Positions 1 through 64,000 of a DNA stretch of 64,000 nt are shown in pieces. Source of the stretch: Candidatus Rokuibacteriota bacterium. Lineage in GTDB: Bacteria > Methylomirabilota > Methylomirabilia > Rokubacteriales > CSP1-6. Location of the stretch: positions 231,397-295,396 of the forward strand of contig QHSU01000057.1 of NCBI GenBank assembly GCA_003220535.1. The letters are read 5' to 3'. Under the pieces are notes generated by a model, which saw only the letters and a program-made list of their open reading frames with translations, was not told the origin of the DNA and made no database searches. The translations under genes and the position numbers were made by a program. The stretch's first letter is position 1, and each line of letters opens with the position of its first letter.

Positions 1-362
1 CCGAGCGCGTAGCCGTGCACCGCGGCGATCACCGGCTTCCAGTTGACGGTGTCGCCGAGCCCGTTTTCTCGCGATCGCCGTCCAGCCGGCCCGCCGAGCC
101 GCTTGAGCTCCTCGCGCGTGCGGAGCTGCCGCTGCTGCACGTCGGCCCCGGAGCAAAAGGCGCGGCCGGCCCCGCTGAGAATCGCGACCTTGAGCTCGGG
201 GTCGGCGTCGAACGCGAAGAGTGCGTCGTTGACGTCTTCGACCAGCTGGTCGTTGGCCGCGTTGAGCTTCTCCGGGCGGTTCAGGATGATATGGCACACC
301 GCGCCCTTCGTCTCGTACCGCACCGTTCCGAATTTCGGCGTGCCGTTGTCCCGTGTGGTCAT
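1..362 (-). CDS. Enoyl-CoA hydratase/isomerase family protein (partial, C-terminus outside window)
   Basis: This frame is absent from the ORF track because it runs off the left edge. Reading the minus strand from ATG at 362 gives a crotonase N-terminus: ILNRPEKLNA, then AFCSGADV, which forms the first oxyanion-hole strand, then AVHGYALG at the window edge, where the second oxyanion-hole glycine segment normally begins. About 120 residues are visible of a family usually near 260. Crotonases hydrate or isomerise acyl-CoA thioesters in the cytoplasm. The exact substrate cannot be told. It lies downstream of the LLM-class oxidoreductase on the same strand and is unrelated to the EPS locus. Confidence 0.9.
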   Translation of the reverse strand, partial: MTTRDNGTPKFGTVRYETKGAVCHIILNRPEKLNAANDQLVEDVNDALFAFDADPELKVAILSGAGRAFCSGADVQQRQLRTREELKRLGGPAGRRSRENGLGDTVNWKPVIAAVHGYAL

Positions 363-452
363 CGGAAGCTCCCTGACTGCTTCTTCACGCTCGTCTCGGC
401 CAGCGGGGCAGCCCGGCGACGGCCCGCGGCTCGCACTGCCGCCGTCGCGAGC

Positions 453-1499
453 TCATTTGAACGCCGGCATCACTTGCTGCGTGAGGATCTGCAAGGTCCG
501 CGTCTCCTGCCCCTTCGGCAAGAGCCCACCCGGGTTCAACTCGGCCGCGACGCCGTTCAGACTGAGCTCTTCCCGGAGCTGCGTGAAACGGCCGACCAGG
601 CCCGGGCCGGTGCCGAAGGCGACCTTGGTGCTCAGGATCTCGGGGTACGTGAGGGTCGACAGGGTCTTGGCTTGAGCCACGCGTCGCTCGGCCGGGCCGG
701 TCCCGGCACGCCCGATCGGCGCGCGAGTCAGATCAGCCTGACGCTGGAAGTAGTACATGATGGTTTCCTCCGGCTCTTCCACGGCGGCCTTCTCGGTGGG
801 AGCGGCGTACACCGGGATCCGGAGGCACACGTCGCCGTCGCCGGCGTGGCCCGCTTCGCGCCACGCTTCGCGATAGCGTCGCACGTGTCCGGCCAGCTCG
901 GGGATGTTCATGCCCCGAAGCCCGACGAAAATCGGCAGGCCCATCCGGCCGACGTGCGGAAAGGTCTCCGGGGTCGTCGCGGCCATCCGGACCGGCGGAT
1001 GCGGCTGTTGATACGGGCGCGGGGTGACCGTGGTGTCGGCGAAGCGGTAGAACTTGCCTTCATAGCTGAAGGGCTCGCCCTTCCAGGCCGTCAGGATGAT
1101 CTCCAGGGCTTCGAAGAACCGCGCCTGGCTCTCTTGGTAGGGAACGCCGAGCGCGTCGTAGGCGCGCGGGCCTCCGCTTCGGCCCACGCCGAAATCGAAC
1201 CGTCCCTGGCTCAGGTGATCGAGCGTCGCGACCTCGCCGGCGACGCGGAGCGGGTGGTTCAACGGAAGGAGCTGTACCGCCGTGCCGACGCGCAGGCGCC
1301 GGGTCCGCGCCACGATCCAGCTCGCGACCAGAAGGGGCGCCGACAGCACCGAGCGGGTGGGGTTGACGAGCATTTCCGCCAGCCACACGACGTCGAGCCC
1401 CCAGCTCTCCGCTGCGTCGACGAGCTCGAACAGCTCGCGGAATGCGTCGCCCTGGCTACTCCCACGCCGTATCTGCTCGGTGAAAATTCCGAAGTCCAT
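453..1499 (-). CDS. LLM-class flavin-dependent oxidoreductase (bacterial luciferase-like)
   Basis: The protein is 348 residues starting MDFGIFTEQI at ATG 1499, preceded by a GGGAG Shine-Dalgarno stretch. The ORF-track start at 1673 adds about 58 residues of non-family sequence and reaches into the flanking repeat, so I reject it. Family features are VWLAEML near residue 40, the RVGTAVQLLPLNHPLR strand, FDFGVGRSGGPRAYDALGVP, and a C-terminal FGTGPGLV segment. These enzymes use FMNH2 or F420 to oxygenate or reduce small substrates. The substrate is unknown. It sits about 90 bp upstream of the enoyl-CoA hydratase, so the two may be co-transcribed in a catabolic operon. Confidence 0.9.
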   Translation of the reverse strand: MDFGIFTEQIRRGSSQGDAFRELFELVDAAESWGLDVVWLAEMLVNPTRSVLSAPLLVASWIVARTRRLRVGTAVQLLPLNHPLRVAGEVATLDHLSQGRFDFGVGRSGGPRAYDALGVPYQESQARFFEALEIILTAWKGEPFSYEGKFYRFADTTVTPRPYQQPHPPVRMAATTPETFPHVGRMGLPIFVGLRGMNIPELAGHVRRYREAWREAGHAGDGDVCLRIPVYAAPTEKAAVEEPEETIMYYFQRQADLTRAPIGRAGTGPAERRVAQAKTLSTLTYPEILSTKVAFGTGPGLVGRFTQLREELSLNGVAAELNPGGLLPKGQETRTLQILTQQVMPAFK

Positions 1500-1644
1500 G
1501 AGGTCTCCCTTCCTGGCGCCCGCGGCCGTGACGACCCTCGCTCCCATCGCGCGGTCGGCCAGGGGCTTTCCGCCGTGACAGGGCCACCAGGTGACTCCTG
1601 CCCGGCCCACCGGGAGCGATACTGCTCCGGCGCCGACCGTGCCG

Positions 1645-1964
1645 TCAAGGAGCCCGTGAGCACGAGCACTCATCGTTCTCGGGCCTCCGGCGAATTTCTG
1701 GAAATTGTTTGGGTTCTTCGGGGGAATTTCCTGACGACTTATAGGGGAGATTTCCTGACGACTTATAGGGGAGACCCCGAATTGAGCGCCACCGGCGCGT
1801 ACTCTACCGTAGCAGTGCTGTGAGGCAAACGGGGGCGATGAGTCCGTCGCAGGGCCGGTATCGCCCGGGGGGCTCGGCGATGATGACGACAGTGAGGTGG
1901 GCGGGTGCCGCGGCAGTCGCAGCGGCGGCGCTGGTGCTCGGGCCTGGGCGTCCTCTGGCCGCCC
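1645..1964. repeat. Left copy of long direct repeat flanking the EPS locus
   Basis: By eye this segment aligns almost base for base with 57873-58165 in the same orientation. It begins at a shared TCAAGG and CCCGTGAGCACGAGCACTCAT, and ends inside a shared signal-peptide coding stretch (CCTGGGCGTCCTCTGGCC). It differs by point changes and by an extra 24-bp tandem unit. Shared elements include an AT-richer promoter-like patch (ACTTATAGGGG), a GAGTCC/GGGCTC outer stem around a GGGCCG hairpin, and the start codon. The two copies bracket about 56 kb. Confidence 0.9.
1727..1774. repeat. 24-bp perfect tandem duplication (2 units)
   Basis: Two identical 24-bp units, 1727-1750 and 1751-1774, contain CCTGACGACTTATAGGGGA. 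The right-hand copy of the long repeat has a single related unit with TTATTGGGG. Because the unit includes a possible -10 element (TTATAG), the duplication could double a promoter element. That role is only inferred. Confidence 0.85.
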
Positions 1965-2005
1965 ACCAGCCCGAGACTCTCGCGAACAGCATCACGTTGG
2001 AGTAG
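1880..2005 (+). pseudogene. Orphan signal peptide of a lost Wza-type export protein
   Basis: ATG 1880 opens a 41-residue ORF. Its first 27 or so residues (MMTTVRWAGA to GRPLAA) match the signal peptide of the intact export protein at 58084. After the alanine-rich cleavage region the sequence becomes HQPETLANS, unrelated to the YTIGPEDLLD export domain, and stops at TAG 2005. The SLBB/Poly_export body is missing. I read it as the truncated end of a duplicated leader, followed immediately by the NusG-like gene. It could be expressed as a short exported peptide, but there is no sign of selection for that. Confidence 0.75.
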
Positions 2006-2006
2006 G

Positions 2007-2040
2007 CGGTCGGGCTGGTCCGCTCGGCGGACCCAGACCG
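2007..2040 (+). terminator. Strong hairpin upstream of the NusG-like gene
   Basis: The core stem GGTCCGC-TCG-GCGGACC is extended outward by CT/AG and CGGT/ACCG pairs around a small GGG bulge. There is no T-tract after it, so it is not a canonical intrinsic terminator. Its position in the leader of an EPS operon led by a NusG paralogue makes an attenuation or pausing role plausible, but that is inference. Confidence 0.45.
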
Positions 2041-2119
2041 CGAGGAACGACGTGCACCGCTCTGCGTGGTTCGGCCCCCGACCGGGAGGCGCGAAACCAA
2101 AAGGGGCGAAGCCCATCCG

Positions 2120-2698
2120 ATGAACGACGCGACGATGCTCCAGCCGATATCTCGGACGTACGACACGGCCATGATCCACGACGCTGCCGTGTGTGCGTCG
2201 CCGGCGTGGCACGCCCTGTGGACGCGGAGCCACTGCGAGCAGCTGGTCCACGACCAGCTGACAGCCAAGGGATTCGACCTGTTCCTGCCGATGATCGACC
2301 GGTGGTCACGGCGCGGCGGGCTTCGGCACCTCATCCGTATCCCGATGTTCCCGGGTTACGTCTTCCTCAACGGTGTGGTGGACAAGGCGAGCTACGTCGA
2401 AGTCGTGAAAGCGCGCGGGCTGGTGCGAGTGCTCGGCGAGCGCTGGAACCGACTCGCGACCGTCCCTGACGGGGAGCTCGAGGTGATCCGGCGGATCGTC
2501 GGTGCCCGAGTACCTGCCCTGCCGTACGCCTATTTGCGCGAGGGCCAGCGGGTGCGGATCACCCGCGGGCCGCTGGAAGACGTGGAAGGCATTCTCGTTC
2601 GCACCAAACCGAATCGGGGCCTGCTCGTGGTGTCGATCGACCTCCTGCAGCGCAGCGTGGCCGCGCACGTGGACTGCACCTGGGTCGTCGCGGCGTAG
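2120..2698 (+). CDS. NusG/RfaH-family transcription elongation factor of the EPS operon
   Basis: The protein is 192 residues from ATG 2120; the ORF-track start at 2066 adds 18 residues of non-conserved sequence. An N-terminal NGN domain (about residues 28-120) begins WHALWTRSHCEQ and includes IPMFPGYVFL. A C-terminal KOW segment begins LREGQRVRITRGPLEDVEG. Specialised NusG paralogues (RfaH, UpxY, LoaP) bind RNA polymerase and suppress premature termination in long polysaccharide operons. Its place as first gene of a roughly 50-kb EPS locus fits that role. A strong hairpin lies about 80 bp upstream. No clear ops element was found. Confidence 0.88.
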   Translation: MNDATMLQPISRTYDTAMIHDAAVCASPAWHALWTRSHCEQLVHDQLTAKGFDLFLPMIDRWSRRGGLRHLIRIPMFPGYVFLNGVVDKASYVEVVKARGLVRVLGERWNRLATVPDGELEVIRRIVGARVPALPYAYLREGQRVRITRGPLEDVEGILVRTKPNRGLLVVSIDLLQRSVAAHVDCTWVVAA

Positions 2699-2716
2699 GC
2701 CCCAGGGAGGAGAAGC

Positions 2717-3340
2717 ATGACGAGCATGAGGGCGCTGCCCGGATGGGCTGGCACCGCGGGGTTCGTTCTGTCGCTGATCCTCACCGGACTCGCGGCGGCG
2801 CAGGAACAGCCGAGGGCACCCTCCGGGGCCCTGGGGTCCGGGGCCGTGGCGATGGACGGCGCGTACAAGATCGGGCCCGACGACGTCCTCGACATCGCCG
2901 TGTGGAACAACGCGACCGTCAGCCGCGCCGTGCCGGTCCGCCCGGACGGTAAGATCTCGCTTCCGCTGCTCAATGACGTGCCGGTGGCCGGCCTCACCCC
3001 GATGCAGCTGCGGGACGTCCTGACCAAAAAGCTCGCCGAGTTCATGCCGTCGCCTGAAGTCTCCGTCATCGTACGAGAGGTCCGGAGCTTCAACATCTCC
3101 GTCGTCGGCGAGATCAGGAACCCGGGCCGCTACGAGCTCAAGGGCCGGACCACTGTGCTGGACGCTCTCGCCAGGGCCGGCCCGTTCAACGACTTCGCCT
3201 CGCGCGGGCGAATCTTCGTCCTCAGGCCCAACGGAGTGGCCGTGAAGCGAATTCCCTTCAACTACGGCAAGGTTATCGCGGCGGACGCGGAGCACGAGAA
3301 CTTCGTCCTCCAGCCCGGCGACATCGTCGTGGTGCCTTAG
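2717..3340 (+). CDS. Polysaccharide export protein, Wza/EpsE type (copy 1)
   Basis: 207 residues with a GGGAGGAG ribosome site before ATG 2717. A signal peptide spans about residues 1-28 (FVLSLILTGLAAAQ). There is no lipobox cysteine, so unlike Wza it is probably not a lipoprotein. The Poly_export domain starts YKIGPDDVLDIAVWNN near residue 50 and contains VRPDGKISLPLL. The SLBB-like half contains VVGEIRNPGRYELKG. It ends at IVVVP, so it lacks the C-terminal outer-membrane helix of enteric Wza. Role: periplasmic/outer-membrane exit channel for EPS. It is followed 2 nt later by the Wzz gene and has a paralogue at 58084. Confidence 0.92.
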   Translation: MTSMRALPGWAGTAGFVLSLILTGLAAAQEQPRAPSGALGSGAVAMDGAYKIGPDDVLDIAVWNNATVSRAVPVRPDGKISLPLLNDVPVAGLTPMQLRDVLTKKLAEFMPSPEVSVIVREVRSFNISVVGEIRNPGRYELKGRTTVLDALARAGPFNDFASRGRIFVLRPNGVAVKRIPFNYGKVIAADAEHENFVLQPGDIVVVP

Positions 3341-3342
3341 GA

Positions 3343-4875
3343 ATGCTGCATCCGGTCGGTAAGGGCACGGTGCTCGAGCTGGGGCTCGAGATGTGGGGCC
3401 GCCGGCAGTGGCTCGCGCTCGGGGTCTTTGCGCTGACGCTCGCCGGCGCGGTCGGCATCGCGACGTTCCTGCCGAACATCTATCGGTCGACGGCCACCGT
3501 GCTCGTGCAGCGCCACCAGGTACCCGAGGCCTTCGTCAGATCTTCCGTCACCGGCGAGCTCGAGACCAGGCTCCAGACCATCAACCAGGAGATCCTGAGC
3601 CGCGCGAAGCTGGAGGGTCTGATCACTCGTCTCGCCCTATATCCGGATTTGAGGAAGCGGGCGCCGGTGGAGGCGGTCGTCGAGCAAATGCGACGCGACA
3701 TCCAGCTCGAGCTCAAAGGGGTTGAACAGCCGGTGGCCGGCCGGAGTGCCACCGTCTCGTTCAACCTCAGCTACCGCGGGCGCGATCCGGAGACCGTCGC
3801 GAAGGTCACCAATACGCTCGCGTTCTTGTACGTCGAGGAGAATTCGAAGGTCCGGGAGCAGCAGGCGTCCCAAACCGCGCAGTTCCTGGGAATCCAGCTC
3901 GCGGAAGCGAAGAAGCGGGTAGACGCGCAGGAAGCGCAGGTTCGCGACTTCAGGGCGCGCCATACCGGTGAGCTTCCCCAGCAGATGGGAGTGAACCTCG
4001 CCACGCTGGAGCGACTCCAGGCCCAGCTCCACTTGAACAGCGCGAACCAGCTGCGGGCGCGGGATCAGCGGATGAGGCAGCTGGCCGCGCCGGAGGGGGG
4101 CGACGCCGTGGGAGCCTTCGACACCCCGACCACCAAGCTGGCGAAGCTGAAACGACAGCTGCTGGACCTCCGTACGCGCTTCAGCGACAAGTATCCGGAC
4201 GTCGTGCGCGTGAAGGGAGAGATCGCCGCTCTCGAACGCGAGATCGCCGCATCGAAACCGGACGGGAACCCGGCCACCGACGCGGTCGCGCTCAACGAGC
4301 CGGACGCGGAGATCAAGGCGCTCAAGGCCGAGGAGCAGCGTCTCCGGCGCGACATCAGCGCCTATCAGCGACGTGTCGAGAACTCCCCTCAGCGCGAGCA
4401 GGAGTTCCAGGAGATGGCGCGGGGCTTCGAGACGGCGAAGGAGACCTACACCTCGCTCTTGAAGCGGTACGAGGACGCCCAGCTCGCGGAGAGTATGGAG
4501 CACAGCCGGCAGGGCGAGCAGTTCCGGATCCTGGATTCCGCCATTCCAGCCAAGCAGCCGCTGGCGCCGAACCGGATCCGGCTCATCCTCGTCGGCGTGC
4601 TGTTCTCCCTCGGGGCGGCGGCGGCAGCGGCGGTGCTGGCCGAGCGGCTCGACACCTCCTTCCATACGTTCGACGACCTCCGGTTGTTCGCCAAGGTGCC
4701 AGTGCTGGCGAGCATCCCGAACGTGGCGAGCGCCGCCGAGACGGCCCGGCTGGCCCGTCGGCGCTGGCTGGCGACGGCCTCGATCATGCTCGGGCTGGCG
4801 CTCGTCGTGCTGGCGGCCTATCAGGTTGCGCACGGAAACGAGCAGCTGGTCCGGATCCTGTCCCGGGGCGCCTGA
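3343..4875 (+). CDS. Wzz-type polysaccharide chain-length determinant with long coiled coil (copy 1)
   Basis: 510 residues. A Wzz domain begins with a membrane helix near residues 23-43 (LGVFALTLAGAVGIATFL) followed by YRSTATVLVQR. A long periplasmic coiled coil covers roughly residues 160-380. A second helix lies near 420 and a third hydrophobic stretch near 475-495 (LGLALVVLAAYQVAHG). No kinase domain is fused; the kinase is the separate gene at 5870. It matches inner-membrane co-polymerases of EPS systems associated with XrtA. The paralogue at 58664 lacks most of the coiled coil. Confidence 0.92.
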   Translation: MLHPVGKGTVLELGLEMWGRRQWLALGVFALTLAGAVGIATFLPNIYRSTATVLVQRHQVPEAFVRSSVTGELETRLQTINQEILSRAKLEGLITRLALYPDLRKRAPVEAVVEQMRRDIQLELKGVEQPVAGRSATVSFNLSYRGRDPETVAKVTNTLAFLYVEENSKVREQQASQTAQFLGIQLAEAKKRVDAQEAQVRDFRARHTGELPQQMGVNLATLERLQAQLHLNSANQLRARDQRMRQLAAPEGGDAVGAFDTPTTKLAKLKRQLLDLRTRFSDKYPDVVRVKGEIAALEREIAASKPDGNPATDAVALNEPDAEIKALKAEEQRLRRDISAYQRRVENSPQREQEFQEMARGFETAKETYTSLLKRYEDAQLAESMEHSRQGEQFRILDSAIPAKQPLAPNRIRLILVGVLFSLGAAAAAAVLAERLDTSFHTFDDLRLFAKVPVLASIPNVASAAETARLARRRWLATASIMLGLALVVLAAYQVAHGNEQLVRILSRGA

Positions 4876-4895
4876 CCGGAGGAGGGTTTGAGCCG

Positions 4896-5873
4896 ATGTA
4901 CCTGACCTTTTACGGCTTCAAAGAAAGGCCGTTCAACGCGACGCCCGATCCGAGGTTTCTCTACCTCACGCCGGGACACCGCGAGGCCTTCGCCCAGCTC
5001 GTGTACAGCGTGCGAGGGAACCGCGGGTTCCTCGTGTTGACCGGCGAGGTCGGAACCGGCAAGACGACCCTCCTCCACGCGTTCCGCCAGCGACTCGACG
5101 GCACGGCCGCGGTTGCGCACGTCTTCAACTCGACGCTGCCGTTCGACGAGCTGCTCGAGTTCGTGCTCGAGGAGCTGGGCGTGCCCACCCCCGCGAGCTC
5201 ACCGGCGCAGCGACTGCTCGCCCTGCGGCGCTTCATGCTCGACCGTCGGCGCGCCGGCCAGAACACCGTGCTCATTCTCGACGAAGCGCAGAACCTCGAG
5301 ACGGCGACGCTCGAAAAGATCCGCTTGCTCTCCAACCTCGAGACGCCGACGGAGAAGCTCCTGCAGATCCTGCTGGTTGGCCAGCCGGAGCTGTGGACGA
5401 AGCTCGAGCGCCCGGAGCTTCGCCAGCTCCTGGAGCGGATCGAGCTCCGGTGCAGCCTTTCCCCGTTATCGCGCGATCAGATCCGCGACTATGTCAAGAT
5501 CCGGCTCCGTGTTGCGGGCAGCCGCGACCTCGAGCTCTTCAGCGACCGGGCGCAAGACCGGATTGCGGCCTACTCGCGGGGAATCCCGCGCCGCGTGAAC
5601 ATTCTGTGCGACCACTGCCTGGTCATTGGCTACGCCGACCAGCGGCGGCGGATCGACGTCGACATCGTCGACCAGGCCATCGAGTCGCTCCATGGCGCAG
5701 CCCGGCGTCCGGCGCGCCGGCCCGCTGCGCTGGCCTGGACAACTCGCGACACGCAGCGGCGCCACGGCGATCCCGGCGAACACCGCCGCGGCGGCCGCGC
5801 CCAGGAGCCAGCGTGCGAAACCGCGCATCTCCTCACGTTCGCGCGCCACGTGCGCGACCTGTTCCTGCGATGA
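4896..5873 (+). CDS. ExeA/GspA-like AAA ATPase of XrtA-type EPS loci
   Basis: 325 residues, opening MYLTFYGFKERPFNATPDPR, the hallmark N-terminus of the secretion-ATPase family found in exosortase-associated EPS operons. Walker A GEVGTGKTTLL is at about 50-60, Walker B TVLILDEAQN near 124-133, and an arginine-finger region RIELRCSLSPLS follows. The C-terminal 60 residues are low-complexity and Arg/Ala-rich. A good ribosome site (GGAGGAGGG) precedes ATG 4896. Its stop overlaps the kinase start by 4 nt. The role in export is not biochemically defined in the family. No exosortase was found in the window. Confidence 0.88.
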   Translation: MYLTFYGFKERPFNATPDPRFLYLTPGHREAFAQLVYSVRGNRGFLVLTGEVGTGKTTLLHAFRQRLDGTAAVAHVFNSTLPFDELLEFVLEELGVPTPASSPAQRLLALRRFMLDRRRAGQNTVLILDEAQNLETATLEKIRLLSNLETPTEKLLQILLVGQPELWTKLERPELRQLLERIELRCSLSPLSRDQIRDYVKIRLRVAGSRDLELFSDRAQDRIAAYSRGIPRRVNILCDHCLVIGYADQRRRIDVDIVDQAIESLHGAARRPARRPAALAWTTRDTQRRHGDPGEHRRGGRAQEPACETAHLLTFARHVRDLFLR

Positions 5874-6784
5874 GTAAATTCCATGAAGCGCTCGAGCGGG
5901 CCGACACGGAGGAGGCCCTCGGGACGACGGCGTCCGCGCCCCGCCGCACGGTCGACGTGTCCGCGTCGCCGGCACCCGAAGCACCGTCCGTTGAGGTGCC
6001 GCCGGCCGCGCCACCACACTTCCCGCGGCCGGTCTTCGAGGCACCGCCGAGGGCGACCAAGCGCGAGGTCGATCGCGCGGACCGCATCGAGGCGTGCCTC
6101 GTGAGCCTGCTCGATCCCAGGTCGTTCGAGGCCGAGCAGTACCGCGTGCTCCGCCATGTCGTGGAGACGCTGCGCAAGGGCGCCAACCTCCAGGTCCTGG
6201 CGGTCACAAGCCCCGGGGTCGGAGACGGCAAGACCACGATCGCCATCAACCTCGCGGGCGCGCTCGCGCAAGCCGTGGACGCTCGCGTCCTGCTAGTGGA
6301 CATCGACATTCGTCGGCCGGCGGTGGCGCGACAGCTGGGGCTCGCCGGCTCGAAACGCTCGCTCGTGACCACGCTCCTGGATGCGAGCTTCACGCTCGAG
6401 AACTCGGTGGAGCGCCTCGCCCACTTCAACCTCTCGGTGCTGCCGGCGGGCGAGCCCGCGGTCGCGCCCTACGAGGTGCTCAAATCTCCGCGGCTCGAGG
6501 CGCTGCTCGACGAAGCGCGGCAATGCTACGACTACATCGTCCTCGATACACCGCCGTTCCTTCCCGTCCCGGACTGCCGGGTCATCGCGAAGTGCGTCGA
6601 TGGGTTTCTCACCGTGGTCAAGGCGCATCGAACGCTGCGGGGTGAGCTGGCGCAGACCCTGGATCTGATGGACCCGGCGAAGGTCGTGGGCCTCGTGTTC
6701 AACGGCGACCATGCGCGCCGCTCCAGCTACTACGACGTGTACACGGCCCCGCCGCGCAGACGTCGCCTGTGGAGGAGCCCGTAA
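5870..6784 (+). CDS. CpsD/CapB-type tyrosine-protein kinase (BY-kinase)
   Basis: 304 residues from ATG 5870, overlapping the ATPase stop; the ORF-track start at 5393 is internal to that gene. The N-terminal 70 residues are Pro/Ala-rich and disordered-looking. The ParA-like kinase fold has Walker A SPGVGDGKTT (about 114-123), Walker A' VLLVDIDIRRP and Walker B YDYIVLDTPPF. The C-terminus carries a short tyrosine cluster (SSYYDVY) suited to autophosphorylation, shorter than in enteric kinases. It regulates EPS polymerisation through the separate Wzz protein, as in Gram-positive CpsC/CpsD pairs. The gene overlaps the next by 16 nt. Confidence 0.9.
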   Translation: MSKFHEALERADTEEALGTTASAPRRTVDVSASPAPEAPSVEVPPAAPPHFPRPVFEAPPRATKREVDRADRIEACLVSLLDPRSFEAEQYRVLRHVVETLRKGANLQVLAVTSPGVGDGKTTIAINLAGALAQAVDARVLLVDIDIRRPAVARQLGLAGSKRSLVTTLLDASFTLENSVERLAHFNLSVLPAGEPAVAPYEVLKSPRLEALLDEARQCYDYIVLDTPPFLPVPDCRVIAKCVDGFLTVVKAHRTLRGELAQTLDLMDPAKVVGLVFNGDHARRSSYYDVYTAPPRRRRLWRSP

Positions 6785-7737
6785 GGATCGTCGCCCTGGG
6801 CGGCGGCACCGGGCTGCCGGCCGTCCTCACAGGGTTGCGCCGGTACCTCCCGGCGAGCTCCAGCATCACCGCGATCGTGACTGCTGCGGACGACGGTGGG
6901 AGCTCAGGGGCCCTGCGAAAGGAATATGGCGTCCTCCCACCCGGAGACATCCGCAACTGCCTGATCGCGCTGGCCCGGGTGGCGCCGGAGGTAAGGGCCG
7001 CGCTCCAGTATCGGTTCGACGGAGGGGTCGCTCAGCACCCGGTGGGGAACCTTCTGCTGGCGGCGCTCGACATGGTCGCGACCGACGAGGTGACGGCGAT
7101 CCGGCTGGCGGCCGAACTGCTCGGCGTGGACGATCTCATCCTGCCATCGACCACGCAGCGCGTTCACCTGGTCGCCGACCTCATGGATGGACGCTCGGTG
7201 TCCGGCGAATCCGAGATCCCGCGGAGCGGCGCTCCGATCGAGCGCGTCCGGATCGATCCGCCCGAGGCGGCCGCGGCGCCTGGAGTGCTGGAGGCGCTGC
7301 ACGCTGCGGACGTGATGATCCTGGGTCCCGGGAGCCTCTACACGAGCCTCCTCGCCACCCTGGTCGTCCCGGGCGTGGTCGAGGCGGTGACACGCTCGCG
7401 AGCGGTCCGGATCTTCGTGTGCAACTCGATGACCGAGCCTGGCGAGACCGACGGATATGACGTCGCCGGGCATCTCCGGGCCCTGGCCGCTCATGGTCTG
7501 CCGTCGGAGGCGCTCGAGTACGTCATCGTCAACACGACTCCGATTCCGTCCAAGATTCTCGCCCGATACGCCGTCGAGGGCGCGAGGCCCGTGGACCCCG
7601 ACTTCGTGCTCCCCGGCGAGCCGCCGGCGATCGTCCGCGCCGATCTCCTCGAGCCCGGTCCGAAGGTCAGGCACGCCCCCGACAAGCTCGGGCCCATCCT
7701 GTGCGACCTGGCGGCCAGGCGCCTGGAGTGGGCGTAG
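6769..7737 (+). CDS. yvcK: YvcK/CofD-like (gluconeogenesis factor family) protein
   Basis: 322 residues from GTG 6769, overlapping the kinase gene. Family motifs: [17 protein letters not shown] at the N-terminus, [36 protein letters not shown] and [13 protein letters not shown]. YvcK proteins bind UDP-sugars and affect cell-wall and carbon metabolism. The related CofD transfers phospholactate in F420 synthesis, but the sequence looks YvcK-like. Its position between a BY-kinase and a phosphoglycosyl transferase is notable, because YvcK of other bacteria is a phosphorylation target and UDP-GlcNAc sensor. A link to EPS flux is inference. Confidence 0.88.
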
Positions 7738-7766
7738 GACTGGAACCCGGCGGCAGAAGGCTCCCT

Positions 7767-8882
7767 GTGGAAGCGACGCTTCGCGGCGAGTCGTTCGCGC
7801 TGAGCCTCGTCGTCATCGTCGGCTTCCTGCTCGGGTTGCGCGTGCGACATGGCGTCTGGCACCGCCGCCGGGTCGGCGAGCGCGTGCTGATCTTCGGGAA
7901 GGGCTTCCTCGGGAGCCAGGTCATCGAGGCGATCGAGGGGCAAGAGCATCGGCGATACACGATCGTCGGCGTGGTCCATGACGCCGAGAACCTCGGTCGC
8001 GTCATCGAGACGACTCGGCCGGATCGCATCGTCGTCGCGCTCGACGAGCGACGGGGATGCCTGCCGCTCTGCCGGCTCGTCGAGTCGCTGGCGCGCGGGA
8101 TCGTGGTCGAGGATGTTGCCGAGACCTACGAGCGCTTGACCGGAAAGCTCGCCCTCGAGGCGCTCTCGCCCAGCAGCGTCATCTTCTCCCGAGACTTCCG
8201 GACGTCGAGGCTCCAGCACGCGCTCGCCCGTGCCTTCAGCCTCCTCGTGTCGATGATCGGATCGATCGCTCTCGCCCCCGTCCTCGGAGCGATCGCGCTC
8301 CTGATCAAGCTCGACACCCGCGGCCCCGTGTTCTTCATCCAGGAGCGCGTGGGGTTATCGGGGTGCGCTTTCAAACTGATCAAGTTCCGGACGATGCACC
8401 CGGTCAGCCGGCCGAAGTCCGAGTGGGAGCGGGACAACTACGATCGGATCACGCGCCTCGGGCGGTGGCTCAGGCGGTTCCGGCTCGACGAGCTGCCCCA
8501 ACTCATCAACGTCCTGCGGGGAGACATGAACCTCGTAGGGCCGCGGCCCCATCCGGTGACGAATCTCGAACTGATGATCTTGGCGGCCCGCAACCTGAAC
8601 GAGCTGACGGGCGACGCGATCCCCTACTACGCGCTTCGCTGCGCGGTCCGGCCGGGCATCACCGGCTGGGCGCAGATTCGCTATGGCTACGCGAACGACA
8701 TGGACGAAGAGACGGAGAAGATGCGCTACGACCTCTACTACATCAAGCACATGTCACTGTGGCTCGATCTCCGCATCCTCTTCGACACGGTGAAGGTCGT
8801 CATCCGAGGGTGCAGGTCCGTGACCGCCGCGGCCTGGCGGGGCGCACCCGCCGCACGGCCGTCGCCCGAGGTCAATCCATGA
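7767..8882 (+). CDS. Undecaprenyl-phosphate sugar-1-phosphate transferase (polyprenyl PGT, WcaJ-like), N-terminally shortened
   Basis: I choose GTG 7767, after AGAAGG; GTG 7728 and ATG 7701 are in-frame alternatives inside yvcK. One hydrophobic stretch (ALSLVVIVGFLLGL) precedes a CoA-binding-like domain (VLIFGKGFLGSQVIEAI). Then follows a membrane helix and the catalytic sugar-transferase core: FKLIKFRTM, FRLDELPQLINVLRGDMNLVGPRP and VRPGITGWAQIRYGY. WcaJ relatives usually have four or five N-terminal helices; here nearly all are absent. It loads the first sugar phosphate on the lipid carrier at the inner membrane. The stop overlaps a 41-codon relic ORF. Confidence 0.9.
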   Translation: MEATLRGESFALSLVVIVGFLLGLRVRHGVWHRRRVGERVLIFGKGFLGSQVIEAIEGQEHRRYTIVGVVHDAENLGRVIETTRPDRIVVALDERRGCLPLCRLVESLARGIVVEDVAETYERLTGKLALEALSPSSVIFSRDFRTSRLQHALARAFSLLVSMIGSIALAPVLGAIALLIKLDTRGPVFFIQERVGLSGCAFKLIKFRTMHPVSRPKSEWERDNYDRITRLGRWLRRFRLDELPQLINVLRGDMNLVGPRPHPVTNLELMILAARNLNELTGDAIPYYALRCAVRPGITGWAQIRYGYANDMDEETEKMRYDLYYIKHMSLWLDLRILFDTVKVVIRGCRSVTAAAWRGAPAARPSPEVNP

Positions 8883-9004
8883 GCGTATGTCAGGGGGCAG
8901 CGACTCTCTTGGATCACGCGACGACGCTGAGCCAGCGGCTCGTCGTCGACACGCGGAACGCCACGTGGGGCCTCACCGCGGCGGGCCGCGTGATCAGGTT
9001 GTAG
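8879..9004 (+). pseudogene. C-terminal relic of a nucleotide-sugar dehydrogenase
   Basis: The ATGA overlap with the PGT gene opens a 41-residue ORF ending LVVDTRNATWGLTAAGRVIRL. The VVDTRNA...VxRL ending is typical of the last 30 residues of UDP-N-acetyl-hexosamine 6-dehydrogenases of the WbpA/WecC group. The catalytic and NAD-binding domains are absent. I interpret it as the end of a deleted dehydrogenase gene; the function may now be covered by the AlgD-like gene at 50880. It is not in the ORF track because it is short. Confidence 0.65.
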
Positions 9005-9008
9005 GCCC

Positions 9009-9791
9009 ATGCAAGTGCATCAGGCGTCTCTCAGCACGGTGCTCAGATACCTGGAGACGGAAGGACAGCGTCCGCTCGAGGTCCACGAAAGGGACTTCCG
9101 AAAGCTTCTCCGGCTCGTCTCGCGCTTTCACCCGCTCGGGGCGGGCACTCGCCTCCTGGAGGTGGGAATCGGCACGGGATGGTTTCTCGTGCTGTGCGCG
9201 CGAAATGGGCTGGAGTGCGTCGGGCTGGACATCAGCCCGGAGCTGATCGACTTCGTGGGGAAGCGGGCGGCGCAGAGCAGCGTGCGCCTCGACCTCCGAC
9301 TGGGAAACATCGAGGAGACCGCTCTGGACCGCGGGGCCTTCGACGTCGTCGTCGCCGAGTCGGTCTTCGAGCACGTCGAGGACTGGCGGAGGGGTCTCGC
9401 GAATGTGGCGGCGTCGCTGCGCCCCGGTGGGGTGCTCATCTTCTGCTCGACGAACCGGTTCTCGCCCTGGTCCGGCGAGTTTCCGCAGCTGCCCCTCTAC
9501 GGCTGGCTTCCGAACCGGATCCGGTACTGGCTCCGTCGGACCCTGGAAGGCCCGGACGTGATGCGTCTTGGCATCGACTTCCACCAGTTCACGTATGGGA
9601 CTGTCCGGCAGGCGCTGCAAGAGACGGGATTCTCGCGCGTCTACGACATCGCCGACCTTCTGGACCCGGAGCGCCTGAACCAGCCGACCTGGTGGAAGGT
9701 CGCGCTGCTGCGTGCGATGCGTCGGTCACCCATCGTGAAGCGCATCATGCTGACCTTCTGGCCCGCAACCGAGCTGGTCGCCGTCAAATGA
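9009..9791 (+). CDS. Class I SAM-dependent methyltransferase
   Basis: 260 residues. Motif I is LLEVGIGTGWFLVLC near residue 45, followed by GLDISPELIDF, and the post-motif region is FDVVVAESVFEHVEDW, then LRPGGVLIFCSTNRF. It resembles Methyltransf_11/25 enzymes that often methylate sugars or lipid-linked intermediates in EPS loci. The N-terminal 40 residues are helical. Its stop overlaps the flippase start by 4 nt (ATGA), indicating translational coupling. The acceptor is not determinable. Confidence 0.85.
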   Translation: MQVHQASLSTVLRYLETEGQRPLEVHERDFRKLLRLVSRFHPLGAGTRLLEVGIGTGWFLVLCARNGLECVGLDISPELIDFVGKRAAQSSVRLDLRLGNIEETALDRGAFDVVVAESVFEHVEDWRRGLANVAASLRPGGVLIFCSTNRFSPWSGEFPQLPLYGWLPNRIRYWLRRTLEGPDVMRLGIDFHQFTYGTVRQALQETGFSRVYDIADLLDPERLNQPTWWKVALLRAMRRSPIVKRIMLTFWPATELVAVK

Positions 9792-11350
9792 AGTCCACCA
9801 ACACCGCTGGACCGGCGATGGATCGCCGCTCCGCCACACCCGTGCGCGAATTGCTGGGGCCGCGCCTCCGGGAGCTGATGCAGCACACCGCCATCTACGG
9901 CCTGGGGCCCGTCCTGGGCCAGGTCGCTGCGTTCCTGTTGCTTCCTCTGTACACAAATCTTCTGTCGCCCGCCGATTACGGCGCACTCGAGATCATCCTG
10001 CTCGTCGGCACCTTCCTGAACGTCTTCTTTGGCCTCCAGACCGTCACCCAGCTCCTCCGCTTCTATCACGCGTGCGAGCGCGAGCGCGATCGTCGCGAGG
10101 TGGTCTCCACGGCGATCGTCTTCACCGGCGTCGTGACCGCGGCCGCGATCCTCCCCGCCGACATGCTGCGTGACCGCATCTCGCTCGCTTTGTTCGGGAC
10201 CGACGCGCAGGCGCCGTTGCTCCGCCTCGCCTTCTGGTCCATGGTCTCTTCCAATGTCTTCGCCACTGCGCTCGGTTATCTCCAGGCGCGGAAGATGTCG
10301 CGGGCGTTCACGCTCCTCTCGGTAGCCCAGCTCGTGTGCATCCTGTCGTTGAACCTGTTCTTCGTCGCCTGGCTGGCCCGCGGCGTGGAAGGCATCTTGC
10401 TGAGCCAGTTCCTCGTGACCGGGACCTTCGCCATCGGGCTGGCCGCCTGGGTCCTCGGGCAGACCGGGCTCGCCGTCTCGCTCGCGAGGATGCGGACGTT
10501 CCTGGCCTTCGGAGTCCCGATGATCGGCTGGTCGCTCGCGGTGTTCGCCGTGAATGCGGCCGACCGGATGGTGTTGTCGCGGGTCGGCTCACTGACGGAT
10601 GTCGGAGTCTTCTCGCTGGCCAATCGATTCGGAACGGCGCTGCTCGTGTTCATCGTGACGCCGTTCTCGTGCTTCTGGGCGGCTGAACGGTTCGCGATCG
10701 CCAAACAGCCAGACGGGAAGGAAGTCCTCGCGCGCGTCTTCACGTACTTCTTCGTGCTGCTCTGCTTCGTGGGGCTCGCCGTCAGCGTCTGGAGCGACGA
10801 TCTCGTGCGCCTGATGGCCGCGGAGCGGTTCCGGGCCGCCGCGCGGATCTGTCCGGTGCTGGTCCTCGCCTACGTCCTGTGGGGCACCTTTGACTCGTTC
10901 ATGGCGGGGATCCTGATCGACGGGCGGACGAAGGAGGTCGGGGTCTTGACGGGGGTCGCCGCCGTGCTGCACATCGCCTTGTGCGTCGGGCTGGGCGGGG
11001 CATGGTTCGCCGTCGGGGTCGCGTGGGCGAAGGTCATCACGCTGGCGGCGCTCACGATTGGCGTCTACGTCATCGCCCAGCGACGATATCCGATCGCATA
11101 CGAGCTCGGGCGGGTCGCCAAGGTTCTGGCCGTCGCGCTCGCGCTCTTCTTGGCGAGCACCTTGCTCGGTGGGCTCCCGCCGCTGCTCGGCATCGCCGTC
11201 AACGCCGTGCCGGTCATCGCGTTCCCGATCGTACTGGCCGGCGTGGGCTTTCTCGAGCCCGCCGAAAAGCGATGGATGATCGCCTGTGGCAGGGCCCTCA
11301 TCGGGCGGCTGCAGATGGTCGCGAGTACAGCGGCCGGCGATTCGCGATGA
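9788..11350 (+). CDS. Wzx-type oligosaccharide flippase (MOP superfamily)
   Basis: 520 residues from ATG 9788. The N-terminus IYGLGPVLGQVAAFLLLPLYTNLLSPADYGALEII is the standard start of the polysaccharide_synt family (quoted here only as its landmarks LGQVAAF and PADYG). About 12 to 14 hydrophobic segments run through the protein. It should flip undecaprenyl-linked repeat units across the inner membrane for Wzy polymerisation. It ends 24 nt before the convergent beta-helix gene, with no terminator visible between. The ORF-track frame start at 9179 is internal to the methyltransferase. Confidence 0.9.
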   Translation: MKSTNTAGPAMDRRSATPVRELLGPRLRELMQHTAIYGLGPVLGQVAAFLLLPLYTNLLSPADYGALEIILLVGTFLNVFFGLQTVTQLLRFYHACERERDRREVVSTAIVFTGVVTAAAILPADMLRDRISLALFGTDAQAPLLRLAFWSMVSSNVFATALGYLQARKMSRAFTLLSVAQLVCILSLNLFFVAWLARGVEGILLSQFLVTGTFAIGLAAWVLGQTGLAVSLARMRTFLAFGVPMIGWSLAVFAVNAADRMVLSRVGSLTDVGVFSLANRFGTALLVFIVTPFSCFWAAERFAIAKQPDGKEVLARVFTYFFVLLCFVGLAVSVWSDDLVRLMAAERFRAAARICPVLVLAYVLWGTFDSFMAGILIDGRTKEVGVLTGVAAVLHIALCVGLGGAWFAVGVAWAKVITLAALTIGVYVIAQRRYPIAYELGRVAKVLAVALALFLASTLLGGLPPLLGIAVNAVPVIAFPIVLAGVGFLEPAEKRWMIACGRALIGRLQMVASTAAGDSR

Positions 11351-11373
11351 CCGTTCCAGGAGATCGCAGGAGT

Positions 11374-12987
11374 CTACCGACGCCCGGAGGTCGCCGGGAG
11401 AGCGTCGATATCCGCGCCGATGTCGCGGCCGTCGGTCCCAGCCTTCTTGTATGGGCTCGACGCGGCCAGGCGATAGTTGCCTCCAGCCAAATCCACGAAG
11501 CCAACCTTGTCCAGCGAGGCGGGGAAGGAATTATTGGGCGGATAGAGCGATGGCGTGGCCCCGACCATCACGTTCATCAGAAACACCGCGCCGGGGAAGT
11601 AGGTCCTCACGGCCGCCAGTCCCTCGCCGACGCCGCTCCCGAAGACCCCGTAGCTGCCTTTGGGGCTGAGATTATTACGATAGACGAATCCGGCGTGGGG
11701 CTTCCCCTCCGCGAAGAGGACGGGACCGTCCTGGAAAGCGGTGTTGTGGTCGATCACCACGTCTGTCGTCCCCGCCCGGTAATCCAGGATCTGGAAGAGC
11801 CGTCCGTGGCCACCCCACCCGGCCCCGCTGACGTCCTCGAACAGGTTGTCCCGGATGAGGACCCGCTTCATGGTTTGGCTCGGGTTGGGATCGTCGGTCC
11901 CCAGGATGCTGATCCCCGATCCGGCGTGGCGGACGATGTTGCGGATGAACGTCACGTCCTCGATCGTGGACCAGGGAGCGCGGCCGTACTGGTTGCGGAC
12001 CGTCAACTGCACCGCGAAGCCGGCTTGGTCGGCGAGCCAGATGTTCTCCAAAACATTGCCCTGCACCAGCACCCGCCGGGCGTTTTTCAGCTCGAGGAGG
12101 TTCTTGACGCTCCACTCCGCGCCGGCATAGCTCGGATCGCCCTTCCGCCACGAGAGCGGTTTGAAGAAGTGGTTGTCTCGGATGTCGATGTCGGAGGGCA
12201 CCAGGTCGCGGATCGCGGGATCGGCGCCACCGAACATGACGTTCTCGCCCGCAGCTTCCAGATGGTTGTTGACGATCTTGAAGGGACCGGGCCCGTTCCA
12301 GCCCATGATGGCCTGGGAGTCGGCGCCGGCCTCCTTGAAATCGGCCAGGTGGGAATCGACGACCGCGAGGGACTTGCCGTTCAGCGCGACGCCCCGCCGG
12401 CTGCCTCGGACCGGATCGCCGTGCAGGTAGCAGCGATCGACGATGATGTCGTGCGGCAGCATCGCGTCGCTGGTCTCCTTCCCCGACCCGAGCTCCATCA
12501 GGCTGTAGACGAAAGCGCCGGACTCTGGTCTGACCTCGATGCCGATGAACCGGAAATGATGAGCGCCCGGCGCCGCCTGGATCACGGCGCCGGCCCCAGT
12601 GCCCGCTACCAGCTTCGGCATCACCGTGGCGTGCGCCCGGGTTGCCCGCGTGCCGGAAGGGGGCAGGCCGGTGTCGGGTGCAGCAGTGCGCACCGTGATC
12701 CAGCCCGTTCCAGTCTTCTCGGGCAGCGTGAACGGGCCCCGAAACGTCGCCCCGGCCTCGAGGGTAATCACGTCCCCGGGCTGCGCAGCGTTGAGCGCGG
12801 TCTGGACGTTGCCGCCGGCGGCGACGGCGATCGTGCGGCCGGTCGGTCGCGCATCTCGCGTGTCCACCGCCGCGCGGGGACGCTCGGGTTGGGCGGCCCA
12901 GACCGGAGCGAAAAGCAGCCACAGCCCGGCTGTCGGCAGAACGCTACTGACGAGCGTGCGATGCGCGAGCCGTCGTCCGAGTCCCAT
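11374..12987 (-). CDS. Secreted right-handed parallel beta-helix protein (copy A)
   Basis: 537 residues on the minus strand. A signal peptide spans about residues 1-31 (AGLWLLFAPVWAA). The N-terminal cap is GGNVQTALNAAQPGDVITLEAGATF, an epimerase/lyase-type beta-helix entry (seen as GGNVQTALNAAQPGD). Repeating coils follow, rich in Asn/Val ladders (IVDRCYLHG, IVNNHLEAAGENV, IRDNHFF, LIRDNLFEDV). The C-terminus is LAGGNYRLAASSPYK...DIGADIDAL. Such folds occur in polysaccharide lyases and C5-epimerases that trim EPS in the periplasm. No catalytic residues could be assigned. It interrupts the plus-strand operon and diverges from the polymerase gene. Homologous to 54239-55975 and to the pseudogene at 52230-53758. 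Confidence 0.85.
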   Translation of the reverse strand: MGLGRRLAHRTLVSSVLPTAGLWLLFAPVWAAQPERPRAAVDTRDARPTGRTIAVAAGGNVQTALNAAQPGDVITLEAGATFRGPFTLPEKTGTGWITVRTAAPDTGLPPSGTRATRAHATVMPKLVAGTGAGAVIQAAPGAHHFRFIGIEVRPESGAFVYSLMELGSGKETSDAMLPHDIIVDRCYLHGDPVRGSRRGVALNGKSLAVVDSHLADFKEAGADSQAIMGWNGPGPFKIVNNHLEAAGENVMFGGADPAIRDLVPSDIDIRDNHFFKPLSWRKGDPSYAGAEWSVKNLLELKNARRVLVQGNVLENIWLADQAGFAVQLTVRNQYGRAPWSTIEDVTFIRNIVRHAGSGISILGTDDPNPSQTMKRVLIRDNLFEDVSGAGWGGHGRLFQILDYRAGTTDVVIDHNTAFQDGPVLFAEGKPHAGFVYRNNLSPKGSYGVFGSGVGEGLAAVRTYFPGAVFLMNVMVGATPSLYPPNNSFPASLDKVGFVDLAGGNYRLAASSPYKKAGTDGRDIGADIDALPATSGRR

Positions 12988-13094
12988 GCTTCCGCAGCGT
13001 ATGCCGCACGCCTCGCCGAAATCAACTGCTGGCGGCCGTCCTGTCCGGGCAGCGTCGCCATCGCCCCGGCCTCGCGCGAGGCCGTGCGCGGGTG

Positions 13095-14417
13095 ATGGGC
13101 TTGGGCACCGCGCCGGCCGTGCGGGACACGCCCCTGTGGGCGATGCCAGCGCCGACGGGAGGGCCGGCGGCCCGTCTACCGTTCTATGCCCTCATGTTCT
13201 TCACCTTTATCGTGCTCGTCGCGCCCCAGGGCGTGCTTCCTGCGCTGGCACCCCTTCACCTCGCCCTCGTCGCGGCGACCGTCGCGGCGGCGACACACGT
13301 GGCCGACCGGCTCCGCCAGGCCTCTCCGCTGACGGTCTCGGAACCGGAGATCCGACTGGCCTTGCTGCTCTTCGGCCTCGGGACGCTGTCGGTGCCCACG
13401 TCCTACTGGATCGAGGGTAGCGTGCAGACCCTGCTGGGGCTGTTCGGGAAGTCGCTGATCGTGTTCCTGCTCCTCGCGAACATCCTGGTCACGGCCGAAC
13501 GTCTCCGCGGGATGCTCTGGCTCCTGACGCTGGGCTCCATGATCCCCGCCGCTGCGGTCGTGAAAGACTACCTCTCGGGCGACCTCGTGGGCGCACGCGT
13601 CCAGGGATACCTGAGCGCCCTCACCTCCAACCCGAACGACGTCGCGCTGACTCTGAACATCGTCATCGCCCTCGCTGTCGGGCTCGCGCTCGCAAGCCGG
13701 AGACGAGGCCACCGCGTCGCGCTGGCCACGGCGATCGCGCTCGGCGTGGCGGGGGTCGTGGTGACTTTCTCCCGGGCCGGCTTCATCTTCCTGACAACCA
13801 CGCTGCTCCTCTATCTTGGACGGCTCAAGAAGGGCCGGAGCGGGATCGTTCTCCTGCTACTCCTCCTCCTCGTCCTGACGCTGAATGTCGACGGCTTCAT
13901 CGCCCGCCTCGGGACGATCGGCGACGTGCAGACCGACGGCTCGGCCCGGGAGCGCTGGGAGACTATGGGGAAGGCCTTCTACCTCATGGCGACCCACCCG
14001 CTGACCGGCGTCGGCGTCGGCCAAAGCATCATCGCTCTGAATGACATCGGCGGTGTCCGCTGGCGTCACATCCACAATGTCTACCTCGAGATCGCGGTCG
14101 ACCTCGGAATCCCCGCGCTCCTCGTGTACCTGCTGCTCCTCTACCGCGCGCTCCGCTCCGTCGCGGAGGCGAGGCGCGCCTGGAGCGCCCACGACGTCGA
14201 CCTCTACTACCTCGCGCAAGGGCTCGAGATCAGCCTGATCGGATTCGCCGTCGCGGCGATGTTCTATCCGGTCGCCTATCACTTCTTCTTCTATTACCTG
14301 GTCGGGTTGGCGGTCGCCGTCAAAGGGCTTGGCCGGCAGGAGATCCTCGCCCACGCGGGCCACCAGCGCGCAGCCGTCGATGGACGCGCGGCGGTCGGAG
14401 ATCGGGGGCATCGCTGA
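13095..14417 (+). CDS. O-antigen polymerase/ligase family membrane protein (Wzy-like)
   Basis: About 440 residues; ATG 13095 is preferred over the adjacent GTG 13092. Roughly ten to twelve transmembrane segments are apparent (FYALMFFTFIVLVAPQGV, LALVAATVAAATHV, IALAVGLALA, FIFLTTTLLLYLG). The Wzy_C signature HIHNVYLEIAVDLGIPALLVYL lies in the large periplasmic loop region (landmark HNVYLEIAVDLG). It would polymerise repeat units or ligate the glycan. A 107-bp divergent spacer separates it from the beta-helix gene. It overlaps the amidotransferase start by 1 nt. Confidence 0.88.
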   Translation: MGLGTAPAVRDTPLWAMPAPTGGPAARLPFYALMFFTFIVLVAPQGVLPALAPLHLALVAATVAAATHVADRLRQASPLTVSEPEIRLALLLFGLGTLSVPTSYWIEGSVQTLLGLFGKSLIVFLLLANILVTAERLRGMLWLLTLGSMIPAAAVVKDYLSGDLVGARVQGYLSALTSNPNDVALTLNIVIALAVGLALASRRRGHRVALATAIALGVAGVVVTFSRAGFIFLTTTLLLYLGRLKKGRSGIVLLLLLLLVLTLNVDGFIARLGTIGDVQTDGSARERWETMGKAFYLMATHPLTGVGVGQSIIALNDIGGVRWRHIHNVYLEIAVDLGIPALLVYLLLLYRALRSVAEARRAWSAHDVDLYYLAQGLEISLIGFAVAAMFYPVAYHFFFYYLVGLAVAVKGLGRQEILAHAGHQRAAVDGRAAVGDRGHR

Positions 14418-16294
14418 TGTGTGGCATTGCCGGGATCGTGGACGTGACCGGCCGGACGCCGGTGGACGCGGACTGCCTGCGCCGGATGAACGACCGGCTC
14501 TTTCATCGAGGGCCGGATGACGCGGGTTATCTGGTCGAGGGCCGCGTGGGTCTGGCGATGCGGCGGCTCTCCATCATCGATCTGGCCACGGGGCAACAGC
14601 CGATCCACAACGAAGACAAGACATTGTCCGTGGTCTTCAACGGCGAGATTTACAACTACCGGGAGCTCAGGGCCGAGCTCCATGCGAAGGGGCATCGGTT
14701 CTCGACGACCTCGGACACCGAGATCCTCGTGCACCTGTACGAGGAGCACCGCGAGGGATGCGTCGAACGACTTCGCGGCATGTTCGCCTTCGCCATCTGG
14801 GATCGGGAGCGGCAGGCGTTGTTCCTCGGCCGCGACCGGCTGGGTGTCAAACCTCTCTACTACGCGGAGACCCCGCAGGGATTCATCTTCGCGTCCGAGC
14901 TGAAGGCGATCGCGAGCCATCCGTGGATCCCGCGACGCGTGAGCCCGGCCGGATTGGTGGCCTATCTGCAGTACGGCTATGTCCCCGAGCCGCTCAGCAT
15001 CCTCGAGGACGTCAGGAAGCTCGCGCCCGGTCACACCCTGACGGTGAAGGACGGCCAGGTCGGCTCACCGCGCCGGTACTGGGAGTCCACGAGCCTCTTT
15101 CGGACCGCGACCGGTCCTTTCCGTGATGACGCTGAGGCGGCCGAGGCGCTGTGGGCGCGCCTCGAGAGCGCGGTCCACTCGCATCTCGTCAGCGATGTGC
15201 CGGTCGGCGCGTTCCTGAGCGGCGGCGTGGACTCGAGCGCGGTCGTCGCGATCATGGCGCGGGCAGCCGGCGCGCGCGTCAAGACCTTCTCGGTCGGGTT
15301 CCGCGAAGCAGGCTACAACGAGCTTCCCTACGCGCGCCGGGTGGCGGAGTGGCTCGGGACGGAGCACCACGAGCTGCTGGTGGAGCCGCAAGATCTCGAG
15401 GTGCTCGAGGAAGTGCTGGCCGCCGTGGACGAGCCGTTCGCCGACGCGTCGGCGATCCCCACCTACCTGGTGTCCAGGCTAGCCCGGCGGCACGTCAAGG
15501 TCGTGCTGTCGGGGGACGGTGGCGACGAGCTGTTCGCGGGCTATGACCGCTATGTCGTCGACCACCGGCGACGCCACCTGGGCCGCCTCGGCGACGCTGG
15601 GCTCGGCGGGGCGCTGCGCGTCCTCAGTGGGGCTCTTCCGGAAGGAGCGCCCGGGAAGAACTACCTCTACAACCTGTCGCTGCCCCGACTGGAGCGATAC
15701 CTCGACTCCATCTCACTGTTCCCGGGGCGCGCGATCGGAGATCTTCTCGAGCCGGCGGTGGTCCGTCATCGTGAATCGTGCTTCACGACCGCCCTGACCG
15801 CCGGGAACGGCTTGGACCCGCTCTCTCGGATCCAGGATCTCGACATCAACACCTACCTCCCCGGAGACATCCTGACCAAGGTCGATCGGATGAGCATGGC
15901 GAACTCCCTCGAGGCTCGTGTGCCGCTGCTCGACCATCCGCTGGTCGAGTTCGCCTGCCGTCTCCCGGCCCGCCTCCGCCTCCGATCCGGGCAGACGAAG
16001 CACCTCCTGAAATGCGCCCTGCGGGGGCGGGTGCCTGCCGAGGTCTTGACGCGGCCCAAGCACGGATTTGGCGTGCCGTTGGAGGTCTGGTTGACGCAAC
16101 GCCTCCCCGGGTTCTTCCAGGATCATCTCGGAGACGGCCGCCGGCTTGCCAGTGTCGGGGTCAGGCCCGCATCGGTTCGGAGGCTCATCGAAGCGTTGGC
16201 GCGGTGGCATCGGCCCGAGCACTGTTACCGGCTCTGGGCACTGGTAGTACTGGACCGGGCGCTTGGCCGGCTTGGTGAGATCGGCGCCGCATGA
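14417..16294 (+). CDS. asnB: Asparagine-synthase-type amidotransferase 1
   Basis: 625 residues. It begins MCGIAGIVDVTG with the Cys2 nucleophile of class II glutamine amidotransferases. The glutaminase domain includes MRRLSIIDLATGQQPI and NGEIYNYREL. The synthetase domain has the ATP-pyrophosphatase loop SGGVDSSAVV and KVVLSGDGGDELFAGY. Similar enzymes in XrtA-type EPS operons and in O-antigen loci (WbpS-like) amidate uronic acids instead of making free asparagine. It is coupled by overlap to the polymerase upstream and to a GT4 gene downstream. Two further paralogues follow in the same locus, which favours a glycan role. Confidence 0.92.
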   Translation: MCGIAGIVDVTGRTPVDADCLRRMNDRLFHRGPDDAGYLVEGRVGLAMRRLSIIDLATGQQPIHNEDKTLSVVFNGEIYNYRELRAELHAKGHRFSTTSDTEILVHLYEEHREGCVERLRGMFAFAIWDRERQALFLGRDRLGVKPLYYAETPQGFIFASELKAIASHPWIPRRVSPAGLVAYLQYGYVPEPLSILEDVRKLAPGHTLTVKDGQVGSPRRYWESTSLFRTATGPFRDDAEAAEALWARLESAVHSHLVSDVPVGAFLSGGVDSSAVVAIMARAAGARVKTFSVGFREAGYNELPYARRVAEWLGTEHHELLVEPQDLEVLEEVLAAVDEPFADASAIPTYLVSRLARRHVKVVLSGDGGDELFAGYDRYVVDHRRRHLGRLGDAGLGGALRVLSGALPEGAPGKNYLYNLSLPRLERYLDSISLFPGRAIGDLLEPAVVRHRESCFTTALTAGNGLDPLSRIQDLDINTYLPGDILTKVDRMSMANSLEARVPLLDHPLVEFACRLPARLRLRSGQTKHLLKCALRGRVPAEVLTRPKHGFGVPLEVWLTQRLPGFFQDHLGDGRRLASVGVRPASVRRLIEALARWHRPEHCYRLWALVVLDRALGRLGEIGAA

Positions 16295-17397
16295 TCATGA
16301 CACGTCCCGGAATTCTCCTCATCGGCGACTCGCTGAACGTCGGCGGAACCGAGGGCCAGTTCGTCGAGATCGCCTGCGGGCTGGATCGATCCAGATGGGA
16401 TGTTCACCTGACGTGTAACCGCGCCGTCGGGCCGCTTGGAACCAGGATCGCGGCGACCGGGCTGCGCGTCTGGAGCTGCGGGTCGGGGTCGTTCAAGTCC
16501 CCGCGCTTTGCCCTGGCCCTCTGGGGGCTCGCCCGCTATCTTCGTACTCACCGGATCCGGCTCGTTCACGCCTTCGATTTCTACAGCGACATCCTTGGCG
16601 TCATCGCCGCGCGCCTGGCGGGCGTTCCGACGGTCATCGCCAGTCAGCGCGAGCTCGGCGATCTGCGGACGCCACTGGAGCGTCGCTTCTATCGCCTGGC
16701 CATGCGTCTGGCCGACTACGTCGTGGTCAACGCCCAGGTAGTCGCCGAACGGCTCACGCGCGCGCGCGCCGTCGTCCCCCGGCGGATCGTGGTGATTCCG
16801 AACGGCGTGGACACGGTCCGATTCTCGCCCGCGCCGAGCCTACCCCGACGCCTGGCCGGGCATGTGACCGTGGGCACACTGGCGAACCTGCGTCCGGAAA
16901 AGGGACTCGAGCATCTCGTGCGGGCGATGGCGCTCGTTCGCGATCACAGCGCCGGGGAGCAGCTCGCGATCTGGGGCGATGGGCCGCTTCGCGCCGACGT
17001 CGAGCGGCTGATCGGTGAGGTCGGCCTGAGCGCGAGCGCCCGGCTCCGTGGCGCGACCATCGAGCCGGAGGCGGCGCTCAGGACGATGGACATCTTCGTG
17101 CTGCCCTCCCTCAGCGAGGCGTGCTCGAACGTGCTCCTGGAAGCGATGGCGAGCGGACTTCCCGTGGTGACGACGCGGGTGGGCGGCAACCCCGCATTGG
17201 TCGACGACGAGGTGACCGGGTTGCTGGTGCCGCCCGGCGACCCGGCCGCGCTGGCCAAGGCGATCATCCGGCTCGTGGAAGACCCGGTACTGGCCGAGCG
17301 CCTGGGCGCCGGCGCGCGCGAGGTGGCCTGCTCGCACTTCGGTCTCGACCGGATGCTGTCCCGAGTCCAGGCGCTCTACGACCGGGCGCTCGCGTAA
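16291..17397 (+). CDS. GT4-family glycosyltransferase 1
   Basis: 368 residues, overlapping the amidotransferase by ATGA. N-terminal domain IGDSLNVGGTEGQFVEIA is a GT-B donor-side entry. The C-terminal domain has VVIPNGVDTVRFSP, VGTLANLRPEKGLEHLVRA and the E-x7-E motif region LPSLSEACSNVLLEAMASG. The fold transfers a nucleotide-activated sugar to the growing lipid-linked repeat on the cytoplasmic face. Donor and linkage cannot be read from sequence. Confidence 0.9.
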   Translation: MIMTRPGILLIGDSLNVGGTEGQFVEIACGLDRSRWDVHLTCNRAVGPLGTRIAATGLRVWSCGSGSFKSPRFALALWGLARYLRTHRIRLVHAFDFYSDILGVIAARLAGVPTVIASQRELGDLRTPLERRFYRLAMRLADYVVVNAQVVAERLTRARAVVPRRIVVIPNGVDTVRFSPAPSLPRRLAGHVTVGTLANLRPEKGLEHLVRAMALVRDHSAGEQLAIWGDGPLRADVERLIGEVGLSASARLRGATIEPEAALRTMDIFVLPSLSEACSNVLLEAMASGLPVVTTRVGGNPALVDDEVTGLLVPPGDPAALAKAIIRLVEDPVLAERLGAGAREVACSHFGLDRMLSRVQALYDRALA

Positions 17398-17402
17398 AGC
17401 CC

Positions 17403-19280
17403 ATGTGTGGCATCGCCGGTAAATTCACCCTCGATGATCGGCCGATCGACGCCGGCCTGATCACGCGAATGGCCGAGCGCCTGTCGCACCGCGGGCCGGA
17501 CGACGCTGGGTATCACGTGTCCGGGCCGATCGGCCTGGCGAGCCGGCGCCTGTCGATCATCGATCTCGCCACCGGACGGCAGCCCATCTCCAATGAAGAC
17601 GGCACGGTATGGGTTGTCCTGAACGGCGAGATCTACAACTTCGTCGAATTGCGCGCCACGCTCGAGCGTCGGGGGCACTGCTTTCGGACACGGACCGACA
17701 CCGAGGTGATCGTGCACCTCTATGAAGACGAGGGCCCCGGGCTCCTCGAACACCTGCGCGGGATGTTCGCCTTCGCCCTCTGGGATGTCCGCCGGCGGCA
17801 GCTCTTGCTGGCCCGCGATCGGTTGGGGGAGAAGCCACTTTTCTACGCTCATCGCCCCGGACGCGCGCTCCTCTTCGCTTCGGAGCTGAAATCGCTGCTG
17901 GTGGATCCGGACCTCCGGCCGAGCATCAACCTGAGCGCCGTGGATCAATATCTGAGCCTCCTCTACATTCCGGCGCCGGCCTCGATCTTCAGCGAGGTCA
18001 AGAAGCTACCCGCCGGTCACTATCTGATCTGCAGCGAGCGGGGTCTCACGATCCACGAATACTGGGACGTGCCCCTCACGCCCGAGGGCGAGGAAGACCG
18101 GCTCGACGAGGAGGCGCTTCACGCCCAGCTGCGCGAGGCCGTCCGCATCCAGCTCCGGAGTGACGTGCCCCTGGGGGCCTTCCTGAGCGGCGGGATCGAC
18201 TCGACGACGGTCGTGGCCACCATGGCCGAGAACCTGGGACCCGAGATCATGACCTGCTCCGTGGGGTTCCCGGAGAAGGGCCACAACGAGCTCGCCTATG
18301 CGCAGACCGTGGCCACGTGCCTCGGCAGCCGTCATCGCTCGCGCGTCGTCGGTCCACCCTCTCGGGAGCTGATCGAACGGCTGTCCTGGCACTTCGACGA
18401 GCCGTTCGGCGACTCGTCCGCGGTGCCGACGTGGGAGGTGTCAAGCTTGGCGAGGGAGCGCGTGAAGGTCGCGCTGTCCGGCGACGGCGGCGACGAGCTG
18501 TTTGGCGGCTACCGTCGTCATGCGATGGAGAAGTGGGAGCACGCCCTCCGGCGCTGCGGGCAGGTCGCGTCTCGAGCGTTGTCCCAGGTCGCCGCGGCGC
18601 TGCCCGGCCGGTTCAGGGGGCGCAACGCGCTCACGCGCCTGGGCGGCCCGCCCGATCAAGCCTGCGCGGTGAAGTTCCAGTTCGGCAGCGATGCCCCGCA
18701 GTTGAAGGCGCGGATCTACGCGGCGGGATTCCGGGAGCAGATCGCCACGACCGATCCGCTCGCCCCGTTCAAACAGGCGTACGTACGCGCCGGGCAGGTC
18801 GACCCCCTCAACCGCATTCTCTACGTGGACCTCAAGATGTACCTCGCCGACGACATCCTCGTGAAGGTTGATCGGATGAGCATGGCCCATGGGCTCGAGG
18901 TACGGGCGCCGTTCCTGGACCACCGCCTCGTGGAGATGGTCGCGCGTCTGCCGGGCCGAACCAAAGTTCCGGGACCGGCCACGAAGCCACTGCTTCGCGC
19001 CGCCCTCGACGGCCGGGTCCCGCGCACCGCCTGGGATCGGCCGAAGCACGGGTTCACGGCGCCGATAGGCCAATGGCTGCGCGACGGGCTTCGGGACTGC
19101 GTCGAGGAGCGGCTCTTCTCGCGATCGAGCCTGGGACGCGATCTGTTCGACGGGAAGAGCCTGCGCCAGCTCTGGGAGGATCACCTCACCGGCCGCGGAG
19201 ATCACTCCCACGAGATCTGGATGCTGCTCATGCTCGAGACGTGGTACGGGCTGCACGCGCGCGACCGGGCGGCGGCATGA
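17403..19280 (+). CDS. asnB: Asparagine-synthase-type amidotransferase 2
   Basis: 625 residues from ATG 17403 (MCGIAGKFTLDD); the ORF-track start at 17121 lies within the GT4 gene. It has the Cys2 glutaminase domain, LVLNGEIYNF-type strand (WVVLNGEIYNFVEL), the PP-loop SGGIDSTTVVATM and ALSGDGGDELFGGYRR. The residue pattern KVDRMSMAHGLEVRAPFLDH is that of the exosortase-associated amidotransferase branch (landmark KVDRMSMAHGLE). It is probably a sugar-uronate amidase-synthetase rather than housekeeping AsnB. The stop overlaps the next GT4 gene by 4 nt. Confidence 0.92.
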   Translation: MCGIAGKFTLDDRPIDAGLITRMAERLSHRGPDDAGYHVSGPIGLASRRLSIIDLATGRQPISNEDGTVWVVLNGEIYNFVELRATLERRGHCFRTRTDTEVIVHLYEDEGPGLLEHLRGMFAFALWDVRRRQLLLARDRLGEKPLFYAHRPGRALLFASELKSLLVDPDLRPSINLSAVDQYLSLLYIPAPASIFSEVKKLPAGHYLICSERGLTIHEYWDVPLTPEGEEDRLDEEALHAQLREAVRIQLRSDVPLGAFLSGGIDSTTVVATMAENLGPEIMTCSVGFPEKGHNELAYAQTVATCLGSRHRSRVVGPPSRELIERLSWHFDEPFGDSSAVPTWEVSSLARERVKVALSGDGGDELFGGYRRHAMEKWEHALRRCGQVASRALSQVAAALPGRFRGRNALTRLGGPPDQACAVKFQFGSDAPQLKARIYAAGFREQIATTDPLAPFKQAYVRAGQVDPLNRILYVDLKMYLADDILVKVDRMSMAHGLEVRAPFLDHRLVEMVARLPGRTKVPGPATKPLLRAALDGRVPRTAWDRPKHGFTAPIGQWLRDGLRDCVEERLFSRSSLGRDLFDGKSLRQLWEDHLTGRGDHSHEIWMLLMLETWYGLHARDRAAA

Positions 19281-20341
19281 AACTCCGCATCGCCTTCATC
19301 GCGCCGACTCTGGGGATCCTGGGAGGCCAGGGCGTCCAGGCCGCCACGCTGGCCGGCGCGTTGCGAAAGGACGGCTGGGCGCTGGACTTCATTCCGATCA
19401 ACCCAAGCTTTCCCAGGGGGCTCCGGTGGCTCCGCCGAGTCCCCTATGCGCGGACACTGCTGAACGAGGCGCTCTACCTCATGCGACTCTCTGCTCTGCG
19501 CCGGGCCGACGTCGTGCACGTGTTCTCGGCGTCGTACTGGTCGTTCCTCCTCGCCCCGGCGCCCGCCATCCTGGTCGCGCGCTGCCTGGGCAAACGGATC
19601 GTGCTGAACTATCGGAGCGGCGAGGCCGACGACCATCTGGCGCGCTGGGGCGTGCTCGTGCACCCGCTATTGCGCGTCGTCGACGAAATCGTGGTTCCGT
19701 CCGAGTACCTCAGGACGATCTTCACGCGGCATGGCTATCGGGCCCGCGTGATCCCCAATGTCGTCGACCTCTCGCGCTTCCGCTATCGTGAGCGCGGCGC
19801 TCCCGAGCCCCGACTGGTCTCGACCCGGAATCTGGAGCCTTACTACCGGGTAGACAACACGCTCGAAGCCTTCGCGCTTCTCAGGGCCCGGTACCCCGAG
19901 GCGACACTGACGCTCGCGGGATTCGGCAGCGGTGAACGACAGCTACGCGGTCTCGCTGCCTCCCTCGGCATGGGCGGGATCAGGTTCGTGGGGCGGGTCG
20001 AGCCGACGGCAATGCCCGGCGTGCTCGACACGGCCGACATCTTCGTCAATTCCTCTGTCGTGGACAACCAGCCCGTTTCCGTCCTGGAAGCGTTCGCCTC
20101 CGGACTTCCGGTGGTGTCCACCGGCACCGGCGACATCGCCGCGATGGTCCGCGACGGAGAGACCGGCCTTATCGTCCCTCCGGACGATCCGACGGCAATC
20201 GTCAAGGCTGTGATCAGCCTGCTCGACGATCCGGAGCGCGCGGCGCGCATCGGCCGTCAGGCGGCGACCGAGGTCGAAAAATACACGTGGGCGCGCGTCA
20301 AGGCGCTCTGGGCGAGCGTGTACTGGGGGCTCGCCGCATGA
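19277..20341 (+). CDS. GT4-family glycosyltransferase 2
   Basis: 354 residues from ATG 19277. N-terminus IAFIAPTLGILGGQGVQAATL. The C-terminal nucleotide-sugar domain contains VVPSEYLRTIF, IPNVVDLSRFRYRER, and VNSSVVDNQPVSVLEAFASG with the E-x7-E-type acid pair. The VDNQP variant differs from the usual PS-x-E-G motif and is typical of one EPS GT4 subgroup. Coupled by overlap to amidotransferase 2 upstream and the heparinase-like gene downstream. Confidence 0.9.
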   Translation: MKLRIAFIAPTLGILGGQGVQAATLAGALRKDGWALDFIPINPSFPRGLRWLRRVPYARTLLNEALYLMRLSALRRADVVHVFSASYWSFLLAPAPAILVARCLGKRIVLNYRSGEADDHLARWGVLVHPLLRVVDEIVVPSEYLRTIFTRHGYRARVIPNVVDLSRFRYRERGAPEPRLVSTRNLEPYYRVDNTLEAFALLRARYPEATLTLAGFGSGERQLRGLAASLGMGGIRFVGRVEPTAMPGVLDTADIFVNSSVVDNQPVSVLEAFASGLPVVSTGTGDIAAMVRDGETGLIVPPDDPTAIVKAVISLLDDPERAARIGRQAATEVEKYTWARVKALWASVYWGLAA

Positions 20342-22434
20342 AGCTGCGCCGGCTGCTGAACATGACGGTCTCCGAGGTCGCTTGCCGCGGGCGGCAGGAG
20401 ACGGCGAAATGGTGGGATCGGCTCGAGATGACCGGGAGGACGGCCAGCGCGTCCGACGCGATCGCCGGGAAGTCGCTCGAGCACTGCTGCCGCGCCGCTC
20501 CCGCCCGGTTCTTCGAGGGCGTCGTGGACGAGGCTACACCGCGCCACATCGGTCAGCGCATGCGCGAGAGCTACGACGAGACCGTGGCGGTGGCCGACGC
20601 GGCTTGTCAGCTTCGCTTCGATCTTCTGGGCCACCGGGGCCTGACGTTCGGCGACCCGGTCGACTGGCACCTGGACCCGATCGCCGGGCGCCGCGCGCCG
20701 TGTGTGCACTGGAGCCGGCTCAACCCGCTCGACCCGGCGAGCGTGGGGGACAGCAAGGTCATCTGGGAGCTGAACCGCCACCAGTGGCTCGTTCGTCTCG
20801 GAGCGGCGTACCGGTTGACGGGAGACGAACGATACGCTGAGACCTTCGCCGCGAATGTCCGGGCGTGGATGCGGGCCAACCCGCCCGGAGTGGGGATCAA
20901 CTGGACGAGCAGCCTGGAAGCCGCCCTCCGACTCATCTCCTGGTGCTGGGCCCTGTTCCTCTTCCGGGGATCGAACGCGCTGTCGGAGGAACTTTTCGTC
21001 GAGATGCTCGGAAGCGTTCAGGTTCACGCGTCCCGCGTGGAGAAGTATCTCTCGTATTACTTCGCACCGAACACCCACCTCACCGGTGAGGCGCTCGGCC
21101 TGTTCTACGCCGGGACCGTGTTCCCCGAGCTACGCCCGGCTCGGCGCTGGCGCGCCTTGGGCGCGCGGATCTTGATCGAGCAGCTCGAACGGCAGGTGCT
21201 GCCAGACGGCGTCTACTTCGAGCAGTCGACCTGTTATCAGCGGTACACGGTCGAGACCTATCTCCATTTCATGATCCTGGCAGACCGCAACGGAGTGGCG
21301 ATCCCCCCCACGGTGAGAGAGCGCGTCCAGCGGCTGGTCGACGTGCTCGTCGCGCTCCGCAATCCGGACGGATCGATCCCATCGATCGGGGATGCCGACG
21401 GTGGATGGCTTCTTCCGCTCGCGACCCGGGCGCCGGATGATTTCCGAGGGATGTTCTCGACCGCCGCGGCCCTGTTCGGCCGCCAGGACTACGCGTGGGC
21501 AGCCCGGGGCCTGGCGCCGGAGACCGTGTGGTTGCTCGGAGCCGATGGTGTGAAGGCGTTCGATGGCCTGCGTCCCGCGCCGCCGGGCGCGCCCGCCTCC
21601 CGCCTTTTCGCTGACGGCGGCATCGTCGTGATGCGGAGCGGATGGGACGAGGGCGCTCACCAGCTCATCTTCGACGTGGGTCCTCTGGGCTGTCCGTTCA
21701 GCGCGGGGCACGGCCACGCCGATCTCCTCAGTATCCAGTGCTCCGTCTTCGGACAACCCTGTCTCGTCGATGCGGGAACCTATGGCTACGCCGCCGAGCC
21801 GAGATGGCGCGATTTCTTCCGTGGCACGACGGCCCACAGCACCGTCGTGGTGGACGGCCTCGGGCAGACGGTCCCCGCCGGGCCGTTCCAGTGGGACGCG
21901 CGCCCCCGAGCGCGGCTGCACCGCTGGCAATCCACCGAGGCCTTCGACTGCGCCGAGGCCTCTCACGATGCTTACAGCCGTCTCGCCGATCCCGTCGTCC
22001 ATCGGCGTCGCGTGGTCTTCGTCAAGCCAGGTTACTGGGCGGTCGTCGACCTCCTCGACGGGCGAGCCGAACACGCCGTCGAGCTCCGCTTCCAGTTCGC
22101 GCCGATCGAGGTGACGGTGGGTCCGGACCTGTGGGCTCGCGCTCGCGTGTCCGAAGGCCGCGGGCTTCTCATCAAACCGTTCGCCGCCGTGTCGCTCAAA
22201 GGCGAGGTTCACGAGGGGGACCTCGCCCCGATCCAGGGCTGGATCTCTCCGGTGTACGGCCGGCGGGGGCCGGCGCCGGCGTTGATCTACTCGACCGTGG
22301 CGCGCCTGCCGCTGTGCATCATGACGCTTCTCCTGCCCACGGAGCGCCTGTTCGCGGCCCCCCCGGCCGTCATACCGCTTCTGGGCGCCGCCACCGCTCT
22401 CCTTGGAATCGTTCCCTTCGAGGGGGCCGAGTGA
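20338..22434 (+). CDS. Heparinase II/III-type polysaccharide lyase
   Basis: 698 residues from ATG 20338. An alpha/alpha toroid domain (about residues 80-360) contains WELNRHQWLVRLGAAY, INWTSSLEAALRLISWCWAL and the catalytic-region YFAPNTHLTGEALGLFYAG. A beta-sandwich Hepar_II_III domain contains FSAGHGHADLLSIQ and LVDAGTYGY. No signal peptide was found, as in many EPS-cluster members of the family. The family cleaves uronate-containing polysaccharides by beta-elimination. In biosynthetic loci it may trim or process the polymer. Its presence supports a uronic-acid backbone. Confidence 0.88.
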   Translation: MKLRRLLNMTVSEVACRGRQETAKWWDRLEMTGRTASASDAIAGKSLEHCCRAAPARFFEGVVDEATPRHIGQRMRESYDETVAVADAACQLRFDLLGHRGLTFGDPVDWHLDPIAGRRAPCVHWSRLNPLDPASVGDSKVIWELNRHQWLVRLGAAYRLTGDERYAETFAANVRAWMRANPPGVGINWTSSLEAALRLISWCWALFLFRGSNALSEELFVEMLGSVQVHASRVEKYLSYYFAPNTHLTGEALGLFYAGTVFPELRPARRWRALGARILIEQLERQVLPDGVYFEQSTCYQRYTVETYLHFMILADRNGVAIPPTVRERVQRLVDVLVALRNPDGSIPSIGDADGGWLLPLATRAPDDFRGMFSTAAALFGRQDYAWAARGLAPETVWLLGADGVKAFDGLRPAPPGAPASRLFADGGIVVMRSGWDEGAHQLIFDVGPLGCPFSAGHGHADLLSIQCSVFGQPCLVDAGTYGYAAEPRWRDFFRGTTAHSTVVVDGLGQTVPAGPFQWDARPRARLHRWQSTEAFDCAEASHDAYSRLADPVVHRRRVVFVKPGYWAVVDLLDGRAEHAVELRFQFAPIEVTVGPDLWARARVSEGRGLLIKPFAAVSLKGEVHEGDLAPIQGWISPVYGRRGPAPALIYSTVARLPLCIMTLLLPTERLFAAPPAVIPLLGAATALLGIVPFEGAE

Positions 22435-22452
22435 GGGCCGGCATCCTCGGGC

Positions 22453-23364
22453 ATGACCCGGCCAGCCCTCGCAACGCTAACTGAGCTCGCCATCCGGAAC
22501 GGCTTCGAGGCACCAAGGATGCGAACGGGGATCATCGGTGGACGGCTCGGATACCGGTTGCTTGGCTGGCTGGGCGAGCGGACGCGGCACAAGGATTGGT
22601 GCAGCGGCGCCAACTACCGAGACTGCAGCAAGCTCGAAGCCTTGTTCGGCCCTGGAATCTGGAGCCGGCTCCGCGGCAAGGTCGTCATCGACTTGGGATG
22701 TGGAATCGGCGCCGAGGCGATCGAGGCCGCGCAGCACGGGGCGAAGACGGTCATCGGCATCGACATCCGACCGAAGGTCCTGGAGGCCGCCCGCGCGGCC
22801 GCGGCCGCCGCGGGCGTCTCGGATCGCTGCGTCTTTTCGACCCACACGGACGAACGAGCTGACGTCATCCTGTCGATCGACGCGCTAGAGCACTATGACG
22901 ACCCCGAACAAGCCCTGGTCATGATGCGGCGACTCGTCGCCGACGATGGACTGGTCTTGATCGCGTTCGGACCACCCTGGTTCCATCCGCTCGGTGGCCA
23001 TCTGTTCTCGGTGTTCCCCTGGGCCCATCTCATCTTCACGGAGGCCGCGCTCATCCGGTGGCGGTCGGATTTCAAATCCGACGGAGCCACCCGGTTCTCC
23101 GAGGTCGAGGGCGGGCTCAACGGGATGACGGTGAGCCGCGCCCACCGGCTGATCGAGAAGAGCGTATTCACGATCGAAAGCTTCGAGCCGGTGCCGATCA
23201 AGCGCGTGCGGCGGATCGCGCGCTGGCTGCCCCGGGAATTCTTCACGTCGATTGTTCGCTGCGCGTTGATCCCGGCCGGAGCACGCCAGGCCGGCCGGGA
23301 GTTCGTCGGGTCGGCCGCACCGGGGCGGCGCGTGATCACCGCGGGCTCGATGCGTAACCGCTGA
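22453..23364 (+). CDS. Class I SAM-dependent methyltransferase
   Basis: 303 residues. Motif I VVIDLGCGIGAEAIEAAQ near residue 78, then VIGIDIRPKVLEAARAAA, and the core strand ADVILSIDALEHYDDPEQ. The C-terminal half (FGPPWFHPLGGHLFSVFPW) resembles methyltransferases of cell-surface glycan loci. It has no overlap with the heparinase gene (18-nt gap) and is followed 10 nt later by amidotransferase 3. The acceptor sugar or lipid is unknown. Confidence 0.85.
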   Translation: MTRPALATLTELAIRNGFEAPRMRTGIIGGRLGYRLLGWLGERTRHKDWCSGANYRDCSKLEALFGPGIWSRLRGKVVIDLGCGIGAEAIEAAQHGAKTVIGIDIRPKVLEAARAAAAAAGVSDRCVFSTHTDERADVILSIDALEHYDDPEQALVMMRRLVADDGLVLIAFGPPWFHPLGGHLFSVFPWAHLIFTEAALIRWRSDFKSDGATRFSEVEGGLNGMTVSRAHRLIEKSVFTIESFEPVPIKRVRRIARWLPREFFTSIVRCALIPAGARQAGREFVGSAAPGRRVITAGSMRNR

Positions 23365-23374
23365 GGATTCACCT

Positions 23375-25285
23375 ATGTGTGGCATCGTCGGCATTGTCAA
23401 CCTGGACCCCCGCGAGAGCGTGGACGAAGCGCTGCTCAAGCGCATGCGGGATGTGCTCCGTCATCGGGGGCCCGACGGCGAGGGCCTGTGGACGGAAGGA
23501 CCGGTGGGGCTCGGCCACCGGCGCCTCGCCATCGTCGACGTCGCGGGCGGTCAGCAGCCCATGCCCAACGAGGACGAGTCGTGCTGGATCGTCTACAACG
23601 GCGAGATCTACAACCACGCCGCCCTCCGTCCCGGCCTCGAGGCGCGTGGCCACCGGTACCGCACCCGAAGCGACACCGAGACGATCGTCCACCTCTACGA
23701 GGAGGAGCAGGAGCTCTGCGTCGAGCGTCTCCGGGGCATGTTCGCCTTTGCTCTGTGGGACCGCGCCCGCGAGCGACTGCTCCTCGCCCGCGATCGGCTG
23801 GGCATCAAGCCCCTCTACTACGCCGTCACTCCGCGAGAGCTACTCTTCGCGTCGGAGATCAAGGCGATCCTGGCGGCCGAGAGCATCCGCCCCAGGCTCA
23901 ACGAGACCATCCTGCCGGAGTTTCTGGCCACGCGTTTCGTCGCCGGCGAGGAGACCTTCTTCCGGGGAGTGCGGAAGCTCCTCCCGGGCAGGACGCTCAC
24001 GTGGTCGGCCAGCGACGGAGTCCGGACGCGCCGCTACTGGAAGCTGACCGTTGGGGAGGATGACTCCGGAGCCGGGCTCGAGGCCCGCGCCGGCGAGTTG
24101 CGCGCCCGCCTGGAGGCGGCGGTGCAGAGCCACCTGATGAGCGACGTGCCGCTCGGTCTGTTCCTTTCCGGTGGCCTCGACTCCAGCGGACTGGCCGCGC
24201 TCATGGCGCCGATGGTGAAGACGCCGATCCGCACCTTTGCCGTGGGGTTCGCCGAGCGCGAGGCCAACGAGCTCGCCTACGCCCGGCTCGCGGCACGCGC
24301 GGTGGGGGCCGAGCACCGCGAGGTGGTCGTGTCGCCCGGCGAGTTCTTCCAGGCGCTGCCCCGGATGATCTGGCACGAGGACGAGCCGATCGCCTGGCAC
24401 TCGAGCGTCCCGCTGTACTTCGTCTCCCGTCTCGCGCGCGAGCACGTCAAGGTCGTGCTCACCGGTGAAGGGGCCGACGAGCTCTTCCTCGGCTACAACC
24501 GCTACCGAGTGACGGCCTGGAACGACCGTCTCGGGGCCGTCTACGGCGCTGTCGTGCCTCGGGCGATCCGCGAGAAAATGAGCGTGCTCACGGGCCGGTT
24601 GCCCCGATCGGTGCGACGCTACGCCGGGCGGTCTTTCCTCGCGGTGCCTCCGGGGCCGCGAGCGCTCTTCTTCGACAACTTCGCCACGTTCACGGAGTGC
24701 CAGCAGCAGGAGCTGCTGGCCACCCCGGGACTCCTCGCCACTCGAGACCCGCACGGCGAAGGCCTTCGCGCCTACGAGGAGGCCGCCGGGGGCGCTCTCG
24801 ATCGGATGAGCCAGGCCGAGCTCCAGACGGGCCTGGTCGAGCTCTTGATGAAGCAGGACCAGATGAGCATGGCGGCTTCGCTCGAGAGCCGGGTGCCCTT
24901 CCTGGATCACGAGTTCGTGGAGCACGCCGCTGGCATCCCGGCGCAATTCAAGCTGCGCGGGTGGCGGACGAAGGCGGTCCTACGCGAGGCGCTCTCCGGC
25001 CGGGTGCCTCGACCGATCCTCACGCGGAGCAAGATGGGCTTCCCGGTCCCTGTCGGAAGGTGGCTCCGCGGGACCTTCTGGCCGCTCGTCGAGGAGTTCG
25101 TGCTCGGCCCGCGGGCTCTCGCACGCGGTCTGTTCCAGCCCGAGCCGCTCCGGCGGCTGGCGCACGAGCACAGACAGGGCGCCTGGCGTCACGGCGACCG
25201 GCTCTGGCTTCTCATCAACCTAGAGATCTGGCAGCGGATCTTCATCGACGGCGAGGATCCAGCCGACATCGGGAGCAGGGCATGA
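23375..25285 (+). CDS. asnB: Asparagine-synthase-type amidotransferase 3
   Basis: 636 residues starting MCGIVGIVNLDP with Cys2. PP-loop SGGLDSSGLAALM; ATP-site VVLTGEGADELFLGYNR. GEGADE replaces the GDGGDE of copies 1 and 2, and KQDQMSMAASLESRVPF replaces their KVDRMSMA form. It therefore belongs to a different subfamily and may amidate a different substrate or act as a conventional synthetase. Its stop overlaps the next GT4 start by 4 nt, tying it to the EPS operon. Confidence 0.92.
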   Translation: MCGIVGIVNLDPRESVDEALLKRMRDVLRHRGPDGEGLWTEGPVGLGHRRLAIVDVAGGQQPMPNEDESCWIVYNGEIYNHAALRPGLEARGHRYRTRSDTETIVHLYEEEQELCVERLRGMFAFALWDRARERLLLARDRLGIKPLYYAVTPRELLFASEIKAILAAESIRPRLNETILPEFLATRFVAGEETFFRGVRKLLPGRTLTWSASDGVRTRRYWKLTVGEDDSGAGLEARAGELRARLEAAVQSHLMSDVPLGLFLSGGLDSSGLAALMAPMVKTPIRTFAVGFAEREANELAYARLAARAVGAEHREVVVSPGEFFQALPRMIWHEDEPIAWHSSVPLYFVSRLAREHVKVVLTGEGADELFLGYNRYRVTAWNDRLGAVYGAVVPRAIREKMSVLTGRLPRSVRRYAGRSFLAVPPGPRALFFDNFATFTECQQQELLATPGLLATRDPHGEGLRAYEEAAGGALDRMSQAELQTGLVELLMKQDQMSMAASLESRVPFLDHEFVEHAAGIPAQFKLRGWRTKAVLREALSGRVPRPILTRSKMGFPVPVGRWLRGTFWPLVEEFVLGPRALARGLFQPEPLRRLAHEHRQGAWRHGDRLWLLINLEIWQRIFIDGEDPADIGSRA

Positions 25286-26505
25286 GGCAGATGCGGATCC
25301 TCTGGCTGAAGGTGGGCGGCCTGTGGCCGCCGCATACCGGCGGGCGCCTGCGGACCTTGCACATCATCTCGGAGTTGGCGAAGACCCACCGCGTGACGGT
25401 GATGACCACACACGGTCCCGCCGACGATCCGGATGGGCTCTCCGCCCGGCTCGAGCACTGCGAGCGCGTCACGTCGTTCTGCCATGCGGCGCCCAAGCAC
25501 ACGAGCGCGGGCTTCGTCCGGGCGCTGGCCGGGTCGTGGCTCTCGCCGCTGCCGGTCGACCTCTGGAAATGGCAGGTCCCGGCCCTCCGCGAGGCCGCCG
25601 AGAGGATGGTTTCGGCCGGGCAGGTCGATCTGTGCGTGGGCGACTTCCTGTACACGACGCCGAACGTTCCGTTCGGGGGCCCGGTGCCGGTGGTCTTCTT
25701 CGACCACAACGTCGAGCACGTCATCTGGAAACGCCTGAGCCAGGTCGAGAGGCGTCCCTGGAGACGCGCGCTGCTCGAGATGGAGTGGCGCAAAGTTCGG
25801 CGGGCCGAGGCCCGGGCGTGCGCGCGCGCGCGCCTCACGATCGCGGTGTCGGAGATCGACCGCGCGCTGCTCGCCCAGCTCGCGCCCGGCGCCGCCATCT
25901 GCTCGATTCCGACAGGCGTGGACACGGCCCTCTTCGCCCCGAACGGCTCGCGGTCAGGGTCCGCGTCGCTCGTCTTCGTCGGGTCAATGGATTGGTACCC
26001 CAACGAGGACGGGATCCTGCACTTCATCGAGGCCACCCTCCCCGGCATCCGGCGGCGCGTCCCGGCGGCGTCGTTGACTGTGGTCGGCCGCGATCCGTCG
26101 CCCAGGCTGCGCAGCGCGGCGGCGGACGCCGGCGTACGGGTGACCGGTACTGTCGAGGACGTCCGACCATACCTGTCCGAGGCCGATGTGGTCGTCGTGC
26201 CGCTGCGAGTTGGTGGGGGCACGCGCCTCAAGATCTTCGAAGCGCTGGCCATGGGCAAGCCGGTGGTCGCGACGGGGGTCGGGGCCGAAGGCCTTCCGCT
26301 CGTGTCCGGGACGCATTACCTCCGACGCGATGAGCCCGACGAGTTCGCGTCCGCCGTCGCGTCGCTCCTCGAGGATCCCGATCGGCGCCGGGCGCTGGGC
26401 GGAGCCGGCCGCCGACTGGTCGAGGAGAAGTTCGCCTGGCCGCAGGTGGCTCGCGAGTTCGCGGCTCGGCTCGAGGCGGCCGTTGCCGCAGGAGGGGCGT
26501 CATGA
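25282..26505 (+). CDS. GT4-family glycosyltransferase 3
   Basis: 407 residues from ATG 25282. N-terminus RILWLKVGGLWPPHTGGRLR, then a central FFDHNVEHVIWKRLS, a motif of sugar transferases in the PEP-CTERM/XrtA EPS set. The C-terminal domain has LVFVGSMDWYPNEDGILHF and VVPLRVGGGTRLKIFEALAMG. The mature start may be the internal ATG four codons later. It couples by overlap to GT2-1. Confidence 0.9.
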   Translation: MRQMRILWLKVGGLWPPHTGGRLRTLHIISELAKTHRVTVMTTHGPADDPDGLSARLEHCERVTSFCHAAPKHTSAGFVRALAGSWLSPLPVDLWKWQVPALREAAERMVSAGQVDLCVGDFLYTTPNVPFGGPVPVVFFDHNVEHVIWKRLSQVERRPWRRALLEMEWRKVRRAEARACARARLTIAVSEIDRALLAQLAPGAAICSIPTGVDTALFAPNGSRSGSASLVFVGSMDWYPNEDGILHFIEATLPGIRRRVPAASLTVVGRDPSPRLRSAAADAGVRVTGTVEDVRPYLSEADVVVVPLRVGGGTRLKIFEALAMGKPVVATGVGAEGLPLVSGTHYLRRDEPDEFASAVASLLEDPDRRRALGGAGRRLVEEKFAWPQVAREFAARLEAAVAAGGAS

Positions 26506-27761
26506 CGCTCACGGGGAGCGACGGACTCTTCGCGGTGATCACCCTGGGCTCGCTCACCCTGCTGGCGTACGCCTACGGCGGGTACCCCATCGTGCTGTGG
26601 CTCCTCAGCAAGGTCACGCGCGCCCGCCCCGGTCGAGCCGGAGAGCCGACCCAGTGGCCGAGTGTCAGCGTCATCGTCTCGGCCTATAACGAGGAGCAGG
26701 TCATCGCCGATCGCGTGCGAAACCTCCTCGAGCTCGACTACCCGACCGAGCACCTCGAGGTCGTGATCGGATCCGACGGATCCACGGACCGCACGGCGAC
26801 GATCGTCCATGGCTGCGGAGGCGAGGCGACGCGCTTCGTCGATTTCGCCGAGCGCCGGGGGAAAGCCAGCGTCGTGAACGACCTCGTGGCGCAGGCCCGG
26901 GGCGACGTCGTGGTCCTCACGGACGCGAACACCTTCTTCGATCCCGGCGCCGTGCGCGCGCTGGTCACGGCGCTGTGGCGCCATCCAACGGCCTGCGCGG
27001 TCGTCGGGTATCTCGATCTACGCTCGTCCTCGGCCGGCGGCAATCTCGACGGCACGTACTGGCGCTACGAGACATGGCTCAAGTCCCTCGAGTCGCACTT
27101 CGGCGCCGTGCTCGGGGCCAACGGGGCCATCTACGCCTTCCACCGTGCGCGGTATCGGCCGCTGCCGGCCTGTACCGTCTCCGTGGATGACTTTCTCATC
27201 CCGATGTTCATGCGCCTGCACGGCGGCGGCGAGATCTTCTTCGTGCCCGCGGCTCGCGCGTACGAGACCTCGCCGACGCAGGTGCGCCACGAGTTTCGTC
27301 GGCGCGTGCGCATCGGGGCCGGCGATCTTCAGGCGCTGCTGTGGACATGGCGGCTGCTGCTGCCCGGCAAGGGCATGGTGGCGTTCTCGTACTTCTCGCA
27401 CAAAGTGCTGAGGTGGCTCGGGCCGTGGCTCATGCTGGCCGGTTTCGCCGCCAACCTCTTTCTGCTCGGACGCCCCGTCTTCAGGTGGCTCTTTCTCGGT
27501 CAACTGGCGTTCTACGGTCTCGGCGCCCTCGCCCCAGTCGTCCGGACCGCGGCATCCGCAGCCCGGTATTTCGTCACCCTCAATGCGGGCCTGGGCCTGG
27601 GCTTCGTGCGTCTCGTCCTTGGCCTGCAGCGCCCGTTCTGGAGCACGGAGCCGAGGAGCGACGGGCCGATTCAGGCGAAGACATCGACCGGGCTCTCGGA
27701 GTCTCCGTCTGCCCCGGCCGCGCCCGGCTCCGCCACCGCAGCGCGGCGGAACGCTGCGTAG
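26502..27761 (+). CDS. Membrane GT2-family glycosyltransferase 1
   Basis: 419 residues. One N-terminal helix (VITLGSLTLLAYAYGGYPIVLWLL), then a GT-A domain: SVIVSAYNEEQVIADRVRN, VIGSDGSTDRT, VVLTDANTFF, the acceptor-acid strand SVDDFLIP and a RRVRIGAGDLQ element in place of QxxRW. Two or three C-terminal helices follow. This is the layout of processive or synthase-like GT2 enzymes, though the processive signature is incomplete. Likely cytoplasmic-face sugar addition at the inner membrane. Confidence 0.88.
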   Translation: MTLTGSDGLFAVITLGSLTLLAYAYGGYPIVLWLLSKVTRARPGRAGEPTQWPSVSVIVSAYNEEQVIADRVRNLLELDYPTEHLEVVIGSDGSTDRTATIVHGCGGEATRFVDFAERRGKASVVNDLVAQARGDVVVLTDANTFFDPGAVRALVTALWRHPTACAVVGYLDLRSSSAGGNLDGTYWRYETWLKSLESHFGAVLGANGAIYAFHRARYRPLPACTVSVDDFLIPMFMRLHGGGEIFFVPAARAYETSPTQVRHEFRRRVRIGAGDLQALLWTWRLLLPGKGMVAFSYFSHKVLRWLGPWLMLAGFAANLFLLGRPVFRWLFLGQLAFYGLGALAPVVRTAASAARYFVTLNAGLGLGFVRLVLGLQRPFWSTEPRSDGPIQAKTSTGLSESPSAPAAPGSATAARRNAA

Positions 27762-27779
27762 CCGAATGGGAGATACGCG

Positions 27780-28910
27780 ATGAACACGACGGACTTGCTC
27801 ACAGCGTCGCGGACGAGCTCGCGGGCGGGGAGCGCGCGCGGTGATGGAGCGGCGCTCGCCTTGTCCAAACCCCTCGTGTCGGTGGTCGTCCCTGCATTCA
27901 ACGAGGCGGCCATCGTGGAGAAGAACCTGGCCGCCCTCTGCCAGTACATGGCATCGCTCGAGGACGAGTACCGCTGGGAGATCGTCGTCGTCAACGACGG
28001 AAGCAGTGACGGCACCGGCCGACTCGTCGAGGCCTTTGCCGGGACTCGGAGCAACATCACGGTCCTGCACCACCATGTGAATTTCGGGCTCGGCCAGGCG
28101 CTCAAATTCGCGTTCAAGCACTGCCGGGGAGAGTACATCGTCACGATGGATCTGGACCTGAGCTACTCGACTGACCACATCCGCCGACTGCTGACGAGGA
28201 TCAGGGAGACGAGGGCCAAGGTCGTGGTGGCATCCCCCTACATGAAGGGCGGTGACATCTCGAATGTCCCCTGGCTGCGACGGACGCTGAGCGTTTGGGC
28301 CAACCGGTTTCTGTCGGCGACGGCCAAGGGCACGCTGTCGACGCTGACGGGCATGGTCCGGGTCTATGACGCCCGATTCCTGAAGACCCTCGACCTGCGG
28401 GCCATGGGCATGGAGATCAACCCGGAGGTGATCTACAAGGCCATGATGCTGCGCGGCCGGATCGAGGAGATTCCTGCGCACCTGGATTGGCGGCTGCAAA
28501 ACGCCGCCGGCCCGAAGCGCAAATCGAGCATGCGGGTCCTCCGGCACACCATGTCCACGCTCTTCTCCGGCTTCCTCTTCAAGCCGTTCATGTTCTTCAT
28601 CATTCCCGGCCTCGGGCTGCTCCTCTTTTCCCTCTACGTCAATGCCTGGATGCTCGCCCACTTCTTCGCCGCCTACCAGAGGTTTCCCGAGTACGCGTGG
28701 TTCTTCGACCGGGCCTCGGCGGCGGTGGCCACTGCCTATCATCAGGCGCCCCACACCTTCTTCGTGGGTCTCATGAGCCTGACGCTCGCGATCCAGTTCA
28801 TCAGCCTGGGGATCTTGGCACTGCAGAGCAAGCGCTATTTCGAGGAGATCTTTCACCTCGGTACGACCATATACAAAACGAACCGTGACGACGGGAGAAC
28901 CAGACCATGA
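27780..28910 (+). CDS. GT2-family glycosyltransferase 2 (DPM1/ArnC-like)
   Basis: 376 residues. GT-A core: VSVVVPAFNEAAIVEKNLA, IVVVNDGSSDGTGRLVEAF, VTMDLDLSYSTDHIRRLL. Two hydrophobic segments near the C-terminus (MFFIIPGLGLLLFSLYVNAWML and FVGLMSLTLAIQFISLGILAL, landmarks FFIIPGLGLLLF and LMSLTLAIQF). Enzymes of this shape often make polyprenyl-phosphate sugars used by GT39/GT-C transferases. A GT39-like protein is encoded at 35222, so the pair could add a branch sugar on the periplasmic side. That is inference. Confidence 0.88.
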   Translation: MNTTDLLTASRTSSRAGSARGDGAALALSKPLVSVVVPAFNEAAIVEKNLAALCQYMASLEDEYRWEIVVVNDGSSDGTGRLVEAFAGTRSNITVLHHHVNFGLGQALKFAFKHCRGEYIVTMDLDLSYSTDHIRRLLTRIRETRAKVVVASPYMKGGDISNVPWLRRTLSVWANRFLSATAKGTLSTLTGMVRVYDARFLKTLDLRAMGMEINPEVIYKAMMLRGRIEEIPAHLDWRLQNAAGPKRKSSMRVLRHTMSTLFSGFLFKPFMFFIIPGLGLLLFSLYVNAWMLAHFFAAYQRFPEYAWFFDRASAAVATAYHQAPHTFFVGLMSLTLAIQFISLGILALQSKRYFEEIFHLGTTIYKTNRDDGRTRP

Positions 28911-30139
28911 CGAATGCCACGCTGTCGGAGACTACACGGCTCGCGCTGCCCTCGGACCAGGAGGCCTCGGGCCGAACGCTCGGAGACGAGGAGATCGCGC
29001 TGGCCGCCGAAGCGATCCGAAGCGGCACCCTGACCAGCACGAAGGGCACGTTCGTGAAGCGGCTCGAACGGCGATTCGCCGAGCTCCTGGGCGTCAGGCA
29101 TGCCTGGGCGTGCGCCTCGGGGACAGCGGCCGTCCACACGGCCGTCGCCGCGCTCGATCCGGAGCCCGGCGACGAGATCATCACCTCGCCGATCACGGAC
29201 ATGGGGGCGCTGGCGCCAATCCTCTACCAGGGCGCCATCCCCGTCTTTGCCGACGTCGATCCTCATACCCTCAACGTCACGGCCGCGACCATCGAGGCTC
29301 GCCTGAGCCCGCGCACGCGGGCGATCATGGTGACGCATCTGTTCGGGAATCCCTGCGACATGGACGCGATCCTGGCGCTCGCGCACGCGCGCGACATCGC
29401 CGTCATCGAGGACTGCGCGCAGGCGTTCGGGGCGCGGTACGACGGCCGCCCGGTGGGCACGCTCGGCGCCGTGGCGTCCTTCAGCCTGCAGCAGGGCAAG
29501 CACGTGACGACCGGCGAGGGCGGCCTGGTGGCGACGAACGACGACGCCCTCGCGCGCCGCATGGTGCTCTTCATCAACAAAGCGTGGGGTTACGGCGACC
29601 CGCAGCCGGACCACTACTTCCTGGCCCTGAACTACCGGATGAGCGAGTTGCACGGGGCGGTGGCCGTCGCCCAGCTGCCCAAGCTCGACGCAGTGGTGCA
29701 GAGCCGGATCACCACCGCGGCTCGCCTCACCGAGCGGCTACGCGGGCTTCGCGGCATCGTCACGCCGCGGATGAGCCCGCGGAGCGTCCACACCTACTGG
29801 AAGTATTGCCTTCAGGTCGACGGCGGTTGCGTGGCGGGCGGGGCGGTCGAGCTGGGCCGGCGGCTGAAGGAGCGAGGCATCGCCTCCTCGCCGCGCTACA
29901 TCCAGAAGCCGGCGTTCATGTGCGAGGTTTTCCAGAAACAGCGCACGTTCGGCACCAGCCGCTACCCCTTCACCCTGGCGCGGCCGGAGGCGGTCGACTA
30001 CGACCGCGCACGCTTCCCCGGGACCTTCGCCGGGCTCGAGGAGGTCCTGGTGCTGCCGTGGACCGAGCGCTACACCGACGAGCACGTTGACTACATCGCC
30101 GACTCCGTCCGTGAGGCGGTAGGACGGCTGACGAGGTGA
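28907..30139 (+). CDS. DegT/DnrJ/EryC1 (AHBA) family sugar aminotransferase
   Basis: 410 residues. PLP-fold landmarks: [35 protein letters not shown] and the Schiff-base lysine region [14 protein letters not shown] (Lys about 198). It contains [17 protein letters not shown]. The family transaminates keto-sugars such as 3-keto- or 4-keto-UDP-hexoses. Followed by an oxidoreductase and an acetyltransferase in the order expected for a WbpB-WbpE-WbpD type N-acetylamino-uronate pathway, although order and homologues are only approximate. Overlaps the next gene region by GTGA. Confidence 0.9.
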
Positions 30140-30147
30140 GAGCCCTG

Positions 30148-31191
30148 ATGGATCAAAAGGTCCGATTCGGCCTGGTGGGGGCGGGAGCCATCGCCCAGTC
30201 GTATGCCCAGGCGTTCCAGAACTGTGAGAGCGGCCGGGTTGTGGCCGTCGCCGACGTCCGCGAGGACGCGGCCCGAGCGCTGGCGGAAGGCCTCGGATGC
30301 CAGAGCTATGACTCGTATCAGACGATGGCCCGGAAGACGAAGCTCGACGCCGTCATCGTGTGCACGCCACCGGTGACCCACCCGGAGATCTGCGAGTATT
30401 TCCTGGGGCGTTTGACCCACGTCCTCTGCGAAAAGCCCTTCACCATCGACGTCAAGAGCGCACGCAGGCTGGTGGACATCGCCGCCAGGGTCGGCGTGAA
30501 GCTCACGATGGGGTCGAAGTTCCGGTATGTGGACGACGTGATCCGCGCCAAGAGCATCGTCATGTCGGGCATCCTCGGGGAGATCATCCTCTTCGACAAC
30601 GCCTTCACGGCCCGGGTCGACATGTCCTCGCGGTGGAACTCCGACGCCGCCATCAGTGGCGGCGGCGTGCTGATCGACAACGGATCGCATGCCGTCGATC
30701 TCATGCGCTACTTCCTGGGACCACTGGCCGACGTCCAGGTGGTGGAGGGTAAGCGAGTCCAGGCGTTGCCCGTCGAGGATACGGTCCGCATCTTCGTGCA
30801 CAGCGCCAGCGGCGTGATGGGCAGCATCGATCTGTCCTGGAGCCTCAACAAGGAACTGGACAGCTACCTCAACATCTACGGCTCGCGCGGCACGATCGCG
30901 ATCGGCTGGAAGGAATCGAGGTACCGGCAGTCGTCCAGCAGTGACTGGATCGTGTTCGGCAAGGGCTACGACAAGGTGCAGGCGTTCCGGAGCCAGATCA
31001 ACAATTTCGCGCGGGCGATCCTCGGCAAGGAGATGCTCCTGATCACCGCCGAGGACGCGCTGGCCTCGGTGGAGGCCATCGAAGCGGCCTACAACTCCCT
31101 CCGCCGGCTGCACTGGACAGCCGTTCGCCGTGGATTCCCGAGGGCCGCCAGGACGAACGGCCACCCAGCCCCCCTGGCGGCCGCGCGATGA
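30148..31191 (+). CDS. Gfo/Idh/MocA family NAD(P)-dependent sugar dehydrogenase
   Basis: 347 residues from ATG 30148 ([13 protein letters not shown]), preceded by GAGGTGAG; GTG 30136 overlapping the aminotransferase stop is an alternative adding four residues. Rossmann motif [16 protein letters not shown], catalytic-lysine motif [10 protein letters not shown] near residue 100, and [20 protein letters not shown] WbpB-like 3-dehydrogenase role on UDP-N-acetyl-glucuronate would supply the keto-sugar for the adjacent aminotransferase. The acetyltransferase gene follows with a 4-nt overlap. The substrate is inferred from neighbours. Confidence 0.9.
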
Positions 31192-31844
31192 GCGCTCGCA
31201 TCCACCCGACCGCAATCATCGAGGAGGGCGTGGAGATCGGCGCCGGCACGTCGGTATGGGACCACGTCCACATCCGGCACTCCACCCGGATCGGCGAGCA
31301 ATGCGTCGTCGGGGAGAAGACCTACATCGCCTACAACGTGCGCATCGGCGACCGAGTCAAGATCAATGCCTTCGTGTACGTGTGCACGGCGGTGACGATC
31401 GAGGACGGCGTCATGATCAGTGCCGGGACGATCTTCACCAACGATCGGTTTCCGCGGGCCACCACGCCGGACCTGAAGCAGCTGAGGCCGTCGGAGCCCG
31501 ACGAGCACACCCTGCCCACGCGGGTGCGAGCGGGCGCGACGATCGGAGCTGGCAGCGTCATCGGCAACGATCTCGTCATCGGCCGCTTTGCGATGGTCGG
31601 GATGGGCTCGCTCGTCACGAAGTCGGTCCCGGATTTCCATCTGGCCATCGGGAGCCCCGCGGCCTCCGTCGGCTGTGTTTGCCGCTGCGGGCACCTGCTC
31701 CGCCGCTTCGCCCCGCCAGGCGCCGCGTCGGTCGAGCAGATCGCCTGTGTCGCCTGCCGCCGCCGATACGGGGTCAAGGGCACTGTGGTCACGGAGCTCA
31801 CGGCCCCGGACGTCGACCGGGCGCTGGCGCTTCCCCGGGCCTGA
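31188..31844 (+). CDS. Left-handed beta-helix sugar N-acetyltransferase (WbpD/WlbB-like) with C-terminal Cys motif
   Basis: 218 residues. Hexapeptide repeats run from residue 3 ([20 protein letters not shown]) through [15 protein letters not shown]-like coils and [20 protein letters not shown]. The C-terminal 60 residues add VCRCGHLL and [11 protein letters not shown], four cysteines spaced like a zinc ribbon, which WbpD itself lacks. It would acetylate the amino group made by the DegT enzyme. The dehydrogenase-aminotransferase-acetyltransferase trio fits a 2,3-diacetamido-uronic acid route. The gene ends 3 nt before the flavoprotein gene. Confidence 0.85.
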
Positions 31845-31847
31845 ACC

Positions 31848-33239
31848 ATGCCGCACGGATCGCAACGATGGGGCATCGTGGGCGGCGGCTTCCTCGGGAT
31901 GACGCTCGCCCACCGGCTCGCCCAGCACGGCCAGGACGTCACCCTCTTCGAGGCGGCCCCGCAGCTGGGCGGCCTCGCGAGCGCCTGGAATCTCGGCGAC
32001 GTCGTGTGGGACCGCCACTATCACGTCACGCTGCTGTCCGACACTCATCTACGCGCGCTGCTGGCCGAGCTGGGCCTGGAGCAGGAGATGGCCTGGGTCG
32101 AGACCCGGACCGGGTTCTACACCGATGGCACTCTCTACTCCATGTCGAACACCCTCGAGTTCTTGCGCTTTCCTCCGCTGAGTCTGTTCAGCAAGCTGCG
32201 GCTCGGCGCGACCATCCTGTATGCCTCGCAGCTCAAGGATTGGAAGAAGCTGGAGAAGATTCCGGTGGCCGACTGGCTCAGGCGATGGTCGGGCCGCGCC
32301 ACCTTCGAGAAAATCTGGCTGCCGCTGCTCCGCGCCAAGCTGGGCGACAACTATCGAAAAGCCTCGGCCGCCTTCATCTGGGCCATCATCGCCAGAATGT
32401 ACGCCGCCCGCCGAACGGGACTGAAGAGGGAGATGTTCGGCTACGTGCCGGGAGGATACGCGCGAGTCCTCGAGCGCTTCGCCGACCGGCTGGCGGGCGA
32501 GTGCGTGCGTATCGAGCTGCGTCAGGCGGCGACGAAAATCGAGTCCACCGCGGACGGCGTGGCGATCGAGTTCGCCGGCGGTAGCCGGCAAACGTTCGAC
32601 CAGGTCGTGGTGACCCTGGCCGCGCCCCTCGCCACCCGGCTGTGTCCCGGACTCTCGAGCGACGAGCAGGCCCGGCTGCAAGGGATCCAATACCAGGGAG
32701 TCGTGTGTGCCTCGTTCTTGCTGAAGCGACCGCTCGCTGACTTTTACGTGACGAACATCACCGATCGCGGGGTCCCCTTCACGGCGGTCATCGAGATGTC
32801 GGCGCTCGTCGATCGTGCCCACTTCGGCGGTCGCGCCCTCGTGTACCTCCCGAAATACCTGAAGCCCGACGACCCGGCATTTTCGCACTCCGACCGGGAG
32901 GTGCAGGACATGTTCATGGACGGGCTGGCGCGCATGTATCCCAATTTCCGCTGCGCCGACGTCGAATGCTTTCGCGTCTCTCGTGTGAAGTACGTGCTCG
33001 CCATCTCCACGCTCGGCTACTCTGATCGTCTCCCGCCGATGACCACCTCGCTGCCGGGTCTGCACATCGTGAACTCCGCTCACATCGTCAACGGGACGCT
33101 CAACGTGAACGAGACCATCCAGCTTGCCGAAAAGGCCGCCGCCCGACTCCTGACCCTGCCCGGTAAGGTGGCCGCGGTCCCTGCCGAGGACGAATATGAC
33201 GACCAGAAAGCCCATCGCCAGCTTGTCGCTCGACCTTGA
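31848..33239 (+). CDS. FAD-dependent oxidoreductase (UDP-galactopyranose-mutase/amine-oxidase-like)
   Basis: 463 residues. Dinucleotide fold WGIVGGGFLGMTLAHRLAQHG, then VTLFEAAPQLGGLASAW. Middle landmarks are VWDRHYHVTLLSDTHL and FGYVPGGYARVLERF; C-terminal FAD-contact GLHIVNSAHIVNGTLNVNET. Members of this family are common in EPS loci but their substrates are mostly unknown; a UGM-like sugar-ring role or desaturation are both possible. The 3-prime end overlaps the deacetylase gene by 44 nt in another frame. Confidence 0.82.
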   Translation: MPHGSQRWGIVGGGFLGMTLAHRLAQHGQDVTLFEAAPQLGGLASAWNLGDVVWDRHYHVTLLSDTHLRALLAELGLEQEMAWVETRTGFYTDGTLYSMSNTLEFLRFPPLSLFSKLRLGATILYASQLKDWKKLEKIPVADWLRRWSGRATFEKIWLPLLRAKLGDNYRKASAAFIWAIIARMYAARRTGLKREMFGYVPGGYARVLERFADRLAGECVRIELRQAATKIESTADGVAIEFAGGSRQTFDQVVVTLAAPLATRLCPGLSSDEQARLQGIQYQGVVCASFLLKRPLADFYVTNITDRGVPFTAVIEMSALVDRAHFGGRALVYLPKYLKPDDPAFSHSDREVQDMFMDGLARMYPNFRCADVECFRVSRVKYVLAISTLGYSDRLPPMTTSLPGLHIVNSAHIVNGTLNVNETIQLAEKAAARLLTLPGKVAAVPAEDEYDDQKAHRQLVARP

Positions 33240-34212
33240 CAACAAGTGGTCGTACCTAAAAACGCACGGGGACCCGGGGTGGGAGCGGCTTCCGTCCTAC
33301 CTGGACCTCGTGGTGCCGCGGGTCCTCGACTTCCTCAAGGCGCGAAATCTCACCATCACGGTGTTCGTCGTCGGCCAGGACGCCGCGGTGGCCAAGAATC
33401 GGGAGCTCCTTCGCGCGATCGCGGCGGCGGGGCACGAGATCGGCAACCATTCCTTTCATCACGAGCCCTGGCTGCACCTTTATTCCGAAGCCAGGACCGA
33501 GACCGAGCTCGAGCGGGCCGAGGAGCACATCGAGCGGGCCACCGGGCGGCGCCCCCTCGGCTTTCGCGGACCTGGCTTCAGCCTCTCCGCGGCGAGCGTA
33601 CGCGTCCTGGCGCGGCGAGGCTACCGGTACGACGCCTCCACTCTTCCCACGTTTCTGGGGCCGCTGGCGAGGGCCTACTACTTCATGCGTACCCGGTTGA
33701 GCCCGGAGCAAAGAGAACAACGCAAAGTGCTCTACGGCACCTTCGCCGAGGGGTGGCAGCCCCTCCGGCCCTATCGCTGGCGGACGGATGCCGGCGAGAT
33801 CCTCGAGATCCCGGTGACGACCATGCCCATCTTCAAGGTTCCGATCCACGTCAGCTATCTCCTGTATCTGAGCGCGCTCGCTCCGAGCCTCGCCGTCCCC
33901 TACTTCAGCGCCGCTCTCAGCCTCTGCCGGTGGACGGCGACCCAACCGTCGCTGCTCTTGCACCCGCTGGATTTTCTCGGCTGCGATGATACGCCCGATC
34001 TTGCCTTCTTCCCGGCGATGAACCTTCCCCGTGAGAGGAAGCTCGAGCTCGTGGGCCGGGTCCTCGATGTCCTGTCCGCCCGCTTCGCCGTGTGCACCAT
34101 GGAGGCGCACGCCGAAGCGGCAGCGCGGACGCCACACCTTCCAGTGCGGGAGCCCCGCCTGACCCGGCCCGCCCAGACCCGGTGGGCCTCCTGGCGAGCC
34201 ACCACCAACTGA
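33196..34212 (+). CDS. NodB-type polysaccharide deacetylase family protein 1
   Basis: 338 residues. ASLSLDLDNKWSY takes the place of the TFDDG motif, with both aspartates kept. The metal-binding motif is GHEIGNHSFHHEPW, followed by GFRGPGFSLSAASV. There is no signal peptide, so it may act on cytoplasmic lipid-linked or nucleotide sugars. The modified motif 1 (DLDNKW) is typical of a subgroup in EPS loci near acyl-carrier genes. Followed 12 nt later by the acyl carrier protein. Confidence 0.82.
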   Translation: MTTRKPIASLSLDLDNKWSYLKTHGDPGWERLPSYLDLVVPRVLDFLKARNLTITVFVVGQDAAVAKNRELLRAIAAAGHEIGNHSFHHEPWLHLYSEARTETELERAEEHIERATGRRPLGFRGPGFSLSAASVRVLARRGYRYDASTLPTFLGPLARAYYFMRTRLSPEQREQRKVLYGTFAEGWQPLRPYRWRTDAGEILEIPVTTMPIFKVPIHVSYLLYLSALAPSLAVPYFSAALSLCRWTATQPSLLLHPLDFLGCDDTPDLAFFPAMNLPRERKLELVGRVLDVLSARFAVCTMEAHAEAAARTPHLPVREPRLTRPAQTRWASWRATTN

Positions 34213-34224
34213 ACGAGGTGACCG

Positions 34225-34521
34225 ATGAAACCAGAGCTCGTGTCCCTGATCGTGAAGGCCGCCCGAGAGTTCGGCGAGCATAGTCGCGTGGCGCTTCCGG
34301 CAACCATCGACGACGACACGCCTCTGTTCGGCCGGGAGGGCTTTCTGGATTCCATGGCCCTGGTCTCGCTCGTCGTGGCCGTGGAACAGGCCATCGAAGA
34401 CGAGCTGGGTGTCAGCGTGAGCCTCGCCGACGAGCGAGCCCTGTCGCAGCGGACCAGCCCCTACCGCACCGTCGGGGCGCTGGCCGATTACGCCGACACG
34501 CTGGTCCGGGCCGCCGCCTGA
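34225..34521 (+). CDS. Acyl carrier protein
   Basis: 98 residues. The phosphopantetheine serine is Ser43 in GFLDSMALVSLV, preceded by a DDDTPLFG loop and followed by helices ending VGALADYADTLV. It is a stand-alone discrete ACP, unlike the housekeeping AcpP (DSLD signature). It is sandwiched between the deacetylase and an SDR reductase, with an AMP-ligase 2.3 kb on. The set can activate, carry and reduce an acyl group for attachment to the glycan. The identity of the acyl group is unknown. Confidence 0.88.
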   Translation: MKPELVSLIVKAAREFGEHSRVALPATIDDDTPLFGREGFLDSMALVSLVVAVEQAIEDELGVSVSLADERALSQRTSPYRTVGALADYADTLVRAAA

Positions 34522-34522
34522 G

Positions 34523-35221
34523 ATGGATACCCCGGTCACCCTGATCACCGGCACTCGCAAGGGGATCGGCCGATACCTGGCCGAGCACTACGTCCGTCTC
34601 GGCCACCGCGTGGTCGGCTGCAGTCGGGGCGACGCCGACTGGGCCGTGGATGGCTACGTGCACTATGTCGCCGATGTCTCCGACGAACGGACGGTGAAAA
34701 GGATCTTCACCGACGTGCGAAGGAAATACGGCCGGCTCGACCACTTGATCAACAATGCGGGCATCGCCTCGATGAACCATTCCTTGCTCACTCCGCTCTC
34801 CACCGTGAACGCTGTCCTCGATACCAACGTCGTCGGGACGTTCCTCTTTTGCCGCGAGGCGGCCAAGCTCATGAAGGTGGCCGGGTACGGCCGCATGGTC
34901 AATGTCACCACGGTGGCCGTACCGCTCAAGCTGGAGGGGGAGGCGATCTATGTCGCCTCCAAAGCCGCGGTCGTATCCCTGACCGAGGTCCTGGCCAGGG
35001 AGCTGGCGGGCTTCGGCATCACGGTGAACGCCGTGGGACCGGTGCCGGTGGAGACGGATCTGATCCGCTCCGTGCCGCGGGAGAAGATCGAGCGCCTCGT
35101 GTCCCGCCAGGCGATCGCGCGTCTGGGGACCGTCGAGGATGTGGCCAACGTGATCGATTTCTACCTGAAGAAGGAAAGCGCCTTCGTCACCGGTCAGACC
35201 CTGTTCCTCGGCGGCGTCTGA
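34523..35221 (+). CDS. Short-chain dehydrogenase/reductase (FabG-like)
   Basis: 232 residues. Cofactor motif TLITGTRKGIGRYLAEHY, NNAGIAS, catalytic IYVASKAAVVSL (Tyr-x3-Lys) and the C-terminal FVTGQTLFLGG typical of 3-oxoacyl-ACP reductases. It begins 1 nt after the ACP stop, so the two are surely coupled. It likely reduces a beta-keto or keto acyl group on the ACP, though keto-sugar reduction cannot be excluded. Confidence 0.9.
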   Translation: MDTPVTLITGTRKGIGRYLAEHYVRLGHRVVGCSRGDADWAVDGYVHYVADVSDERTVKRIFTDVRRKYGRLDHLINNAGIASMNHSLLTPLSTVNAVLDTNVVGTFLFCREAAKLMKVAGYGRMVNVTTVAVPLKLEGEAIYVASKAAVVSLTEVLARELAGFGITVNAVGPVPVETDLIRSVPREKIERLVSRQAIARLGTVEDVANVIDFYLKKESAFVTGQTLFLGGV

Positions 35222-36865
35222 ATGCGCGCGCTCCACCCAGCGCGTCCCGCCGTCGGCCCGGCAGTGCTGATCGCCCTCGGGAGCATCGCCATCGTGATCT
35301 TCGCGAGCCTCTTCGACGGATCGTTCGTCCAGAACGACACGGCGCAATACGTGAGCATGGCCGAGAACTTGATGGCGGGGCAGGGGTTGGCGACCAGCCT
35401 GGTCTGGACGGCGGAGCACCATCTGCTGGGCGGCCTGCCCGTCGCACAGACCAACATGCCTCCGGGCTATCCGATGCTCATCGCGCTCGTCAGCCAACTC
35501 GGCGTCGAGCCCCTGCGGGCGGCCCTGCTCGTCTCCGTGGCGTGCTTCAGCGTGATCCCTCTCGTCCTGTATCAGATCCTCAGGGCCGGCGGGCAGCCCG
35601 CGGTCCGGTGCCTCGCGATGAGCGGCGTCTGGCTCGTCCTTCCCGTCGTCTGGTTCAATGTCCTGGCCTGCCTCAGCGAGATGAGCTACACGCTGCTCAC
35701 CGTCCTGAGTCTGGCCTGCGTGACGCGGAGTGATCGTGACCCGGCGAACAGGCACGCATGGCTGTTCGCGGCCGGGACGCTCGCCGGGCTGTCCTTCATC
35801 GTGCGCTATGCCGGGATCGTCTTTATCGCGAGCCTGGGCGGGCTGTTCCTCCTTCGGGCGGCGCACCGACGAGAGGCGCGTTCGGTTTGGAACCTGCTCC
35901 TGGTGGCGAGCCCGTCGGCGGCGCTCGCCCTGATGCTCCTCGTCAGGAACTATTGGCTAGCCGGGAGGCTCGCGGGTGGCCTCCGCGGCGATGAGGGCAA
36001 CTCCACGTCGGCGGTGCTTCAGAGCGTGTACTGGTCGCTGAGTGAGGTGTCCGGATTTTCAAAGGCCGGACTCCTGCGTGGTGACCTGCCGGAGTGGGTG
36101 TTGGTCCTCTTCGTAGTGAGCACCCTCGGGTGTCTCACCCTCGGGTTGCGCCTGACCGTCAACTGGTCCGTGCTGCGGGCGCCGGGGCCCCAGTCGCACG
36201 CCTGGCTGGCGTTGGTCTACGTGGCGGGCACGCTCGGCGCGATCATGATCGCAGCGAAGGCTCACGCGTCGGGCGTGGTGTCGTCCCGCTACCTCGTGCC
36301 GCTGGTCCCGTTCGCTCTCCTGCTGGTCGCGTCCGGTCTGGACCTGATCCACTGTGACCCCCGGAGCCGACGCCAGAGGACAATGGCCGCGGCGCTTCGC
36401 TGGGGCGCGTTCGCCGTCTTCCTGGTCGGACAGGTCAACGTGGCGGGGTATCAACGAGGTGTCCTGCTCGAGCGCCCGTACCGCCAGATCGATAGCGCAT
36501 TGCAACAGCCGTTCGGCTCGGGAACGCTCCGCGATTTCTTGCGCCAACGGGTGGCCCAGGGCGCCCCCCTCCTGGGCAACGAGGCGCAGCTGACGGGAGC
36601 GGTGCTGGACAGGCCGGCGGTGGGGCTGCCCGGCCCCGGGTACACGCACACGATCTGGACTGAAGACGAAGCCCGGCGCGTGGTGGGGAAGTACCGGATC
36701 GCCTACGTGCTCTTCTTTCCCCATCTGTTCGACCTGTCCTCGCCCGACGCGGTCAACCAGACCTTCTTCAGGGACCTCAAGCAGGGGAGAGTCCCGCCGT
36801 GGCTTGAGCCGACCTTCTCCTCGGCCAGCGTTCGCCTGTACCGGGTGAACGCCTCCGGTGCATGA
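35222..36865 (+). CDS. GT39/PMT-like polytopic glycosyltransferase
   Basis: 547 residues with about ten transmembrane segments. Early loop SLFDGSFVQNDTAQYVSMAENLMAG holds the Asp-rich first periplasmic loop (landmark NDTAQYVSMAENL), then NMPPGYPMLIALV. This matches GT-C enzymes that use polyprenyl-phosphate sugars and act on the periplasmic side. Start ATG directly follows the SDR stop. The DPM1-like gene at 27780 could supply the donor. A pure hypothetical membrane protein is the alternative. Confidence 0.75.
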   Translation: MRALHPARPAVGPAVLIALGSIAIVIFASLFDGSFVQNDTAQYVSMAENLMAGQGLATSLVWTAEHHLLGGLPVAQTNMPPGYPMLIALVSQLGVEPLRAALLVSVACFSVIPLVLYQILRAGGQPAVRCLAMSGVWLVLPVVWFNVLACLSEMSYTLLTVLSLACVTRSDRDPANRHAWLFAAGTLAGLSFIVRYAGIVFIASLGGLFLLRAAHRREARSVWNLLLVASPSAALALMLLVRNYWLAGRLAGGLRGDEGNSTSAVLQSVYWSLSEVSGFSKAGLLRGDLPEWVLVLFVVSTLGCLTLGLRLTVNWSVLRAPGPQSHAWLALVYVAGTLGAIMIAAKAHASGVVSSRYLVPLVPFALLLVASGLDLIHCDPRSRRQRTMAAALRWGAFAVFLVGQVNVAGYQRGVLLERPYRQIDSALQQPFGSGTLRDFLRQRVAQGAPLLGNEAQLTGAVLDRPAVGLPGPGYTHTIWTEDEARRVVGKYRIAYVLFFPHLFDLSSPDAVNQTFFRDLKQGRVPPWLEPTFSSASVRLYRVNASGA

Positions 36866-38211
36866 TGCACATCGATTTCCTCCTCGACGTGTTCCGGCGG
36901 AACTCGGACAGAGACGCCGTGGTCTGGCGGGACCAGACATCCTCGTATGCTTGGCTGGCGGACGCGGTGGAGGCGTGGACCCGGTTCTTGCGAGACCGAG
37001 CGGTGGCGCCGGGCACGGTGGTGAGCCTGGAAGCCGATTTTTCTCCGACCTCGATCGCCCTTCTCCTCGCTCTGGTGAACCAGAGCTCCATCATCGTTCC
37101 CCTGACTCCCTCAATCGAGGCGAAGAAACCCGAGTTCCGCGAGATCGCCCAGGTCGAAGCCACGGTCTCCGTCGCTAACAACGATCGCGCGCACCTGGAA
37201 AACACCGGCGTCGAGGCGACGCACGAGCTCATCGCGGGTTTTCGGAGCGCGGGCCGTCCCGGGCTCGTCCTCTTCTCGTCCGGCTCCACCGGGACGAGCA
37301 AAGCGGCGGTCCACGACTTCATTCCGCTCCTGGAGAAGTTCAAGGTTCCCCGGCACTCGCTGCGCACGCTCACGTTTCTGCTCTTCGACCACATCGGGGG
37401 CGTGAACACGCTCCTCTACGTTCTCTCCAACGCGGGTTGTGTCGTGACGGTCCCGAACCGCTCGCCCGATCTGGTCTGCGCCGCCATCGAGAAGCACCGG
37501 GTGCAGCTCCTCCCCACGTCGCCCACCTTCATCAACCTGCTCCTGGCGAGTGAGGCGTATCAGCACCACGACCTCTCCAGCCTGGAGTTGGTGACGTACG
37601 GGACCGAGGTCATGCCCGAGAGCACCCTGGAGCGGTTCCACCGGCTGTTTCCCCGGGTGCGGCTGCAGCAGACGTACGGCCTCTCGGAAGTCGGGATCCT
37701 CCGGGCGCAGTCCAAGTCCGCCGACTCCCTCTGGGTCAAGGTGGGCGGGGATGGATTCGAGACGCGGATCGTCGATGGGATGCTCCAGATCCGAGCGCGG
37801 TCGGCGATGCTCGGCTATCTGAACGCCCCGAGCCCGTTCACCGCCGACGGGTGGCTACCGACGGGCGATGCCGTGGACGTGGACGGGGAGTACCTCCGCA
37901 TAAGAGGGCGCCAGTCCGAGCTCATCAACGTCGGGGGGGAAAAGGTCTATCCGGCGGAAGTGGAGAGCGTGCTGCAGACCATGGAGGGCGTGAAGGACGT
38001 CACCGTCAGTGGCGAGGCGAATCCCATCACCGGGCAGATGGTCACGGCGAAGATCAAGCTCTCGACCGCGGAAACACTCTCCGAGTTCAGGAAACGGATG
38101 CGGCTCTTCTGCGCGGACAAGCTTCCGGCTTTCAAGATCCCGCAGAAAGTCGCTCTCGTGAACGACGCGATGCACGGTGAACGGTTCAAGAAGATGCGGA
38201 GGGTGTCGTGA
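36862..38211 (+). CDS. Acyl-adenylating enzyme (ANL superfamily AMP-ligase)
   Basis: 449 residues. Core motif FSSGSTGTSKAAVHDF near 138-153, QQTYGLSEVG, hinge and C-domain INVGGEKVYPAEVESVL, and the catalytic lysine region ERFKKMRRVS at the very C-terminus. It is somewhat shorter than typical acyl-CoA synthetases (about 500-550). It overlaps the GT39 gene by 4 nt and the GNAT gene by GTGA. It likely adenylates a carboxylic acid and loads the nearby ACP. Confidence 0.9.
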   Translation: MMHIDFLLDVFRRNSDRDAVVWRDQTSSYAWLADAVEAWTRFLRDRAVAPGTVVSLEADFSPTSIALLLALVNQSSIIVPLTPSIEAKKPEFREIAQVEATVSVANNDRAHLENTGVEATHELIAGFRSAGRPGLVLFSSGSTGTSKAAVHDFIPLLEKFKVPRHSLRTLTFLLFDHIGGVNTLLYVLSNAGCVVTVPNRSPDLVCAAIEKHRVQLLPTSPTFINLLLASEAYQHHDLSSLELVTYGTEVMPESTLERFHRLFPRVRLQQTYGLSEVGILRAQSKSADSLWVKVGGDGFETRIVDGMLQIRARSAMLGYLNAPSPFTADGWLPTGDAVDVDGEYLRIRGRQSELINVGGEKVYPAEVESVLQTMEGVKDVTVSGEANPITGQMVTAKIKLSTAETLSEFRKRMRLFCADKLPAFKIPQKVALVNDAMHGERFKKMRRVS

Positions 38212-38900
38212 TCCGTGAGATCGATCCCGCCAACCGGGGGGACGTCGCGGCGATCAGCGGTCTGCACCTCAGGCTGCTCGGGCACGGGCCCATGGCGCGT
38301 CTGGGCGAGATGTTTCTGCGACGGTTCTGCTACGGCGTCCTCCTGCGCGACGACCTCATGCGGGCGGCGCTCTTCGAGGTGGACGGCCGCCAGGCGGGCT
38401 TCGTGGCCTACACGAGCGGCTCCATCACCTTTCACCGCGAGGCCGTCAGACGCCACTGGGCCTACGTGGCGTGGCTGATCGCCCTGTCCATGGTCCACGA
38501 TCCGCGGCTGGTGGCGCGCGTGCTCAAGGCCGTCCGGCTGATGTTCTCGCGGCGCGCCGAGCTCGACCTGGGCCGCGACCCACTGGGAGAAGTCCTCGCG
38601 ATCGGGGTGCTACCCGAATACCTGACCCCGCAGTTCGTGCGCCGGACCGGGGTCCGGATCGGGGACGAGCTCGTCGCGCACGCGGCCGCCTACTTGCGGC
38701 GGACGGGAGTCGACCGGATGCGGATGGTCGTCGAGGCCCACAACAAGCCGGCGCTGCTGTTCTACCACCGCCTGGGTGGGCGGTTCGAGCCGTACGAGCA
38801 CGCCGGCGAGCCGATGGTGCACGTGTGGTTCGACCTGCAAGGACCGGCCGACCGCGCGGCGGAGGCCGAGGCGTCGCTACCCTGTAACGCGGCGAGGTGA
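38208..38900 (+). CDS. GNAT-family acyltransferase
   Basis: 230 residues from GTG 38208, overlapping the ligase stop. GNAT landmarks: GDVAAISGLHLRLLGHGPMARLG (N-terminal), FVAYTSGSITFHRE, LAIGVLPEYLTPQFVRRTGVRIG and MVVEAHNKPALLFYHRLGGRFE, the usual C-terminal N-x3-A-x3-Y signature. It could transfer the ACP-bound acyl group to an amino sugar, but this is inference from position. Nothing marks the acyl donor. Confidence 0.8.
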   Translation: MIREIDPANRGDVAAISGLHLRLLGHGPMARLGEMFLRRFCYGVLLRDDLMRAALFEVDGRQAGFVAYTSGSITFHREAVRRHWAYVAWLIALSMVHDPRLVARVLKAVRLMFSRRAELDLGRDPLGEVLAIGVLPEYLTPQFVRRTGVRIGDELVAHAAAYLRRTGVDRMRMVVEAHNKPALLFYHRLGGRFEPYEHAGEPMVHVWFDLQGPADRAAEAEASLPCNAAR

Positions 38901-38905
38901 GGCGG

Positions 38906-39574
38906 ATGTCAAGTCAGGCGGCCAGCACGATCGAACACGGTCGATACTCCGACGTCGAGTATCTGCAATACCGGGCTCCGCGGTGGATCGAGGTCGCGCG
39001 GACTGTCGCCGGGCTTCTGACCTGGCCTGTGGTCTGGCCCCTCGCCATGCTCAGCCGGACCTCGGACATGCTCTTCCGCACCGTGTCCGAGCTCCTGAGC
39101 CTCGTTCCCTACGTCGTCGGTGTCGTTGTGAGAGCAGAGTTCTATCGCTTCGCCCTCGCGCACTGTGGCCGGAACGTCGTCATCGAGCTTGGTGCGGTCT
39201 TCATCTACCACGACATCTCGATCGGGGACAACGTGACGATCAACCGGTACAGCGTCATCCATCACTGCGACATCGGCAGCTACGCGCTCGTGGGTGAGCA
39301 CTCGGTGTTGCTGAGCGGCTCTCGGCAACACGACATCGACCGCACCGACATCCCCATGGCTCTGCAGCGAGGGCGCAAGAAGCGCATCGCGCTCGGCGAC
39401 GACTGCTGGATCGGCGCCCACGCGGTCGTGATGGAGGATGTGGGTCGCGGGGCCATCGTGGGCGCCGGCGCCATCGTCACGAAGCCGGTGGGGGAGCTCA
39501 TGATCGTGGCTGGCAATCCCGCTCGACCGATCCGCCGGCGCGGCGAGCCGGCGCCCGCCATCGATCCGCGTTGA
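38906..39574 (+). CDS. Left-handed beta-helix (hexapeptide) O-acetyltransferase
   Basis: 222 residues from ATG 38906 after GAGGTGAGG; GTG 38897 is an in-frame alternative. A hydrophobic region (VAGLLTWPVVWPLAML and LLSLVPYVVGVVV) precedes hexapeptide coils: CGRNVVIELGAVFIYHDISIGD, IGSYALVGEHSVLLSGS, IGAHAVVMEDVGRGAIVGAGAIV. This is the CatB/WcaF shape with an extra membrane-binding N-terminus. Likely O-acetylates the glycan. Confidence 0.83.
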   Translation: MSSQAASTIEHGRYSDVEYLQYRAPRWIEVARTVAGLLTWPVVWPLAMLSRTSDMLFRTVSELLSLVPYVVGVVVRAEFYRFALAHCGRNVVIELGAVFIYHDISIGDNVTINRYSVIHHCDIGSYALVGEHSVLLSGSRQHDIDRTDIPMALQRGRKKRIALGDDCWIGAHAVVMEDVGRGAIVGAGAIVTKPVGELMIVAGNPARPIRRRGEPAPAIDPR

Positions 39575-39584
39575 GCCCGTGGCG

Positions 39585-40343
39585 ATGAGTCACGTCCACG
39601 GTGACACATGCGAGCGAGCCCGCGAGCCCGGCGGACCGACCCGGCCCCCAATGGAGGACCACTGGGACGCGTACTGGAATCGACTGGAAGAGCACGTCAT
39701 CTTTCGTGTGGAGGCGGCCGATTACGTCGCCCGTCTGGAGGCCGCGATTGGCTTCGACACCAGCACGCGGGTGCTGGACTTCGGCTGCGGGTTCGGATTC
39801 GTCGCCGAGCTCCTCGCGCCGAGCGTCGCGACACTGTTCGCGTTCGACGCGTCGGATCACATGCGGCGTCGGGCGCGGCTCCGGCTCGCCGGCTACGCCA
39901 ACGCACGAGTTCTGGGCGCGCTCGCGGGGTGGCCGTCGGCGCTCCGGTTCGACCTCATCTTGGTCAACAGCGTCGTGCAGTACATGGCGCGAGAGGAGTT
40001 TCACCGATGGCTGGAGCAATGGCGCCCGATGCTCGCTCCCGGGGGACGCCTCGTGCTCTCGGACCTCGTCACCCACAACGTCGAGCCACTCCGCGAAGTA
40101 GTCGACATGCTGGCCCTGAGCGCTCGACGCGGGTGCCTGATGCGCGTCGTGCGGAAGGCGCTCGGAGAGCTTCGCCACTACGCCAGGACGCGGCGCGTCC
40201 GGCCACTTTTCCGGATCGCCTTCGGCGAGCTGCGTGAGCGAGCCGGCCAGCTGGGGCTGGCGGTAGACATCCTGCCAACGAACCTGACATACCGGAACAC
40301 GCGGGCCACCGCGATTCTCTCAATACCGGCGGCCGACCGTTGA
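39585..40343 (+). CDS. Class I SAM-dependent methyltransferase
   Basis: 252 residues from ATG 39585 (GTG 39579 is also possible). Motif I is RVLDFGCGFGFVAELLA, then LFAFDASDHMRRRARLRL, and FDLILVNSVVQYMAREEF. C-terminal landmarks are APGGRLVLSDLVTHN. It overlaps the next gene start region closely. The methyl acceptor is unknown; one of four methyltransferases in the locus. Confidence 0.83.
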   Translation: MSHVHGDTCERAREPGGPTRPPMEDHWDAYWNRLEEHVIFRVEAADYVARLEAAIGFDTSTRVLDFGCGFGFVAELLAPSVATLFAFDASDHMRRRARLRLAGYANARVLGALAGWPSALRFDLILVNSVVQYMAREEFHRWLEQWRPMLAPGGRLVLSDLVTHNVEPLREVVDMLALSARRGCLMRVVRKALGELRHYARTRRVRPLFRIAFGELRERAGQLGLAVDILPTNLTYRNTRATAILSIPAADR

Positions 40344-41209
40344 TGCGGACGTTCGCTTTCCGGCTACTGCCGGCGATGCTGCTGCTCCCGCTCTTCCTGG
40401 GATTGGCGGCTAGCTCGGAGCCGGCCGACTACGCCCGGGCGCCTGTCTTGTTCGTCCACGGCCACGGCCTGTCCTCCGCCGACTGGCGACCGCTGATCGA
40501 GTACCTGGCTGCGAACGGGTATGCGCGCGAATACTTGCACGGTGTGGACATCGTCCCGAACACGATGGCCAACGCGCAAGCCGCCACGTCGGTGATCGCG
40601 CCGGCGGTCGACTCGCTGCTCGCCAGGGCGAAGACCGCCGCCCAGAGGGCCGGGTACCGCGGTGAGGTGCCGCGCCGGCTCGACATCGTCTCGCACAGCA
40701 TGGGCGTGGTGAGCAGCCGGTGGTACGCGGCCAAGCTCCGTCCCGAGCGCGTCCGCACCTGGATCGGCCTGGCCGGAGCGAACCACGGCACGCAGGCGCT
40801 CTGCCCCTTCCAAGATGAGGCGTCCCGAGAAATGTGCCCCGCCTTCGCGAGCAATGCGCGGACGCACGCGCTGCAGGTGGCTCTCAATGGCACGGAGAGA
40901 GAGCGGGTCGACGAGACACCCTATGGTCTCGGACCCGACCGACCGGCCGTCCCGCGCATCCCTCCCGATGGCACGCGCAGCATCCTCTATCTCACTGTCC
41001 GAGTCGAGCCGGACGACTGGATCCAGCCCGAGCGCAGTGCGCTCCTGGATGGAGCCGGAGGCGTGCCGATCCGGGTGCCGGCCGGCGTACCGGTTCGGCA
41101 AACCAGCCCGGGTAACTTCCTCTTTCAGGAGCCGGTCGGGCACGATCCTCTGCTCCTGCATCCGGACCTGCTCCGTCTCGTTGCCGCCATGCTGGCCGCC
41201 CGCGACTGA
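40343..41209 (+). CDS. Secreted alpha/beta-hydrolase (lipase/esterase-like)
   Basis: 288 residues from ATG 40343. Signal peptide about residues 1-24 (LLPAMLLLPLFLGLAASS). Oxyanion-hole strand VLFVHGHGLSSADWRPL, nucleophile elbow DIVSHSMGVVSSRWY (Ser near 117), and a C-terminal GHDPLLLHPDLLR with the likely catalytic His. It resembles lipases of the triacylglycerol-lipase/PGAP1 group. In an acylated-polysaccharide locus it could be a periplasmic deacylase. It is the last gene of the 13095-41209 run, before a 195-bp leader. Confidence 0.8.
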   Translation: MRTFAFRLLPAMLLLPLFLGLAASSEPADYARAPVLFVHGHGLSSADWRPLIEYLAANGYAREYLHGVDIVPNTMANAQAATSVIAPAVDSLLARAKTAAQRAGYRGEVPRRLDIVSHSMGVVSSRWYAAKLRPERVRTWIGLAGANHGTQALCPFQDEASREMCPAFASNARTHALQVALNGTERERVDETPYGLGPDRPAVPRIPPDGTRSILYLTVRVEPDDWIQPERSALLDGAGGVPIRVPAGVPVRQTSPGNFLFQEPVGHDPLLLHPDLLRLVAAMLAARD

Positions 41210-41404
41210 CGTCGGCGGGCGCGGTGAAGAGCAAAGCGAGTCTGTGCGGACCGGGCCAGCGGCGGCCGCACTGTTCGTAGTGGCGCACGGGTTACCGTCT
41301 CGAGCTTTCAGGGAGTTTCGCCATGCTTCATACGGGTCGGCCTGATTGCGTTCCCCCCCGATTCCAGGATCTCGTCGCAGGATGACCGTACCGAGGAGTC
41401 GGCG
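41210..41404 (+). promoter_or_regulatory. Leader of the first RCC1/Big_2 gene
   Basis: 195 bp without a gene. It contains an inverted repeat GTGCGG (41244-41249) and CCGCAC (41266-41271) and a GTGGCGCACGGGTTACCG patch. CGGCCTGATTG and CCAGGAT near its end recur in the leader of the second RCC1 gene at 43865-44064, so the two genes were duplicated with their leaders. No convincing sigma-54 or riboswitch match was found. Confidence 0.5.
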
Positions 41405-43864
41405 ATGAACAGCAAAACGAAACTGTCCGTGGCGACAATGGTCGTTGCGCTCGCCTGCGCTCTGACCGCCGGCGAGGTCGCCGCGCAGACGATCACCGTC
41501 GCGCCGGCGAGTCCCACCATCGCGGTGGGGCAGACCCAGCAGTTCACGGCGACGGGAGTGGGCACGGCTACGGCCATCGACATGGGCGCCTTTCACTCCT
41601 GCGCCCGGTTTCAGGACGGCACGGTGCGCTGCTGGGGGAACAACGTCTCGGGCCAGCTCGGGGACGGGACCCAGACCGATTCCTCGATGCCGGTGGCGGT
41701 CGTTGGGATCACCGGCGCTGCGGCGGTCACCGGCGGCGGCTTCCACACGTGTGCACGCTTTCCCGATGGCACGCTGCAATGCTGGGGACGGAACAACGCC
41801 GGCCAGCTCGGCGACCCGGCCACCCTGCGCGAGGCCGTCACCACCCCGGTGCGGGTCACCGGAATCACCACCGCCACTGCGGTGAGCGCCGGCGGGTTCC
41901 ACACGTGCGCGCTGCCGGGCGACGGCACGGTGCGCTGCTGGGGCCAGAACGACTACGGGCAGCTCGGGAACGGGACCAGCGATCCGGTTCCCGACAGCCC
42001 CTCGACCTTCAACCCCACGCCGGTGACGGTCAGCGGCATCACCACCGCGGTGGCGATCTCGGCTGGCGGTTGGTACACCTGCGCCCTGCTCCAGAACGGC
42101 ACGATTCGGTGCTGGGGGGACAACACCTACGGCCAGCTCGGCGACGGCGCCACCATTGCGCCGCCCACCGTCCGCATTGCGTCCACGCCCGTCACCGTCA
42201 GCGGGATCACGACCGCGGTCGCGATCGACGCGGGGATCTTCCACGTGTGCGCGCTCCTTCAGGACGGCAGCGCGCGCTGCTGGGGCCGCAACGGGGACGG
42301 CCGGCTCGGCAACGGGAGCACGGCGAATTCCTCCACGCCGACGGCAGTCCCGGGCGTCAATCCCGTCGCCCTCGGGGCTGGCGCCGAGCACGCGTGCGCC
42401 GTGCTCGGAGACGGCACGGTGCGCTGCTGGGGGGACAACAACTGGGGTCAGCTCGGCAACGGGTCCCCAGAAGGCACAACGTCCACGATCCCGGCGGCGC
42501 CGGCCACGGGGATCACCACCGCCATCGCCACCTCCGCCGGGGCCGAGCACAATTGCGTGCTCCTTCGGGACGGCACCGTGCGCTGTTGGGGGAACAACAA
42601 TTTCGGTCGGGTCGGGGTTGGGACCACTGCGGCCGGTACGCGACCCTGCCTGAACAGTCCCTCCTGTGCGTTCAGCCCGGTGGCGGTCGACGGGATCGGT
42701 GGGGTGGTGTGGACGAGCAGCGACACGACGGTCGCGACCATCGATGCGAACGGGTTGGCCACGGCGCGTGGCCCCGGATCCACCACGATCACGGCCGCGT
42801 CTGGCGGCCGCAGTGGGAGCACCGTCCTCACCGTCGCGACTCGCCCCACCCTCTCGGTGGTCCGCGAGGGCACGGGCGGCGGTACCGTGAGATCCGGTGA
42901 CGGGAGGATCGTGTGCGGGGCCACTTGCGCGGCCGACTACGCGAGCGGCAGCTCGGCGACCCTGACGGCAACCGCCGACCCCGGCTCCACCTTTGAGGGC
43001 TGGCGCGGCGGCGGCTGTGCTGGCACCGGTGCCTGCACCGTCACCCTCTCGGCCTCCACCACCGTCTTCGCCAGCTTCGGCGTCTTCCGCCCCGCCACCT
43101 TCACCCTGACGGTGACGGTCAACAACGCGGGCACCGGCAGCGGCACGGTGACCTCCAATGACGGCGGGATCAACAACTGCGGGACCAGTTGCTCGGCGTC
43201 CTACGATAGCGGCACGCCGGTGACCCTGACGGCGAGGCCGGCCACCGGATCCATCTTCACTGGCTGGAGCGGATGCGACGCGGTCTCTGGCACGACCTGC
43301 ACCGTGACCATGAACGCGGCGAGGTCGGTCACCGCCAGCTTCGCCCGGCAGCGCTTCACCCTCACGGTCGCGGTCAACAACGTGGGCACTGGCAGCGGCA
43401 CGGTGACCTCCAATGACGGTGGGATCAACAACTGCGGGGCCAGTTGCTCGGCCTCCTACGATAGCGGCACGCCCGTGACCCTGACGGCGAGGCCGGCCAC
43501 CGGATCCATCTTTACCGGCTGGAGCGGATGCGACACGGTCTCTGGTACGACCTGCACCGTGACCATGAACGCGGCGAGGTCAGTCACCGCCATCTTTGCC
43601 CCGCAGACGTTCACCCTCTCGGTGACCCGTCAGGGCAACGGCACCGTGACCTCCATCTCCCCTGACGGCAGGATCGACTGCGGGAGCGCTTGCTCGGCCT
43701 CCTACAACAGCGGCACCGTCGTGACCCTCAGGGCGACGCCGGGCTTGCTGTACGCCTTTGCAGGCTGGAGTGGCGGTGGCTGTTCTGGCACCGGCGACTG
43801 CGTCGTGACTCTGCGGGCGAATACGACAGTCACCGCCAGGTTCTCGTTCTTAGGGCTGTTCTAG
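41405..43864 (+). CDS. Secreted RCC1-propeller protein inserted in a Big_2 Ig-like domain, with InlB-like C-terminal repeats (1)
   Basis: 819 residues. Signal peptide to about residue 28 (VALACALTAGEVAAQ). Residues 29-50 (ITVAPASPTIAVGQTQQFTA) form the first strands of a Big_2 Ig fold, and residues about 435-480 (VWTSSDTTVATIDANGLATA) the rest. In between run about seven RCC1 repeats (HTCAR-x-DGTV-x-CWG-x-N-x-GQLG). After that come four InlB-like repeats of about 85 residues, each with four cysteines (IDCGTTC... and ...GGCSGTGDC). No membrane anchor or PEP-CTERM. Extracellular, probably glycan- or surface-associated; the function is unknown. Confidence 0.85.
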   Translation: MNSKTKLSVATMVVALACALTAGEVAAQTITVAPASPTIAVGQTQQFTATGVGTATAIDMGAFHSCARFQDGTVRCWGNNVSGQLGDGTQTDSSMPVAVVGITGAAAVTGGGFHTCARFPDGTLQCWGRNNAGQLGDPATLREAVTTPVRVTGITTATAVSAGGFHTCALPGDGTVRCWGQNDYGQLGNGTSDPVPDSPSTFNPTPVTVSGITTAVAISAGGWYTCALLQNGTIRCWGDNTYGQLGDGATIAPPTVRIASTPVTVSGITTAVAIDAGIFHVCALLQDGSARCWGRNGDGRLGNGSTANSSTPTAVPGVNPVALGAGAEHACAVLGDGTVRCWGDNNWGQLGNGSPEGTTSTIPAAPATGITTAIATSAGAEHNCVLLRDGTVRCWGNNNFGRVGVGTTAAGTRPCLNSPSCAFSPVAVDGIGGVVWTSSDTTVATIDANGLATARGPGSTTITAASGGRSGSTVLTVATRPTLSVVREGTGGGTVRSGDGRIVCGATCAADYASGSSATLTATADPGSTFEGWRGGGCAGTGACTVTLSASTTVFASFGVFRPATFTLTVTVNNAGTGSGTVTSNDGGINNCGTSCSASYDSGTPVTLTARPATGSIFTGWSGCDAVSGTTCTVTMNAARSVTASFARQRFTLTVAVNNVGTGSGTVTSNDGGINNCGASCSASYDSGTPVTLTARPATGSIFTGWSGCDTVSGTTCTVTMNAARSVTAIFAPQTFTLSVTRQGNGTVTSISPDGRIDCGSACSASYNSGTVVTLRATPGLLYAFAGWSGGGCSGTGDCVVTLRANTTVTARFSFLGLF
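43100..43609 (+). repeat. 255-bp in-frame tandem repeat within RCC1 gene 1
   Basis: Units 43100-43354 and 43355-43609 are nearly identical by eye at DNA level and encode two 85-residue InlB-like repeats (TFTLTV...NNCGTSCSASYDSGTP). The next unit from 43610 is divergent. Recent duplication or gene conversion is implied. Confidence 0.88.
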
Positions 43865-44064
43865 GGACAGCGTACGCCTGTCTCTCGAGCACCCGGCGCC
43901 GCGGCCGGAGGCTGCCCTGACTTTCCGTGGTGGCGTGAGAGTTCGCCACATCCAGTGTTCAGCGTTTCTCCGTGGCTGATTCAGGGCTCGGCCTGATTGA
44001 TCTGTCACGCTCGAGACTCCAGGATGGTTCACGAAGAGCTGAACGTGGAGGGGAAAGGTTGGAG
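43865..44064 (+). promoter_or_regulatory. Leader of the second RCC1/Big_2 gene
   Basis: 200 bp without a gene. A perfect inverted repeat GTGGCG-N8-CGCCAC lies at 43930-43949. It is not followed by a T-tract, so it is better read as an operator-like or structured leader element than as a terminator. CGGCCTGATTG and CTCCAGGAT are shared with the leader of gene 1. The ORF-track start at 43972 would extend the protein into this leader; I reject it. Confidence 0.5.
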
Positions 44065-45936
44065 ATGAACAGAAAGGCGAAGCTCCTCGTTGTCTTGGCC
44101 GTCCTTGCGCTGGTCTGCGCCTTGGCCAAGGCCGAGGTGGCTGCGCAGGCCATCACCGTGTCTCCCGCCAATCCCACCATTTCCGTCGGTCAGAATCAGC
44201 AGTTCACGGCGACCGGAATCACCTCGGCCATCGCCGTCGACGCCGGGAGCTTCCACACTTGTGCGCTCCTTCAGGACGGTGCGCTGCGGTGCTGGGGGCT
44301 GAACGACTCGGGTCAGCTCGGCAACGGGACCACAACCAGCTCCTCGACGCCGGTGGCGGTCGCTGGAATCACGGGAGCCGCTGCCGTCACGGGCGGTGGC
44401 TATCACACCTGCGCGCGCTTTACGGACGGCACGCTGGAATGCTGGGGACGGAATGACGCCGGCCAGCTCGGCGACCCGGCCACTACGACAGACGTCTCCG
44501 GAATTCCGGTACGGGTCACCGGCATCACCACCGCGACCGCTGTCACGGCCGGTGGCTTCCACACCTGCGCGCTACTTCAGGACGGCACGGTGCGGTGCTG
44601 GGGGCAGAACACCTTCGGTCAGCTCGGCAACGGGACAATCCTCAATTCCTTCACGCCGGTGGCGGTCAGCGGAATCACCACCGCCGTGGCCGTCTCAGCC
44701 GGCGGTTGGCATACCTGCGCGCTCCTGCAGGACGGCACCGTACGCTGCTGGGGGCGGAATGAGGACGGGCAGCTCGGCAACGGGACGATCATTCCTTCTC
44801 TCACTCCGGTGGCGGTGAGCGGAATCACCACCGCTGTCGCCGTCGAAGCCGGGATCTTCGACACCTGCACACTCCTGCAGGACGGCACCGTGCGCTGTTG
44901 GGGACGGAACACTGAAGGCCAGCTCGGCAACGGGACCACCACCAGCTCCTCCGTCCCCGTAACGGTCAGCGGCATCACCCCCGCTGCCCTCGCACCCGGT
45001 GCCGAGCATAGCTGCGCGCTCTTCCGGGACGGCACGGTGCGCTGTTGGGGTGACAATAACTTCGGCCAGCTCGGCAACGGGACCGCGCCACGCACGATCT
45101 CCACTATCCCTTCGGCACCGGTCACCGGAATCGCCACCGCTACTGCCCTCGCATCGGGTGCCGTGCACAGTTGTGCGCTCCTTCCGGACGGCTCCGTGCG
45201 CTGCTGGGGGCAGAACAACTTCAGCCAGCTCGGAAACGGGACGACGACCGATGCGTTCACCCCCGTGGTTGTCACCGGCATCGGCGTGACGTGGACGAGC
45301 AGTGACACGACCGTCGCAGCAATCGATGGAGCCGGGTCGGCCACGGGCCGTGGCCCTGGATCCACCACAATCTCCGCCACCTCTGCCGGCCGGAGCGGGA
45401 GCACCACGCTCACGGTGGTGACTCGGCCCAGCCTCACGGTGGTCCGTGAGGGCACCGGGAACGGCACGGTGACCTCCAGTCCCGCGGGGATCGACTGCGG
45501 CACCACCTGCTCAGCCTCCTACGACAGTGGCACCGCGGTGACCCTCACGGCGACGCCCGCCAGCGGCTCGACCTTTGAGGGCTGGACGGGCGGCGGCTGC
45601 GCCGGGACCGGTCCCTGCACCGTGACCCTCACAGCCAGCACGACCGTCTTCGCCCGCCTCGCCGTCCCCCGCGTCAGCCTCACGGTGACCCGTGAGGGCA
45701 CCGGGAGCGGCACCGTAACCTCCAGTCCCGCGGGGATCGACTGCGGCGCCGTGTGCTCGGCCTCCTACGAGAGCGGCACCGTCGTGACCCTCACGGCGAC
45801 GCCCGCCACCGGCTCGACCTTTGAGGGCTGGACAGGCGGCGGCTGTGGCGGCACCGGTACCTGTACCGTCACCGTGACCGGAAACACCGCCGTCTCCGCC
45901 CGGTTTTCGGTCCTGGGGCTGAGAGGGTTGCTATAA
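44065..45936 (+). CDS. Secreted RCC1-propeller protein inserted in a Big_2 Ig-like domain, with InlB-like C-terminal repeats (2)
   Basis: 623 residues from ATG 44065 after GGAGG-like GGTTGGAG. Signal peptide to about residue 30 (LVCALAKAEVAAQ). It has the same split Big_2 arrangement as its neighbour: ITVSPANPTISVGQNQQF at the start, VTWTSSDTTVAAIDGAGSAT after about seven RCC1 repeats. Two InlB-like repeats follow instead of four, ending VSARFSVLGLRGLL. A paralogue of the preceding gene, so one ancestral gene duplicated and then lost or gained C-terminal repeats. It stops directly against the WecB start. Confidence 0.85.
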   Translation: MNRKAKLLVVLAVLALVCALAKAEVAAQAITVSPANPTISVGQNQQFTATGITSAIAVDAGSFHTCALLQDGALRCWGLNDSGQLGNGTTTSSSTPVAVAGITGAAAVTGGGYHTCARFTDGTLECWGRNDAGQLGDPATTTDVSGIPVRVTGITTATAVTAGGFHTCALLQDGTVRCWGQNTFGQLGNGTILNSFTPVAVSGITTAVAVSAGGWHTCALLQDGTVRCWGRNEDGQLGNGTIIPSLTPVAVSGITTAVAVEAGIFDTCTLLQDGTVRCWGRNTEGQLGNGTTTSSSVPVTVSGITPAALAPGAEHSCALFRDGTVRCWGDNNFGQLGNGTAPRTISTIPSAPVTGIATATALASGAVHSCALLPDGSVRCWGQNNFSQLGNGTTTDAFTPVVVTGIGVTWTSSDTTVAAIDGAGSATGRGPGSTTISATSAGRSGSTTLTVVTRPSLTVVREGTGNGTVTSSPAGIDCGTTCSASYDSGTAVTLTATPASGSTFEGWTGGGCAGTGPCTVTLTASTTVFARLAVPRVSLTVTREGTGSGTVTSSPAGIDCGAVCSASYESGTVVTLTATPATGSTFEGWTGGGCGGTGTCTVTVTGNTAVSARFSVLGLRGLL

Positions 45937-47127
45937 ATGCTGTCGCAGTCTCTCGGGACGAGCAGCCAGCGTGACAAGAAGGTTCTGACCCTCTTCGGCA
46001 CCCGACCCGAGGTCATCAAGCTTGCCCCGGTCATCGAGCAGCTCGAGGCTCGGCGAGGTGCGATCCAAACCGTCAACGTGACCTCGGCGCAGCACACCGA
46101 TCTGCTCTATCCCTTCATCCGGATGTTCGGCATCCGGGTCGATCACGATCTGCACATCATGGAACCGCATCAGAGCCCCAACCAGGTGTGCGCGCGGCTG
46201 CTTACCCGGCTGGACAGCCTCCTGACCGAAGAACGACCGGACCTGATCCTCGTCCAGGGCGACACGACGACGGCCATGACGGGCGCACTCGGGGGATTCT
46301 ATCGCCGCATTCCGATCGGCCATGTCGAGGCCGGCTTGAGGTCGGGAAACGCCTACAGTCCCTATCCCGAGGAGATGAACCGGCGACTCATTACCCGTCT
46401 CGCCACTTACCATTTTTCGGCGACGCGTCGCAATCGCGCCACGCTTCTTTCCGAGGGCGTGCCTGAGGAGACCGTGTTCGTCACGGGCAACCCCGTCGTC
46501 GATGCCCTGCATGCCATCCTCGAACGCGCAGGAGTCTCGCCCGTTGTGGCGAGACTGCTCGGGGCGACGAGCGGCTTGAAGCGGATCGTCCTGACAACCC
46601 ATCGCCGCGAGAGCTTCGGCGAAGTGATGGCCGGAAACCTGAAAGTCCTCCGCAATTTCGTCGCGCGTCGCAACGATGTCGCCCTTCTCTTCCCCGTGCA
46701 CCCCAATCCGGACGTCCTCGTTCCGGCCACGGAAATTCTCTCCGGACACCCGCGGATTCACCTCGTTCCTGCGCTCGGGTACGAGGACTTCATCGTCCTC
46801 CTCTCGCGCGCCTGGCTGCTCGTCTCGGATTCGGGCGGTGTACAGGAAGAGGCGCCGACGCTGGGCAAGCCCGTGCTCATACTCCGGGAAAACACGGAGC
46901 GGCCGGAAGCGATCGAGGCGGGCGTCGCACGCCTCGTTGGGGGGGAGCCAGGGCATTTGGCTCTCATGCTCGAAGAGGCGTACGAGGACGGAAGCTGGAT
47001 TCACCACGTCGGCAAGGGCGAGAATCCCTTCGGCCAGGGAGACGCTGGGAAGCGGATCGCGCAGATCATCGTGCGCGTGCTGGCCGAGTTGCCGGTCCTG
47101 AGGCCGCTCGTGGCGGTTCCGGGGTGA
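45937..47127 (+). CDS. wecB: Non-hydrolysing UDP-GlcNAc 2-epimerase
   Basis: 396 residues starting immediately after the RCC1 stop. Landmarks: LTLFGTRPEVIKLAPVIEQL, LVQGDTTTAMTGALGGFYRR, IGHVEAGLRSGNAYSPYPEE, LTTHRRESFGE and VSDSGGVQEEAPTLGKPVL. It converts UDP-GlcNAc to UDP-ManNAc in the cytoplasm. With a suitable dehydrogenase this yields UDP-ManNAc-uronate, but the only intact dehydrogenase here (50880) looks GDP-mannose-specific. GTGA overlaps the next gene. Confidence 0.93.
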   Translation: MLSQSLGTSSQRDKKVLTLFGTRPEVIKLAPVIEQLEARRGAIQTVNVTSAQHTDLLYPFIRMFGIRVDHDLHIMEPHQSPNQVCARLLTRLDSLLTEERPDLILVQGDTTTAMTGALGGFYRRIPIGHVEAGLRSGNAYSPYPEEMNRRLITRLATYHFSATRRNRATLLSEGVPEETVFVTGNPVVDALHAILERAGVSPVVARLLGATSGLKRIVLTTHRRESFGEVMAGNLKVLRNFVARRNDVALLFPVHPNPDVLVPATEILSGHPRIHLVPALGYEDFIVLLSRAWLLVSDSGGVQEEAPTLGKPVLILRENTERPEAIEAGVARLVGGEPGHLALMLEEAYEDGSWIHHVGKGENPFGQGDAGKRIAQIIVRVLAELPVLRPLVAVPG

Positions 47128-48194
47128 GCGGAACATTGGTGAGCCGGCTCCGGACGTCCCCCGCGCTTGCCACGCCCGGGCGGGGGAAACGCTCCATGCG
47201 GGCGCTCGCGAAGGCGCTGCTCTGCGGGTGCTTCTACTACAGCGGCCTGACGGGCCTGATCGCGCGGTGGTTTCCCCGGCACCATCCCATCATCCTCTGC
47301 GCTCATCGAGTAGTTTCCGGGGAAGATCCATTCTTTCCGGGGATCCTTCAGGAGCGGTTTGCGGCCGAGCTCGCCTACCTGACCCGCCACCACCGGGTGC
47401 TGCCGCTGGGCGAGGTCGTCGAGGCCATTCTGAACGAGCGCCCCTTGCCGCCCGGCTCGGTCGCGATCACGTTCGATGACGGCTTTGCCGACAACTTCCA
47501 CCTGGCGTATCCGATCCTCCAGCGCTATGGAGTATCGGCGACGATCTTCATCGTCTTCGCGAGCGTGGAGACGGGATGCCTTCCGTGGCCCGAGCGAGTC
47601 GCATACCTGCTTCAGCACACTCAACGAACGAGGCTGGAAATCAGCCTGCCAGAGCCGAGAGTGTTCTCTCTGGCCAGTCAAGGGGAGAGGGTCGAGGCGC
47701 TCGCGACCCTCCAGACGCTGCTCAAGACGTGCGGAACCGTGGTCAGGCGCCGGGCTGTCGAGGAGCTCGAGGAGAGCCTCTCGGTCGAACGGGATCAGGG
47801 AATGATGCTCACCTGGGAGCAGTGCCAGCGCATGGCGCAAACCGGCATCGGCTTCGGTTCCCATACGCTCACCCATCCGATCCTCGCCCGAACCGAGACT
47901 GCCGAGGTGGAGCATGAGATCGCGACGTCCAAGGCTCTGATCGAGAGCCAGATCGGTCGGCGAGTGGACTATTTTACGTACCCGGACGACAACGTCTGCC
48001 GCGCGGCCCTCGATGCAGTAGAGGCCGCCGGCTTCGAGGCCGCGTTCGCGGGGGCCCGCCACGTCGGCCAGACGCCGGTGGATCGCTTCGCGATTGGTCG
48101 GACCCCCTGGGATCTCGGTCCGGTCAGCGTCTTTGCTGCCGAAGCGAGCGGTCTTCTCAACGGACTTCGCGACCTCCTCACGTTCCTTTGCTGA
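47124..48194 (+). CDS. NodB-type polysaccharide deacetylase family protein 2
   Basis: 356 residues from GTG 47124, overlapping wecB. N-terminus is a 60-residue basic/hydrophobic segment (KALLCGCFYYSGLTGLIARWF) that may anchor it. Motif 1 SVAITFDDGFADNFHLAY, motif 2 GFGSHTLTHPIL, and DYFTYPDDN. The order of these motifs and FDDG make this a classical carbohydrate esterase 4 member. Probable de-N-acetylation of hexosamine in the EPS. The XrtA-associated deacetylase group is a plausible closer relative. Confidence 0.87.
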   Translation: MSGTLVSRLRTSPALATPGRGKRSMRALAKALLCGCFYYSGLTGLIARWFPRHHPIILCAHRVVSGEDPFFPGILQERFAAELAYLTRHHRVLPLGEVVEAILNERPLPPGSVAITFDDGFADNFHLAYPILQRYGVSATIFIVFASVETGCLPWPERVAYLLQHTQRTRLEISLPEPRVFSLASQGERVEALATLQTLLKTCGTVVRRRAVEELEESLSVERDQGMMLTWEQCQRMAQTGIGFGSHTLTHPILARTETAEVEHEIATSKALIESQIGRRVDYFTYPDDNVCRAALDAVEAAGFEAAFAGARHVGQTPVDRFAIGRTPWDLGPVSVFAAEASGLLNGLRDLLTFLC

Positions 48195-48219
48195 ATCTCT
48201 CGTGCGGATCCCTCCGTTG

Positions 48220-49272
48220 ATGTGGCGGACACGAGCCTACCGCGTGGAGGATCTCGGGCCTCTGGCGGAATTCCTCGTCCCGCTGGGGGACGAGAGCTTC
48301 AGCTCTCGGCTTCGCGGCAAGGTGAGCGCCTACTATCGCTGGAAGTACGGGAACGGACCCGGCGAATCCGACCGCGTCCGTCTGGCGATCGGCGTCGATG
48401 GACTCATCGGCGTGGTGGCGATGCTGCCGCGACGGATCAAGCTGGGAGGGCAGGTTCTCACCGCGTTCGAGTTCGGCGACCTTTTGACGGGTCCCGGCTA
48501 TCGGCGTCAGGGAGTCTTTTCGACGTTAGGGCGGGAAGCGTGCGAGGCGTCAGCCGCGATGGGAGCCCTCAGCTACGTCAAGCCCAACGCCGACGCCGCC
48601 CCCGCGCTCTTGAAGCACCTCGGCTTCAGGCCCTTGCTCGAGCTCGAAACGCTGGCACGTCCCATCCGAGTTTCTCGCATCCTCGCCCAGCGCTTCGGAC
48701 GCTGGCCCTTCGGCGCCTGGGGTCGGCCACTCGACAAGCTCTTCGCCGTTCGCGCATCGAGCGGCCCACCTTTCCTGACTCGCGAGGCGATCTTCGGCGA
48801 GGAGTTCGACGGCCTCTGGGAGGCGGTAGCCGGCGACTACCCGGCCATCGTCGTCCGCGACCGGACGTATCTCGAGTGGCGGTACCGGCAGAATCCCACG
48901 GACTACACGGTCCTGGCCGCTCGCGACGGGAGCGGTCGGCTTCGAGGATATGCGGTCGGGCTCGTCGTGCAGTGGGGCGCACGGCGGATCGGTTACCTGG
49001 TGGACATCCTCGCCCGACGCGAGGATCGGGCCACCCAGGTAGCTTTGGCCAGGGGAATTCTTCGGTCGTGCTCAGATGAAGGGGCCCAGACCGTCCACAC
49101 GTGGATCGCGAAGGAGTCCGCCTCGGTACAATCCACGCTGCGATCCGCTCTCCGGTCGGTCGGGTTTTTCCATCGCGGCAGCGACTGGGTTCTCTGGCGG
49201 CCGAGCCTCGACGATCTCCCGAGCGATCAACGGGCCTGGTATCTCACCATGGCGGACTTCGACGGGATCTGA
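48220..49272 (+). CDS. GNAT-superfamily acetyltransferase-like protein
   Basis: About 350 residues; ATG 48220 (MWRTRAYRVEDLGPL) preferred, GTG 48202 in frame. The N-terminal GNAT-like domain has the acetyl-CoA-site pattern LLTGPGYRRQGVFSTLGREA. A second GNAT-like half includes WRYRQNPTDYTVLAARDGSGRLRGY. Double-GNAT proteins like this occur in EPS loci, but no substrate is known. The stop overlaps the next methyltransferase start by 1 nt. Confidence 0.75.
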   Translation: MWRTRAYRVEDLGPLAEFLVPLGDESFSSRLRGKVSAYYRWKYGNGPGESDRVRLAIGVDGLIGVVAMLPRRIKLGGQVLTAFEFGDLLTGPGYRRQGVFSTLGREACEASAAMGALSYVKPNADAAPALLKHLGFRPLLELETLARPIRVSRILAQRFGRWPFGAWGRPLDKLFAVRASSGPPFLTREAIFGEEFDGLWEAVAGDYPAIVVRDRTYLEWRYRQNPTDYTVLAARDGSGRLRGYAVGLVVQWGARRIGYLVDILARREDRATQVALARGILRSCSDEGAQTVHTWIAKESASVQSTLRSALRSVGFFHRGSDWVLWRPSLDDLPSDQRAWYLTMADFDGI

Positions 49273-50102
49273 TGATGCCCGTCCAGGCTCCGCCAGTGTC
49301 CTCCGACAAAGACCGCGTCACGGAACTCTTCCGCGTGATGCTGCCCTATTACCTCCACGAACGAGCCCACGACTGGCGGTTCCTGGCTCAGCAGCGTCGG
49401 GTGTGCGCCATGCTCAGCGGGCGTGCCGGCCGGGCTCTGGACATCGGATGCGGCTCGGGTCTCATGACCGAAGCGCTCGTCGAGCGGGGATGGGAGGTGT
49501 GGGGCCTGGACTTGCTCGAGTCGGCCGTGGCGTGGGCGAGCGCGGAGGCCGAGAAGGCTTCCTGGGGTGATCGAGCTCATTACGTCGTCGGGGACGCCGA
49601 GGCGCTGCCCTTCTCCACGGCGACCTTCGACACGGTGATCGCGATGGGAGTGCTGGAATATCTGCCCGATGTGCACCGATTCGTCTCCGAAGTGCGCCGC
49701 GTGCTGCGGCCGAGCGGGCTGCTCGTCGTCAGCGTTCCCTCGAGCATCGCGCCCTATCACCTCGCGCAGAGCGTGCTCGACCGGTTCGTGGGACCCCCCT
49801 ACCGCGGCATCCGTCGCCTCGTGACCGGATCGGTTCGGCGAAGCCAGATTCCCGATCACCCCCGGCATCCTCTCGCTCCCTGGCGACTCGACCGCGTCCT
49901 CGCTCGTGCGCGATTCCGAAAACAGGCGTGGGCATTTTCGCATTTCTGCTTCTATCCGCTCGACCGGTTCCTTCCGGGTCTCTCGCGTCGGATCGACCGC
50001 CGCTGCACAGTGCTGGAGGAGTCATCGCTCTTGGGGTGGCTGGGGACGCAGTACATCGTTGCGGCCGTGAGACGCGGCGAGCTCAGCCCCGAGGCGGGAT
50101 AG
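49272..50102 (+). CDS. Class I SAM-dependent methyltransferase
   Basis: 276 residues from ATG 49272 (a second ATG follows at 49275). Motif I ALDIGCGSGLMTEALVERG, then VWGLDLLESAVAWASAEA, FDTVIAMGVLEYLPDVHRF and LRPSGLLVVSVPSSIAPYH. It resembles UbiG/Methyltransf_11 enzymes. In this locus it probably methylates a glycan or lipid intermediate. Confidence 0.85.
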   Translation: MMPVQAPPVSSDKDRVTELFRVMLPYYLHERAHDWRFLAQQRRVCAMLSGRAGRALDIGCGSGLMTEALVERGWEVWGLDLLESAVAWASAEAEKASWGDRAHYVVGDAEALPFSTATFDTVIAMGVLEYLPDVHRFVSEVRRVLRPSGLLVVSVPSSIAPYHLAQSVLDRFVGPPYRGIRRLVTGSVRRSQIPDHPRHPLAPWRLDRVLARARFRKQAWAFSHFCFYPLDRFLPGLSRRIDRRCTVLEESSLLGWLGTQYIVAAVRRGELSPEAG

Positions 50103-50119
50103 GGAGGAGGAGCGCACGC

Positions 50120-50857
50120 GTGGAGCTCAGGGCCGATCTTCATCTCCACACTTGGGAGCGCGAGAGATTCATCGCATACGACGCGCAGGGCATGATCGAC
50201 CGGGCGGCGCGTTCCGGCTTTCACGTCCTCAGCATCACCAATCACGACACCGTCACCTTCAGTGCACGCCTGCAAGACTATGCCCGGGAGCGGGATATCC
50301 TGCTGATCCCCGGGGTCGAGGCGACCATCGAGGGCAAACACGTCCTCCTCTACAACATCGACGTTCCCCTCGAACGGATCGAAACCTTCGCCGACCTGCG
50401 CCGGCTCCGTCGCCCGGAGTGGCTGGTGGCGGCGCCCCACCCGTTCTTTCCGGGCTCCATCTGTCTCCGGGACCGTCTTCTCCAGGAGATCGACCTCTTC
50501 GACGCGATCGAATTCAGCCATTTCTACACGCGGAGGATCGACTTCAACCGCCCTGCGGTCCGCCTGGCCAAGGAAGCCGGCTTGCCGCTCCTCGGGACGT
50601 CGGACAGCCACGTCATCCGGCAGTTCGGGACGACCTATTCTCTGATCGAGGGATCGCCGACGGTCGAATCGGTGCTGGGTGCCATCCGAAAGGGCCAGGT
50701 CCGGGTCGAGAGCCGCCCGCTGACCCTTCGCGAGTGCGCCGGGATCTTCCGCGAGATGGTCGTCGCCGATTACCGCGAACGCGCGCGGTCCCTTGGCTCC
50801 AGGGCCGTCACTGTTAGCGAGCGTACGTCGAGAATCCGCGAGGACTCGAGAGTCTGA
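50120..50857 (+). CDS. PHP-domain phosphoesterase-like protein
   Basis: 245 residues from GTG 50120 with the strong ribosome site GGAGGAGG; the ORF-track start at 49928 is internal. PHP motif 1 is ADLHLHTWERERF, motif 2 ITNHDTVTF, then LIPGVEATIEGKHVLLYN and the C-terminal GTSDSHVI. Related proteins sit in EPS and capsule loci, some as tyrosine-phosphatases (CpsB/YwqE). A phosphatase counteracting the BY-kinase at 5870 is attractive, but the sequence matches the general metal-dependent PHP phosphoesterases and is not clearly CpsB. Confidence 0.83.
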   Translation: MELRADLHLHTWERERFIAYDAQGMIDRAARSGFHVLSITNHDTVTFSARLQDYARERDILLIPGVEATIEGKHVLLYNIDVPLERIETFADLRRLRRPEWLVAAPHPFFPGSICLRDRLLQEIDLFDAIEFSHFYTRRIDFNRPAVRLAKEAGLPLLGTSDSHVIRQFGTTYSLIEGSPTVESVLGAIRKGQVRVESRPLTLRECAGIFREMVVADYRERARSLGSRAVTVSERTSRIREDSRV

Positions 50858-50879
50858 ATGACGAGCGGGGAGGCTCATC

Positions 50880-52217
50880 ATGCGCGTCAACATCTTCGGG
50901 ATGGGATATGTGGGCTGCGTGACCGCGGCTTGCTTGGCCAGGGCCGGGCACGAGATCGTCGGCGTGGATGTCAGCAAGGAAAAGGTGGACATGATCAATG
51001 CCGGCGCGTCACCGGTCGTTGAGCCGGGCCTGACCGAGCTCCTGGCCGAGGTGGTGGGCGCGCGGCGGCTCAGGGCGACGACGTCGCCTCGGGACGCGGT
51101 GGCGAGCTCGGCGCTCTCGCTCATCTGTGTCGGGACCCCCGGGCGCGTCAACGGGCAACTGGACCTGCGCGCCATCGAGCGCGTCGGACGGGCGATCGGC
51201 GAGGCGCTCACGGCCCGCAGCGAGATCCACACCGTCGTGCTCCGGAGCACCGTGCTGCCCGGAGTCACAGAGAAGGTTCTCGTCCCCGCGATTCTTTCCG
51301 GGGCTGGGCCAGACTATCGGCCCCGCCTGCGCGTCGCCGTGAACCCCGAGTTCATGCGTGAGGGTTCGTCGCTGCGAGACTTCGCGACGCCGCCTCTCAC
51401 CCTCGTGGGATGCGACGATCCCGAAACTGCCGGGCTGCTCCGGTCACTCTACGCCGGCGTGGACGCCCCGTTCGTGCACGCTGGGGTGAAGACCGCGGAG
51501 ATGGCCAAGTACGTGGCGAACGCCTTCCACGCGCTCAAAGTGAGCTTTGCCAACGAGATCGGCGATTTGTGCGCGGCGCTCGGCGCCGACGCGCAGGAGG
51601 TCATACGAATTTTCCTGATGGACCGAAAGCTCAACGTGTCCGAGGCCTATCTCCGCCCGGGCTTCGCGTTCGGCGGCTCGTGCCTCCCGAAGGACCTCCG
51701 GGCGTTACTGTATGCCGCTCGAACAGCTGATGTGTCGCCGCTGGTGCTCTCCGCGATCCTGCCCTCCAACGAGGCGCAGATCCACCGGGGAATCGACGCC
51801 GTGCTGGAAACTCGCAAGCGCCGGGTGGGCGTCGTGGGCCTGTCCTTCAAGCCGGGGACCGACGACCTCCGGGAGAGTCCGATGGTCCCGCTGGTCGAGG
51901 CACTCATCGGCAAGGGATGCGACGTACGAATCCTCGACCCGAACGTCTCGTTCGCACGCCTGGTCGGCGCCAATCGTCGCTACATCGTAGAGGAGATTCC
52001 CCACATCGCGTCGTTGATGTGCGAGGACATCCAGCGGTTCCTCGACCACGCGGAAGTCCTGGTGATCGGAAGCGCGAGCCGGGAGGCGACGCTCGTCCTC
52101 GCCGCGATCGGCCCCGATCACATCGTCGTCGATCTGACACGCGGCGCCGTGCGGCCGCTCTCGACGCCAGGTCTGGAAGCCCAGTCCGATGGCGGCCACG
52201 CACCTCGAGTCACGTAG
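50880..52217 (+). CDS. UDP-glucose/GDP-mannose dehydrogenase family protein, AlgD-like
   Basis: 445 residues. NAD fold VNIFGMGYVGCVTAACLARAG, then NPEFMREGSSLRDF, the central helix KTAEMAKYVANAFHALKVSFANEIGD, DRKLNVSEAYLRPGFAFGGSCLPKDLRAL with the catalytic Cys, and LSFKPGTDDLRESPMV. The HKLN/RKLNVS and YxRPGFAFGGSCLPKD pattern is that of GDP-mannose 6-dehydrogenase. It would oxidise GDP-mannose to GDP-mannuronate, giving the uronic acid for amidation and lyase/epimerase action. It is the last plus-strand gene before the rearranged zone. Confidence 0.9.
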   Translation: MRVNIFGMGYVGCVTAACLARAGHEIVGVDVSKEKVDMINAGASPVVEPGLTELLAEVVGARRLRATTSPRDAVASSALSLICVGTPGRVNGQLDLRAIERVGRAIGEALTARSEIHTVVLRSTVLPGVTEKVLVPAILSGAGPDYRPRLRVAVNPEFMREGSSLRDFATPPLTLVGCDDPETAGLLRSLYAGVDAPFVHAGVKTAEMAKYVANAFHALKVSFANEIGDLCAALGADAQEVIRIFLMDRKLNVSEAYLRPGFAFGGSCLPKDLRALLYAARTADVSPLVLSAILPSNEAQIHRGIDAVLETRKRRVGVVGLSFKPGTDDLRESPMVPLVEALIGKGCDVRILDPNVSFARLVGANRRYIVEEIPHIASLMCEDIQRFLDHAEVLVIGSASREATLVLAAIGPDHIVVDLTRGAVRPLSTPGLEAQSDGGHAPRVT

Positions 52218-52229
52218 CTCGTCGCCAGG

Positions 52230-53758
52230 CTAGAGGGCGCGCACGGCGGCACGGAGCTCGTTCAGGTGGATGGCCTTGATGACGCTGAGCCCGGTGGGAT
52301 CGGTGTAAGTCGGGGCAACCTGGCCGGCCGCTTGATAGGCTTGGTTCAGGGCGGTCCGCAGCTCGGTCAAGTGAACGCCTCTGACCCAGGTGCCCCCAAC
52401 CGCGAGCGTGGGATCGGTCCAGGCAAAGGGCGCCAGCCCGCGTGCGACGCGAACGCTATCGATGGCCGCCCGAAGCTCCATGACGTGCACCACCTTGATG
52501 GGCGTGCTCTGTGCGGCGAGCGGATCGTCGGTGAACGTGAGGGTGGCCGAGAGCGTCACTGTGACGCTGGCCGTGGCGGTGTTGGCGGCGGCGTCGCGCG
52601 CGGTGACCGTCAGCACGTTGGTGCCGGGCTCGAGGACGATCCCGCTGGCCGTCCAGCTGGTCGTCCCGGTCGCCGTTCCGCTGCCGCCCCGATTGTTGGC
52701 CCACGTCACCTGAGTCACCCCGACGTTGTCGGCCGCGGTCCCGCCGAGTGTCAGGGAGGAGCTGCTCGTTGTGTAGGTCGGATTGGAGGTGGGCGAGGTA
52801 ATGGTCGCGGTGGGCGGCGTCAGATCGAGATTGCTGACGGTCACCGCGACGGCGGCCGACGTCGTGATGTTTCCGGCGGCGTCATAGGCGCGGGCGGTGA
52901 GACTGTGGGAGCCATTGCTCACGCTGGTGGTCGACCACGGGTAGGTGAAGGCGGGCGGGGCCAGGGCGGCGATGAGCTGGCCGTCCCGCGTCACTCGTAT
53001 CGATTACCACCACGCCCGACACCGTCTGCCCGGTGGTCGGTGAGGAGATGGTCACGGTCGGCGGCGTCGTGTCCTCAGCCGGCTCCGTTGGGGAAACCAC
53101 ACCCGCCGTCGCCGCCTCGAGGGCGTCGATGTCGGCGCCGATATCGGTGCCATCGGTGGCCGCGTTCTTGTATGGACTGGACGAGGCCAGGCGGTAGTTG
53201 CGCTGGCGAGATCGACGAAGCCCACAGCGGCGAGCGAGGGGGGGAAATAATTCTCCGGCGGGTAGATCAGCGCGCCGGCCAGGGGGTTGACCTCGATGCC
53301 GATGAACCGAAAGTGGTGAGCCTGCGCGGCCGTCTGGATGGCTCCACCCACGCCCGTCCCGACGACGAGCTTCGGCATGACGGCGGCATACGAGGGACTC
53401 ACTCGGTTCCTGGGGGCGGGAGGCTGCTGTCGGGGGCGCTGGTCCGGACCGTGATCCAGCCCAGTCCGGCCTTATTGGGCAGCGTGAACGGGCCGCGGAA
53501 GGTCGCCCCCGCCTGTAGCGTGATCACATCGCCCGGTTGCGCGGCATTGAGCGCGGCCTGGAGATCCCCTCCCGCCGGCACGATGATGGTCTGGCCCGAC
53601 GGTGGCACGAGCGTGGTGTCGAGAAATGCGCGCGGGAGCTCGGGAGGTTGCGCCTCGGAACTCGCGACCATCGCCGTAGGCAGGAGCAGCAGACCAATCG
53701 CGATTCCGCCAACAGGGAGAAGAACGAGCGCGCGGCGAACGCTCGCTCCCGAGTGCAT
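52230..53758 (-). pseudogene. Broken secreted beta-helix/Ig/HxxELR-repeat protein (copy B, decayed)
   Basis: Four minus-strand ORF pieces in different frames read as one damaged gene. Piece 1 (53399-53758): signal peptide (LPVGGIAIGLLLLPTAMVASS) and GGDLQAALNAAQPGDVITLQ, matching the beta-helix cap of 11374-12987. Piece 2: PKLVVGTGVGGAIQ...HHFRFIGIEV, then a jump across most of the helix to FPPSLAAVGFVDLAS. After a frame change comes an Ig-like stretch (TPPTVTISSPTTGQTVSG). Piece 4 (52230-52994): Ig-like DLTPPTATITSP repeats and three HxxELR repeats. Frame changes lie near 53400, 53205 and 53005. Confidence 0.8.
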
Positions 53759-53810
53759 CGAAGTTCCTCTCCGTGCGGAGTACCCGATGTTTCCCGGGGC
53801 CGCGAAGTGT

Positions 53811-53878
53811 GCCCTCCCTCGGTAGCGCGGCCGTCAGATGCGTGCGGCCCGTCTCACGACGGGGGTGTGCCCTTACCT
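53811..53878 (-). ncRNA. Degraded GEMM-I (c-di-GMP-I type) riboswitch, copy B
   Basis: Minus-strand RNA retains GGGCACACC, the GTCGTGAGAC stem with a GUGA tetraloop, and CUACCGAGG, but has lost about 20 nt including the GCAAAGCC and ACGGGCC core present in copy A (56311-56393). The receptor half is therefore broken. It likely no longer binds ligand, and it lies before a frameshifted gene. Confidence 0.65.
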
Positions 53879-53912
53879 GGGAGGGTCTTTTCCTCTGGAA
53901 GACTAAGGGATT

Positions 53913-53927
53913 GCACGGGGGGTGCCA
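53913..53927 (-). promoter_or_regulatory. Sigma-54 (RpoN) -24/-12 promoter, copy B
   Basis: Minus strand TGGCACCCCCCGTGC has GG and GC separated by exactly 10 nt, matching the TGGCAC-N5-TTGC consensus except G for the first T of the -12 block. The predicted start is about 12 nt downstream, giving a roughly 140-nt leader that contains the riboswitch remnant. An identical sequence occurs at 56426-56440. Confidence 0.85.
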
Positions 53928-54026
53928 AGGAACGATCACGACGGGTCAGGCGCATCAAGATCTGGAAATCGCAGGAGCTTGAGCGGCTGTGTGGGAATCC
54001 GATCGGCGTATCTATGCTGAACGGCT

Positions 54027-54047
54027 ACGTGACACAAAGTGTCACGT
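54027..54047. promoter_or_regulatory. Palindromic upstream activator-like site, copy B
   Basis: ACGTGACAC-N3-GTGTCACGT is a perfect 9-bp-arm inverted repeat about 100 bp upstream of the sigma-54 promoter, the right place for an enhancer-binding-protein site. A slightly imperfect homologue lies at 56532-56548. Confidence 0.6.
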
Positions 54048-54060
54048 TTCACAGTAATGT

Positions 54061-54238
54061 GCGCTTTCTGATATCTCTGCTTCGGGCGTCTTCCCGCAAG
54101 TCCCGGAGATGCTGAAGACGATCAACGCGATCGTCGAGCTCGACAAGGCGGCGAAGGCGGCCCCGAAGGCACCGTAGTGGGGACGTACGACGCCTTCGGC
54201 CGGTGGGAGCGTCGCGGCAGTGATCGCAGCGGTCGCCT
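54061..54238 (+). other. Short coding-like relic and spacer
   Basis: An open plus-strand frame ends at TAG 54177 with PEMLKTINAIVELDKAAKAA. This looks like the C-terminal tail of an unidentified protein, not part of the flanking genes. The rest to 54238 shows no feature. Confidence 0.3.
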
Positions 54239-55975
54239 CTATTCTTGCCAGCTGAAGGACAGCGTCAACCCGAAGGGAGCTGCCGGCGCCGCGGCCGGGC
54301 TGCAGACGCCCGAGATCGTGCAGGCTTGCCGGGCGTTCAGCGTATCGACGTTCACGCCGATGTCCGTCCCATCCGTCGCGAGGTTGCGATAGATCGACGT
54401 GGCAGCGAGATGGTAGTCCCCCGCCGCGAAGTTCACGAACCCCACAGCCAAGACCGTGACAGGGAAGAAGTTGTTGGCGGGATAGCTCAGGGAGCTTCCT
54501 CCGATCATCAGGTTGCGCGTGAACGGCGCCGCGGCGAAGCGCCCGTTCAGGGTTGGCGTGCCCTCGCCGAAGGACCCGGACACGAGTCCGAAGCTGCCGC
54601 GCTGGAAGATATTATTCTGGAACGTATTCGCCCCAGGCTCGAAGACCTGGTTCGTACTATCCTGCGCGTTGATGGGCGCCATGTTGGAGAACACGGTGTT
54701 GTGGTTGAAGACCATCTCTTGGGCGCTGTTGGGTTCGGGTGAGCCCGGGGAGTAGCTCGCGAAGGTCCAGGCGTTGCCGAGCCCACCCCAGGTCACCGAG
54801 TTGATGTCGTCGAAGAGGTTATTCTCAAAGAGGCCCCGCGCCATGTTGGACGAGGCGTTCGGGTCGTCATGCACGAGGAACTGGATGCCCGTTCCGCCGC
54901 TCTTGACGATGTTGTTCCGAAAGGTGATGTCTTGGACCCGCGATCCCGGATCAGTGCCGTTCTGGTTTCGGACGTTCAAGCGGATCAGTTGGCCCCCGTC
55001 CCCATTCGCGGGCACCCACGCGGTCTCGAAGCGGTTCCCCTCGATCAAGACGCGGGCCATGTTCTTCAGCTCGAAAGTTGTTTTCGCGACGACGCTCGTG
55101 CCGCGCCACCGGGCGGCATCCTTCGGGACGTAGTTATTGCGGAAGTCCAGGTCGGCCGGCCGGAGCGCGGCAGCGCTGGCGTCCGAGCCGCCGAACAGCA
55201 CATTGATCGCCGCCGCCTGGATGAAGTTATTGACGATCTTGAAGGGGCCCGATCCATTCCACGCGATCACGCCCTTGGACTCCCCGTCATCCCCCGAGAG
55301 GATTTGGTTCGGAGCGGCTTTCATGTCGTCCACGTAGGAGTCCAGCAGCGCGATCTTCGCACCATTCATCTGCACGCCGAACTTGAGCCCCGCCGAGAGC
55401 GCGGTCGAGAACGAATGCAGATACACACGGTCGAGCACGATGTTCGTCGCCAGCTGGCCGACGGTCGTCTCGGCGCCGCTGCCGATTCGGATCAGGGTGG
55501 CGTGCGGGGAGCCATTCGAGATGGTCACTTCGAGGCCGACGAGCCGCCACTGGCGGGCGCCGGCCAGGATGTCGATGATTGGGGTAAAACTCGCTCCCGT
55601 CCCCGGCCCCTGGATCTTCGGCATGTTCGTGGCGTTCGCAGGCCCGACGCGTGTCCCGGCGGCTGGCAGGGACGCAAGGGCGCTGCTCCGGATGATGATC
55701 CAGCCCGTCCCAGCCGCCCGCGCGGGGATCGTGAGAGCCCCGGTGAACGCGCTGCCCGCCTGGACGACGATCTCGTGGTTCAGGTTCGGGTTCGCCACGG
55801 CCGCGGCGTTGATCGCCGTTTGGATGCTGCCCCCCGCATTGACGGGGAAGGTCGATCCGGTAACCGCTGGAAGCGTGGTGTCGAAAGTGGTCGGAGGTGT
55901 TTGTGCCGAAGCGGGGGCGTGGACCCAGAGAAGCAGTCCGACGGTGACGGCGAACAGCCGGAACGCCGTCCTCAT
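54239..55975 (-). CDS. Secreted right-handed parallel beta-helix protein (copy A paralogue, intact)
   Basis: 578 residues from ATG 55975; the 737-residue ORF-track entry reads through unrelated upstream sequence. Signal peptide about residues 1-25 (VTVGLLLWVHAPASAQ). N-terminal cap GGSIQTAINAAAVANPN, then beta-helix coils (IVLDRVYLHSF, IALLDSYVDDMKAAP, FKIVNNFIQAAAINVLFGG, IEGNRFETAW, ITFRNNIVKSGGTGIQF). The closing segment is GDYHLAATSIYRNLATDGTDIGVNVDTL. It parallels 11374-12987, with lower identity. A translationally coupled short ORF precedes it. Probable lyase/epimerase-like glycan-processing or binding role; no active site assigned. Confidence 0.85.
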   Translation of the reverse strand: MRTAFRLFAVTVGLLLWVHAPASAQTPPTTFDTTLPAVTGSTFPVNAGGSIQTAINAAAVANPNLNHEIVVQAGSAFTGALTIPARAAGTGWIIIRSSALASLPAAGTRVGPANATNMPKIQGPGTGASFTPIIDILAGARQWRLVGLEVTISNGSPHATLIRIGSGAETTVGQLATNIVLDRVYLHSFSTALSAGLKFGVQMNGAKIALLDSYVDDMKAAPNQILSGDDGESKGVIAWNGSGPFKIVNNFIQAAAINVLFGGSDASAAALRPADLDFRNNYVPKDAARWRGTSVVAKTTFELKNMARVLIEGNRFETAWVPANGDGGQLIRLNVRNQNGTDPGSRVQDITFRNNIVKSGGTGIQFLVHDDPNASSNMARGLFENNLFDDINSVTWGGLGNAWTFASYSPGSPEPNSAQEMVFNHNTVFSNMAPINAQDSTNQVFEPGANTFQNNIFQRGSFGLVSGSFGEGTPTLNGRFAAAPFTRNLMIGGSSLSYPANNFFPVTVLAVGFVNFAAGDYHLAATSIYRNLATDGTDIGVNVDTLNARQACTISGVCSPAAAPAAPFGLTLSFSWQE

Positions 55976-56262
55976 CAGCCGCTCGCTTGCGCGGGCGGGC
56001 GCGGCGTCGATGCGCCGGCCGCAGACAGGATCTCGATGCCGTTGAACCGGAAATGATGGGCCCCTGAGGCGGTCTGGATTGCCGATCCCACGCTTGGGCC
56101 GGCGACGAGCTTCGGCATGACGGCGGCGTACGAGAGGGTTGCGCGCGTACCCGGCGAGGGGAGGCTGCTGTCGGGGGCGCTGGTGCGGACGGTGATCCGG
56201 CGCCCGCCAACGGGGAGAAGAACGAGCGCGTGACGTACGCTCGAACCCGCTCCTGAAAACAT
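55975..56262 (-). pseudogene. 95-residue truncated beta-helix ORF coupled to the downstream gene
   Basis: From ATG 56262 after GAAGGGAG, a 95-residue frame fuses a signal-peptide start (RHALVLLPVGG) directly to WITVRTSAPDSSLPSPG-like sequence (RITVRTSAPDSSL), then PKLVAGPSVGSAIQ...HHFRFNGIEI, and ends. Relative to 11374-12987 it lacks the beta-helix cap strands and the whole body. Its TGA overlaps the ATG of the 578-residue gene, and that gene has only a weak ribosome site, so translation is probably coupled. Confidence 0.75.
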
Positions 56263-56310
56263 CCTGGTCTCCCTTCGCGGAAGACCCGGTGTTCCCGGGG
56301 ACGAGCGCGC

Positions 56311-56393
56311 CCTCCTTCGGTAGCCCGGCCGTCAGGCGCCTTGCCTGGCCCGTGGCTTTGCAGCCCCGTCTCACGACGGGTGTGCCCTTATCG
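56311..56393 (-). ncRNA. GEMM-I riboswitch (c-di-GMP-I type)
   Basis: Minus-strand RNA reads AAGGGCACACC, CGUC-GUGA-GACG stem with a GNRA tetraloop, GGGGCUGCAAAGCCACGG, then a variable stem AGGC...GCCU and GGCCGGGCUACCGAAGG. These are the conserved blocks of RF01051 (GGGCAAACC, GACGCAAAGCC, CGGGUUACCGA). The base in the position of Vc2 G20 reads G, which favours c-di-GMP over cGAMP. A CCCGG/CCGGG hairpin and then the ribosome site follow, so control of initiation or termination is possible. Confidence 0.82.
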
Positions 56394-56425
56394 GGAGGGT
56401 CTTCCCTCTGAAAGACCAAGGATTT

Positions 56426-56440
56426 GCACGGGGGGTGCCA
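56426..56440 (-). promoter_or_regulatory. Sigma-54 (RpoN) -24/-12 promoter, copy A
   Basis: Identical core TGGCACCCCCCGTGC with GG-N10-GC spacing. The riboswitch begins about 25 nt downstream of the predicted start site, so promoter and riboswitch act in series on the same transcript. Confidence 0.87.
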
Positions 56441-56531
56441 AGGAGCGATCACGACATGTCAGGCGCACCAAGATCTGGAAATCGCAGGGGCTTGAGCGGC
56501 TGCGTGGAATCCGATCGGCATATCGGGGCGA

Positions 56532-56548
56532 GTAACACGCAGTGTCAC
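56532..56548. promoter_or_regulatory. Palindromic upstream activator-like site, copy A
   Basis: GTAACAC-N3-GTGTCAC, an inverted repeat with one mismatch, about 92 bp upstream of the -24 element. It is conserved between the two control regions while much of the surrounding sequence has drifted. Confidence 0.55.
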
Positions 56549-56733
56549 ATTCGACCTCCATATGTGCTTTCTGGCACCTCTAGTTCGCGATGGGTCGCCA
56601 GCGTTGCCGAGTCCCTTGATCTGAGCCCCGACTTCGTTTCTTCCCGGGCGGTTGTGAACTTGACTCCGACGTCGGCGCCGTCGAGTTCGAAGTGGCCCCC
56701 GACGACGCCGACGTTGTCAGCCCGGTTTCCCTT

Positions 56734-56982
56734 CTACGGCGCGATTGGCGTGTTCATATCGGTCTGGACCTCCGTCTGCGCGAGGGCACGGGTGTAGACC
56801 CGCATCTCGTCGATTCGCCCGCCGAAGAAGTCGTAATTCGCGGATCCCATGGTCCACGCGCCGGCGGAGAGTTCCAATGACGGCACCGAGCGAACCGACT
56901 TGCGGTGTGCCGCTGGGGGCTCCGTCGACAAGGACGCGAAGGGTCGAGCCGTCCGAAACGATGGCCACATGGTGCCACGCCG
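56734..56982 (-). pseudogene. LamG/concanavalin-like domain relic
   Basis: Minus-strand WHHVAIVSDGSTLRVLVDG and GSLGAVIG in one frame, then GSANYDFFGGRIDEMRVYTR and ALAQTEVQTDMN in another, are the end of a LamG jellyroll. The frame change lies near 56865. The rest of the gene is missing; upstream sequence switches directly to the LuxR relic on the opposite strand. Confidence 0.7.
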
Positions 56983-56989
56983 GCCGCCG

Positions 56990-57284
56990 CAGCGCCCACG
57001 AAGTGCTCAGAGGCATGATGTACCTGAGCCCCCGCGTCTCGCGCACGCTGGTCCAGGCGTACCTGGCGAAGTCGGAGCTTCCGCCCGACCCGCTGACGCC
57101 GCGCGAGCGCGAAGTCCTGTAGCTCGTCGCGGAAGGCAAGACCACGAAGGAGGTCGCCGAGGCCCTGGGGATCAGCGTTAAGACCGCCGAGTCCCACCGG
57201 GCGCACATCTTGAGGAAGCTCGACACGCCGAACATCGCGGGCATCGTCCGGTACGCGATCCGCCGGGGCCTGGTCAAGATCTGA
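56990..57284 (+). pseudogene. NarL/LuxR-type regulator C-terminal relic with in-frame stop
   Basis: Plus strand: GMMYLSPRVSRTLVQAYLA then LTPREREVL, TAG at 57119-57121, then LVAEGKTTKEVAEALGISVKTAESHR, the complete HTH (landmark VKTAESHR), to a TGA near 57284. The codon replaced by TAG normally is Gln or another residue of the first HTH helix. The receiver domain is absent. Dead or a truncated DNA-binding fragment. Confidence 0.75.
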
Positions 57285-57290
57285 GACTGC

Positions 57291-57767
57291 GAGACGGCGC
57301 GCACGATCGTCACCGACCAGCCGGTACCCGTCATCCTCCTCACCGGCTATGCCGGCGCCGAGCTCGTCCGCCGCGCGCGGGCGGCGGGTGTCGTCGCGTA
57401 CCTCACGTCCGTGGACCGGAAGCCGCTCATCTCGGCCATCGAAATCGCGCTGGAACGCTTCGGAGAGTTCCGGATCCTCCGGAGGGAAGGGAGCGACCCG
57501 AGCGAAGCGCCGGTGACCCGGCAACTCGTAGAACACGCCAAGAAGGTGCTGATCGCGCGGCTCGGGCTCTCCGAGGCCGAGGCCTTCCGGCACATCCTTG
57601 AGCGCAAGCTGGACACGCGTCGGAGCCTTCGTGACACCGCCCGGACAATCCTCGGGGCGGAGGGGGTGCTGGCCCGGCCCGACTTCGCCCGCTCCCTCGA
57701 GCTGATCTTTCACGCCGTTCGTGGCGACCTGAGGCCGCGTCGGCGCGCCGCCCTGAGCCGGCGATGA
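57291..57767 (+). pseudogene. AmiR/NasT-type ANTAR regulator relic, N-terminally truncated
   Basis: Reading frame open from 57285 but with no start codon until GTG 57411. It encodes the last part of a receiver (PVPVILLTGYAGAELVRRAR) and an ANTAR RNA-binding domain (LVEHAKKVLIARLGLSEAEAF...MDTRRSLRD-like KLDTRRSLRDTAR). The beginning of the receiver, including the phospho-acceptor, is missing. It joins the LuxR relic directly. An expressed 118-residue ANTAR protein from GTG 57411 cannot be excluded. Confidence 0.7.
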
Positions 57768-57961
57768 CGGAGTCGATCCCTGCATTCGTCTTGCGGATGC
57801 TCAGCGTGACGGAGGGGCTGAAGCACAACCCCGGGCGGATGCTCCTGATCGTCCGCCGACCGTACGCCCAGCTCAAGGTGCCCGTGAGCACGAGCACTCA
57901 TCGTTCCTGGGCCTGCGGCGAATTTCTGGAAATTGTGCTGGTTCTTCGGGGGATTTCCTGA
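57764..57961 (+). pseudogene. Truncated ORF interrupted by the right flanking repeat
   Basis: ATGA overlap with the ANTAR frame starts MTESIPAFVLRMLSVTEG. The gene-like sequence runs to PYAQLK, where the 57873 direct repeat begins and the frame becomes repeat-derived. It looks like the 5-prime end of a gene that was cut by the repeat. The product is unrecognised. Confidence 0.45.
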
Positions 57962-58165
57962 CGACTTATTGGGGATTCCCCGAGTGGAGCGCCACCGGCG
58001 CGGATTCTACTGTAGCAGTGCCGTGAGGCAAGCGGGGGCGATGAGTCCGTAGCAGGGCCGGTTTCGGCCCGGAGGGCTCGGCAATGATGACGACGGTGAG
58101 GTGGGCGGGTGCTGCAGTCGCAACGGCGGCGCTGGTGCTCGGGCCTGGGCGTCCTCTGGCCGCCC
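57873..58165. repeat. Right copy of long direct repeat flanking the EPS locus
   Basis: Direct-orientation copy of 1645-1964, lacking one 24-bp unit. The leader hairpin is more regular here: GGGCCG-GUUU-CGGCCC inside a GAGUCC/GGGCUC outer stem, which overlaps the GGAGGG ribosome site of the export gene. Here the shared signal-peptide code continues into an intact gene. Confidence 0.9.
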
Positions 58166-58662
58166 CTCCGGTCCCACCAAGCGGGTACACGATCGGCCCC
58201 GAGGACCTCCTCGACGTCACGGTGTGGAACAACACGGGGATCAGCCGGACGGTGCCCGTCCGGCCCGACGGCAAGATCTCGCTGCCGCTGCTCGACGACG
58301 TGCAGGCCGCCGGCCTCACCCCCAAGCAGCTCAAGGATGACCTGACCAGAAGGTTGGCCAAGTACATCTCCGCACCCGAGGTGTCGGTCATCATCCGCGA
58401 GATCCACAGCCTCCGGGTTGCGGTGCTCGGTGAGGTGAACAAGCCCGGCCGCTACGACCTCAAGAGCCGCGCCTCCGTCCTCGATGCCATCGCCCTCGCC
58501 GGGGGGTTCAACCCCTTCGCCCGTCGGTCGAAGATGGTGATCGTCCGGGTGGAGGGCTCGACCGTCACGCGCATCCCCTGCGACTACAACAAGGTCGTCT
58601 CCGCCGACGGCCAGCAGGAGAGCTTCTTCCTCCGACCCGGCGACACCCTGATCGTGCCCTGA
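58084..58662 (+). CDS. Polysaccharide export protein, Wza/EpsE type (copy 2)
   Basis: 192 residues. ATG 58084 or 58087, after GGAGGG. Signal peptide about residues 1-27 (AALVLGPGRPLAA), no lipobox cysteine. Poly_export domain YTIGPEDLLDVTVWNN and VRPDGKISLPLLDDVQ; SLBB-like VLGEVNKPGRYDLKS. It resembles the 207-residue copy 1 (2717). Its signal peptide, not that of copy 1, is the one duplicated in the left repeat. Confidence 0.92.
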   Translation: MMTTVRWAGAAVATAALVLGPGRPLAAPPVPPSGYTIGPEDLLDVTVWNNTGISRTVPVRPDGKISLPLLDDVQAAGLTPKQLKDDLTRRLAKYISAPEVSVIIREIHSLRVAVLGEVNKPGRYDLKSRASVLDAIALAGGFNPFARRSKMVIVRVEGSTVTRIPCDYNKVVSADGQQESFFLRPGDTLIVP

Positions 58663-58663
58663 C

Positions 58664-59719
58664 ATGGCGATGGCCCAGCGAGAGCACGGCGAGACCATCG
58701 TGGCCGGCCCAGGGCACGATGGCGGCTTCACGGTCACGTGGGCGCTCGCCGTCTTGCGACGGCACGCCCGGCTGGCGACCGTGGTCTTCAGCGTGGTGCT
58801 CGCGGGCGCCGCGACCTCCGCGATGTCGCTCCCCGACATCTATCGCTCGACGGCCACGGTGCTGGTCGAGCACCCCGGGACCACGGAGGGAGTCGGGAAA
58901 TCGCTGATCGCCGGTGAGCTCGAGACCCGGCTGCAGACGATCGGGCAGGAGGTGTTGAGCCAAGCCCGGCTCACGGCCCTCATGGACCGGTTCGATCTCT
59001 ATCCGGAGCTCAGGGCGCACGGAGCACACGCCGCCGCCGTCGAGCGCCTGCGACGCGATATCCAGGTGAAGCTGACGAAGGCAGAGCCGGGGGCGGGCCG
59101 GCCGACCACCGTCGCCTTCAGCATCATGTTTCGCTGGCGGCATCCCGAAACGGTCGCGCGCGTCGCCAACGCTCTGGCGGCCTTCTACGTCGAGGAGAAC
59201 GGTAAGATCCGCGAGCGCCAGGCGAGCGCCGCCCGGCTCACCCGCCTGACCCAAGAGCTGGCCCAGATGCAGGAGGTCTACACCTCCCAGTACCCGGACG
59301 TCATTCGGCTCAAAGCGGAGATCGCCGCGCTCGAGCGCCTGCCCAGGGCGACCGCTGCGGTGGGGGAAGAATTCCGCATCCTGGATCCCGCAAGCCCCGC
59401 TCGGAGCCCGGCCGCGCCGAAGCGCTTCGGATTCGTCCTGCTCGGGATCGGTCTCGGCCTCGGCGCGGCGGTGGCGGCGGTGCTCCTCGCCGATCAGTTC
59501 GACGGATCGTTCCACACGCTCGAGGAGCTCCGGGCGTTCACGAACGTGCCCGTCCTGGCGAGCATTCCCCGCATCGGCGTCGCCCGCCCGAACCGGCAGC
59601 CGCGCTGGCTGACTGCGGCGCCGATCGCAGTCGGCCTGGTGCTGGTGGTGCTCGTCTCCTACCATCTCGCGAGCGGCAACGACCAGCTGGCCTTTCTCTT
59701 CTCGCGAACCACGCCGTGA
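58664..59719 (+). CDS. Wzz-type chain-length determinant with shortened coiled coil (copy 2)
   Basis: 351 residues against 510 in copy 1. Helix near 37-55 and IYRSTATVLVEHPG, then ENGKIRERQASAARLTRL. About 150 residues of coiled coil are gone between here and QMQEVYTSQYPDVIRLKAEI. The second and third hydrophobic segments (FVLLGIGLGLGAAVAAVLLA, APIAVGLVLVVLVSYHLASG) are kept. Wzz coiled-coil length influences modal chain length, so a different polymer length is possible. No kinase or ATPase follows; it ends 7 nt from the convergent UbiD gene. Confidence 0.9.
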   Translation: MAMAQREHGETIVAGPGHDGGFTVTWALAVLRRHARLATVVFSVVLAGAATSAMSLPDIYRSTATVLVEHPGTTEGVGKSLIAGELETRLQTIGQEVLSQARLTALMDRFDLYPELRAHGAHAAAVERLRRDIQVKLTKAEPGAGRPTTVAFSIMFRWRHPETVARVANALAAFYVEENGKIRERQASAARLTRLTQELAQMQEVYTSQYPDVIRLKAEIAALERLPRATAAVGEEFRILDPASPARSPAAPKRFGFVLLGIGLGLGAAVAAVLLADQFDGSFHTLEELRAFTNVPVLASIPRIGVARPNRQPRWLTAAPIAVGLVLVVLVSYHLASGNDQLAFLFSRTTP

Positions 59720-59726
59720 GCGGCCG

Positions 59727-61256
59727 TCAGATCCCCCGCTCCGCGAGGAACTTGGCGTAGTCGCGCTGGCCTTCCTTCGCTTTCCGGATCTGCTCGGGCG
59801 AGTAGAACTTCGCGAGATCGACGACCTCGACGTTGTACCGGGCGCGCTCGAAGGCGTCCTTGTGGATGAACGGCCGCGTGGCGTCGATGCCCATGGCGCC
59901 CGAGAATCGGATATTGCTCTGCGTCCACTGGCGGTCGCCGGCCGAGCTCCGCTCCGCCGGCTGAAAGGTCTGCCCGAAGCCGCCCTCGCAGATCGTCAGG
60001 ACGTCCTCCTTCGGGTTCACCCGCGTCGTGAGCGCCCAGAGGACGTCTTCGATGTTGTAGATGTCGACGTCCTCATCGACCACGATGCCGAGGCGCGCCC
60101 CCAGCGAGATCGAGAGCGCGGCGGTCAGGATGTTGCGCTGGAGTCCCTCGTCGCGCGCGCGCCGCTTCTTCACCTGGAAGATTACGCCGCCCCAGTCGGT
60201 CATCCCCATCGGGATGTGTGTGTCGACGCAGAGGCCCGGCACGATCCGCTCGGCCAGCTCGAGGAAGCACGCCTCGCGGACGATCCCGTCGATGAAGTGC
60301 TCGTCCATGCCGTGCACGATAAGGCCGTAGTAGAGCGGCCGGTCCGCCCGATGGGTGATCGCCGTCGCCTGGAACTTGTAGGTCCGGTACGATTTGCCCA
60401 TGTACCCCGACCACTCCGGGTGGAACGGGTGCACCCCTTGCACGTCATCCTTCTCGGCGAGCGGGCTCTCCCACACCTTCTGGGTGGTGTCGATGTAGCC
60501 CTCGATGACGTACTCCGCGCTGGCGATCGACCAGGCGTCCTGGGTCCGCGCGCGGACGAGCTCCACGGGGGCGCCCTGGAGCGCGCCCGCGACGCCGAGC
60601 TCGTCGCAGCCCCGCGGCAGGATCACGTAGGTGAAGCCCGAGCCGGCCATCATCGTGCAGGTCGGCGGGATGCCGATGTTGATCGTGACCGGGATCGGCC
60701 CCTTGCGGTACCAGTGCGTGACCACCTGGTCCATGTGGGAGCCGGGAGAGATCTGGAAGCTCGAGTAGTCCGGCCCTCGGAAGTTCATCCGGTTGTAGCC
60801 GATGTGTGAGCCGCCCCAGAAATGCTTGCCGCGGACGACCGTCGTGCCGGCGCCGAGCGTGCGCCCGGGATCGCTGTCGGAGTGCGAGATCATGGGGACG
60901 ACGTCCCACACGTCGAAGCTCCGCGTGAGCACCACTTCCTGGCAGGGTCCGTCCTTCACTTCCACGGGCGGCAAGGGATCACGCAGGGCCTCGACGACCT
61001 TGTGCTTGAGGTTTCGCGGGTCGTCGACGTCCAGGAGCTTGGCGATGCGCTGGGCGTTCGCGAAGATGTTGTTGCAGATGCGCGCGTTCGGGTAGCCCTT
61101 CACCTTGTTGAAGAGCAGGGCCGCGCCGCCGTCGAAGTGCTTCTGGATCGCCGCGACCTCCAGGTGCGGATCGACCTCCACGTCCGTGGTGACCAGCTCG
61201 CTGACGGCCTCGAGGTACTCGAGCGTCGAGCGAAGGCTCCCGATATCCTTCTTCAT
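59727..61256 (-). CDS. UbiD-family decarboxylase
   Basis: 509 residues from ATG 61256 after GGAGGGAGAGG. Landmarks: DIGSLRSTLEYLEAV, LLFNKVKGYPNARICNN, MISHSDSDPGRTLGAGTTVVRG, GSHIGYNRMNFRG, PPTCTMMAGSGFTYVI, HFIDGIVREACFLELAERIVPG. UbiD enzymes use prenylated FMN from UbiX to decarboxylate or carboxylate aromatic or unsaturated acids. No UbiX partner is in the window. The arrangement resembles catabolic gene sets of the flank, not the EPS locus. Confidence 0.88.
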   Translation of the reverse strand: MKKDIGSLRSTLEYLEAVSELVTTDVEVDPHLEVAAIQKHFDGGAALLFNKVKGYPNARICNNIFANAQRIAKLLDVDDPRNLKHKVVEALRDPLPPVEVKDGPCQEVVLTRSFDVWDVVPMISHSDSDPGRTLGAGTTVVRGKHFWGGSHIGYNRMNFRGPDYSSFQISPGSHMDQVVTHWYRKGPIPVTINIGIPPTCTMMAGSGFTYVILPRGCDELGVAGALQGAPVELVRARTQDAWSIASAEYVIEGYIDTTQKVWESPLAEKDDVQGVHPFHPEWSGYMGKSYRTYKFQATAITHRADRPLYYGLIVHGMDEHFIDGIVREACFLELAERIVPGLCVDTHIPMGMTDWGGVIFQVKKRRARDEGLQRNILTAALSISLGARLGIVVDEDVDIYNIEDVLWALTTRVNPKEDVLTICEGGFGQTFQPAERSSAGDRQWTQSNIRFSGAMGIDATRPFIHKDAFERARYNVEVVDLAKFYSPEQIRKAKEGQRDYAKFLAERGI

Positions 61257-61328
61257 CCTCTCCCTCCCGAGAGGGATACTGCTCCGGCGACGCTCGCGGC
61301 GTCAAGTGAGCCCCGCGGGCGCGGGTGC

Positions 61329-61814
61329 TCATCGCGCGGGCGGAGGGGCGACGGCGAGCTCGACGATTTCGGCGCGGGGACCGGCCGGCCCGATATAGAG
61401 TCGCGCCACCGCGACCGGCAGCGTGAAGCGACGCGGCCCGGCGCTGCCGGGATTGAGCAGCAGCAGGCGCGCCCGGCGCGCGACGCTCGGCCGATGCGAG
61501 TGGCCGGAGATGACGACGTCGACACCCTCGCTCGCCGGGTCGCCGCGGAGCTCCTTGAGGTCATGGACGACGCACAGGCGCACGCCGCCGACTTCCGTCC
61601 TCGCGACGTCCGGCAGCGCTGCCGCCCAGGCGTCGCGGTCGTTGTTGCCGCGCACGGCGATGACCGGGGCGATCGCCCGGAGCGCCTCGAGGATCGCGGC
61701 GCCGCCGATGTCGCCGGCGTGGACGATCACATCGACTCCGGCCAGCGCCGCGACGGCCTCCGGCCGCAAGAGTCCGTGCGTGTCGGCGATGACGCCGACG
61801 ACGGCTCCCGACAT
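61329..61814 (-). CDS. YfcE-type metallophosphoesterase
   Basis: 161 residues from ATG 61814; ORF-track extends 40 residues further. Metal-binding motifs: GVIADTHGLLRP, VIVHAGDIGG, AVRGNNDRDAW, VISGHSHRPS and NPGSAGPRRF. The compact length fits the YfcE family of MJ0936-like phosphodiesterases. Lies 72 bp upstream of the UbiD gene on the same strand. Substrate unknown. Confidence 0.88.
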   Translation of the reverse strand: MSGAVVGVIADTHGLLRPEAVAALAGVDVIVHAGDIGGAAILEALRAIAPVIAVRGNNDRDAWAAALPDVARTEVGGVRLCVVHDLKELRGDPASEGVDVVISGHSHRPSVARRARLLLLNPGSAGPRRFTLPVAVARLYIGPAGPRAEIVELAVAPPPAR

Positions 61815-61932
61815 CGTGGTGCGCGCCCGCTTGCCGACACGCCGCATCGTCGTCGAGTGTAGCCGCGACAGTCTTCGCTTGCCCAGGGGTCGCTCCGGGA
61901 CTAGCATCGCGCTCATCGAAAGGGAGGGTGAC

Positions 61933-63075
61933 ATGCGCTACACCAGGATCTCGGCCGACTGCCACATCGACATGCCCTGGCTCCCACCCGACCTCTTCAC
62001 CGCGAACGCCTCCGCGCTCATGAAGGACCGCATGCCCTACGTCGTGGAAGGGCCCGACGGCCTGCAGTGGACGACGAAGAAGGGCGCGCCGTTCGGGCTC
62101 GTCGGCGGGATCGGCTCGACGGGTACGAAGTACGTGCCCGGCCAGAACCACCGGGTGGACGTCATGGCGTCGACCGGCCTCTACGACGACGGTAAGAAGG
62201 GGATCCGCCGGCCGGGCGATCCGCACCTGCGCGTCACGGACATGGACCGGGACGGCGTCCAGGCCGAGGTGCTCTTCGGCATCCTCGGGGCCGCGACGCG
62301 GCTGGGCGACCACGAGGCGGCCGGCGAGATGTTCCGGATCTACAACGACTGGCTCGTCGAGTTCTGCAAGCACTATCCCGACCGCCACATCGGCCTGGCC
62401 TGCCTGCCGTACGGCAACCTCGACGCGGCCGTCAAGGAGATCTACCGCGTGGCACGGCTCGGACTCCGGGGCCTGGAACTGTCGTGCTCCTGGGACATGG
62501 AGCCCATGTGGCACCCGATGTGGGAGCCGCTCTGGCAGGCCGTGAACGACGTAAACCTCCCGCTGCACTTCCACACCTTCCCGTCGCTGCCGCCCGGCGT
62601 GCGCGAGCGGCAGACGGGCCAGACCCGCCGCGCCGCGTTCTTCACGAGCGTGGCGGGCTTCCAGATGAACCTCGTCAACATCCTGGCGGCGGTGATCGGC
62701 GCCGCGGTCCTCGAGCGCTACCCGAACATCCGGATCTCGTTCGGCGAGAGCGGCATCGGCTGGATCCCGTACGCGCTCGATCGAATGGACTTCGAGTGGG
62801 AGGACCGCTTCCGCGATCTCGGGCTCACGATGAAGCCGAGCGACTACTGGCGGCGCCAGTGCCGGGCGACCTTCCAGTTCGATCCGATCGGCACCAAGCT
62901 GATCGACGACATGGGCGTCGAGACGCTGATGTGGGGCTCCGACTATCCGCATCCCGACGGCGTCTGGCCGCAGTCGTCGAGGTACATCCAGGAGCAGTTC
63001 GGCCACCTGCCGCCAAACGTCATCCACAAGATCACGTGCGAGAACGCGGGCAAGTTCTACGGCTTGATGAGCTAG
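61933..63075 (+). CDS. Amidohydrolase-family (TIM-barrel, metal-dependent) hydrolase
   Basis: 380 residues from ATG 61933, ribosome site GGGAGGG; the ORF-track start at 61423 is internal to the opposite-strand gene. N-terminus ISADCHIDMPWLPPDLF with the metal-binding DCH. Internal landmarks: LACLPYGNLDAAVKEIYR, WHPMWEPLWQAVNDVNLPLHFH, FGESGIGWIPYALDRMDFEWE and MWGSDYPHPDGVWPQS (the metal-binding Asp strand). It matches the 2-amino-3-carboxymuconate-semialdehyde-decarboxylase-like amidohydrolase_2 family. Divergent from the phosphoesterase. Confidence 0.9.
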   Translation: MRYTRISADCHIDMPWLPPDLFTANASALMKDRMPYVVEGPDGLQWTTKKGAPFGLVGGIGSTGTKYVPGQNHRVDVMASTGLYDDGKKGIRRPGDPHLRVTDMDRDGVQAEVLFGILGAATRLGDHEAAGEMFRIYNDWLVEFCKHYPDRHIGLACLPYGNLDAAVKEIYRVARLGLRGLELSCSWDMEPMWHPMWEPLWQAVNDVNLPLHFHTFPSLPPGVRERQTGQTRRAAFFTSVAGFQMNLVNILAAVIGAAVLERYPNIRISFGESGIGWIPYALDRMDFEWEDRFRDLGLTMKPSDYWRRQCRATFQFDPIGTKLIDDMGVETLMWGSDYPHPDGVWPQSSRYIQEQFGHLPPNVIHKITCENAGKFYGLMS

Positions 63076-63137
63076 CGGGCTACGCGTCGGCCGTCGACGA
63101 GATCCGCCGCGCGCTGTCCCCGCGCTCCTAGCGACGC

Positions 63138-63165
63138 GCCGGCTGCGTCTTTTTCAGCAGCCGGC
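63138..63165. terminator. Perfect 9-bp hairpin between convergent genes
   Basis: GCCGGCTGC and GCAGCCGGC pair around the loop GTCTTTTTCA. It sits between convergent genes (plus 63075, minus 63165) and ends at the stop codon of the ATPase gene. A T-rich loop rather than a T tail makes it an imperfect terminator, but it could act for both directions. Confidence 0.55.
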
Positions 63166-64000
63166 TACGAGCCGGGACGGAGCTGTCGCAGGGCCGCGTG
63201 CGGGAGCGCGCGGATGAGCTCTTCGAGGTTCGTCCGACCCTGACGGAGCTTCTCGGCGACGTCGTCCGCCATCGGTAGGGTCGTCTTCTCCGCGCTCTTC
63301 CGGATCTCCTCGAACGTCGCGCCCCGGTTGATCAGCATCACGTCCGCGTCGTTGGGGGACCAGAGCTCGGCGAGAATCATCCGACCGCGGTACCCGGTGT
63401 AGTTGCAGCCACTGCACCCCGGGCCCCGGTACCACTGGAAGTCGGCCGACGGCAGCCCGGGCAGCTCGGCCAGGAGCTCATCGGGCGGCAGGTAGGGCTC
63501 TCGACACTCCATGCACACTTCCCGCACCAGACGCTGCGCGAGCACACCCAGCAGCGACGACGCGATGAGGTTCGAATCGACGCCGAGGTCGACCAGCCGC
63601 GGCAGCGCGCTGATCGCGTCGTTCGTGTGGAGCGTGCTGAGCACGAGGTGGCCGGTCTGGGCCGCGCGGAACGCGAGGTCCGCTGTCTCGCTGTCCCGGA
63701 TCTCGCCGACCATGATCACGTCCGGGTCGTGCCGCAGGAAGGAGCGCAGGTACTTGGCGAACGTGTTCCCGAGGCGCTCGTCGACCTCGTGCTGACGGAA
63801 GACGTCGCAGACGTACTCGATCGGGTTCTCGGCGGTGAGGATCTTGATCCCGGGCTGGTACACGCTCTTGAGCGCGCCGAAGAGGGTCGTGCTCTTCCCG
63901 GAGCCGGTGGGGCCCGTGACCAGAATGATCCCAGTGGACGATCGGAGGAGCTGGCGCAGCTTCGCGGCGACGGGCTCACGCAAGCCCAGCGCCTCCACGG
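63165..64000 (-). CDS. GspE/PilB-family secretion or pilus-assembly ATPase (partial, N-terminus outside window)
   Basis: The minus-strand frame runs off the right edge; at least 277 residues are visible. Walker A GPTGSGKSTTLFGAL, Asp-box ILTAENPIEYV, Walker B DPDVIMVGEIRDSETADLAF, His box TGHLVLSTLHTNDA. The tetracysteine zinc motif CMEC...GPGCSGC is that of GspE/PilB. It assembles type IV pili or type II pseudopili at the inner membrane. Any tie to EPS export is not evident. Confidence 0.93.
   Translation of the reverse strand, partial: VEALGLREPVAAKLRQLLRSSTGIILVTGPTGSGKSTTLFGALKSVYQPGIKILTAENPIEYVCDVFRQHEVDERLGNTFAKYLRSFLRHDPDVIMVGEIRDSETADLAFRAAQTGHLVLSTLHTNDAISALPRLVDLGVDSNLIASSLLGVLAQRLVREVCMECREPYLPPDELLAELPGLPSADFQWYRGPGCSGCNYTGYRGRMILAELWSPNDADVMLINRGATFEEIRKSAEKTTLPMADDVAEKLRQGRTNLEELIRALPHAALRQLRPGS

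Follow-up and report, generated by a model that had tools for sequence, protein, structure and literature searches.

The control region described here, on the minus strand of a 64,000-nt stretch of DNA from a Candidatus Rokubacteria soil bacterium (hereafter, the window), appears to act in two successive stages: sequence and modelling suggest, with a probability that we put at about 60%, that expression would require both an active enhancer-binding protein, acting on a sigma-54 promoter, and a low level of c-di-GMP, sensed by a GEMM-I riboswitch in the leader (activator AND NOT c-di-GMP). The original prediction was an AND gate, in which activator and c-di-GMP would both be needed. In the present reading the sign of the second input is reversed, as covariation and folding of 68-75 leaders associate a hidden Shine-Dalgarno (SD) sequence with formation of the P1 helix, i.e. 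with lowered translation in the presence of c-di-GMP.

Organization of the control region

The elements follow one another 5' to 3' on the minus strand, down to a start codon at 56262, as listed.

56532-56548, minus: putative enhancer-binding-protein site, dyad GTGACAC-TGC-GTGTTAC (0.00 expected in shuffles)
56477-56483, minus: GATTTCC(AGATNTTG) element, 43 bp above the -24 box, conserved with relatives; GATTTCCAGATCTTG runs from 56483
56426-56441, minus: sigma-54 -24/-12 promoter TTGGCACCCCCCGTGC, near-consensus, 10-bp GG/GC spacing
56414, minus: predicted transcript start (+1), 12 nt past the -12 C, from sigma-54 geometry
56397-56406, minus: L element GGGAAGACCC, RNA 5' end, pairing with A (covariation z -5.2 for L alone; explicit helices)
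56392-56399, minus: P1 5' strand, CCCUCC (56399-56394) and UCCCG (56396-56392), alternative pairing with R (covariation z -7.8 for the P1 strand alone)
56315-56395, minus: GEMM-I aptamer with G20, A47 and C92 (RF03167 and RF01051 covariance models)
56309-56314, minus: P1 3' strand GGAGGG (sequence; constrained fold)
56293-56297, minus: R element CGGGA, anti-P1, pairing with UCCCG of the P1 5' strand (covariation, explicit helices)
56279-56287, minus: A element GGGUCUUCC, pairing with L or S (covariation, helices)
56266-56273, minus: S element GGGAGACC with the SD sequence, hidden by an A:S hairpin (folding)

The sigma-54 promoter initially proposed is borne out by its near-consensus sequence, by the presence in the genome of rpoN, along with about 30 enhancer-binding-type ATPases, and by the occurrence of similar boxes before most GEMM-I aptamers of the class (see below); two exact matches to the TTGGCACCCCCCGTGC pattern are found in the window, where 0.07 are expected from shuffles. 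The aptamer begins about 31 nt downstream of this site. The enhancer-like site, which had been placed about 92 bp upstream, corresponds to a real dyad, common to relatives, whose 3' end is separated from the -24 box by 92 bp and whose centre lies about 126 bp upstream of the predicted start. GTGACAC was found in 17 upstream regions of relatives and in only 1 control region, the half-sites being mostly located 95-165 bp above the -24 box. No generic excess of upstream dyads was detected (50 vs 48 of 111 at 6 bp), enrichment being restricted to GTGACAC/GTGTCAC. Conservation extends to the GATTTCC element, present in 19 upstream regions and in no control region, nearly always on the same strand and, in most cases, 41-50 bp upstream of the -24 box; a class-wide scan for GATTTCC-N32-39-TGGCAY-N6-TGC produced 28 matches, against 1 for the reversed pattern.

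Exopolysaccharide genes adjoin the locus, and include a UDP-sugar dehydrogenase (50880-52217, plus) and Poly_export/SLBB polysaccharide export and Wzz-like genes (58084-58662 and 58664-59719, both plus).

Alternative pairing in the leader and proposed direction of the switch

Class leaders share a common plan: an L element (typically GGGAAGACC) at the 5' end is followed by the P1 5' strand, the aptamer, the P1 3' strand, the R (CGGGA), A (GGUCUUCC) and S elements, the last being the SD strand (e.g. GGAGGACC), and by a start codon about 55-60 nt past the aptamer. The sequence of A complements that of L as well as that of S. In a set of 75 leaders, the probability of the SD being unpaired is 0.25 in the native RNA, against 0.41 when the upstream sequence is shuffled.

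The 5' strand, defined as L plus the P1 5' strand (first ~15 nt), forms with the downstream sequence of its own leader a duplex of -22.2 kcal/mol, compared to -17.9 kcal/mol for permuted pairs (sd 0.39, z -11.2); the same covariation is found when a single leader per genome is retained (39 genomes, z -8.6). In several leaders both sides have been rewritten with pairing kept, as in GAAGGUU/AACCUUC and GCGGAGC/GCUCCGC. In the window, the alternative helix includes 14 bp on the 5' side, where GGAAGACCCUCCCG pairs with CGGGA...GGGUCUUCC, for a predicted energy of -25.8 kcal/mol.

The P1 and anti-P1 states were compared by imposing them as constraints, with energies that include neither a ligand term nor tertiary contacts. 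For transcripts that run from the predicted start to a point short of the SD, anti-P1 beats P1 in 63 out of 68 leaders, by a mean of -6.4 kcal/mol (-2.9 kcal/mol in the window). For the full RNA, the probability of an unpaired SD is 0.52 under anti-P1 and 0.25 under P1, the SD being more exposed in the former state in 54 leaders and less exposed in 4 (p 1.7e-9). The effect is small in the window (0.34 vs 0.20), and another locus of the same genome (L002) runs the opposite way (0.18 vs 0.65). Since the pairing between the 5' end and the region preceding the SD competes with P1, a P1 helix stabilised by the ligand should release the anti-SD strand, and the SD would then be masked. At full-length equilibrium, P1 is the preferred state in 52 of the 68 leaders (61 out of 75 in the untrimmed set), and an OFF switch would thus work only with kinetic folding; calculations at equilibrium do not by themselves reveal such a switch, SD exposure being unchanged when P1 was imposed on the full-length RNA. 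The simplest reading of covariation and folding is that of a kinetic translational OFF switch.

The proposed mechanism can be outlined as follows. In the first stage, as suggested by sequence and class-wide conservation, RpoN-RNA polymerase would wait at the -24/-12 site, to be remodelled by an enhancer-binding protein, activated by phosphorylation or by other means, sitting on the GTGACAC/GTGTCAC dyad. In the second, based on covariation and folding, the 5' end of the RNA would fall no more than a few nt from the L element. When c-di-GMP is absent, L and the P1 5' strand would pair with R and A upon their emergence, breaking P1, occupying A and leaving the SD in S more exposed; when c-di-GMP is present, P1 would be locked, and A would be free to pair with S, hiding the ribosome site. 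The first cistron to be translated in the window would be a relic of 95 aa, with its translation coupled, through a TGATG overlap, to that of a beta-helix gene, and the same module recurs across Rokubacteria before the various classes of targets described below.

The same anatomy might also support the opposite direction, with c-di-GMP turning translation on, if the bound P1 were extended by L:A pairing and A were kept off the SD strand. L is immediately adjacent to P1 on its 5' side, and L:A pairing is possible with P1 formed in ~0.40 of cut-transcript ensembles; moreover, every gene behind a GEMM-Ib switch in Geobacter was expressed at a lower level once the cGAMP synthase had been lost (PMC6456294), and the pilM riboswitch works in the ON direction (PMC9262584). 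We regard this direction as unlikely, although it deserves consideration: forcing P1 halves L:A pairing, from 0.77 to 0.40, anti-P1 uses L and the P1 strand together, with covariation, and the SD is less exposed in the P1 state in the large majority of leaders, as reported above. A simple version, in which L:A pairing alone would release the SD, was discarded, as equilibrium folding of full-length RNA with P1 forced produced no change in SD exposure, and was replaced by the anti-P1 model after the folding of cut transcripts.

Downstream genes and a decayed duplicate

The genes downstream of the region, and a second, degenerate copy of the region itself, are the following.

55975-56262, minus: 95-aa ORF, first cistron behind the riboswitch, internally deleted relic of the beta-helix family; its stop overlaps the next start (TGATG)
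54239-55975, minus: 578-aa protein, predicted to be a secreted right-handed beta-helix with a PL6-lyase-like fold (16 aligned homologues, AlphaFold)
54029-54045, minus: duplicate dyad GTGACAC-TTT-GTGTCAC, perfect, and better than that of the intact copy
53913-53970, minus: duplicate GATTTCC (53970-53964) and sigma-54 box (53928-53913)
53812-53885, minus: duplicate aptamer, eroded, with ~20 nt missing, including GCAAAGCC (P3 5' strand), before a frameshifted ORF with ATG at 53758 (alignment)

A secreted glycan-processing product of a beta-helix locus had been expected behind the riboswitch. The nature of the product is supported by modelling: AlphaFold returns a beta-helix (pLDDT 77, pTM 0.84) for the 578-aa protein, and the nearest PDB folds are PL6 alginate lyases, with best TM-scores of about 0.4-0.6. 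Its position, in contrast, had to be revised, the ORF directly behind the riboswitch being the relic and the intact beta-helix ORF starting at the overlapping stop. A 737-aa ORF running through the riboswitch was rejected as spurious, the real beta-helix start being at 55975. The 578-aa protein matches no Pfam or NCBIfam family, and a profile match to 6kfn (E 1.4e-5) covers ~56 positions. Its family is found in 16 of the 95 class genomes; according to coordinate comparison, a GEMM-I aptamer directly precedes a family gene in four other genomes (G048:C49, G051:C46 twice, G039:C49 and G042:C145). A second paralogue, 42% identical, is located in the window at 11386-12933 (minus).

The promoter region is repeated 2.5 kb downstream at 89% identity (53758-54045, minus). 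Neither this duplicate of the whole control region nor the relic as the immediate ORF had been noticed earlier. The duplicate is a decayed copy: its aptamer has lost ~20 nt and its ORF is frameshifted; for the same reasons it was rejected as a second working riboswitch, and its aptamer gave no covariance-model match. The intact copy may itself be partly decayed, as its riboswitch fronts a relic ORF.

These observations raise the question of whether the riboswitch has much regulatory effect at this copy, or whether a functional promoter leaves expression essentially to sigma-54 control, with the aptamer fronting nothing more than a relic. Internal deletion of the first ORF would agree with this, as would the neighbouring duplicate, which lost its aptamer and kept its promoter, and the other GATTTCC-sigma-54 promoters of the class that have no aptamer, or only relics. 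This is, nevertheless, improbable in our view: the aptamer and the A, R, S and L elements are all intact here, with the 14-bp alternative helix (-25.8 kcal/mol), and the relic ORF reaches as far as the TGATG overlap with an intact gene.

The aptamer and its ligand

The aptamer scores 63.4 bits with RF03167 (gathering 59, E 1.3e-12) and 60.3 bits with RF01051 (gathering 35), the latter being the model by which the prediction was to be judged. The anatomy originally described is also recognizable in full, with the GUGA (GNRA) loop and the GCAAAGCC and CUACCG blocks. By the Vc2 numbering, assigned within this analysis, the sequence features G20, A47 and C92, the last read directly from the sequence. 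The RF03167 consensus contains GCGAAG, whereas the window has GCAAAG, and thus lacks the G at the Vc2-A47 position that we read as the mark of the c-di-GMP-I-GGC variant; because of GCAAAG and of G20, A47 and C92, it was filed as an ordinary c-di-GMP-I aptamer.

The G at the position of Vc2 G20, on which the choice of c-di-GMP had been based, is thus present, and c-di-GMP is the likely ligand, judging from these three positions and from the GGDEF domains of the genome, five of which are readable and all canonical (GHxxGD), with no Hypr serine; a sixth (L230) has an internal stop. That the ligand is instead 3',3'-cGAMP, or another dinucleotide, appears very improbable, even if the score with RF03167 is slightly the higher of the two, the G20 position contributes to selectivity without being a hard filter (PMC9262584), and one aptamer of the same genome, on contig C89, has A20: G20 is found in 107 out of 113 class aptamers, and synthesis of cGAMP by a Hypr GGDEF was discarded, as none of the readable domains is of the serine variant. 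The A20 aptamer (L003 1500-1579, G000:C89:22707-22786), in which the region of Vc2 G20 reads AAGAGC, is preceded by two tandem sigma-54-like boxes. Five aptamers of the class have A20; no Hypr GGDEF was seen in the genome of the window.

A distinct aptamer subtype was observed in the window and in L189, L194, L196, L202, L207, L213, L214, L218 and L223, where GGCAAACC is changed to GGCACACC (or GGCACACT) together with A to C/U in GGGGAC (GGGGCC/GGGGUC/GGGGCU). The paired changes look like covariation between two junction positions.

Coupling of sigma-54 promoters and GEMM-I aptamers in the class

All four GEMM-I aptamers of the genome are preceded, at the same distance, by a TGGCAY-N6-TGC box. 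The C89 promoter lies ~1.1 kb from, and is divergent to, a gene for an NtrC-type enhancer-binding protein (G000:C89:23872-25209, plus), a candidate activator of that promoter.

The search was extended to every GEMM-I aptamer found by covariance models in 95 genomes of the class, regardless of promoter, giving ~114 aptamers in 50 genomes, 113 of which were retrieved. A box, defined as GG-N10-GC with at least 8 of 10 consensus matches between -100 and -20, was found before 95 of the 112 aptamers having enough upstream DNA (~85%), with most starts between -35 and -48. Control intervals at other distances contained 2-7 boxes per 108-111, shuffles 1.5, and cobalamin riboswitches of the same genomes 2 out of 29. 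Boxes are present in 81 of 93 aptamers of the main family, 9 of 10 of a distant one and 5 of 9 of the others. Their consensus is TGGCAC-N5-KTGC, in which the scan itself imposes GG and GC, and T/C/A/C/T at the positions left free occur in 83/92/84/64/92 of 95. Apart from the general weakness of consensus scans, nothing favours chance, or a by-product of GC-rich composition, which these figures and the fixed distance exclude for practical purposes.

The stack of controls originally described for this locus is, therefore, truly present but not special to it, the arrangement being class-wide. In the class, the genes behind these leaders code for secreted or surface proteins with Fn3/Ig-like domains, for beta-helix proteins, for pilins and for response regulators; in a soil group that is poorly cultured, the coupling amounts to control of secreted and surface proteins by two inputs. 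GATTTCC-sigma-54 promoters with the riboswitch absent, or present as a relic, were also observed (L343, L346, L349, L350, L330 and L336). Promoter and aptamer are, on this basis, separable, and loss of the aptamer with the promoter kept looks recurrent.

We consider it an even chance that the whole class uses promoter and aptamer as one standard part, in which an enhancer-binding protein would license transcription and c-di-GMP would veto translation by way of pairing of the RNA 5' end, itself set by the sigma-54 start, promoter and switch being inherited together, with repeated loss of aptamers from promoters that persist. Nature offers about a hundred variants of the coupled module for testing, and, since the expression platform is defined down to single bases, a laboratory host would allow tests of which way the switch works and of what the 5' end contributes.

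Comparison with known systems

The riboswitch class, the promoter class and the stacking of a transcription factor on a riboswitch (gbpA, PMC4545359) are already known. In the open-access literature we found no report of a systematic, lineage-wide coupling of GEMM-I and sigma-54 with fixed geometry, and no description of a covarying anti-P1 platform at the 5' end.

The V. cholerae Vc2 riboswitch, as summarized in PMC9262584, which cites Inuzuka 2018, is a translational OFF switch masking the ribosome site and hinging on P1 stability. It shares with the window the aptamer architecture, the GNRA loop and G20/A47/C92, and provides a precedent for a translational OFF GEMM-I; here, in contrast, the alternative partner of R and A would be the 5' end of the RNA itself (L and the P1 strand), conserved through the class, and transcription is predicted to depend on sigma-54. 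In V. cholerae gbpA, control at the promoter and a GEMM-I leader (Vc1) are similarly placed in series, the promoter being under cAMP-CRP rather than sigma-54, and inhibition by c-di-GMP is independent of Vc1 (PMC4545359).

The GG-N10-GC box, the upstream dyad, rpoN and the many enhancer-binding proteins are shared with sigma-54 (RpoN) promoters in general, from which the class differs in that nearly every GEMM-I leader stands on such a promoter, with GATTTCC ~43 bp above the box. In the PEP-CTERM/PrsR regulon, too, genes for secreted proteins located near exopolysaccharide genes are preceded by sigma-54 promoters, with an activator motif further upstream (Haft 2006, PMC1569441), an arrangement similar to the present one; motif 1 of that regulon ends in TTTACA, ~63 nt (32-92 nt) above the sigma-54 box, and no riboswitch is described there (PMC1569441). 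One PrsR-type regulator of this genome scores above the curated cut-off. Membership in the regulon was nevertheless rejected, the conserved element being the GTGACAC/GTGTTAC dyad and not the TTTACA motif, and the 578-aa protein having no PEP-CTERM family match. The Geobacter GEMM-I/GEMM-Ib regulon resembles that of the class in that its switches are widely found in front of genes for surface, pilus and polysaccharide functions, including a fibronectin-III target, but Geobacter switches mostly sense cGAMP, while G20 and canonical GGDEFs are found here.

Occurrence outside the class

When one genome per species was scanned with a pattern that included G20, 107 stretches were identified; among the 80 matches listed, ~30 are from Rokubacteria and a similar number from Desulfobacterota-type genomes, along with Nitrosomonas and some chance matches in coding sequences. 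In ten non-class genomes, picked for having a match and thus giving no unbiased rate, most canonical GGCAAACC aptamers have a box, while the GCCAAACC type does not. Targets of the sigma-54/GEMM arrangement in Nitrosomonas and Desulfosarcina (L263, L264, L265, L268, L271 and L274) resemble those of Rokubacteria (L149, L151 and L001), being LLFKSNF... and Fn3 ...AYRVYYG-like proteins. As the same stack precedes similar secreted proteins of the Fn3 and LLFKSNF types in Desulfosarcina relatives and in Nitrosomonas, it may represent a module shared across phyla.
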